Origin: an uncultured Pelagibacteraceae bacterium | GTDB lineage: Bacteria > Pseudomonadota > Alphaproteobacteria > Pelagibacterales > Pelagibacteraceae | Direction: 5' to 3' | Assembly: GCA_902604065.1 (NCBI GenBank) | Contig: CACKXF010000011.1 | Location: 1 to 39,846, forward strand | Length of the DNA: 39,846 bases | Shown here: piece after piece, positions 1 through 39,846 of the stretch | How the letters are laid out: each line of letters opens with the position of its first letter | Position numbering within the stretch: position 1 is the first letter of the stretch | Made by a program: the position numbers and the translations under genes | The notes under the pieces: model-generated | The model's database searches: none | What the model saw: the letters and a program-made list of their open reading frames with translations, nothing else | Told to the model about the DNA's origin: nothing

Positions 1-1035
1 TTTCCCGAAGCTTACATGCGCAATGAGATTGTAATTAAGAATGGATCTCTCGATCAGTTTTTAATGTCTTTAGTGGAAAATTTAGGAAGAGATGAGATAA
101 CTGCTGCAAGTTATCTCTCAAAAAAAACTTTTGAAATCTTTAGATTTTTCTCAAACTTTAATCTGCCAGGCAAATCCAGAAAAAATGTTGAACATCATTA
201 TGATATTGGTGGTGAAAAGGGAGAAAAGTTATACGATATTTTTCTTGATAAAAAACACAGACAATATTCCTGTGGATATTGGAAAAAAGATACTGAAACT
301 TTAGAGGATGCACAACAAAATAAAATTGATCATATTATAAAAAAGTTAGATATAAAAAATGGTCAAAAAGTTTTAGATGTAGGTTGTGGTTGGGGTGGTA
401 TGGCCCTTGAGCTTGCAAGACAGAAAGGATGTGAAGTAACCGGAATATCTTTAAGTAAAAATCAAATTAATTATTGTAAAAAAAAAGCAAAAGAACTCGG
501 TCTTGATAATCAAGTTTCTTTCAAGCTCGCAGATTACAGAGAAATTATGGGAAAATACGATAGAATTTACTCAGTTGGCATGTTTGAACATGTAGGTAGA
601 AAATTTTATAATAAATTTTTTAAAACTATAAATAAACTACTTAAAAAAGATGGCTCTTTTTTATTACACACTATCGGAGTTGTAGACAAACCTACTCCTC
701 CTAATGAATTTATAAACAAATATATCTTTCCAGGAGGTATTTGTCCTTCATTAAGTCAAATAGTAAAATCTATAGAAAAAACAGGATTAATCGTTGCAGA
801 CACCGAAACATTGATACGTCATTATGATAAAACCCTTTTAAGTTGGTTAGAGAGATTTACGGCTAAAAAGGATTTAGTAAAAGATATGTTTGATGAAAAA
901 TTTGTGAAAATGTGGTCTTTTTATTTAGCAAGTTGTGCTGCAGCGTTTAGATACAGAGACTTAGTGGTATTTCAATTACAAATTGTGAAAAATTTTGATT
1001 CTGCACACCCCACAAGAGACTATATATATTCCTAA
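1..1035 (+). CDS. Cyclopropane-fatty-acyl-phospholipid synthase family SAM methyltransferase, 5' end outside window
   Basis: Frame is open upstream of the listed ATG (FPEAY-MRNE, resembling the GEAYM segment of Cfa proteins). SAM-binding VLDVGCGWGG, HYDIG and MFEHVG motifs. Confidence 0.9.
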   Translation, partial: FPEAYMRNEIVIKNGSLDQFLMSLVENLGRDEITAASYLSKKTFEIFRFFSNFNLPGKSRKNVEHHYDIGGEKGEKLYDIFLDKKHRQYSCGYWKKDTETLEDAQQNKIDHIIKKLDIKNGQKVLDVGCGWGGMALELARQKGCEVTGISLSKNQINYCKKKAKELGLDNQVSFKLADYREIMGKYDRIYSVGMFEHVGRKFYNKFFKTINKLLKKDGSFLLHTIGVVDKPTPPNEFINKYIFPGGICPSLSQIVKSIEKTGLIVADTETLIRHYDKTLLSWLERFTAKKDLVKDMFDEKFVKMWSFYLASCAAAFRYRDLVVFQLQIVKNFDSAHPTRDYIYS

Positions 1036-1061
1036 AAACTGGTATTTAATTAATATCGGTT

Positions 1062-2246
1062 ATGAAAAAAAAAAAGAAAAAGAAAAAAATTAGAATAAAA
1101 TCGAAAATTAAAAGAAATACAAAAAAATTCAAAAAAATCAAGAGGAAGAATAAGCGTTCATTAAAAAAAAAACCAAAAAAAATTAAAAAAAACTTTCGAC
1201 GTAAAAAAAAATTTAAAACAAAAAAACGTTTAATTCTTAGAAAGTCCAAAAGTTCAAAAGAATTTTTTAGAAAAATTATTAGATTACGAGAAAAATTTAA
1301 ATTTAATATAAAATTAGACTTTAATATTGATAAAGCTTTGCAAAGTTTTTTTCAAGGAATAGCAGATAAAATTAATTCGTTCAAACAAGTTGTAGAAGAG
1401 GAGAGAGAGAAGAAAAAATTAGAAGTATTAAAAAGAATGAAACGAGAAAAGGAAGAGATTATCCGTAAAAACAAATTATTAAAACAAGAAGAATTAAAGC
1501 TTAAAAAAAATGAAGTTAAGGAAGAAATTAAATTAAACAAAGAGAGAAAAATTGAATTACGGAAATTTATAAGAGAAGAGCAAGCGCAAGTAAGAAAAGA
1601 GCAAGCAGAAAAGCAAAGATTGTTTTATGAAAAGATAAAATTAGAGAAGAAGATAGATCAATTTAGAAAAAGAGAGGCTTTAGAAATAAAAAACTTAGAA
1701 AAATTTGTTTTAAAACAAGAAAGAGAAAATTATGAAGAGGTTCAAGAAAGAATAGAAAAAATTAAATTAAAATACCAGGCCATAAGAGATCAAAAAATTA
1801 GAGAAAGAATTGAGCAATTAGGTATTGAGGTATCTGACCAGGACACTAGAGCAGACTTGCTAGAAAAAGAAAGACAATTTAATATAGCAAGAGAGAAAAT
1901 TGAAAATAATCTTGAAAGTTATTTCAGGTCAATGTCCTCTTGCGTATTTCAATTGAATCGTAGGTGGTTACCAAAAAAAATGTCGTTACTTAGAGTAATT
2001 GATAGACGATATGAAACATCAGAAATATTTATTAAGTTAGATGAAGAGAATGATGAAAACTGGATTATGTTGGTATATTTAAAAGATAATGATCCAAATT
2101 CTAATATTGTTGTTGAAGACAAAACTAACCCGGCAAAAAATTTGTCCAATGAATACAAGCCAAATGAAATTTTTAAATTTTCAGACTCTCTAGTAGACTC
2201 TCTTACTTCTATGATTGATAGAGAGTATAAAAAAAAATTAAACTAA
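1062..2246 (+). CDS. Hypothetical protein with very basic Lys/Arg-rich N-terminus, long charged coiled coil and small C-terminal domain
   Basis: 394-aa ORF; 39 of the first 60 residues are K/R; central E/K/R-rich coiled-coil-like section; C-terminal part has ordinary mixed composition. The stop shares 4 bp with the convergent gene. Confidence 0.75.
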   Translation: MKKKKKKKKIRIKSKIKRNTKKFKKIKRKNKRSLKKKPKKIKKNFRRKKKFKTKKRLILRKSKSSKEFFRKIIRLREKFKFNIKLDFNIDKALQSFFQGIADKINSFKQVVEEEREKKKLEVLKRMKREKEEIIRKNKLLKQEELKLKKNEVKEEIKLNKERKIELRKFIREEQAQVRKEQAEKQRLFYEKIKLEKKIDQFRKREALEIKNLEKFVLKQERENYEEVQERIEKIKLKYQAIRDQKIRERIEQLGIEVSDQDTRADLLEKERQFNIAREKIENNLESYFRSMSSCVFQLNRRWLPKKMSLLRVIDRRYETSEIFIKLDEENDENWIMLVYLKDNDPNSNIVVEDKTNPAKNLSNEYKPNEIFKFSDSLVDSLTSMIDREYKKKLN

Positions 2247-3292
2247 TCTAAAATCTCAGATAATTTTTTTACCTGACCAATATTAAAAATGATTGCATCT
2301 TCATCTTCAAAACCAAATTTTTGAGCATTTTTCTTAAATCTTTTTGGGGGCTCCATAATTGGTTCTAATGAAAGAACTACAGTTCCCCAATGCATTCCAA
2401 TAACTTTTCTACTTTTAAGATCTTTAGCTAGACTTAAAGCTTCTTCCGGATTCGTGTGATAAACAGATTTATCTTTTTTTGGCATTATTGGAAAAAAATT
2501 ATAAGCCCCGATATTTATAAAAGTAATATCAATAGGACCATACTTATTTCCAAGATCTTTATATATATTTCCTATACCCGTATCGCATGCAAATAAAATT
2601 TTTTTATTTTTATACTCAATTAAATAATTGCCCCATAAAGTTTTGTTAGTATCAAAAAGACTTCTTTTAGACCAATGAACTGCTGGTAAAAGCGTAATTT
2701 GTAATTCATCATTTATTTCAATTTTTTGGTACCAATCCAATTCATTCACATCTTTAAAACGATTAAAATATTTTGCTAATTTTAAAGGAGTGATTACCTT
2801 CGCGCTTTTATGTGGAAAATTTCTAACAGCACTTACATCAAGATGATCGTAATGGTTATGTGTCAAAAGAAGAATATCTGTTTTAGGAATCTCCTCTAAC
2901 TTTATAGCTGGATCCACATACCTCTTTGGACCGAAAATCAATGGTCCTGTATTTTTTGAGAATAGAGGATCTGTAATAATAGTATTTTCACCTAATTTTA
3001 TTAAAAAAGTTGCGTGTCCTATCCATGCAACATAATCATTATTTAAATTTTCATTTAAATCTCTTAAAACTTTACTTCTCGGAACCACATGTTCTTTGGG
3101 AAAAGTAAGCTTTATTTTTTTTCTTTCCTCGTTAAAAATTTTGTAAGACCATTTCACATTAGGGTCTCTTTTTGGCGATCCTTCCGGGTTTCTAAAAGTC
3201 CCATCCGCTAAGTGGTGATAAGGTTTTTCTGCCATAAGGTTAGTTGAAAGTATTATATTTATTATAAGAAAATAGACTGAAAATAATTTCAT
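2243..3292 (-). CDS. MBL-fold metal-dependent hydrolase (NAPE-PLD/UlaG-like), probably exported
   Basis: N-terminal signal-like segment; LLTHNHYDHLD metal-binding motif; WIGHATFLI; HWGT near the C-terminus. Confidence 0.85.
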   Translation of the reverse strand: MKLFSVYFLIINIILSTNLMAEKPYHHLADGTFRNPEGSPKRDPNVKWSYKIFNEERKKIKLTFPKEHVVPRSKVLRDLNENLNNDYVAWIGHATFLIKLGENTIITDPLFSKNTGPLIFGPKRYVDPAIKLEEIPKTDILLLTHNHYDHLDVSAVRNFPHKSAKVITPLKLAKYFNRFKDVNELDWYQKIEINDELQITLLPAVHWSKRSLFDTNKTLWGNYLIEYKNKKILFACDTGIGNIYKDLGNKYGPIDITFINIGAYNFFPIMPKKDKSVYHTNPEEALSLAKDLKSRKVIGMHWGTVVLSLEPIMEPPKRFKKNAQKFGFEDEDAIIFNIGQVKKLSEILD

Positions 3293-3462
3293 TAATTTTT
3301 TTTATTTTTTGTTTTATCATTTATTTTTTTTCCATATTCCTTTATTTTTTCCCACTCATTTGATGTTTTCGAATCGCTCTCAGCTTTTTTGCTTATGAGT
3401 AAAGGTAGCACAATTAATATTCCAAATATTAAAATGATAGCAATAATAAGGGATAATGACAT
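3292..3462 (-). CDS. Small single-TM protein (56 aa), MSLSLIIAIILIFGILIVLPLLISKKAESDSKTSNEWEKIKEYGKKINDKTKNKKN
   Basis: My manual translation; below the size cutoff of the supplied track. Its stop overlaps the start of the MBL gene (TAATG, 1-nt overlap). Confidence 0.6.
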   Translation of the reverse strand: MSLSLIIAIILIFGILIVLPLLISKKAESDSKTSNEWEKIKEYGKKINDKTKNKKN

Positions 3463-3502
3463 TATCCCTTATTAGCACACTTTTGTTTTTTTTATAAATA
3501 AT

Positions 3503-3706
3503 TTAACTATTTAAACAATGTTTTTTATTGATTCTCTTATCAAAGTCCTTGATTGCTTCTTTTGAGACAAACCAGATAAAAGAGGACTCTTGAATCTGTT
3601 TTGAGTCCGCAACAGTACATTTTTTGCCTAATTTTATTTTTGCTACATTACCACTGGCACAGTTTGTCAACATAAGCAGTAAAGCTGCAATTGATAGTAT
3701 TTTCAT
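3503..3706 (-). CDS. Small predicted lipoprotein
   Basis: 67 aa; hydrophobic leader followed by lipobox-like LTNC. Confidence 0.6.
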   Translation of the reverse strand: MKILSIAALLLMLTNCASGNVAKIKLGKKCTVADSKQIQESSFIWFVSKEAIKDFDKRINKKHCLNS

Positions 3707-3817
3707 AATACTTTACTTAAATATAAATTTGGCAAATAGGTTGTCGTAAAATTGTTCAAAATAAGAGTAATATTATAGTAAGTTGAAGTTATAACAATAA
3801 ATACATATATTCTTGGA

Positions 3818-4207
3818 ATGGATCACAAATTCAAAGTTAGAATATATTATGAGGATACTGATGCAGGACAAGTAGTATTCTATGCTAATTATTTTAAATT
3901 TACTGAGAGGGCTAGAACAGAACTTATCTATGAAAAACTAAAACTCAAACACCTAGAATTGAAAGATAAATTTGATGTCATTTTTGTGGTTAAGTCTTTG
4001 TCATGCAAATATATAGCACCAGCTAAATTTGAAGATGATTTACTGGTTGTTACAAAAATTTTAGAAAAAACCCCGGTGAGATTGATGTTTGAACAGAATA
4101 TAGAAAAAGCTAATAAACTGATTTTTAAATCTACAATTGAACTAGCGGTAGTTTCTTCAAAAGGTAAAATTACTAAGCTGCCAGACGAACTTTTGTCCTT
4201 AATTTAA
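3818..4207 (+). CDS. ybgC: YbgC-type acyl-CoA thioesterase (4HBT hotdog fold)
   Basis: RIYYEDTDAGQVVFYANYFKFTERAR matches the YbgC signature (YxxDTDxxGxVYxxxYxxxxERAR). Confidence 0.9.
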   Translation: MDHKFKVRIYYEDTDAGQVVFYANYFKFTERARTELIYEKLKLKHLELKDKFDVIFVVKSLSCKYIAPAKFEDDLLVVTKILEKTPVRLMFEQNIEKANKLIFKSTIELAVVSSKGKITKLPDELLSLI

Positions 4208-4260
4208 TTTTTTATTAAATGCTAGCTTGTAATTTTCAAAAAAATTGTTAAAAATATTCT

Positions 4261-4743
4261 GTGAAAGCAAATTCTCCAAATAAAGTAGCTATTATAATGG
4301 GTAGTAAAAATGACTATCCTGTAATGAGAGATTGTGAGCAAATTTTAAAAAAATTTAAGGTTAAAAATGAAGTTTTAATTGTAAGCGCACATAGAACTCC
4401 AGAAAGACTTTTTAAATTTGCAAAAAATGCACATAAAAATTATTCCGTTATTTGTGCTGGAGCAGGACGAGCGGCCCACCTAGCGGGAATGTGTGCTTCT
4501 TTAACAAAAATCCCAGTAATTGGAGTTCCGATCAAAGATAAAAAGACCGACGGAATTTCTGCTCTATTTTCAGTTTCAGAAATGCCAAATGGAATACCGG
4601 TAGCTACTACTGCTATTAATGGAGCACTGAATGCTGGATTACTCGCAATTTCAATAATTGCATTACAAGACAAAAAAGTCAGACTTAAACTTGAAAGTTA
4701 TAGAGTTAAACAAACTAAATCTGTGAAAAAAAAACCAAGATAA
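4261..4743 (+). CDS. purE: N5-carboxyaminoimidazole ribonucleotide mutase
   Basis: IIMGSKNDYPVM, SAHRTPERL, GAGRAAHLAGM; GTG start; directly precedes purK. Confidence 0.95.
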   Translation: MKANSPNKVAIIMGSKNDYPVMRDCEQILKKFKVKNEVLIVSAHRTPERLFKFAKNAHKNYSVICAGAGRAAHLAGMCASLTKIPVIGVPIKDKKTDGISALFSVSEMPNGIPVATTAINGALNAGLLAISIIALQDKKVRLKLESYRVKQTKSVKKKPR

Positions 4744-5790
4744 ATGTCAAAATTTATTCGTTTAGGAGTAATTGGTGGAGGTCAACTAGGTTCGCTTTTA
4801 TGCACCGCTGCAAAAAAGTTAAAAGTGGAAACAATTGTTCTATCAGATGACAAAGATGGCCCAGCACAAAAATTTTGTGATCATTTTATTTATAGTAAAT
4901 ATGAAAATAATGAAAAATTAAAAGAATTTATCAGCAAAGTTGACGTTGTAACCTATGAATTTGAAAATATTCCTTTTAATTTTTTGAACTTAATTGAAAA
5001 AGAGAAAAAAGTTTTACCTTATCCAAAAATTAATAAAATTGCTCAAAATAGAAAACTTGAAAAGACTTTTGTTAATAAACTAGGAATTAATACAACGAAT
5101 TGGGTTTACATAAAATCAGCTGAAGATATAAAAAAAAATCAACAACTACTACCAGGAATACTTAAGTCAAACACACTAGGTTACGATGGTAAAGGTCAAT
5201 TTGTTATTAATTCTTTAGATGATGTAAAACAAAATTGGTGTTTTACATCTGATTATATTTTAGAAAAAAAAGTTAATTTAAAAAAAGAAATTTCAGTTGT
5301 AATTGCTAGATATATAGACGGTACATTATCATATTATGAACCTATCGAGAATGTTCATAAAGATCAGATTTTATATAAATCAAAAATACCTGCTGATATA
5401 AGTGATAAAATTTTTAAAGATGCAATTAATAATGCAAAAAAAATTGCAGAAAATTTTTCATATATAGGTGTTCTAACTGTAGAATTTTTTATTACAGAAA
5501 ATGATGAATTATTGGTAAATGAAATCGCTCCACGTTTTCACAACTCAGGCCATCTTACTATTGAAGCATTTAATATCTCTCAATTTGAAAATCATATTAG
5601 AGCAGTTTGTGATTTAGGGTCAAAACCTATTAAAAAAATTTCAAATGCAGAAATGTACAATGTTTTAGGTTTTGAAATTCAGGATTTTAAAAAAAAAGCT
5701 TTTAAGAAAAATGAATTTTTTCATGACTATTTAAAGAAAGAACCCAGGGCAGGAAGAAAAATGGGTCATCTTACAATATTTAAAGATTAA
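4744..5790 (+). CDS. purK: N5-carboxyaminoimidazole ribonucleotide synthase
   Basis: GVIGGGQLGSLL, ATP-grasp LKSNTLGYDGKGQ, NEIAPRFHNSGHLTIEA. Confidence 0.95.
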   Translation: MSKFIRLGVIGGGQLGSLLCTAAKKLKVETIVLSDDKDGPAQKFCDHFIYSKYENNEKLKEFISKVDVVTYEFENIPFNFLNLIEKEKKVLPYPKINKIAQNRKLEKTFVNKLGINTTNWVYIKSAEDIKKNQQLLPGILKSNTLGYDGKGQFVINSLDDVKQNWCFTSDYILEKKVNLKKEISVVIARYIDGTLSYYEPIENVHKDQILYKSKIPADISDKIFKDAINNAKKIAENFSYIGVLTVEFFITENDELLVNEIAPRFHNSGHLTIEAFNISQFENHIRAVCDLGSKPIKKISNAEMYNVLGFEIQDFKKKAFKKNEFFHDYLKKEPRAGRKMGHLTIFKD

Positions 5791-6588
5791 TTATTGAATA
5801 GTTATTCTAAACATTTTCCTGTCGCCATTAAATGTTGTTGCAGCGTGAAGCATAGAACGATTTGACCATAGAGCTATGTCACCTTTCTTCCAACCAAAAC
5901 TAAATGAAAAATCTTTTTTAATTTGATGAGATGATAAATAATTAATTAATTCCTGCTGCTCTGACGTCAAATCAACTATTCCAACAACATGACCAGGTGA
6001 GCAATAAATTGTTTTTCTGCCTTCAATAGATTGAACTAATTTATGTTCAGACTTTATTTCTTTTGTACCACTAGTGCCATGATCTACCATCCTTAATTCT
6101 CGTGTTTGTGCTATTTTTCCTTGAGAAGAAAAAATACCTTTTAAATTTTCAATCTTATCTTTCATATCTTTTGGTAGTGCTTCATAAGCAAGAAATTGGT
6201 TATAAAATAGAGTGTTTCCTTTTCCTTCATCAGGAACTTCAATTGCTTGTAAAAAAGTAAATCTAGGAGGATTTTCTAAATAGGAAGAGTCTGTGTGAGG
6301 ACCTTCTCCAAAACTTTTTCCAGTATCAGTTTTTTTTCTCTCTATGACGTAAATATCTTTATAATCATTGTGCGGTTTCAGCATAGGATATTTCGCTGGA
6401 GTCCCGAAATTTGATGAAAAATTGATATACTCTGAGGGATTTAGGTTTTGATTTTTAAAAAAAAGTACTCCATAGTTGTTGAGTAAATTTTTTATTTCGT
6501 CAATTTGTTCTTTTTTTACAGTTTTTAAGTCAGTATAGATAAAGCATCCGACTTTATTGTTTGTTGCTTCAAATTTTATTTCAGTCAT
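5791..6588 (-). CDS. TauD/TfdA-family Fe(II)/2-oxoglutarate-dependent dioxygenase
   Basis: HTDSSYLENPPRFTFLQA (HxD), LWSNRSMLHAAT and RMFRITIQ near the C-terminus. Confidence 0.85.
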   Translation of the reverse strand: MTEIKFEATNNKVGCFIYTDLKTVKKEQIDEIKNLLNNYGVLFFKNQNLNPSEYINFSSNFGTPAKYPMLKPHNDYKDIYVIERKKTDTGKSFGEGPHTDSSYLENPPRFTFLQAIEVPDEGKGNTLFYNQFLAYEALPKDMKDKIENLKGIFSSQGKIAQTRELRMVDHGTSGTKEIKSEHKLVQSIEGRKTIYCSPGHVVGIVDLTSEQQELINYLSSHQIKKDFSFSFGWKKGDIALWSNRSMLHAATTFNGDRKMFRITIQ

Positions 6589-6611
6589 AGAAAATTTTAA
6601 ACTAAATTATA

Positions 6612-7247
6612 TCAATTTGGCAATGGGTTAATTAGCTCTTTATAATTATTTTTTGGGTTATTAATCTCAAGTCCTATTTGATAATAATCGAGCTTAGGTG
6701 GCTTGATAGATTGTAAAACCTCATAGGCATTGTTTTTTAGATTCAAATAGTCATTTATCTTAGATTTATTTATTATTAATGGTTGACGGTTGTGAATCTT
6801 AGAATTGTCACCATCTGCTTCTCTTGTGATAATGCTAAATTGATTATTTTCAAAAACTCCAGCAAAATACATTAAGTCATTTTCATTTTTAAATTTAAAA
6901 CAATATGGAATTTTTTTATTTTCTTCAGATTTTGACCATTCATAAAAATAACTACAAGGTACCAACAATCTATTTTTCGAAATTAATTTTTTAAAATAGG
7001 GTTTGGTCAAACTTTCAAATCTTGTATTATGTAGGCGTCTAAAACCCTCTTTATCTTTAGCCCAACCAGGTAAAATACTCCAATGACAAAGCTCTAAAGC
7101 ACGTCCGTTGCTGTATTTTTTTATTACGGCTACTTCTTGTCCAGGACTTATATTAAAATTATTTATGTTATCTACTTTTCCAATTACAGTTTTAACTATA
7201 TCCGAAGTTGCCTTAATTATATTGGTTTGAGCAAATCTTCCACACAT
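6612..7247 (-). CDS. SRAP-domain protein (YedK/HMCES family)
   Basis: Starts MCGRFAQ (catalytic Cys2); RLHNTRFESL; RLLVPCSYFYEW; ITREADGDNSKIHNRQPLII. Confidence 0.93.
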   Translation of the reverse strand: MCGRFAQTNIIKATSDIVKTVIGKVDNINNFNISPGQEVAVIKKYSNGRALELCHWSILPGWAKDKEGFRRLHNTRFESLTKPYFKKLISKNRLLVPCSYFYEWSKSEENKKIPYCFKFKNENDLMYFAGVFENNQFSIITREADGDNSKIHNRQPLIINKSKINDYLNLKNNAYEVLQSIKPPKLDYYQIGLEINNPKNNYKELINPLPN

Positions 7248-7254
7248 TGAAAAC

Positions 7255-7701
7255 TTATTTTACAAATTCTTTTATTCTTTCTAAAGTTGACTTGACTGGA
7301 CCGTCATATTCTATTGAATAAGAATTAGTTCTTGTAAGGACATCAATACCCTTTGTAAAAATAAAAATAAAAAACAATATAAAAAAAACAACAAATATTT
7401 TTGCTGGATTATAATTTCCTGTTTCAAATACACTTTTTTGTTCGACTTTAGCTTTGTGAAAAAATTTAAAAGTAATATATACAGCTATTATTAATCCTAT
7501 ATGTGCTAGCACTACTCCGGCCCAACCCCATATAAAACTAGTTAAACTAAATACGTATAGACTGAAAACAGTTGACCATACAAAAGATAATACAATTAAA
7601 ATTTGAAGCCTAACAGTTTTTGGAAGCGATCTTAAATCATTCTTTGAATCGTCAAACATAATATTTGCACAAGATATCATCCAATTTTTTATACTTTCCA
7701 T
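7255..7701 (-). CDS. Hypothetical integral membrane protein
   Basis: 148-aa ORF with several hydrophobic segments. Confidence 0.6.
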   Translation of the reverse strand: MESIKNWMISCANIMFDDSKNDLRSLPKTVRLQILIVLSFVWSTVFSLYVFSLTSFIWGWAGVVLAHIGLIIAVYITFKFFHKAKVEQKSVFETGNYNPAKIFVVFFILFFIFIFTKGIDVLTRTNSYSIEYDGPVKSTLERIKEFVK

Positions 7702-7737
7702 AATTAATTTATATACTTTTTAGATAAAAATTAAAAT

Positions 7738-8313
7738 TTATAATTTTCTAGCTAAATCTCTTACTCTGTTCATGTAACTTTTAAACTTCTCCTGCGACAT
7801 TCCAGGTAATACCTCATAAAATCTTATATAACTAGTTTTCATCCCTCCTAGCTTCAAAACTCCTGCTTTAATTCTTCTAAAAGGAATATTTTGAAACCAA
7901 GTTTGTATTGAAAACCAATTACCACCATAGGTCATAGACATAATTGCTTTTTTATTTTTCATTGCTCCAGCCACTGGATAACCCCAATTACCAACTAATC
8001 TTTTAAAAGAAAAGAACCATTTAGGAGCAAGCACAAGATCTATCCAGTTTTCTAAAATTGCCGTAGCTCTTAAATTGTAGCAAGGAGATATCATGAATAA
8101 AACATCACTTTTCTCTAATCTTTTTCTATAATCTAAAATTTGTGTACTAGGCTCAGATCCGTCGTAAAAAGGCATAGGTTTTTCTTCATGTAAATTTACC
8201 AGATCAATCTCGTGACCTAATTTTTTTGCCTCTGAACAAAAGGTATCTCTAATTTCTTGATTGAAACTTTTATTTATATTGTGATGTCCATAAACAACAA
8301 ATATTCTACTCAT
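7738..8313 (-). CDS. Flavodoxin-fold NAD(P)H oxidoreductase (NQO1/KefF-like)
   Basis: IFVVYGHHNINKSFNQ, DVLFMISPCYN..ATAILENWIDLVL, GGNWFS. Confidence 0.85.
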   Translation of the reverse strand: MSRIFVVYGHHNINKSFNQEIRDTFCSEAKKLGHEIDLVNLHEEKPMPFYDGSEPSTQILDYRKRLEKSDVLFMISPCYNLRATAILENWIDLVLAPKWFFSFKRLVGNWGYPVAGAMKNKKAIMSMTYGGNWFSIQTWFQNIPFRRIKAGVLKLGGMKTSYIRFYEVLPGMSQEKFKSYMNRVRDLARKL

Positions 8314-8326
8314 TTACTCCTTTTAC

Positions 8327-8578
8327 TTATTTTTTTTTAAAATATCTAATTATTTCTTGTACTCTAATAAACTTAATTCCAAAAACAAACCCTAAACCAA
8401 TGCCATACCATACAGCTCCTGCTAAACCATATCCATCTATACTAATATCAACTTCATAATAGGTTTGAATTTTTCTAACAAAATAATAAAAAATTAAAGA
8501 ACCAATAAACCCATTAATAAAAAAAAATTTATTTATCCTTTTCAATTTTGTCCTTCCAAAAAAAGACTCCTGTACCAC
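8327..8578 (-). CDS. Small hypothetical membrane protein; start uncertain (TTG at 8545 is an alternative)
   Basis: Hydrophobic ORF. The listed ATG overlaps the 3' end of the next gene and no internal ATG exists. Confidence 0.45.
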   Translation of the reverse strand: MVQESFFGRTKLKRINKFFFINGFIGSLIFYYFVRKIQTYYEVDISIDGYGLAGAVWYGIGLGFVFGIKFIRVQEIIRYFKKK

Positions 8579-8681
8579 CCCCTATTAATATAGCAGATAC
8601 TATCCATGCTGATTCGTGCTTTACAAATATAGTTATTACCCCTGCTATCACTAGAAGCACACCTAAATGTCTATTTTTCAT
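8529..8681 (-). CDS. Small hypothetical membrane protein (50 aa), start trimmed from the track's 8759
   Basis: MKNRHLGVLLVIAGVITIFVKHESAWIVSAILIGGGTGVFFWKDKIEKDK; the internal ATG gives a compact two-TM-like protein. Confidence 0.5.
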   Translation of the reverse strand: MKNRHLGVLLVIAGVITIFVKHESAWIVSAILIGGGTGVFFWKDKIEKDK

Positions 8682-8804
8682 AATTAATCCTATATTGACT
8701 TTTATGAAGGTTATACAATAGAATTGAAATACCATCCACATGGTCAGAAAGTGGCTCATCTACATGAGTTAAAAGTAGGTTGAATAAACAAACAAGGAGT
8801 ATGC

Positions 8805-8996
8805 ATGGATAGACATACAAAATTGTTAAAAGAATTCAGCCTAAAAAAAACACAGGCTGAACTTTTAAACAAGCTAAGAAAATCCAGAAAAGCCATCGAT
8901 ACAGGCAAGTCAGGTACTTTTGGTTATAGATTAAAGCAAGGTACTAATGCTGGAAAAGTTCTTAAACATTTAAAAAAGACCTCGGATAACATTTAA
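8805..8996 (+). CDS. Small basic hypothetical protein (63 aa)
   Basis: AAGGAG ribosome-binding site just upstream and hairpin terminator just downstream. Confidence 0.65.
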   Translation: MDRHTKLLKEFSLKKTQAELLNKLRKSRKAIDTGKSGTFGYRLKQGTNAGKVLKHLKKTSDNI

Positions 8997-9004
8997 CTCT
9001 TGTA

Positions 9005-9025
9005 GGGGCAGGACTATACTGCCCC
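9005..9025 (+). terminator. Terminator-like hairpin
   Basis: GGGGCAG (9005-9011) / CTGCCCC (9019-9025) perfect 7-bp stem with 7-nt loop, followed by a short weak T tract, 9 nt after the stop codon. Confidence 0.65.
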
Positions 9026-9079
9026 TTAATCAAATAATTTAATAGCCAAATTCTATTTTTAATTATAAAAAAGATCTAT

Positions 9080-10114
9080 ATGGAATCAATGCTAGTAATA
9101 TTAGTAATATTATTAATAATTTTAAATCTGAGTATAATTTATTTTTTAACTCGAAAAAAAGAAAAAGAGCAAATTCAAGATACTACTCAAATATTAAAAG
9201 ATGAAATAAACTTATTAAAAAATAGTTTTAGCAACTCATTTGGCGACATGTCCAAAGAGATAGCTAAAGATATGACAGGCGCTCTTACAAGAGTTGATGA
9301 AAAAGTTGGTATTTTTAATAAACAAGTTGAAGATTTAAATAAAAGCCAAGATAGCTTCAGTAGAATTTTATCAGGTGTTAAACAATACGGTGTTCTCGCT
9401 GAATTTTCATTAGGATCTCTACTGAAAGATTTGCTCCCGGCATCACAATATCTTGAAAATGTAAAAACGAAACCAGAAGAAACATCTGACACAGTTGAAT
9501 TTGCTGTTCGTCTTCAAGATGTTCTAGTGCCTATAGACAGTCATTGGCCGATAGAAAAATTCAAAGCTATCGATGAAGCTTTTCAAAATAAAGATAAGGA
9601 GGCTTTAAATAATGCAAGAAAAGAATTAGCAGCAGCGTTTAAAAATAAAGCTAAAGCTGTAAATTCGAAATATATATCACCGCCTAAGACAACTGACTTT
9701 GCAATTATATATGCTCCCACCGAGGGTCTATTTGCTGAATTGTCTAGTTATAGAGATCCAAAAACAAAAGAACTCTTATTACAAGAGCTTAGAAATAAAT
9801 ACAAAATAACAGTAGCTGGACCAAATACATTATCGGCACTTTTGCAATCATATCATTTAGGATTTCAAACTTTGAAAGTTCAACAACATGCCACTCAAAT
9901 TTATGGAGACTTAAGAAATATTTCTAATCGATTTGAAAAACATTTTGAAGGGATTAAAGATTTAAGAAAAAAATTAGAACAAGCAATTTCTGCTACAGAT
10001 AATTTTGGTCGAGATGCTCGATCGATAATGAATACCTTAGGAAGCATTAAGGATCCAGAGCAAATCGATAAAGCTCTAGATGAAAACAATCAAAAGATTA
10101 AAATTTTAAAATAA
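9080..10114 (+). CDS. rmuC: DNA recombination protein RmuC
   Basis: N-terminal TM; LLKDLLPASQYLENV, PIDSHWPIEKF, FAIIYAPTEGLFAELSS, AGPNTLSALLQSYHLGFQTL. Confidence 0.93.
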   Translation: MESMLVILVILLIILNLSIIYFLTRKKEKEQIQDTTQILKDEINLLKNSFSNSFGDMSKEIAKDMTGALTRVDEKVGIFNKQVEDLNKSQDSFSRILSGVKQYGVLAEFSLGSLLKDLLPASQYLENVKTKPEETSDTVEFAVRLQDVLVPIDSHWPIEKFKAIDEAFQNKDKEALNNARKELAAAFKNKAKAVNSKYISPPKTTDFAIIYAPTEGLFAELSSYRDPKTKELLLQELRNKYKITVAGPNTLSALLQSYHLGFQTLKVQQHATQIYGDLRNISNRFEKHFEGIKDLRKKLEQAISATDNFGRDARSIMNTLGSIKDPEQIDKALDENNQKIKILK

Positions 10115-10120
10115 CCGATA

Positions 10121-11545
10121 ATGTCAAATTTTGTTTTCTATGATTTTGAAACAAGCTCATCTAACAAATACTGGGGTCAAATAATTCAAATCGGAGCTAT
10201 TCTAACTAATGAAAATTTAGAGGAGTTAGATCGTTTCGACGCCAGATGCAGGCTTAGCCCAGGAATAATACCTGAAGCAATGGCTTTAATAGTGAATAAA
10301 ACATCACCAGCAATGTTAAAAAAATCTAATTTATCTCATTATGAAATGATAAGACAGTTTGTTGAGACACTTAAAAAATGGGGAAAATCCACTTACATAG
10401 GATTTAATAGTATCGAATTTGATGAAGAATTTTTAAGATGTACCCTTTTTCAAACGTTAGAATATCCATATATTACTAGCACAAATGGAAATACTCGAGG
10501 AGATATATTAAGTTTAGCTAGAGCTGCAAATCTTTATTATCCAAAAACACTTAAAAATTCTGTAAATGCAAAGGGTAATGATGTTTATAAACTAGATCAA
10601 ATGGCTCCATTAAACGGCATAGACCATGGTGATGCTCATAGCGCAATCGGAGATGTAATAGCAACTTTAGGTATAGCAAAACTAATAGCTAAAAAAGCTC
10701 CTAATGTATGGAAAGCAAGCTTAATGACTTTGGACAAAAACCAAACTTTAAAATTAATAAAAGAAGAAGAATACTTTTGTACGAACGAGTATTTTTATGG
10801 AAAAAGCAGGCCTTATGTCCAAACATTTATTTGCCAACACCCACAATATCAATGGCCGTTATGTTTTGATTTAAGACATGATCCAAGTATTTATTTAAAA
10901 ATGCCTATTCAAGAATTAACATTAGCTATGAAAAAGCAACCTAAATTTATAAGAACCGTCAGGCATAATAAACATCCTGTGATTATGAATCCAAATTATG
11001 GAACAATCTTTGATGAATATAAAATTATAGGATTAAAAAAACTTAAAGAGAGAGCAAATTTAATAAAAGAAAATAAAGATTTTGCAGAAAAAATTACAAG
11101 CATTAAACAGTCAGAAATTGAAGAAAAAGAATACACTAAATCGCAAGAAGATCTTACTCCTGAGGAAAGTATATATGATTTTTCTCAATCCAAAAAAGAA
11201 GACAATAAAATTATGTCCGAGTTCCATAGTCAAAATTGGGATAAAAAATTATCCGTAATATCTAAATTTAAAGATGAAAGGCTTAAATATTTTGGAAAAA
11301 AACTTATGTATATGGAAAAACCTGATTTACTTAATAAAGAAGATTACAATTCAATCCATAAAGATATTGCTAAAAGGCTATTAAGTACGAATAATGAAAA
11401 ATGGAACACGATTCCCAGGACTTATGCAGAAATTGATACGTTAAGGGCCAAATTTGAGAAAGAAGAACAAAAAGAAAAATTAGAAATACTTGATGATATT
11501 AACGCATACGTTGAAGAGTTAGAAAAATTATACTCAAAAGTTTAG
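10121..11545 (+). CDS. sbcB: Exodeoxyribonuclease I
   Basis: FVFYDFETSSSNKYWGQIIQIGAI DEDD exonuclease motif; GFNSIEFDEEFLR; KLDQMAPLNGIDHGDAHSAIGDVIAT. Confidence 0.9.
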   Translation: MSNFVFYDFETSSSNKYWGQIIQIGAILTNENLEELDRFDARCRLSPGIIPEAMALIVNKTSPAMLKKSNLSHYEMIRQFVETLKKWGKSTYIGFNSIEFDEEFLRCTLFQTLEYPYITSTNGNTRGDILSLARAANLYYPKTLKNSVNAKGNDVYKLDQMAPLNGIDHGDAHSAIGDVIATLGIAKLIAKKAPNVWKASLMTLDKNQTLKLIKEEEYFCTNEYFYGKSRPYVQTFICQHPQYQWPLCFDLRHDPSIYLKMPIQELTLAMKKQPKFIRTVRHNKHPVIMNPNYGTIFDEYKIIGLKKLKERANLIKENKDFAEKITSIKQSEIEEKEYTKSQEDLTPEESIYDFSQSKKEDNKIMSEFHSQNWDKKLSVISKFKDERLKYFGKKLMYMEKPDLLNKEDYNSIHKDIAKRLLSTNNEKWNTIPRTYAEIDTLRAKFEKEEQKEKLEILDDINAYVEELEKLYSKV

Positions 11546-11579
11546 TTGACTTTAAAAGAAAAATAACTATTTAAGTTAT

Positions 11580-11900
11580 ATGCCAACAAAACCAGTAACA
11601 GATAACTCTTTTGAAAACGAAGTTATTAAGTCTGATAAACCCATAGTAGTAGATTTTTGGGCAGAATGGTGCGGGCCATGCAAACAAATAGGACCTGTAT
11701 TAGAAGAAATCTCCAACGAAATGAGCGACCAAGTAATTATTGCTAAACACAATATAGATCAAGAACCTAACATTCCTACTAAGTATGGCATTAGAGGGAT
11801 ACCAACAATGCTATTGTTCAAAAGTGGAGAACTTAAAGCCACTAAAGTCGGAGCAACTACTAAAAGCAATATTCTCTCTTGGATTAAAGAAAATATTTAA
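11580..11900 (+). CDS. trxA: Thioredoxin
   Basis: VDFWAEWCGPCKQIGP active site; GIRGIPTMLLFKSG. Confidence 0.95.
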   Translation: MPTKPVTDNSFENEVIKSDKPIVVDFWAEWCGPCKQIGPVLEEISNEMSDQVIIAKHNIDQEPNIPTKYGIRGIPTMLLFKSGELKATKVGATTKSNILSWIKENI

Positions 11901-13159
11901 TTTTTATTTAAAATATTTCCACATTGATATAAAGAACCAAAAACACAAATAATTTTTTTTTGTTTTGTAGTAATTTTTTTTAATGCTTCGCTAAAACTTT
12001 TAGATGGAGAGGCATTGATAGAATTTCTTTTTGCTATTGATGCAAGAGTGTAGGGGGACATTGAATTCTTTTCTCCATCTATGGGAACCGTATATATTTT
12101 ATTAAAAACGCCCTTAAACTGCTTTATGAAGCTAGAAGGTTCTTTGTTTTTCATCATACTCCAAATTCCATATTTATTTTTTTTTATTGTTTTTAAATAT
12201 TCAGATAAATTTTTACCACTCACATCGGAATGACATCCATCTATTAAAAGTTTTTCTCCAGCCTTAAGTTTTTTTCTTAGTTTACCAGAATTTAAAAATT
12301 GAATTCTTCCCTCAAACACCAATTTTGGCAAGGCTTTTTGAATGACTTTTTTTTTAATACCCATATCCAAGGCAATCTTAATTGCCATAGCAATGTTGTT
12401 TAATAAACCTTTTGATAAAATTTTCAAATTTTTTAAGGGTATTAAATTATTTTTATCTTTAAAATAAAAATTATTATATTTTTTTATAATTTTCCAGTTT
12501 TTTGAATAAATTTTCTTACTCAAATTATCTTTTAAAATGTGTTTTATTTTTTTTTCATTTTTAGAGTTTTGCTTTCCAATATATATATTCGTAAAATTAC
12601 ATAAAAACCCCACTTTTTGTAATATAATTTCATCAATTGTTTTTTTTTTTACAAAATTTAAATGTTGTTTGTTTATATTTACAACAGCTTGTAGTTTCGG
12701 AAAATCAAAAACATTTGTAGAGTCTTTTGCAAATAAAGCTCCTGCCTCAACAAGATTATAGTCATTATTATTTTGTGATGCATTAATGATATAAATTAAT
12801 GTCAATGCCTCAAAAGTTGTCAATGGAATTTTTAAATTTTCAATTTTTTTTATTGTTTTTTTTATTTCATTGTAAGAAAGATATCTATTTCCCATCCAAA
12901 ATCTTTCATTAATACTTTTTAAACTTGGAGATATATAAGCACTAGTAGTTTGTCTATTTTCTTCTATAAAAGACTTTAATGAATTTAATACTGAATATTT
13001 ACCGTCTGAACCAAGAATATTAATAACATTTTTTAATTTTCTTTCAGGATTATCAAGTTTACTAAGAGCTAACTTCATTCTTCTTAGGTCAAAATTAACA
13101 GTTTTTTTGAAATGTTTGTTAGCTAGCTGATTGTAAAGTTTTATCGATTGTGACGACAT
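11897..13159 (-). CDS. folC: Divergent FolC-like (folylpolyglutamate/dihydrofolate synthase) Mur-ligase-family protein
   Basis: Position after accD; NPERK, EGRIQ and LIDGCHSD (cf. LDGAHN) are FolC-like, but the P-loop and other motifs are altered (see findings). Confidence 0.75.
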   Translation of the reverse strand: MSSQSIKLYNQLANKHFKKTVNFDLRRMKLALSKLDNPERKLKNVINILGSDGKYSVLNSLKSFIEENRQTTSAYISPSLKSINERFWMGNRYLSYNEIKKTIKKIENLKIPLTTFEALTLIYIINASQNNNDYNLVEAGALFAKDSTNVFDFPKLQAVVNINKQHLNFVKKKTIDEIILQKVGFLCNFTNIYIGKQNSKNEKKIKHILKDNLSKKIYSKNWKIIKKYNNFYFKDKNNLIPLKNLKILSKGLLNNIAMAIKIALDMGIKKKVIQKALPKLVFEGRIQFLNSGKLRKKLKAGEKLLIDGCHSDVSGKNLSEYLKTIKKNKYGIWSMMKNKEPSSFIKQFKGVFNKIYTVPIDGEKNSMSPYTLASIAKRNSINASPSKSFSEALKKITTKQKKIICVFGSLYQCGNILNKN

Positions 13160-14039
13160 TTTCAGCTTCTTTTTTAGCCTGACTTTCAGATTTTTTCAAC
13201 ATTACGCTTAATAGCGTTCCTATTGTTGAGTTTAAATACTTTCTCTCAACAACTAGATCAATTCCACCATGATCTTTAACATATTCAGCAGTCTGAAATT
13301 CTGCTGGGAGAGTTTCCCTTACCGTATCTTGTATTACTCTACGTCCTGCAAAACCAATAGTTGCTTTAGGCTCTGCAATTAATATATCCCCTAACATGCC
13401 CCATGAGGCAGTAACCCCACCAGTTGTTGGATCGGTTAAAACTACTATGTATGGCAAATTATTTTTTTTAAGCTCATTAATAGCGAGAGTTGTTCTTGTC
13501 ATTTGCATAAGAGCTATAGATGACTCCATCATTCTTTGTCCACCGCTGCAACTAAAAAATATGTAGGGTGTCTTGTTGTTAATTGAATGCTGAACTCCAG
13601 CAATAAATGCTTCTCCTGAAGCTGCACCAAAAGAGCCTCCAATAAATCTAAAGTCTTGAGCTCCTATTGTTACCTCAATATTATTAACTTTTCCTGTTGC
13701 TATTAATATAGCATCGTCCTGACCTGTTTTTTTTCTAGCTACTTTTAATCTATCGGTATATTTTTTATTATCTGTAAAATTTAATGGATCATCTTTAGGT
13801 AAAGGTGTTTCTAATATTTCAAAGGCCCCATTATCCAAAAACATCTTAAATCTTTCTTTACAAGATAATTTATGATGGGCCCCACATTTTGGACAGCAAT
13901 TGTAATTATTCTTAAAGTCTTCTTTATAAATTAAATTTTTACACTCACAAGAAATCCAAAGAGTTTCATCAGCTGTAGACGTCTTTTTTTTAAAAAGTGA
14001 CTTTATTTTTGGTTTTATAAATTTAGTTATCCAGTTCAA
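13119..14039 (-). CDS. accD: Acetyl-CoA carboxylase carboxyltransferase subunit beta
   Basis: N-terminal Cys-rich zinc site (CECK...CCPKCGAHH); GGSFGAASGE, FSCSGGQRMMES, DPTTGGVTASWGMLGDI. Confidence 0.96.
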   Translation of the reverse strand: MNWITKFIKPKIKSLFKKKTSTADETLWISCECKNLIYKEDFKNNYNCCPKCGAHHKLSCKERFKMFLDNGAFEILETPLPKDDPLNFTDNKKYTDRLKVARKKTGQDDAILIATGKVNNIEVTIGAQDFRFIGGSFGAASGEAFIAGVQHSINNKTPYIFFSCSGGQRMMESSIALMQMTRTTLAINELKKNNLPYIVVLTDPTTGGVTASWGMLGDILIAEPKATIGFAGRRVIQDTVRETLPAEFQTAEYVKDHGGIDLVVERKYLNSTIGTLLSVMLKKSESQAKKEAENVVTIDKTLQSAS

Positions 14040-14836
14040 ATAATTTTCCTTTTAAGGTTTTTTACCATTTTATTTAACTTTGTGACAGGATTTTGTCCTC
14101 CCTCCAAAGATTTGCTTATACTTCTACATAATTGAGAGCCAACAACTAAGCCATCAGCTAATTTTAATGAAGAAATAGTTTTTGTTGTAATGCCAAAACC
14201 TATTACTAAGTTTTTTGCAGAATTTATATTTTTTATTTTTTGGTAATTTTTTAAAATCTTTTTTGAACTAACTTTCAGCTTTCCACCCGTAGTTGATAAC
14301 ATACTAATATAATAAATCATTTCATGAGAGTCTTTTATAATTCCCTTCATTCGTTTTAAAGTAGTAGTGGGAGAAATTAACTGAACATAACAAACTGAAA
14401 ACTTTTTGCATTTTTTTGCAAAAGATTTATTTTCAGGCCATGGTAAATCAACAATTATAATTCCATTAACACCTGAGGTTTTACATTTTTTTAAGAAGTT
14501 ATTCTCTCCATATTGTAAAACTAAATTATAATAGCCCATTAAAATTAAAGGATGATTTTTTTTATAACTCTTAAATTTTTTTGCAATTTTAAACACATCA
14601 TTAATCTTAATGCCTGCTTTTAAAGCTCTATGTGAGCTTTCTTGAATTTGTCCTCCATCGGCTATTGGAGTATTATGAGGAAATCCCAATTCGATAATGT
14701 CGGCATATTCTGAAATTGATTTAAGTATTTTTAATGAGCTATTCTTATTGTTATCTCCGGCAACAGTATAAGTCAAAAGAGCTGGTCTTTTTTCTTTTTT
14801 ACATTCTCGAAATTTATTTTCAATTAAATTTATCAT
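14036..14836 (-). CDS. trpA: Tryptophan synthase alpha chain
   Basis: ELGFPHNTPIADGGQIQESSHRAL; GFGI; DGLVVGSQL. Confidence 0.94.
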   Translation of the reverse strand: MINLIENKFRECKKEKRPALLTYTVAGDNNKNSSLKILKSISEYADIIELGFPHNTPIADGGQIQESSHRALKAGIKINDVFKIAKKFKSYKKNHPLILMGYYNLVLQYGENNFLKKCKTSGVNGIIIVDLPWPENKSFAKKCKKFSVCYVQLISPTTTLKRMKGIIKDSHEMIYYISMLSTTGGKLKVSSKKILKNYQKIKNINSAKNLVIGFGITTKTISSLKLADGLVVGSQLCRSISKSLEGGQNPVTKLNKMVKNLKRKII

Positions 14837-16062
14837 CTAGAATAATGCCCTAATCGTTTTTTAATTATATCTTTGTCTTTTAAAGAGTCGCCGCAACTAT
14901 TAACTATAAGTATGTTGTCTTTTTTTAATTTCGGAGCTATTTTAATAGCCTCTGCGAAAGCATGTGACGGTTCTAAAGATGGAGAAATTTTTTCTAAACT
15001 ACTGACTAGTTTAAATGCCTCCAAAGCATCCTCATCGCTTATTGCAGTATACCTAGCTCTCTTAATATCTTTTAAGTAACAATGTATTGGAGAAATTCCT
15101 GGATAGTCTAGACCAGCGCTAATTGACTCCGTTTTTCCTATTTGCCCTTCCTTATCTTGTATCACATATTGTTTCGCGCCATGTAAAATTCCGATTTTAG
15201 AATTATTAGTTAAAGGTGCCGCATGAAGCTTGCTGTTTCTAGGACCGCCTGCTTCTACACCAATTAATTCTATTTGATTTTTATCATAATTAATAAACTC
15301 ATTCCAAAATCCTAAAGCCGAACTTCCTCCTCCTACACAATTTATAAGTTTTAATTTTTTTGGAATTTTTCCAAACTCACTTTTAATTTGCAATATTAAC
15401 TCTCTTGAAATCTGTGATGTACTCCAAGCACATATTTTTATAAATATATTAGGACCTACAGTAGAGCCAACACACATTGCAGTAGAATCACAATTAGATA
15501 CCCAGTAACGCATACATTCACTTACTGCGTCCACTAAAGTCTGACTACCAGTTGTAACAGGTATTATTTCAGCCCCGTTTTCTCTCATAGCTTTAACGTT
15601 AGGTTTTTGCCTTTTTATATCTTTTGCTCCCATAAAGATTTTACATTTAAGACCAAATTTTTTAGCTGCCATAGATAACATCTTACCTGCGTAACCAGCA
15701 CCAGTATCTCCAACTATGTATTTTTTTCCAGATTTTTTTGCAATTAAACAATGAACTGTAGCATTATATATTTTATGAGCTCCTCCATTAGCCTCGGATA
15801 CTACTTTTGCGTAAATTTTAGCTCCACCTATAAATTTACTTAAATTTCTCAAGTATATAAAAGGAGTAGGAGATCCAATATAGTTTTTAAAATAGTAATC
15901 TCTTTGCTCTATAAAATTCCTATTATTCCTGAGCTTTTCAAATAAAACTGTAAGATCATCAATAGGTTTTTTAAGGGTTTCAGGAATAAAATTTCCACCA
16001 AATTTACCACCATAAAAAAAATTTTTGTCGTGTTTATCAATAATTAATTTAGATTTTTTCAT
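14833..16062 (-). CDS. trpB: Tryptophan synthase beta chain
   Basis: GGAHKIYNA (PLP Lys, variant of GAHKINN), GDTGAGYAG, CVGGGSSALGFW, GLDYPGISP. Confidence 0.95.
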   Translation of the reverse strand: MKKSKLIIDKHDKNFFYGGKFGGNFIPETLKKPIDDLTVLFEKLRNNRNFIEQRDYYFKNYIGSPTPFIYLRNLSKFIGGAKIYAKVVSEANGGAHKIYNATVHCLIAKKSGKKYIVGDTGAGYAGKMLSMAAKKFGLKCKIFMGAKDIKRQKPNVKAMRENGAEIIPVTTGSQTLVDAVSECMRYWVSNCDSTAMCVGSTVGPNIFIKICAWSTSQISRELILQIKSEFGKIPKKLKLINCVGGGSSALGFWNEFINYDKNQIELIGVEAGGPRNSKLHAAPLTNNSKIGILHGAKQYVIQDKEGQIGKTESISAGLDYPGISPIHCYLKDIKRARYTAISDEDALEAFKLVSSLEKISPSLEPSHAFAEAIKIAPKLKKDNILIVNSCGDSLKDKDIIKKRLGHYSR

Positions 16063-16666
16063 TTATTTTATTCACCTCATTTAAAAATTTTCTTATTTTC
16101 TTAATATCTTTTACTTTATTTGTTTCTAAAGAGCCAGAAACATCAACAATATCTGCAAGATTTGCTAGGCTACTAACATTTTTAGTATTAATATTGCCCG
16201 CTACCATTTTTATAATATTTTTAGGAATAAATTTAATCCAATTATAATTCCAACTTACACTTTTTTCATAGCCTGAACTATCCCATAGAATAATATCAGC
16301 AAAATTTTTAAAATTTTTGTAGTTTGCTACATCTCTCTCTTTTTTAATTTGCAAGGCTTTAATTATTTTTATTTTAGTTTTTTTTTTAGCAGATATAATA
16401 AATTTTTTATTCAAATCACCATATAACTGCATAAAGTCTAGATTTAATTTAGTGTATTTAAGAAATTCGTATTCTGAAGGATTAACTAATACCCCAACAA
16501 ATTTCGTTTTATTTTTTTTGATATTAAGTAAATTTTTGGCTTTTTTGAAACTTAGGTTTCTATGGCTTTTGGGATAATTTAAAATAAAACCACAAAATGA
16601 AACATTATTGTCTATACAGAATTTTAATTCTTTCTTTCGTGTTATACCACAAACCTTAACTTTCAT
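16049..16666 (-). CDS. trpF: Phosphoribosylanthranilate isomerase
   Basis: VKVCGITR, VGVLVNPS, MQLYGD, MVAGNINTKNV, VDVSGSLE; position upstream of trpB. Confidence 0.88.
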   Translation of the reverse strand: MKVKVCGITRKKELKFCIDNNVSFCGFILNYPKSHRNLSFKKAKNLLNIKKNKTKFVGVLVNPSEYEFLKYTKLNLDFMQLYGDLNKKFIISAKKKTKIKIIKALQIKKERDVANYKNFKNFADIILWDSSGYEKSVSWNYNWIKFIPKNIIKMVAGNINTKNVSSLANLADIVDVSGSLETNKVKDIKKIRKFLNEVNKINEKI

Positions 16667-16667
16667 C

Positions 16668-17360
16668 TTAGGATAATGAATTGATTAATTTTTGCATATT
16701 CAGTTTAGGGTTTCCTATAGTAATACTTCTTCCTATAACTATGGCATTAGCCCCATTTTTAAATGCCATTAGTGGAGTTGTTACTCTTTTTTGATCTTGA
16801 ATTTTATCACCACTCAAGCGAATACCAGGTGTTATAATTTCCATACCTTTGCAAATTTTTTTTAAATATTTTACTTCATGAGCAGAGCATATTATTCCGT
16901 CAAGTTTTGCTTTTCTTGCTAATTTAGCGTGTAACTTTACAGTATCTTTAATTGTTTTTTTATAACCTATAGCTTTAAAAGCCCTAGGTGATAAACTTGT
17001 TAAAACACTAACACCTAAAATTTTTATATTTTTATTAATTTTTTTTGCTTCCTTTTTAACACATTTGATCATTTCATACCCTCCATTTATGTGAACGGTA
17101 ATGTAGTTAATATTTTTAAGATCCCTTAAAGATTTTAATGCTGCAGTAGCTGTATTAGGAATATCATTTATTTTAAGGTCTAAGAATACGGGAATTCTTT
17201 TTAATTTAGAAATAAAATTTCTTCCACCAGCGCTATAAAAAAACTCTAATCCAAATTTATATCCAATTTTATAATTTTTAATTTTTAAATTAGTGCCTCT
17301 AATAACCGTTTTAGCTTTCGGGATGCTCGAAGTGTCACATGCTACAAAAATTTTTCTCAT
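16668..17360 (-). CDS. pyrF: Orotidine 5'-phosphate decarboxylase
   Basis: FLDLKINDIPNTA, TVHINGG, TPGIRL, GANAIVIGRSIT. Confidence 0.93.
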   Translation of the reverse strand: MRKIFVACDTSSIPKAKTVIRGTNLKIKNYKIGYKFGLEFFYSAGGRNFISKLKRIPVFLDLKINDIPNTATAALKSLRDLKNINYITVHINGGYEMIKCVKKEAKKINKNIKILGVSVLTSLSPRAFKAIGYKKTIKDTVKLHAKLARKAKLDGIICSAHEVKYLKKICKGMEIITPGIRLSGDKIQDQKRVTTPLMAFKNGANAIVIGRSITIGNPKLNMQKLINSLS

Positions 17361-17365
17361 TTGTA

Positions 17366-17647
17366 TTATGTATTTATTATTTCTTTCAGTCTTTTACTAG
17401 CCCTAAATCTAGCCTTATTTTTTTTTGGGACATATATGGATTCTCCAGTCTTAGGATTTCTAGCATTTCGTTTTTCTTTAACCTCCTTAATAAAAAAAGT
17501 CCCAAACGATCTAATTTCTACAGATTTTTTAATTGATAAAGAATTAGAGATGCTTTCAAAAAAAGTGTTTAATATCTGCAGAAGAATTTTTTTGTCTAAA
17601 TGTTTATTTTTTTCTTTGAGTTTTTTTAATATTTTAGATCGTGACAA
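17366..17647 (-). CDS. ihfB: Integration host factor beta-like HU/IHF family protein
   Basis: VEIRSFGTFFIKEVKEKRNARNPKTGESIYVPKKNKARFRASKRLKE; directly follows rpsA. Confidence 0.9.
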   Translation of the reverse strand: MSRSKILKKLKEKNKHLDKKILLQILNTFFESISNSLSIKKSVEIRSFGTFFIKEVKEKRNARNPKTGESIYVPKKNKARFRASKRLKEIINT

Positions 17648-19381
17648 TTACTTATCTTTTTTTTTAGTGCTTTTTCTTCCTAGTGCTTTTTCAAATATTC
17701 CTTTAAGGGTAGCGCCTGATTTGGTTGCACCTTCTCCAAATTTAGCTACTAAACTTTTCTCTTCATCTATCTGAGCCGCTTTGACGCTTAATTTAATCTT
17801 TCTTTTCTCAGTATCTAATTCTGTAATCTTTGCGTCTAGAGCATTACCAGGCGAAAAGACTTCTGGCCTTGCATCTGCAGAAGTTTTGGCTAAATCTGCC
17901 TTTTTAATAGAAACTATTAGTTTTTTTTCATTATCTATAGAAACCTTTACTCCTGTTTTCATTACTTCATGAACTCTGGTAGTAATAACATCGCCAACAT
18001 CTTTCTTATTTTCTTTAAACCAGTCTAGTGGGTCTTTGTCCAAGGCTCTTTTAGAAAATCTTATTTTTTCATCTTTAACTTCAATTACTTTTACTTCAAT
18101 CAAATCATTTTTTTTGTAAGAGTCTAAATTTTCTATTTTTTCATCAAAATTTAATTCTTTGTAGTGTAGCATCCCAACAAGCCCCGAGTCTAACTCGCCA
18201 AAAATTGCTTTGTCAGTAATATTTTTAATTTTAATTTTAACTTTTTTACCTACTGAGTCAGCTATTTTATTCCAAGGGTTTTCTAAAGTCTCTCTATAAG
18301 ATAGTGATATTCTCTTAGCTTCTTTATCAATATTTATTATTTTAACTTTTACGTTTTGTGAAGGTGATAAAACTTTACTAGGTTGAACATTTCGATTTTG
18401 CCAAGATAATTCACTGTTATGTATTAGCCCTTCAACCCCCTCCTCTAATTTGACAAATACACCATAGTCCATAAGTTTTGTGCAAGAACCATCATAAATT
18501 TCTCCAATCTTAAATTTTTTAGATAAATTTTCATAAGGATCTTCCGTTAAAGCTTTAATTGATGCTGACACTCTATTAGTTGTTTTGTCGATTTTTGTAA
18601 TTTTAACTTTAAGGCTTTGCCCAATTGTAACTAAGTCGGCAGGTTTCTTTACTCTTCCATAAGATAAATCACTTACATGCAAAAGAGCATCTATACCATC
18701 TATGTCTAAAAAAATTCCCCAATCAGTAGTAGCTTTAACTTTTGCATTTTCTACAATGTCACCTTCTTTTAAATTTTTAAGAGCTTCTTTTAGTTCGGCG
18801 TTTTTACTTTTTTCTAGCACTGCTCTTCTGCTAGTACAAACATTCCCTCTTTTTTTATCTATTCTAGTTGCAATCACTTTAATAGGTGTGTTCATAAGAT
18901 GATCTACTTTTTTAAGTGGTCGAACGTCTATCTGTGAAGAAGGCATAAAAGTCGGAAGGCCATCAACGTTACAAACATAGCCACCTTTAACTTTACCAGT
19001 AATTAATCCAGTAACTTCCTCTTGAGTTTCAAAAACTTTTTCCATTTTTTTCCAAGCAGCCATTCTTTTTGCTTTTTCTCGAGAAATCACTATCTCTCCT
19101 TTAAAGCTTTCAATTCTTTCTAAATAAACATCTACTTTTGAACCTACTTTTAATTTGTCAAAGTCTGAGTCATTTTTAAATTCTTCTATAGGTATCATTC
19201 CTTCCATTTTAGCTTTGCAATCTACGACTACAAAATTTTTGGTAATTTCAGTAACTACAGCTTTTATAATTTCGTTTTCTTTAAGTTTACGTTCTTTAAA
19301 ATCTTCATCTAATAAAGATTTAAATTCATCGTATTTAGGATTAGTTTCAGAAGGGTATTTTTGACCTAGTTCAGTTGCCAT
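17648..19381 (-). CDS. rpsA: 30S ribosomal protein S1
   Basis: Multiple S1 repeats (WGIFLDIDGIDALLHVSDLSYGR, YGVFVKLEEGVEGLIHNSELSW); aroA-cmk-rpsA-ihfB order. Confidence 0.96.
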   Translation of the reverse strand: MATELGQKYPSETNPKYDEFKSLLDEDFKERKLKENEIIKAVVTEITKNFVVVDCKAKMEGMIPIEEFKNDSDFDKLKVGSKVDVYLERIESFKGEIVISREKAKRMAAWKKMEKVFETQEEVTGLITGKVKGGYVCNVDGLPTFMPSSQIDVRPLKKVDHLMNTPIKVIATRIDKKRGNVCTSRRAVLEKSKNAELKEALKNLKEGDIVENAKVKATTDWGIFLDIDGIDALLHVSDLSYGRVKKPADLVTIGQSLKVKITKIDKTTNRVSASIKALTEDPYENLSKKFKIGEIYDGSCTKLMDYGVFVKLEEGVEGLIHNSELSWQNRNVQPSKVLSPSQNVKVKIINIDKEAKRISLSYRETLENPWNKIADSVGKKVKIKIKNITDKAIFGELDSGLVGMLHYKELNFDEKIENLDSYKKNDLIEVKVIEVKDEKIRFSKRALDKDPLDWFKENKKDVGDVITTRVHEVMKTGVKVSIDNEKKLIVSIKKADLAKTSADARPEVFSPGNALDAKITELDTEKRKIKLSVKAAQIDEEKSLVAKFGEGATKSGATLKGIFEKALGRKSTKKKDK

Positions 19382-20030
19382 ATTTATTTTTTATCACTCT
19401 ATCAATATGTTTCGACATTTTTTTAATCATTTCGTTTTTGTTTAATTTTCCGGTGTGGATTTCTAGCGCATCTCTATGTTTGAGTAAAGGGCTATGTTTT
19501 CTGTTTTTATCCCTTAAATTACGTGATTTTATTGACTTTTTCACCTCAAGTAGTTTTATTTTAGAATTGTATTTTTTTAATTCTTTATACCTTCTTTTTG
19601 CGGCAATATCTAAATCACAAGTGAAATAAAATTTTACATCCGCACCTGGCAGTATTTCAGTCGAAATATCTCTTCCTTCTATAATACATTTTCCATGTTT
19701 TCTAGAGAAGGCAATTTGATAATTCTTTAAAATATCTCTAATTTTTTTTATCTTTGCTATTTGAGATGTGTGATTAGAAACTCTTTGAGAGTTCAAGTTT
19801 ATTTTTTTTTGTATTTTACTTATATTTAATTTTTTAAATATTTTTTTTAGAAAAAGGATCTTGTTTTTTGGTTTTTTTTGAAGCAGAAGAAAACCAGCAT
19901 ATCTATATAACATTCCTGAAGATAAAAACTTCAATTTATATTTTTTTGAAATTAATTTAGCTCCAGTAGTTTTTCCACTAGCGGCTCCTCCATCACAACT
20001 AATAACTATTTTCATATTATTTTTTTTCAA
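19371..20030 (-). CDS. cmk: Cytidylate kinase
   Basis: VISCDGGAASGKTTGAKLISKKYKLKFLSSGMLYRYAG; IIEGRDISTEILPGADVKFYFTCD. Confidence 0.95.
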   Translation of the reverse strand: MKKNNMKIVISCDGGAASGKTTGAKLISKKYKLKFLSSGMLYRYAGFLLLQKKPKNKILFLKKIFKKLNISKIQKKINLNSQRVSNHTSQIAKIKKIRDILKNYQIAFSRKHGKCIIEGRDISTEILPGADVKFYFTCDLDIAAKRRYKELKKYNSKIKLLEVKKSIKSRNLRDKNRKHSPLLKHRDALEIHTGKLNKNEMIKKMSKHIDRVIKNKYGN

Positions 20031-21360
20031 ATTTTCCTCCTAAATTTTTTATTATTTTTAAAAAGTTAGGAGAAGAGGTGTTAACAGTCTCAAAATTATT
20101 TATTTGTGTTTTAGCGCCAGTAATTAAAGCTAATATTGAAGCCGACATACAAATTCTATGATCTCCTAAATCAGGTACTTTAATATTCTTCTGGGTTAAT
20201 ACCTTTTTATTACTTCCAAAGATTTTGAGATTTTTATTTTTATAAATGGAAGATATTCCTATTTGTTTAAGGACTTTTTGCATTTCTTTTACTCTGTCAC
20301 TTTCTTTATTTGATAAATCTTCTATGCCATAAAAATTTGAAACTCCGTTTATTAAAGCTGACATTACAAATAAAATTGGATATTCATCGGTAGTGTTTAA
20401 GTAATATTTTTTAGATGCATTTATGGGCTTTAACTTACTGCTCTTTACTATAATATCACCAACTTTCTCATTATTAATATTTTTTATATTTATAAAATTA
20501 ATTTTAGCTCCACTTTTTTTTAATAAAAGATAAAAGCCAATTCTTGTTGGGTTCAATCCGACATTTTGGATTTTTAATTGAGAACTACTTTTTAGTAAAG
20601 TTAAAGCAGTAAAAAACGCAGCCGAAGATGGATCTCCAGGAACCCTAATTTTAAACTTATTTAAATAATTTTTACCGATTACAGTTATTGATTTTTTTTG
20701 GGTAGTAACTATTTTAATCGTTTTTTTGTTTGCACTTAACATTTTCTCAGTATGGTCCCTACTATAGTTCTTTTCATTGATAATAGTTTCTCCATAAGAA
20801 TTTAAACCAGCAAGTATTACCGCACTTTTCAATTGAGCAGAAGTGCCCGATTGATAATTGATACCTACAGGATAATTAGAAGAAATAATTTTTAGTGGGA
20901 AAGTAAATTTATTTTTTGGATGAAACTCTGCTCCAAATTGATTCATCAGATCAATTAATTTTTTCATATTTCTTTTGTTAAGAGATTTATCACCCGATAG
21001 TGCAATTTTAATATTTGGTGTTGTAGAAAGAATTCCTATAATCAACCTAGCTAATGTTCCTGAATTACCAAGATTTAACCTTCTCAAATTTTTTACTCGT
21101 AAAGACCCTAGACCTTTTCCATAAATTTCATATTTTTTATTTTTTTTCTTTAAAATTTTGATCCCTAAACTTTTTAAACAATTTATTGTTGAATATACAT
21201 CTTCTGACTCCAAAATATTTTCAGCGATTGATATACCTTGACTTATAGAACCAATCAAAAAAGATCTTATAGAAATAGATTTATCACTGTCTACTACAAT
21301 TGCTTTTTTAAAATTACCAATAGGTTGTGAGATGATTAAAGAAAATTTTTTTGAACTCAT
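20017..21360 (-). CDS. aroA: 3-phosphoshikimate 1-carboxyvinyltransferase (EPSP synthase)
   Basis: DSDKSISIRSFLIG, LGNSGTLARLIIG, SAQLKSAVILAGL, VPGDPSSAAFFTA, DEYPILFVMSAL, DHRICMSASI. Confidence 0.96.
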   Translation of the reverse strand: MSSKKFSLIISQPIGNFKKAIVVDSDKSISIRSFLIGSISQGISIAENILESEDVYSTINCLKSLGIKILKKKNKKYEIYGKGLGSLRVKNLRRLNLGNSGTLARLIIGILSTTPNIKIALSGDKSLNKRNMKKLIDLMNQFGAEFHPKNKFTFPLKIISSNYPVGINYQSGTSAQLKSAVILAGLNSYGETIINEKNYSRDHTEKMLSANKKTIKIVTTQKKSITVIGKNYLNKFKIRVPGDPSSAAFFTALTLLKSSSQLKIQNVGLNPTRIGFYLLLKKSGAKINFINIKNINNEKVGDIIVKSSKLKPINASKKYYLNTTDEYPILFVMSALINGVSNFYGIEDLSNKESDRVKEMQKVLKQIGISSIYKNKNLKIFGSNKKVLTQKNIKVPDLGDHRICMSASILALITGAKTQINNFETVNTSSPNFLKIIKNLGGKFEKK

Positions 21361-22121
21361 TAATTTGAAGAGTACTGATTTCCAAAATATAATTGTATAG
21401 CTTTCGATGATTTTAATATTTCATTAGGAGTACCTTGAGCTATAATCGATTGTTCGCCTAAAACATAAGCTCTATCTACAACATCAAATAAATTTCTCAC
21501 TTGGTGATCTGTTATTAAAATTGAGCAACCGTAAGATTGAATTTTTAATATATATTTTTGGATATCTTGAACAACTATTGGATCTAATGCTGCCATAGGC
21601 TCATCCAACAAAATGACTTTTGGTTTGTTAATCATTATTCTTGCCATCATAAGCCTTCTAACTTCCCCTCCGGATAGTACGTTACTATTTAGCGTTCTTA
21701 AATGTTGTAAATTAAATTCATCAAGGAGTTTTTCAGTAATTCTTCTTTGCTCTTCAGAACTTTTAATTGATAGTTGGCAAATGCCTAACAAGTTATCGTA
21801 AACAGACATGTTAAAAACACTTCTTTGTTGACTAAGATAGCCTAATCCCAACTTTGCTCTTTCATGTATAGGAATTTCCGAAATATCTTTGTTGCCAATA
21901 ATTATTTTGCCTTTATCAGCCATGTACTGGCCAATTATTATATTATATAAAGTAGATTTTCCGGATCCATTAGGACCCAGCAAGCCTACAATTTCTCCTG
22001 GGTGCATCTCAATAGAAATTTTTTTCAAGATAGGTCTTCCATCAAATGATTTACTAATTTCTTTTAATTCAAAGATGGGTTTATTCTTTTTGAATTTTAT
22101 TATTCTAAATCCTTTTTTCAT
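21360..22121 (-). CDS. lptB: LPS export ABC transporter ATP-binding protein
   Basis: GLLGPNGSGKSTLYNII, YLSQQRSVF, LSGGEVRRLMMARIM, ILLDEPMAALDPIVV. Confidence 0.95.
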   Translation of the reverse strand: MKKGFRIIKFKKNKPIFELKEISKSFDGRPILKKISIEMHPGEIVGLLGPNGSGKSTLYNIIIGQYMADKGKIIIGNKDISEIPIHERAKLGLGYLSQQRSVFNMSVYDNLLGICQLSIKSSEEQRRITEKLLDEFNLQHLRTLNSNVLSGGEVRRLMMARIMINKPKVILLDEPMAALDPIVVQDIQKYILKIQSYGCSILITDHQVRNLFDVVDRAYVLGEQSIIAQGTPNEILKSSKAIQLYFGNQYSSN

Positions 22122-22708
22122 TTGTTTAAATTTATCTTAACCTGTTCACTATTATTCATTAAAAAATTAACTGATTGTTTTTCAAGATCTAATTCTAAAA
22201 CATCGCTCTCAAAAGTTCCATCTAAACTTTCACCTTCAACATTTCCATAAACATTTATCATTCTTTTTGAGTTGAAATAATCCAAATTATCAGAAAATAT
22301 TTTATTAGTATCTTGAATAACTTTTACATTCTCTCTAAATTCCATATCATTTGATATATTATTATATTTACCGTTATCTCCGTAAATATTGAGTATCTTT
22401 CCGTTTTTAAAATAAAATATTGCATTCATATTTACCATATTGATGAGCTCTGGATTTTGTTCATCAAAAGAAGCAAACTGAGATTTCAAAACATATCTAT
22501 TTCCATTTACGTCGATCCCTTTGTATTCTACATCTTCAAAATAGTTTGAAGTCGTATCTTCCTCATTAGATTCGATTAATTTATTATTAACCAATTCTGA
22601 GTCTTGGTTTTTAATATTTTTATAATAATAAACAAAATAAAAAATAGTTATTGCAAGTAAGAACAGAAAGCTCTGGATAGCAATTAATTTTCTTTTTCTT
22701 TTGCTCAT
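22118..22708 (-). CDS. lptC: LPS export periplasmic protein LptC
   Basis: One N-terminal TM, LptC/YrbK-type beta-rich domain (YVLKSQFASFDE... YGDNGKYN... FRENVKV), between kdsD and lptB. Confidence 0.82.
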   Translation of the reverse strand: MSKRKRKLIAIQSFLFLLAITIFYFVYYYKNIKNQDSELVNNKLIESNEEDTTSNYFEDVEYKGIDVNGNRYVLKSQFASFDEQNPELINMVNMNAIFYFKNGKILNIYGDNGKYNNISNDMEFRENVKVIQDTNKIFSDNLDYFNSKRMINVYGNVEGESLDGTFESDVLELDLEKQSVNFLMNNSEQVKINLNK

Positions 22709-23688
22709 TTTATTCCAAATTGTAAAATTGAATGAATATGAACTATACCCTTTAAATCAGCATGCTTTTTGTTTGTAGAGTAACTTTTTTCTGAAGTAAC
22801 TAGTAAACTAGTTATTTTTCTATTGTTCATAATTGACAAAGCTTTAGAGGCAGTAGATGTTTCTGAAATAAATAATGGTTTAGGATTCATATAAGTTTTT
22901 AAACTCTCTTTTTTTAAATTATACCTCAAACTTCTTCTTGCATCCCCATCAGTTAAAATTCCTTTTACTTTTTTCTTATCCATTACTATGGCTACACCAA
23001 GTTTATGTTTAGTAATTTTATTTGATGCTTCTTTTAAACTACTCTTAATATTAATTTTAGGCACTTTTGATCCTGAAACCATTATATCTTTTACCAACAA
23101 AAGTGTTTGGCCAATGTTTCCCCCTGGATGATATACTTTAAATCTTTCTTTTGAAAATTTTATTTTATTCATCAAAGCTACAGCCAAACAATCCCCTAAT
23201 AGTAAAGTAATACTAGTGCTAGTTGTTGGCACCATACCAGTTGGATCAGACTCTTTTACTTTAGGAATTAAAATTTTGATATCACTAGCTTTAATTAAAA
23301 TACTATCTGGCTTAGAGGCGATACCTATAACTTTAATATTAAATCTATTAGCATACCGCAGCATATTAGAAAGTTCTGTAGTGTTCCCTGAGTAAGAGAA
23401 AACCAGAAGAAGGTCTCTCTTATCAATTTGTCCAAGGTCCCCGTGGTTTGCTTCACTTGGGCTTAAAAAGAAAGACGATATTCCTACAGAAGATAACGTT
23501 GAAGAAATTTTTCTTGCTATTAAACCTGATTTTCCTACGCCAGCACAAATTACTTTTCCTTTACAATTGTAGATAGAATCAACGGCCTTAATAAAAGAGG
23601 AGTTAAAGACCTTATTTATTTTTTTTAATTCAGAAATTTGCTTTGAAGCAGAGTCTTTTGCTAATTTTATATAATTTTTTTTTTTCAT
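22705..23688 (-). CDS. kdsD: Arabinose-5-phosphate isomerase (KdsD/KpsF), SIS plus CBS domains
   Basis: GVGKSGLIARKISSTLSSVGISSFFLSPSEANHGDLG, SYSGNTTEL, PTTSTSITLLLGDCLAVAL, CBS region. Confidence 0.94.
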   Translation of the reverse strand: MKKKNYIKLAKDSASKQISELKKINKVFNSSFIKAVDSIYNCKGKVICAGVGKSGLIARKISSTLSSVGISSFFLSPSEANHGDLGQIDKRDLLLVFSYSGNTTELSNMLRYANRFNIKVIGIASKPDSILIKASDIKILIPKVKESDPTGMVPTTSTSITLLLGDCLAVALMNKIKFSKERFKVYHPGGNIGQTLLLVKDIMVSGSKVPKINIKSSLKEASNKITKHKLGVAIVMDKKKVKGILTDGDARRSLRYNLKKESLKTYMNPKPLFISETSTASKALSIMNNRKITSLLVTSEKSYSTNKKHADLKGIVHIHSILQFGIK

Positions 23689-24314
23689 TAGTGCTCAAAT
23701 ACATCAAACTTGAATCCATTTTGATCAAGCTCAATTCTTGTATCTAAAAAGTTTATACATCTATTATAAATATCTATTCTATTTTCTCTTATAAGCATTT
23801 TTTCTAATTGAGATTTTATCTTGTGTAAATAAATTACATCATTAGCAGCGTACTCTAGTTGCTTATCCGAGAGCTCATTAATATCTTTATTCCAGTCTGA
23901 GCTACCTTGTCTTTTGTCTAAAGATTTATTGCAAAATTCGTAAACTAAATTTTTTAAACCATGTTGATCAGTGTATGTCCTTACTACTTTAGAGGCAATT
24001 TTTGTATCGAAGATATTCTTTATTTTGCATTTTAAAAAATATTCAAGAGCATTTTTATCAAATCTCAAAAAATGCCCAATTTTTATAATTTTACGATTTT
24101 CTAGTACTGAAACTAAATTAGGTGACTTATAGTTTTTTCTATCTGGTTGAATTATATATACTTCTCCATCTTCTCCACATATTTGAATTAGACTCAACTT
24201 ATCTCTTTCCGGGATTTGTAGGCCAGTAGCTTCTGTATCTATAGCAACACTCTCTTTAAATGAATTAGCTATTTCGGGAGTAATGTCACCTTTCAATCTA
24301 TGAATTTTTACCAT
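23688..24314 (-). CDS. Ribonuclease D-like 3'-5' exonuclease, no HRDC domain visible
   Basis: VAIDTEATGLQIPERDKLSLIQI; KIGHFLRFDKNAL; DTKIASKVVRTY; QLEYAANDVIYLHKI. Confidence 0.9.
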   Translation of the reverse strand: MVKIHRLKGDITPEIANSFKESVAIDTEATGLQIPERDKLSLIQICGEDGEVYIIQPDRKNYKSPNLVSVLENRKIIKIGHFLRFDKNALEYFLKCKIKNIFDTKIASKVVRTYTDQHGLKNLVYEFCNKSLDKRQGSSDWNKDINELSDKQLEYAANDVIYLHKIKSQLEKMLIRENRIDIYNRCINFLDTRIELDQNGFKFDVFEH

Positions 24315-24328
24315 ATTATCTAACTACC

Positions 24329-25276
24329 ATGAACAATTACCCAATAGCAACAATCCTTGGTGGTGGTGGATTTATAGGACGATATCTTGTTCGAAATTTG
24401 ACGAATAAACACTATAGGTGCATCATTCCTACAAGAAAGGCCTTTCAAAAGGGCTATCTAAAGACACAAGCTACACCAGGCGCTATAGAGTTGATTGATT
24501 TCAATGCAAAAAATTTTGATAAAATAGAGGAAGCTATCAGCAATTCCGACGTAGTAATTAATCTAATAGGAATATTGTTTGAAAACAGAAAGCAAAAATT
24601 TACAAAAATTCATTCAGATATCCCAGATATCATTTCAAGATTATGCGAGAAGTATAAAGTAAAAAAATATATTCATGTTTCTGCAATAGGAGCCAACAAA
24701 GATTCAAAATCTGCATATCAAAGATCTAAATTTGCCGGAGAAGAAAAATCTCTAATAAACTTTAAAAACACAGTTATTATAAGACCAAGTGTTGTATGTG
24801 GACCTGAAGATAACTTTACAAATTTATTTTCAAAATTAAGTTTTTCACCAGTAATTCCAATTGTGGGAATAAATTACAAATTTCAACCGATAATGGTAAC
24901 GGATGTAGCTGATGCTATTGTTAAAGCTATACAAACAAAAAAGAACGAGGGTAAAATTTACGAGATAGGTGGTCCCACAGTAATAAGTTTCGGTGATATG
25001 GTAAAATCTATAATGAAAACTATTAATAAAAAAAGATTTGTTATAGAGATGCCTATGACTATAGCCAAAATACAAAGTTCAATTTTAAGCTTATTACCAA
25101 TCCCGCCAGTCTTAACGAGAGATCAGTGCGAAATTTTATCAGAAGCTGATAACGTTGTTTCAAATAAAGAGCTTACAATTAGTGATTTAGAGATAAAGCC
25201 AAAAGATGTTGAACAAGCTATGGAAAAATGGTTGTGGCGTTATCGTGATGGAGGGCAATTCGCAAAAGCAAAATGA
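24329..25276 (+). CDS. Complex I NDUFA9-like NAD(P)-binding epimerase/SDR family protein
   Basis: ATILGGGGFIGRYLVRNL; YIHVSAIGANKDSKSAYQRSKFAGE; PSVVCGPEDNFTN; EIGGP. Confidence 0.9.
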   Translation: MNNYPIATILGGGGFIGRYLVRNLTNKHYRCIIPTRKAFQKGYLKTQATPGAIELIDFNAKNFDKIEEAISNSDVVINLIGILFENRKQKFTKIHSDIPDIISRLCEKYKVKKYIHVSAIGANKDSKSAYQRSKFAGEEKSLINFKNTVIIRPSVVCGPEDNFTNLFSKLSFSPVIPIVGINYKFQPIMVTDVADAIVKAIQTKKNEGKIYEIGGPTVISFGDMVKSIMKTINKKRFVIEMPMTIAKIQSSILSLLPIPPVLTRDQCEILSEADNVVSNKELTISDLEIKPKDVEQAMEKWLWRYRDGGQFAKAK

Positions 25277-25620
25277 AGAGTTTAAGTTTATTTTCAGGTT
25301 ATATTTTTTTAATTCTAGCCATTGCTAGCGGGATACTTTCAAACGGTTTTTTAAAAACAACTGCAGGTTTTACTAAATTTAACCCGACTTTATTTTGCAT
25401 CTTAAGCATAATTTTTTGTATTTTCTGTTTATCAAAAGCTATGTCAGTAATTCCTGTAGGATTTACTTATGCAACTTACGGAGCACTCACTATTACAGCA
25501 GTAACGTTATTTGGTATTTTTAAATATCAACAAACCCCAAACATTTATGGAATACTAGGAATAGGATTTATTGTTGTTGGAGTTATTCTCTTAAACACTT
25601 TAGGAAAACTTAAATCATGA
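25273..25620 (+). CDS. Small multidrug resistance (EmrE/SMR) family protein
   Basis: 115 aa, four hydrophobic segments; AIASGILSNGFLKTTAGFTKFNPT; IPVGFTYATYGALTITAV. Confidence 0.88.
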   Translation: MKSLSLFSGYIFLILAIASGILSNGFLKTTAGFTKFNPTLFCILSIIFCIFCLSKAMSVIPVGFTYATYGALTITAVTLFGIFKYQQTPNIYGILGIGFIVVGVILLNTLGKLKS

Positions 25621-25847
25621 TGACATTATTATTTTTATCGTTAGCTGTAATTATTGCAATCGTTGTTATTCTAGTTTCTGCAAAATTTATCAAAGCTGGA
25701 TTTGATGCTAGAGGCGAAGTAAAAGAGCAGCAAAGAAATGAAAATGTTAGTCAAGAAGATGAGGAGATTTTAGACAAGTTAAAAGATAAAAATTTATCTC
25801 CTGAAGATCTTAAAAAAATTTATGAAGATCTCCAGAAGAAAAAATAG
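25617..25847 (+). CDS. Small hypothetical protein with N-terminal TM and charged tail
   Basis: 76 aa; start overlaps the SMR stop by 4 nt (ATGA). Confidence 0.65.
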   Translation: MMTLLFLSLAVIIAIVVILVSAKFIKAGFDARGEVKEQQRNENVSQEDEEILDKLKDKNLSPEDLKKIYEDLQKKK

Positions 25848-25856
25848 TTTTACTAA

Positions 25857-26825
25857 TTAATATAATCCCTTAGGAATTATAAAGTAATGAATTGCTAGCA
25901 CAATTGCCACTGAAACACTTAAGCCAAATATCATTTTCACAAAGTCTTTTCCTATGAGTGGAAACACATATTTGAATTTATAGTCTTTATTCATTGTAGA
26001 AATTGCTAGTTCTCTTCCACACAACAATCCAACAAATACCCATGTTGTTGACATTGGAAGATCATTTAATTCTTTAAAATAGAATAATACTGCAGCATAA
26101 ATAACGTTTATTATTGTTGCTGATCTAGCGTACCTTGTACCAGTTTTTTCTAAGACCACTTTATGTATTGGACCACCTCTAATGTAGAAGATGTAAAAAA
26201 GTAAGGCTGTAAAATATGCCAATACAATTAAAAGTAATGAAATATCTAATTGTCTAGGTAAGTATACAGCAATGTTTGCAACATCATGTGATAACCAGAC
26301 CCACCATAACCAGCCGGATGATACCCAAACTGAATTACGCCAAAATGCAATCCATTTTTCACCTTTAACTTCATCTAATTTTTCATTTATGAATTTTGAA
26401 ACTGCTATCCAGCAGAAGTAAGCAACTGTTGCTGCTATACCATAACCTACAATACTTTTTACAAGCATTTTCTCTAAAACTATTGTTGAGGCAAATGCAG
26501 ATAAAACTAAAAAAGTTGTAGATACAGGAATACCAATTTTTGTTAGTAGCAATAGAATTGCCGGAGCAACTGCGTGGTACCATTGTATTTCTTGGAAAGG
26601 TATTCTAGTTAGTCTTCCATAAGAAATATCTCCATCATAACTGTACCAACCCCAAGTTATTGCAACAATCATTACTAGTGATGCAGTACTTGCTAGTGTG
26701 TACCATTTGAACCATTTTTGCTTTGAAGCAATAAACGTTCCAAGTGTTTGTATAGAGTCATTAGCGATTACACTGTAACCTGCTAAACCGAACCCTATAA
26801 TCGTGTATATTAACGTAAGTTCCAT
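25857..26825 (-). CDS. Divergent PiT (phosphate permease/SLC20)-like membrane protein
   Basis: Two copies of PiT-like motif pairs: ANDSIQTLGTF..IPVSTTFLV and SHDVANIAVYL..LPMSTTWVFVGLLCGRE; multiple TMs. Confidence 0.65.
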   Translation of the reverse strand: MELTLIYTIIGFGLAGYSVIANDSIQTLGTFIASKQKWFKWYTLASTASLVMIVAITWGWYSYDGDISYGRLTRIPFQEIQWYHAVAPAILLLLTKIGIPVSTTFLVLSAFASTIVLEKMLVKSIVGYGIAATVAYFCWIAVSKFINEKLDEVKGEKWIAFWRNSVWVSSGWLWWVWLSHDVANIAVYLPRQLDISLLLIVLAYFTALLFYIFYIRGGPIHKVVLEKTGTRYARSATIINVIYAAVLFYFKELNDLPMSTTWVFVGLLCGRELAISTMNKDYKFKYVFPLIGKDFVKMIFGLSVSVAIVLAIHYFIIPKGLY

Positions 26826-27092
26826 ATTATTTCCTTTTTGTCATTTTTTTATTGTTATTCTTGACGTCCGAATCATCTTTCATGAATTAATTTTATAACT
26901 TATTAGAAAACTTTATCTATTAAAGAATTTATTTATTTTTTTTTGGAAAGGGCCTTGGATCGTTTATAAAAATTTTTTGACATAATGCAAACTTATTTTC
27001 TGTAAAATTAAAAATTACCTTAACAAATTAAATAACATTATATTTCAATAAATTAATTTTAAAAAAATGTTTCACACGTTCATTTCACAAGG

Positions 27093-27743
27093 TTATTTGT
27101 ATGAAAAAATTTTTTTAATTACAAATAAAGCGATTAAGGCACCGAGTATTTCCGCAATTATATAACTAGGAGTATTTAAATAGTTTATACCTGTAAATGT
27201 ATCAGTAAAAGTTCTTGCTAATGCAACCGCAGGGTTAGCAAAAGAGGTTGATGAAGTAAACCAGTAGCCAGCAGTAATATAAGTTGCAACTGATGCAGCT
27301 ACAGAAGTTGAGCCTTTTTTTAATGAGCCAAATATAATAAAAATTAAACCAAAAGTAGCAATAAGCTCTGCAACAAAAATATTAATTCCAGGTCTTATCT
27401 TTCTAGATAATTCTATCGGAGGCAAATCAAACATAAAGTTCGCAAGCATTACGCCCAATAAACATCCTAAAATTTGCGCACATATATAAGTAAAAATTAA
27501 ATCTTTTTTAATTTTTTTTGTGAAATACATCGCCATCGTAACAACGGGATTAAAGTGAGCCCCAGAAATATTTGCGATTGAATTAATTAAAACAAATAAA
27601 CCAGCACCAGTAGCTAGAGTATTAGCTAATAACATTACCGCAAAATCTCTAGTTAAGTTTTGAGCCATTATTCCAGAACCAACAATGACCATGACTAAAA
27701 AAGCACTACCTATAAATTCACCAATAAATATTCTATTTTTCAT
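27093..27743 (-). CDS. Aquaporin / MIP-family channel
   Basis: Two NPA-type motifs: SGAHFNPVVTMAMYF and FANPAVALARTFTDTF. Confidence 0.93.
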   Translation of the reverse strand: MKNRIFIGEFIGSAFLVMVIVGSGIMAQNLTRDFAVMLLANTLATGAGLFVLINSIANISGAHFNPVVTMAMYFTKKIKKDLIFTYICAQILGCLLGVMLANFMFDLPPIELSRKIRPGINIFVAELIATFGLIFIIFGSLKKGSTSVAASVATYITAGYWFTSSTSFANPAVALARTFTDTFTGINYLNTPSYIIAEILGALIALFVIKKIFSYK

Positions 27744-27967
27744 TAAAACAACAATTGATAAAACCCAATTATAAATAAAGGTATTTGCAACCCAAAGTTT
27801 GTAAGTATAGCTTTATCTTTTGATAAAAAACCAGCTACCGTCCAGCCTACAACTCCAGCTCCATGAAACATTATATTAATTGGATACATATTTAAGTTAG
27901 TTAATAATATACCTGTTAAGACTAAAAAAGTGCTTAACCATTTAAGGTATTTTTTTATGAAATTCAT
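27743..27967 (-). CDS. Small hypothetical membrane protein upstream of aquaporin
   Basis: 74 aa hydrophobic; 1-nt overlap with the aquaporin ORF. Confidence 0.65.
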   Translation of the reverse strand: MNFIKKYLKWLSTFLVLTGILLTNLNMYPINIMFHGAGVVGWTVAGFLSKDKAILTNFGLQIPLFIIGFYQLLF

Positions 27968-27982
27968 ATGGTTAGAATATTG

Positions 27983-28489
27983 TTAACCTGCAGACTTAAC
28001 TTTTTTCTCAATAAATTCTGGTACTTCATCATCCTTATCCAGAACATCCTCTTTTTGACCTTTAGGTTGAAATGCGTATAAAACGTGTAATTTACAATAG
28101 GGAAAATCTTCTTCTGGTTTTCTACCGCAGAAATAAAAACTCTCCTCATTTGGATGACCTATAGGCCATTTACAAGTTTTTTCAGTTAAGTCTTCAAGAG
28201 ACTTAGGGTTCTCAGGTTCAAAATTTTTATCTAGTAATATTGATTGAAATTTTTGTTTTCTTGTTAGTGGTTGTTGAGAAGGTCTCCTTTGGATTTTATT
28301 TTGGCCTGAACTAGTTCCTGAAGTATGTGAACTTTTAGAAGGAGCTCTTGCTTCTAGATTTAATCTATGAGCTTTTCCAATTACCGCATTCCTTGTCGTA
28401 TCCCCTAACATCTCAGCAATTTGACTAGCGGTATGACCCTTTTTCCAAAGTTCCTTTAATTTTTGTACTTTTTCGTCAGTCCAACTCAT
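27983..28489 (-). CDS. gcrA: GcrA cell cycle regulator family protein
   Basis: MSWTDEKVQKLKELWKKGHTASQIAEMLGDTTRNAVIGKAHRLNL; C-terminal CKWPIGHP...FCGRK...YCKLH. Confidence 0.95.
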   Translation of the reverse strand: MSWTDEKVQKLKELWKKGHTASQIAEMLGDTTRNAVIGKAHRLNLEARAPSKSSHTSGTSSGQNKIQRRPSQQPLTRKQKFQSILLDKNFEPENPKSLEDLTEKTCKWPIGHPNEESFYFCGRKPEEDFPYCKLHVLYAFQPKGQKEDVLDKDDEVPEFIEKKVKSAG

Positions 28490-28639
28490 AATTCAACTTA
28501 TACTATATATAGTAGATTAATAAAATATAAATACAGTATTTAGTGTTTATTTAGCTTTTTCAAACATAAAAAGCTCATAGTCTGAGGGTAACTAGAGTTT
28601 TACACAGTTTTTTCATAATTTAAAGTTATAAGACTATTG

Positions 28640-29452
28640 ATGGTTGAAATATCTGGAAAATATAAAATTGGAACAAGAAGATTTGGTTCAATTAATTGGA
28701 TAGGTGCCTGGACACTTTATAAAAAAGAAGTGTTAAGATTTCTTATTGTCTGGATACAAACTTTATTTTCTCCTCTTATTACATCCCTTTTGTTTTTATC
28801 CGTTTTATCTTTAGCTATTGGTAATGATAGAGGAGATGTTTTAGGTGTTCCTTTTATTGTTTTTCTTGCACCAGGTTTAATAGCGATGCAAATTATTCAA
28901 CAAGCGTTTTCTCACTCATCATCTTCATTTATGATTGGAAAAATTCAAGGAAACATTGTGGATTTATTATACGCACCTTTATCTGCAGGAGAAGTGACTT
29001 TAGCTGTAACTCTTGCTTCAGTTACGAGAAGTGTATTAATTGCGGCTATTTCATTATTAGTATTTTATTTATTTATTGATTTAGAAATTAAAAATTTTAT
29101 AACTTTAATATCTTTTACTCTGTTATCAGCTTTTTCTCTTGGGGCTCTTGGAATAATCGCAGGACTTTGGGCAGAAAAATTCGATCATATGGCCACCGTC
29201 ACTAACTTTGTTATAATTCCATTATCTTTTTTATCTGGCACTTTTTATTCAATTGAAAGACTTCCGGAAATATTACAAATCATTAGCAAAGCCAATCCTT
29301 TTTTTTATATGATTGATGGATTTAGATATAGCTTTTTAGGGCAATCAGACGGCTCTATTCCTTTTGGTCTTGTTTATTTATCTATCTTAAGTTTATTAGT
29401 ATGGTTTATTGCTTATATTTTGTATAAAAAAGGATATAAATTAAAATCTTAA
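28640..29452 (+). CDS. ABC-2 type transporter permease
   Basis: About six TMs; LAPGLIAMQIIQQAF; VIIPLSFLSGTFYSIERLPEILQIISKANPFFYMIDGFRYSFLG. The ATG at 28640 is more plausible than the TTG at 28637. Confidence 0.92.
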   Translation: MVEISGKYKIGTRRFGSINWIGAWTLYKKEVLRFLIVWIQTLFSPLITSLLFLSVLSLAIGNDRGDVLGVPFIVFLAPGLIAMQIIQQAFSHSSSSFMIGKIQGNIVDLLYAPLSAGEVTLAVTLASVTRSVLIAAISLLVFYLFIDLEIKNFITLISFTLLSAFSLGALGIIAGLWAEKFDHMATVTNFVIIPLSFLSGTFYSIERLPEILQIISKANPFFYMIDGFRYSFLGQSDGSIPFGLVYLSILSLLVWFIAYILYKKGYKLKS

Positions 29453-29454
29453 AA

Positions 29455-30621
29455 ATGAGCGCCATTTTACAAACATACAATAGAAAAAAAATATCTTTTA
29501 GAAGAGGAAAAGGTTCTTATCTTTATTCAAATAATGGAAAAAAATATTTAGATTTTGTACAAGGTATTGCAGTAAATAGCTTAGGTCACAGCCACCCTCA
29601 TTTAATAAAAGCAATAAATTCTCAATCAAAAAAACTTTGGCACGTTTCTAATGCTTTTAATATCCCAGAGCAGGAAAAACTTGCGAAAAGATTAACCCAG
29701 AAAACATTTGCAAATTTTGTTGCTTTCCAAAATTCTGGAGCTGAAGCGACTGAGCTAGCTATAAAAATAGCGAGAAAATATTTTCATTCAAAAGGAAAAC
29801 CAAATAAAAACAGAATACTTTGTATAAATAATAGTTTTCACGGAAGAACCTTGGCGACTATTTTTGCAAGCAATAGTAAAAAAATGACAGAAGGTTTTGG
29901 CCCAAAAGTTGCAGGTTTCGATCACTTTATATTTGGAAATCATAAAGATTTAGAAAAAAAAATAACAAAAAAAACTGCAGCTATAATGATCGAAACAATA
30001 ATGGGAGAGGGAGGAATAAAAGTTATTCCAGATTTTTGTTTAAAAGGTCTCAGAAAACTTTGTAATAAGAAAAAGATACTTTTAATTTTAGATGAAGTTC
30101 AATGTGGAATAGGAAGATCAGGTAAATTCTTTGCTTTTGAATATGCAAATATAAAGCCAGATATAGTGCCAATTGCCAAGGGTATAGGCGGTGGATTTCC
30201 AATTGGAGCGTGTTTAGTAAACAAAAAAGTAGCATCAACGATGAAACCGGGGTCCCACGGAACTACATTTGGAGGCAATCCTTTAGCGATGAGTGTTGGA
30301 AATGCAGTTTTAGATGTTATTCTTAAAAAAAATTTTTTAAAAAACGTTAGAAATTTAAGTAAATATTTTAAAATAAAATTAAGCAACATTCATCATAATA
30401 ATCAAAAAGTAATTAGAGAAGTAAGAGGAACAGGTTTACTATTAGGATTGCAGCTAAAAGTGAACCAAGTAAAATTTATTGATAAATTAATGAAAGAAAA
30501 ATTACTTACCATCAGAGCTGCAGAAAATGTAGTGAGAATACTACCTCCTCTTAATGTTACAAAAAAAGAAATTGATCAAGCCGTGACAATTATAAATAAA
30601 GTATGTAATAGTTATAAATGA
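29455..30621 (+). CDS. argD: Acetylornithine aminotransferase
   Basis: YLDFVQGIAVNSLGHSHPHL; NSGAEATELAIKIARK; LDEVQCGIGRSGKFFA; GSHGTTFGGNPLA. Confidence 0.95.
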   Translation: MSAILQTYNRKKISFRRGKGSYLYSNNGKKYLDFVQGIAVNSLGHSHPHLIKAINSQSKKLWHVSNAFNIPEQEKLAKRLTQKTFANFVAFQNSGAEATELAIKIARKYFHSKGKPNKNRILCINNSFHGRTLATIFASNSKKMTEGFGPKVAGFDHFIFGNHKDLEKKITKKTAAIMIETIMGEGGIKVIPDFCLKGLRKLCNKKKILLILDEVQCGIGRSGKFFAFEYANIKPDIVPIAKGIGGGFPIGACLVNKKVASTMKPGSHGTTFGGNPLAMSVGNAVLDVILKKNFLKNVRNLSKYFKIKLSNIHHNNQKVIREVRGTGLLLGLQLKVNQVKFIDKLMKEKLLTIRAAENVVRILPPLNVTKKEIDQAVTIINKVCNSYK

Positions 30622-31544
30622 AAAACTTTTTAAATATTGCTGATCATTCTTCATCTTTGCTTAGAAATATAATCGAAGAGGCTAAAGATAGAAAAAGCAA
30701 AAGAGAAGGTCAGAATAAATCTTCTGTAGATAAAGATAAACCTTTGGATGGAAAATCAATGATAATGATTTTTGAAAAACCATCTACCAGAACAAGAATA
30801 TCTTTTGATTTAGCAATTAAACAACTTGGAGGGTCTTCAGTTATTCTGAATCCAGATGGAATACATTATGGCAAAGGGGATGAAAGTTTAAAAGACACGG
30901 CAAGAGTTTTATCAGAGTATGCTGATATACTTATGATAAGAACCTCTTCTCATAAAAATCTAGAGGAATTTTCAAAATACTCAACAGTACCTGTAATCAA
31001 TGGATTATCAGATCAAAGTCATCCATGTCAGGTTATGTCTGATATTTTAACTTTCGAAGAAAATAATGGAAATATAGAGGGAAAAACAATCTCGTGGATA
31101 GGAGATGGTAATAATAATATGTCTAACTCGTTTATAGAAGCTGCTGTAAAATTTAAGTTTAATCTAAATATTGGATGCCCTAAAAAATATAGTCCTAATA
31201 ATAAAATATTAAAATGGGCTTTGAAAAATAAATCTAAAATATTTGTAACAAAAGACCCTAAAGAAGCTGTAAAGAATGCAGATTGTATTATGACAGATAA
31301 GTGGGTTTCAATGAACGATAAAGTAAATAAAAAGGAGAAAAAAAAATCTCTTAAAGATTATCAAGTTAATAAAAAACTCTTGAAACTTGCTAAGAGCGAG
31401 TGTGTATTCATGCACTGCCTACCTGTTGGAAGAGGAGAAGAAGTTACTGACGATATAATAGATGGAAAAAAATCAGTAGTATGGCAACAAGCCTCTAATA
31501 GAGTTCATGCACAAAAAAGTATTGTTAATTGGTGTTTAAATTAA
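30618..31544 (+). CDS. argF: Ornithine carbamoyltransferase
   Basis: FEKPSTRTRISFDLAIKQLGG; SDQSHPCQVMSDI; FMHCLPVGRGEEV. 4-nt overlap with argD. Confidence 0.96.
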   Translation: MKNFLNIADHSSSLLRNIIEEAKDRKSKREGQNKSSVDKDKPLDGKSMIMIFEKPSTRTRISFDLAIKQLGGSSVILNPDGIHYGKGDESLKDTARVLSEYADILMIRTSSHKNLEEFSKYSTVPVINGLSDQSHPCQVMSDILTFEENNGNIEGKTISWIGDGNNNMSNSFIEAAVKFKFNLNIGCPKKYSPNNKILKWALKNKSKIFVTKDPKEAVKNADCIMTDKWVSMNDKVNKKEKKKSLKDYQVNKKLLKLAKSECVFMHCLPVGRGEEVTDDIIDGKKSVVWQQASNRVHAQKSIVNWCLN

Positions 31545-32089
31545 GGTAATGCTTTAGGACTCGTACTTTTTGAGTTCATATATAAAATAACAGAAGCTCT
31601 ATCTTTTTCTTTTCTTAATCCCGCGAAAGCCATTTTAGTTCCTTTGATATAAGCCTGAGGTTTAATTAAGTACGAGTTCATTTCTTCAAATGACCATTCT
31701 TTTGCATAAGCCTTCATAGCTTTTGAATATTTATAATCTGTAATCGATCCAGCAGTTCTGCCTATAACACCCCAAAGGTTAGGGCCAATTTTATTTTTTC
31801 CATCAGCGGCAATCATATGACAGGCTGAACATTTTTTAAAAACCTTCTCACCATGAGCAAGATCACCCATTGCTAAGAGATCCTTTATATTTATAACTTC
31901 TACGATCTTTTTTGACTCCGATGAGGTCTCACTTAAAGAAATATTATTTTCTAGTCCTTCTACTTTATAAGCGGAAACCTTAGGTTTTTCATTATAGAAA
32001 AGAATATCAGCTAGTTTCCCAATACCTATTATTATTAATGCAGTAAGCAGTATCGAAGCTATAATTTTATTTATTTCAAAACTGTCCAT
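31541..32089 (-). CDS. Membrane-anchored c-type cytochrome (CycM/c552-like)
   Basis: N-terminal TM; KCSACHMI heme motif; GPNLWGVIGRTAGS; GTKMAFAGLRKEKDRASVILYM. Confidence 0.93.
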   Translation of the reverse strand: MDSFEINKIIASILLTALIIIGIGKLADILFYNEKPKVSAYKVEGLENNISLSETSSESKKIVEVINIKDLLAMGDLAHGEKVFKKCSACHMIAADGKNKIGPNLWGVIGRTAGSITDYKYSKAMKAYAKEWSFEEMNSYLIKPQAYIKGTKMAFAGLRKEKDRASVILYMNSKSTSPKALP

Positions 32090-32183
32090 ATATTTGATAA
32101 GTACATATGACGTATAACATGAGTTTAAAAAAAAAACCTTAATTTAAAATGATTTTTTTGCGTCTTTTTAGCCGCATTATTGC

Positions 32184-32915
32184 ATGACTGATAACGTAAT
32201 AATTATTCCAACAAGATTAGAAGCATCCAGGTTGCCTGGTAAGCCGTTAAAAAAAATTAATAATATAGAAATGATATTGCATGTTTATAAAGCAGCAAAA
32301 GAAGCCGATGTTGGTGAAGTGATTGTAGCTTCTCCTAATGACCAAATAAATGAGTTAATAAAATCGAAAAAAGGATTATGTATTAAAACCCGAGCTAATC
32401 ATAAAACTGGTACAGATAGGATTTTTGAAATTTTTGATAAATATTTAAAAAAAAAACCAAATGTAATTATCAATTTGCAAGGAGATATGCCAAACATAAA
32501 ACCAGAAACGATCCAATACTTATCAAAATATATGGAAAAAAATTTATGTGATATTGGAACATTGTCTAGCGAATTTAAGAATGAGTCCGAGATTAATAAT
32601 GTTAACAATGTTAAGGTTCTAACAGATAAGCCTATTAGAAATAATAATTTTGAAAATGCTGTTGATTTTTTTAGAACTAATGACAAAAAGGAAAATGGAT
32701 ATATTTATCATCATATAGGAATTTATGCCTTTACTAATGAAGCTTTATTGAGGTATGTAAGATTAAATCAAACTAATAACGAATTAGAACGGAATTTGGA
32801 ACAATTAAGAGCACTTGATAATAATATGAAAATTCATGTTGGATATACTACATTTCCGCCACTTAGCGTAGATACTGAAGAAGACCTAAATAAAATTAAA
32901 AGGTTAATGAAATAA
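32184..32915 (+). CDS. kdsB: 3-deoxy-manno-octulosonate cytidylyltransferase
   Basis: IIPTRLEASRLPGKPL; NLQGDMPNI; HHIGIYAFTNEALLRY; LEQLRAL. Confidence 0.95.
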   Translation: MTDNVIIIPTRLEASRLPGKPLKKINNIEMILHVYKAAKEADVGEVIVASPNDQINELIKSKKGLCIKTRANHKTGTDRIFEIFDKYLKKKPNVIINLQGDMPNIKPETIQYLSKYMEKNLCDIGTLSSEFKNESEINNVNNVKVLTDKPIRNNNFENAVDFFRTNDKKENGYIYHHIGIYAFTNEALLRYVRLNQTNNELERNLEQLRALDNNMKIHVGYTTFPPLSVDTEEDLNKIKRLMK

Positions 32916-32916
32916 T

Positions 32917-33759
32917 ATGAAAAAAATAAAAATAGCTTTTCAAGGAGAGCTCGGTGCTTATTCTCATATCGCTATCAATGCGCTCTTTGATAATGCAGAA
33001 ATTAAAACATGCTCAACATTTGAGGAAACTTTTAAAGTAGCGCATGAAGATGAAGACTATAAAATAATAATACCTTTAGAAAATTCACTAGCTGGTAGAG
33101 TTGCTGATATTCATTATTTGCTTCCAAAATACAAATTACAAATTCATGCTGAACATTTTCAGAAGGTTGAACACAACCTTTTAGCCAAACAAGGCTCAAA
33201 ATTAGAAGAAATAAAATTTGTAAGAAGTCATGCACAGGCTATTGGACAATGTCAAAAAATTATAATGGAAAAAAAGTATAAAACAATTATTTCAGCAGAT
33301 ACAGCTGGATCTGCTAAAGAACTAGCAGATGGAAATGATAAATCTATCGCAGCTATAGCCTCTAAACTTTCAGCTGATATCTATAAATTAAATATTTTAA
33401 AAGAGAACATAGAAGATGAAAAAGGCAACGTTACAAGATTTTTAATAATGGGAAAAAATGTTCAACAACCAGAATTTAAAAAAGGTATAAAATATATTAC
33501 AACTTGTATTTTCAGATTAAAAAGTGAACCTGCAGCTCTTTACAAATCTTTAGGAGGATTTGCTACCAATCAAGTAAATATGACAAAATTAGAAAGTTTT
33601 TCAGTAAAAAATACCTTTGCCCAAACCAATTTTTATTTAGATTTTGAAGGTCATTTGGAAGAAAAATCTGTTCAAAATGCCATGGAAGAACTTGGATTCC
33701 ACACTGAAAGCTTAGATATTCTAGGCGTTTACGAGGCATCGAATTTTAGACAAAATTAG
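32917..33759 (+). CDS. pheA: Prephenate dehydratase
   Basis: IAFQGELGAYSHIA; IPLENSLAGRVADIHYLL; SHAQAIGQC; GNVTRFLIM. Confidence 0.95.
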   Translation: MKKIKIAFQGELGAYSHIAINALFDNAEIKTCSTFEETFKVAHEDEDYKIIIPLENSLAGRVADIHYLLPKYKLQIHAEHFQKVEHNLLAKQGSKLEEIKFVRSHAQAIGQCQKIIMEKKYKTIISADTAGSAKELADGNDKSIAAIASKLSADIYKLNILKENIEDEKGNVTRFLIMGKNVQQPEFKKGIKYITTCIFRLKSEPAALYKSLGGFATNQVNMTKLESFSVKNTFAQTNFYLDFEGHLEEKSVQNAMEELGFHTESLDILGVYEASNFRQN

Positions 33760-33781
33760 TCCACATAAAATAATTCTACTC

Positions 33782-33811
33782 TTGTGGTAATCAAAAAGAT
33801 CTTGATATAAT
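33782..33811 (+). promoter_or_regulatory. Putative sigma70-type promoter for SRP RNA
   Basis: TATAAT at 33806-33811 with TTGTGG at 33782-33787 (18-nt spacer); places the start near the GAGG at 33818 that begins the SRP RNA. Confidence 0.6.
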
Positions 33812-33817
33812 CAATTT

Positions 33818-33907
33818 GAGGTTGGCATCAGGTGGATATTTCATCAACCCGGTCAGGTCTGAAAAGAAGCAGCCGTAGTGAAAATTATTCAGGTTGTTGC
33901 CTGCCTC
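33818..33907 (+). ncRNA. ffs: Bacterial small SRP RNA (4.5S)
   Basis: Domain IV core GGTCAGGTCTGAAAAGAAGCAGCC at about 33851-33874; outer 5' GAGG..GGCA pairs with TGCC..CCTC; located directly upstream of dnaX. Confidence 0.93.
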
Positions 33908-33914
33908 TTAAAAA

Positions 33915-35594
33915 ATGAAACAAAACAGAATTTTAGCATTAAAGTATAGACCTCAAAATTTTAAAGATTTAATTGGTCAAGACGTTATGTCAAAGACTGT
34001 GACCAACGCTATTAAAATTGAAAAAACACCTAACGCTTATTTACTAACAGGTATTAGAGGAGTTGGTAAAACAACTACTGCCAGGCTGATAGCGAAAGCT
34101 TTAAACTGTGAGAACAATAATAATAATAAATTAAATTGCAACTCTGCAAAACCTTGTTCTACTTGTAACGATATAATCAATTCTAAACATATAGATGTTT
34201 TAGAAATGGACGCAGCATCAAAAACGGGTATAGATGATATAAGAGAATTAATAGAAAACTCAAAGTATAGTCCTACGAATGCAAAATTCAAAATTTTTAT
34301 TATCGATGAGGTTCACATGCTTTCCAAACAAGCTTTTAATGGATTGCTTAAAACTTTGGAAGAACCACCTAATAGTTTAAAATTTATATTAGCAACGACA
34401 GAGGTAAAGAAGATACCCGTTACTATTATCTCTAGATGTCAAAGATTTGATCTTAAAAGAGTTAGTATATCAGAAATGCAAAAACATATTAAAGATATAT
34501 CAAATAAAGAAAATGGAAAAGTCTCTGATGGAGCTGCACGCATAATTGCTCAAGTATCAGAAGGATCTGTCAGAGATGCATTGTCTTTATTGGACAGAGC
34601 TTTAGTCTTTCAAAATATAGACGCAAAGAACCAGATTGAGGAGAGTGACATAAGAAACATGTTAGGATTAGCTGATAAAAGCAAATCGATTGAGCTTCTT
34701 AAAAATGCTTTCGGAGGAAACGCTGCAGGAGCTATGAAAATCTTAAAAAGTTTAATAGAGGACGGATTAGAGCCCAAGTCTTTTTTGTTAGATATTCTTG
34801 AAATATTAAGTCTTGTAAATAGAAAATTAAGTCTAGGCACGATTGAAAATGACAAGATGATTCCTGAAGCAGAGATTAATTTAATAAACGGTATGTCGGA
34901 GGGATTAAATATCGGAGATTTAGGACTATTTTGGCAATTAACTTTAAAAACTATTGAAGATTTAAAAATATTAGGAAATGAACAAATTACTCTAGAGATG
35001 TATATTTCCCAGCTCGTTTTTATTAAAGGATTAAGGTCAGAAAATAAAAATAGTATTGAAAAAGAAATTAAGGAAAATGCATCTTCAAAAGATCGAACCA
35101 TTGATGGTATTGATACAAAGACAAGTGATACTTCAAATTTAAAGATTAAAAGTCAGTTAAAAAATACAGAGCAATTAAAAACTAAAAACTTAAATAATCC
35201 AAATGCAGATGGAAAAACAATTAACAAATATAAAATTAATAAATATGAAGATATAGTTGAGCTTGCTAATAGAGAAAATGATATTGAACTTAAATATGAT
35301 TTAGAAAGAAATGTAAAATTAGTTAGTTTTAGTTATGGTAAGATTAATATTAGTTTCAATGAAAAGCTAAATAAAAATTTTATTAAACTGTTGACTGAAA
35401 AACTCGTTTCATGGACTGGTGATCGTTGGATTATTTCATTAAGTCAAAATGTTGGAGGTAAAACTTTATTTGAAAAAAAAGTCGAACAAAAATCTTCACA
35501 ACTAAATGAAGCTAAAAAAGATGAAGAAATAAAAAAAATACTTAATATCTTTGATGACGCGAATTTAGTAGAGATTAAGGAAAACGAGGAATAA
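33915..35594 (+). CDS. dnaX: DNA polymerase III subunits gamma/tau
   Basis: LALKYRPQNFKDLIGQ; YLLTGIRGVGKTTTARLIAKALNC; zinc-site cysteines; EVHMLSKQAFNGLLKTLEEPP. Confidence 0.96.
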   Translation: MKQNRILALKYRPQNFKDLIGQDVMSKTVTNAIKIEKTPNAYLLTGIRGVGKTTTARLIAKALNCENNNNNKLNCNSAKPCSTCNDIINSKHIDVLEMDAASKTGIDDIRELIENSKYSPTNAKFKIFIIDEVHMLSKQAFNGLLKTLEEPPNSLKFILATTEVKKIPVTIISRCQRFDLKRVSISEMQKHIKDISNKENGKVSDGAARIIAQVSEGSVRDALSLLDRALVFQNIDAKNQIEESDIRNMLGLADKSKSIELLKNAFGGNAAGAMKILKSLIEDGLEPKSFLLDILEILSLVNRKLSLGTIENDKMIPEAEINLINGMSEGLNIGDLGLFWQLTLKTIEDLKILGNEQITLEMYISQLVFIKGLRSENKNSIEKEIKENASSKDRTIDGIDTKTSDTSNLKIKSQLKNTEQLKTKNLNNPNADGKTINKYKINKYEDIVELANRENDIELKYDLERNVKLVSFSYGKINISFNEKLNKNFIKLLTEKLVSWTGDRWIISLSQNVGGKTLFEKKVEQKSSQLNEAKKDEEIKKILNIFDDANLVEIKENEE

Positions 35595-35915
35595 ATGACC
35601 AACTTTAACGACATGCTACAAAAAGCAAAACTAATGCAAGATCAGATGAAAAAGGCTCAAGAAGAAATTAAAAATATTGAAGTAGAAGGTAAGTCCGGAG
35701 GAGATCTAGTGACTGTTATTTTAAAAGGTGATTATGAATTTAAATCTATTAAGATAAGTGAAGAGGCCAAAAAAGAAAATCAAGATATTATAAATGATTT
35801 AATTATTGCCGCATATAATAATGCCAAACAAAATCTTAAAAAAAAATCATCTGATGAGATCTCAAAAATAACAGGTGGAATAAATTTACCTTTTGACATT
35901 AAATTTCCAACATAA
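35595..35915 (+). CDS. ybaB: YbaB/EbfC nucleoid-associated protein
   Basis: MLQKAKLMQDQMKKAQEEIKNIEVEGKSGGDLVTVIL; between dnaX and recR. Confidence 0.94.
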   Translation: MTNFNDMLQKAKLMQDQMKKAQEEIKNIEVEGKSGGDLVTVILKGDYEFKSIKISEEAKKENQDIINDLIIAAYNNAKQNLKKKSSDEISKITGGINLPFDIKFPT

Positions 35916-36520
35916 TGGATAATAATATTCTAGAAATCGATGAGTTAATTAAACAATTTTCTAAGCTACCAGGGCTTGGGCCCAAATCAGCTAAACGAAT
36001 AATCTTAAAACTAATTAATAATAAAGACTCAATGATTAAGCCATTAACAAAATCTTTAGCTAATGTTTATAAAAATGTTGTCAGATGTAATGACTGTGGA
36101 AATTTAAAGATAATTGATAAAAATTGTATTTGTAAAATTGAAATGAATTATAACAAAATATGTGTTGTGGAGAATTTGGCAGACATGTGGGTTATAGACT
36201 CAGCCAGTATATACAAAGGCTATTTTCATATTCTCGGAGGAACGATTAGTTCTAATGAAAATTATGATAAAAAAAATCTATTAATAGACTCTTTGATTGA
36301 CAGAATAAAAAAAAATAGTTTAGAGGAAGTAATTATTGCCACTAGTGCAACTGTTGAAGGCCAAACAACTGCACATTATATAGAGGATTTAATAAAAAAT
36401 GATAAAATAAAAATTACTAAATTAGCTCAAGGTTTACCTGTTGGAGGAGAAATCGAACAACTCGATGATGGAACTTTGTTTTCAGCGTTCAAAAATCGTG
36501 TGCCAGTTAAGAAAATTTAG
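35915..36520 (+). CDS. recR: Recombination protein RecR
   Basis: [23 protein letters not shown]; Cys-rich zinc finger; [22 protein letters not shown]-type [10 protein letters not shown]. Confidence 0.95.
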
Positions 36521-38682
36521 AATTCTTTTTTTTTAATTCTTTTTTCATGAAGAAGCGGCTCAGTATAACCTGATGGTTGAACTCTTCCTTTAAAAACGAG
36601 GTCACAAGCAGCTGAGAAAGCAATTGAATTTTCAAAGTCTTTTGACATTTTTGTATATCCCGACCTACCACTTCGATTATATGCTGGATCTTTATCATTT
36701 TGTTCATCTACTATTGTTGCCATCTTTTTCATTACTTTCATCACCTGTTCTTTTGTACAAATGTTGTGGTGCAGCCAATTAGCTATATGTTGAGAAGATA
36801 TTCTTAAAGTAGCTCTATCTTCCATTAAACCAATATTATTGATATCAGGCACTTTAGAACAACCTACACCTTGGTCAATCCACCTTACTACATAACCCAA
36901 AATACCTTGCGCGTTATTTTCAAGTTCTCTATTGATATCTTCAGAGGACCAATTAGGTCTATCCGCTTTAGGTATGTTTAAAATATCATTTAGTTTAGCC
37001 TTTGCTCTAGAACGAATTTTGTCTTGTTCAACAAACACATTTACTTTGTGATAATGCATTGAGTGCAATGTCGCAGCGGTAGGCGAAGGCACCCAAGCAC
37101 AATTAGCACCCGATTTTGGGTGTCCAATTTTTTGCTCCATCATGTTTCCCATTTGATCAGGCATAGCCCACATGCCTTTCCCAATTTGTGCCTTACCTGA
37201 AAAACCGCACTCTAAACCAATATCTACGTTCCAGTTTTCATAAGCGTTAAGCCATTTAGATTTTTTCATTTCACCTTTAAAAATCATAGGACCAGCCTCA
37301 AATGAGGTATGCATTTCGTCTCCTGTTCTATCTAAAAAACCAGTATTTATAAATACAACTCTATTTTTAACTTCTCTTATACATTCTTTTAAATTCACAG
37401 TAGTTCTTCTCTCTTCATCCATTATCCCTACTTTGAGAGAATATTTTTTAATATCTAATGCTTCTTCAACTTTTCCAAACAAGGTATTTGTGAAAGCAAC
37501 TTCTTCTGGACCATGCATTTTTGGTTTTACAATATAAACAGAGTTAGTTCTGGAATTTTTTTTATTTTTAAAATCGTGTAAAGAACAAAGAGAAGCTACG
37601 TAAGCATCCATTATACCCTCAGGTATCTCTGATCCATCTTTTAATATTATTGAAGAATTGGTCATTAAATGGCCAACGTTTCGATTTAATAATAAAGCCC
37701 TTCCATGTAAAGTAATTTTATCTCCATCTTTAGAAATATAATTTCGATTAGGGTTTAATTTTCGAATAAATTTTTTTCCATTTTTTTCCATATTAGCGGT
37801 CAAATCACCTTTCATCAGACCCAACCAATTTCTATAACATTTTACTTTATCTTCAGCATCAACTGCAGCTACTGAGTCCTCATTATCAATAATCGTAGAA
37901 ATAGCAGACTCCATGACAACATCGGATATAGATGCTTTATCTGATTTTCCAATTATATGATTTGGATTAATTAAAATATCTATATGAAGATTATTATTTT
38001 TTATTAATATTGAATCTGGAGCATTTTTTTCTCCTTTATAACCGATAAATTGTGCTTTATTTTCAAGATTATTTTCTTTCTCATTTGCAAAAAAAACTAA
38101 GTCTTTATTTTGTATTTTAATTTTTGTTACTTCTTTCCAACTTAAATTTGAAATGGGCGCTATTTCATTTAAAAAATCTCTAACATAATTTATAACTTTA
38201 GCTCCTCTTTCAGGATTATAGCCTGTACCTTTATCTCCTGAGATAACATCTGTTCCGTATAAAGCATCATATAAACTGCCCCAACGAGCATTAGCAGCAT
38301 TTAAAGCATATCTAGCATTGTCCACTGGAACTACTAGTTGCGGTCCTGCAATAGAAGAGATTTCCTCATCCACATTAGAGGTCTCAATCTTAAAACTTTC
38401 TTTTTCTTCAACTATATATGAAATTGATTTTAAAAATTCGGTATATTTTTTTTGGTCAAATTCTTTATCAGAATTATTTTTATGCCACTTGTCGATTTTA
38501 TCTTGTATTAACTCTCTCTTTTCAATTAATAATTTATTAATAGGCGCAAGTTCATGAACATCTTTTTCAAATTTTTTCCAAAAATTATCTGAATTAATGT
38601 TTGTACCTGGGATCACTTCTTCATTAATAAAATCAAATAGAGCTGAGTTTATCTGAAGTCCATTTTTGTTAATAATATTCAT
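36517..38682 (-). CDS. glcB: Malate synthase G
   Basis: [89 protein letters not shown] at 38682 is more likely than the TTG at 38691. Confidence 0.96.
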
Positions 38683-38699
38683 ACGTACCAATCTAACAC

Positions 38700-38837
38700 C
38701 CCATCTGTATTGGTACCTGAGAGATTTGCTCCTTCGGTGAGATATTATCTCTTTCCAGAATTATTTTTGCACGGTCCTTTTGCCTGAGAGTTTCCGGGGT
38801 GGTTGCTCCTTCGGCGCTGTAAATACAGTCTCTCCCG
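38700..38837 (-). promoter_or_regulatory. Tandem glycine riboswitch upstream of glcB
   Basis: Minus strand: GGGAGAGACTG...GCGCCGAAGGAGCAACC...GGAAACTCTCAGGCAAAAGGACCG (aptamer I) then CTGGAAAGAGA...TCACCGAAGGAGCAAATCTCTCAGGTACCAATACAGATGGGG (aptamer II); both contain the CCGAAGGAGCAA and CTCTCAGG cores. Confidence 0.95.
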
Positions 38838-38950
38838 TTTTTTTATATATTTTGGACTTTTATAAAATTAAAGTCAATTATTTATATCAACCTCAATATA
38901 AATTAATTAATTAAATTCTAATAAAACGGGAATTATGATATGTAACAATC

Positions 38951-39846
38951 ATGAAAAATTACCTTGAATTTGAAAAAGAAATAAAAAATTTAGAAGAGGA
39001 AATGGAGGGCCTTAAAAGCCCAGGTGCTGAGGGGATATCAGAAGTTGATACTAGTAAAATAAAATCTACTCAAGATCAGATAAACTCAAAATTAAAAAGT
39101 GTATATTCTAATTTAAATAGCTGGCAAAAAACATTAGTAGCAAGACACGAAGATAGACCTAGAGCAAAATACTACATAAATAAAATTTTTAATAATTTTA
39201 CACCTCTATCTGGAGATAGGTATTTTGGAGATGATAAATCTGTAACAGTTGGATTTGGTTTGATAGAAAATAAATCTGTACTTGTTATTGGCCAAGAAAA
39301 AGGAGAAGATTTAAATTCTAGAATTACAAAAAATTTTGGAATGATGAGTCCTGAAGGATATAGAAAATGTATTAGACTTATGAAATTAGCTGATAGATTT
39401 CGAATACCGATTATCACATTCATTGACACTCCTGGCGCGTATCCAGGAATTGGAGCTGAACAACGAGGTCAAGCATCAGCAATAGCACACTCTATAGAAT
39501 GTTCTATGTCTTTAAAAGTTCCTAATATTTCAATCATAATCGGAGAAGGTGGCTCTGGAGGCGCAATAGCTTTGGCTTCTTCAAATAAAGTAATAATGTT
39601 AGAGAATTCAATTTATTCAGTAATCTCCCCAGAAGGTTGCGCTTCTATTTTATGGAGAGACCCAGGAAAGTCGCTTGAAGCAGCAGAAGCTATGAAACTA
39701 TCGTCACAAGATTTATTAAAATTAGGAGTTATTGATGAAATTATAGAGGAACCTACAGGTGGAGCGCATAGAAATTACGATGAAATATCTCAAGAGGTAA
39801 AAAAAACTATATTAGAAAATTTAAATTATTTTAAAGATATGAGCCC
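38951..39846 (+). CDS. accA: Acetyl-CoA carboxylase carboxyltransferase subunit alpha, 3' end outside window
   Basis: MKNYLEFEKEIKNLEEEMEGLKSP; FIDTPGAYPGIGAEQRGQASAIA; IIGEGGSGGAIAL; VISPEGCASILWRD. The frame is open to the window end, so it is absent from the ORF track. Confidence 0.96.
   Translation, partial: MKNYLEFEKEIKNLEEEMEGLKSPGAEGISEVDTSKIKSTQDQINSKLKSVYSNLNSWQKTLVARHEDRPRAKYYINKIFNNFTPLSGDRYFGDDKSVTVGFGLIENKSVLVIGQEKGEDLNSRITKNFGMMSPEGYRKCIRLMKLADRFRIPIITFIDTPGAYPGIGAEQRGQASAIAHSIECSMSLKVPNISIIIGEGGSGGAIALASSNKVIMLENSIYSVISPEGCASILWRDPGKSLEAAEAMKLSSQDLLKLGVIDEIIEEPTGGAHRNYDEISQEVKKTILENLNYFKDMS

Follow-up and report, generated by a model that had tools for sequence, protein, structure and literature searches.

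The presence of a glycine riboswitch upstream of the SAR11 glcB gene has been in print since 2007 (PMC2211319), and its glcB/accA locus is listed in PMC2704228; the riboswitch itself is therefore already published, and malate synthase G is a known SAR11 target. The switch is "glycine-activated" in the title of Tripp 2009 and is said to modulate mRNA translation (PMC2864753), while the glcB transcript of HTCC7211 starts 162 nt upstream of its initiation codon (PMC5069720). With regard to the coupling of such a sensor to its gene, the gcvT switch of Neisseria gonorrhoeae (PMC13104608) seems to be a close experimental precedent: its OFF state pairs aptamer 2 (P3a, P3, and P1) with a stretch before the start, and its expression without glycine rose when the aptamer 2 pocket or the bases immediately ahead of the start codon were mutated.

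The locus considered in our study lies in a window of 39,846 nt, i.e., the whole stretch of DNA analysed, from an uncultured Pelagibacteraceae bacterium whose closest named records are SAR11 single-cell genomes and MAGs, and shares with the published SAR11 glcB riboswitch (PMC2211319; Tripp 2009; PMC2704228) the sensor, the gene, the glcB/accA order, and the tandem aptamers. As in N. gonorrhoeae, the OFF state is predicted to pair the second aptamer with the stretch before the start. However, the N. gonorrhoeae switch, which was experimentally tested, belongs to another gene in another bacterial class and features a 62-nt spacer between P1 and the start and an overlap with an sRNA target, whereas the window switch is known from sequence and folds. 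Glycine-controlled masking of a ribosome site is known as a kind; our analysis adds the platform proposed for this genus and the way in which it differs from the other one.

The tandem riboswitch and its gene

The glcB gene (36517 to 38682, minus strand) was assigned to malate synthase G by the NCBIfam equivalogs NF002825 (1190 bits) and TIGR01345 (1082 bits, over the cut-off), and accA is its divergent neighbour. The ATG at 38680 to 38682 (minus strand) was preferred as the start codon over an upstream TTG at 38691, which is in frame in the window and well spaced from a GGGGUG stretch, because many homologs (those of the type of L009) have this TTG in another frame. Upstream of the gene, two glycine aptamers match RF00504 above the gathering score of 32 bits: aptamer I (38762 to 38847, minus strand) with 64.3 bits and aptamer II (38695 to 38768, minus strand) with 47.2 bits. 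The window-wide cmscan lists aptamer I and not aptamer II, since they share 7 nt and are members of one clan. The helices of aptamer II were assigned by hand against the Rfam consensus, with P1 formed by UCUG (38759 to 38756) and CAGA (38707 to 38704), P3a formed by ACC (38738 to 38736) and GGU (38717 to 38715), and J3/1 corresponding to ACCAAUA. Judging from the conserved cores and from the literature, the window riboswitch presumably binds glycine.

The transcript start equivalent to that of HTCC7211 would fall at 38844, close to where aptamer I starts and to a TTGACT-17-CAAAAT pattern that resembles a promoter (38849 to 38877, minus strand), matches to which are no commoner than in shuffled sequences. 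Elsewhere in the window, a bacterial small SRP RNA (33817 to 33911, 57.6 bits) was found immediately before dnaX.

The P3b loop of aptamer I contains CACCCC (38796 to 38801, minus strand), complementary to the GGGGUG that follows aptamer II (38697 to 38702, minus strand), and the two stretches could represent the 5' and 3' halves of a P5 pseudoknot. This pairing is likely, as suggested by two-sided changes among the leaders, from ACCC/GGGU to UCCC/GGGA (L139 and L140) and to GCCC/GGGC (L020), although a few leaders retain only part of it. According to the part of PMC13104608 that cites Torgerson 2020, ON switches often have a P5, and among aminomethyltransferase glycine riboswitches its share amounts to 66%.

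An inverted repeat at the glcB start

Between aptamer II and the start codon, we could recognize a perfect 8-bp inverted repeat on the minus strand, formed by GTACCAAT (38716 to 38709) and ATTGGTAC (38692 to 38685), with a loop of 16 nt, in which the 3' half of P5 lies, and a gap of 2 nt to the glcB ATG (38682 to 38680). The arms, their coordinates, the 2-nt gap, and the overlap with aptamer II, all claimed in the initial annotation, are exact in the window sequence. In what we interpret as the OFF helix, the 5' arm GUACCAAU (38709 to 38716, minus strand) comprises the last two nucleotides of the P3a 3' strand and most of J3/1 of aptamer II, and the 3' arm AUUGGUAC (38685 to 38692, minus strand) includes a TTGGT motif.

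Inverted repeats of 8 bp with loops of 3 to 40 nt are common in the window (79, of which 17 have at least 3 G/C per arm). When the start region was shuffled, a Watson-Crick match of 8/8 to the 5' arm occurred in 0.05% of the trials, and an 8/8 match to any 8-mer of the tested 59-nt stretch of aptamer II occurred in 1.9%. On this sequence basis, the probability that the helix arose by chance at the given place is small, and the convincing part is its comparative conservation.

For this comparison, glcB leaders were gathered from the genomes of the genus, about 100 genomes of the family, and 80 named loci, and further members of the genus were added by means of an aptamer II pattern. The helix is kept in all 23 of the riboswitch-bearing glcB leaders found in the genus. 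In the alignment of the 21 distinct leaders, 98.2% of the helix cells pair, versus 23 to 57% when the register is slid by 1 to 3 nt, and the three rows with a deviation lose the loop-closing pair only. Four of the eight pairs are invariant, and the other four show one-sided variation (U-G/U-A, A-U/G-U, A-U/G-U, and U-A/U-G), with no two-sided compensatory change in the arms among these 21 leaders. As to the covariation that the initial annotation had proposed to look for in homologous leaders, the pairing is kept in 23/23, but strict two-sided covariation is absent. Since the changes are one-sided, a column-shuffle control does not separate the helix pairing from chance, and the support rests on the contrasts across groups. 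In fact, when the 5' arms of the glcB leaders of the genus are combined with the glcB start regions of the same genus, at least 7 of the 8 positions match in 100% of the combinations, while only 0 to 4% of the combinations match when either partner is crossed with gcvT or with the glcB of the sister genus g3. Furthermore, for the arm duplex, mean energies of -11.0 kcal/mol (z, -4.2), -1.7 kcal/mol, and -3.7 kcal/mol were obtained in glcB of the genus, gcvT of the genus, and g3 glcB, respectively. Taken as sequence comparisons, these data support the proposed expression platform.

Predicted masking of the ribosome site

The 3' arm contains a Shine-Dalgarno-like GGUA (38686 to 38689, minus strand), replaced by GGUG in most homologs, which was recognized by its match to the 3' end of 16S rRNA (GGATCACCTCCTTTCT, taken from a member of the genus and standing in for that of the window genome). 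GGUG matches CACC of GGATCACCTCCTTTCT and is adequately spaced from the AUG, and the duplex with the 16S end amounts to a weak -2.9 kcal/mol for the GGUA of the window and to about -5.2 kcal/mol for the GGUG homologs. This match, together with the absence of compensatory double changes from the arms, would be in line with a conservation of TTGGTGC as a ribosome-binding site alone, the complementarity of the 5' arm being an accident of shared ancestry. We consider this explanation very improbable. TTGGT occurs within 20 nt of the ATG in 23/23 riboswitch-bearing glcB leaders but in only 3/71 riboswitch-less leaders of the window's genus, and it follows that the 3' arm is not merely the constant ribosome site of glcB; two of the three riboswitch-less leaders with TTGGT (L007 and L010) come from a lineage in which a remnant of the 3' end of aptamer II can be recognized. 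Moreover, the J3/1 of gcvT in the genus is free to vary and lacks such complementarity, and the glcB set covers deep GlcB branches, with loops of varying length.

Because the 5' arm coincides with the end of P3a and most of J3/1, the helix and the bound form of aptamer II are mutually exclusive; the homolog alignment and the in silico folds bear out the competition with aptamer II claimed in the initial annotation, the pairing of the arms excluding that of the P3a 3' strand and J3/1. The comparison of folds with and without aptamer constraints, also proposed there, gave the expected outcome in 23/23 leaders, in which the ribosome site is masked when the RNA is free and more open when it is constrained. 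In segments without aptamer I, the mean probability that the ribosome segment is unpaired ranges from 0.00 to 0.20 in the free RNA and from 0.23 to 0.71 with aptamer II enforced (23/23), values that describe secondary structure alone, without tertiary structure, ligand, or order of transcription, and that are biased by the enforced structure. In these segments, the OFF fold is favoured by 5.3 to 10 kcal/mol without ligand. As for the masking of the start claimed in the initial annotation, the ribosome site (GGUR upstream of the start) is masked in silico, but the AUG is mostly open in the model, which suggests that the masked element is mainly the ribosome site, a better name for it than the start codon.

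In full-leader folds, which likewise describe secondary structure alone, the mean probability of the helix is 0.97 in the window and 0.03 to 0.99 in the homologs, and in 12/23 homologs, all of the GGUG type, it does not exceed 0.60; in most of these 12, the ribosome segment pairs with the P3b loop of aptamer I equally or more often. It is possible to imagine, in this respect, that the OFF masking is exerted by the aptamer I loop CAACCACCCC and that the local helix is secondary, given that this partner is favoured in the full-leader folds of several GGUG-type homologs (P, 0.4 to 0.96) and that a 9-mer from the CAACCACCCC stretch tops the duplex-energy ranking in many of them. We regard such an arrangement as unlikely: the pairing is unfavoured in the window (P, 0.00), the C tract has another likely partner in the GGGG after aptamer II (P5), and the CCACCCC loop, being identical in gcvT and in g3 glcB, cannot explain arms that are specific to glcB of the genus. 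According to the full-leader folds, the ribosome site would be mostly masked whichever the partner, and energy alone does not single out a unique OFF partner. The whole-leader fold energy was discarded as evidence of significance, the full leader showing no extra stability with respect to shuffles (z, -0.05).

A search for an intrinsic terminator (a hairpin with a T run) at the glcB leader found none, in agreement with the absence of a U tract noted in the initial annotation. An action of the hairpin on transcription, by way of intrinsic termination, pausing, or Rho, and not on the access of the ribosome would have a parallel in the terminators generally known from glycine riboswitches of Bacillota, but it appears extremely improbable for a leader devoid of a T run or terminator-like site, where the helix ends only 2 nt from the AUG; in addition, glycine riboswitches of Pseudomonadota are mostly translational (PMC12452182).

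We are thus fairly confident that a translational ON switch with masking of the ribosome site is the best reading of the locus. Without glycine, GUACCAAU, which comprises the P3a 3' end and J3/1 of aptamer II, would pair with AUUGGUAC, which would hide the ribosome-binding segment 2 nt from the glcB AUG and prevent the translation of malate synthase. Upon glycine binding, the 5' arm would remain part of the aptamer II fold and leave the 3' arm accessible to the ribosome, with contacts of aptamer I and the CCCC/GGGG pseudoknot (P5) probably assisting this state. We infer a response to glycine, its ON direction, and a control at the level of translation, whereby glcB would probably be translated only with glycine present; the ON direction fits the published description of the switch as glycine-activated.

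Other proposed platforms and the probable loss of the switch in SAR11

A second tandem glycine riboswitch of the genome (G000:C9:25963-25807) lies before gcvT, a gene named from its conserved N terminus and from the literature. Like glcB of the window, gcvT of the genus has tandem aptamers and a start region paired with aptamer II sequence. However, different from glcB, the J3/1 helix is absent, and the start region AGAGUUAUUA pairs over 10 bp with UAAUAACUCU, which corresponds to the linker and the 5' strand of aptamer II P1; 99.6% of the cells of this helix pair, with a mean of -15.6 kcal/mol (z, -5.8). The 10-bp helix was seen at G000:C9:25963-25807 and in L005. A helix of this type was also tried as a candidate in the riboswitch-bearing glcB leaders of the genus and rejected as weak (mean, -4.7 kcal/mol; z, -0.5).

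In g3, by contrast, glcB itself features a helix of the gcvT kind, GCAUAACAC/GUGCUAUGC, with one mismatch (-8.7 kcal/mol; z, -2.6). Thus, whereas the glcB platform of the window involves J3/1 of aptamer II, that of g3 involves the linker and the P1 5' strand; as far as these sequences indicate, the J3/1 helix is not a general SAR11 solution, and the window's genus appears to use a masking partner unlike that of its relatives.

In the GlcB tree, each of the two kinds of helix is confined to a clade of its own (local support, 98% and 100%), with the J3/1 kind on the deepest branches of its own clade and riboswitch-less lineages scattered inside. The simplest reading of these sequences would be that each clade has one platform and that the window's genus has lost the switch more than once, the number of losses not being fixed by this FastTree reconstruction (480 columns, with many open forks). 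We lean, with some reserve, toward a scenario in which two SAR11 genera combine the same glcB sensor with nonhomologous masking helices, the platform having been replaced and the switch having then been lost repeatedly in the window's genus.

SAR11 bacteria are among the most abundant cell groups of the ocean and possess few regulators. The helix offers a concrete and testable account of a possible glycine control over their glyoxylate branch point, and, with two platforms on one gene and many losses, SAR11 glcB provides a natural set in which platform replacement under a fixed aptamer can be studied.

Some riboswitch-less leaders (L007, L010, L175, L195, and L226) retain bits of the 3' end of aptamer II (AGATRGGGT or CAGATGGGT), and L007 and L010 also retain ACCAA...TTGGT, in what looks, from the sequence, like an apparent decay of the switch. 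An Rfam search of L007 for a degenerate aptamer gave no match; its flanking bases resemble a riboswitch remnant. L145 (G341:C27) comes from a genome placed in the window's genus, yet the glcB and riboswitch that it carries resemble those of g3, with which its GlcB also clusters, a case that may reflect either gene exchange or assembly contamination. Finally, in riboswitch-less glcB leaders of the genus (L014 to L032 and many of L182 to L248), a AATRTAATGTAAAGRTCGG-like stretch recurs and stops a few bases short of the ATG; it may be a -10 element that serves a very short leader and took the place of the riboswitch.
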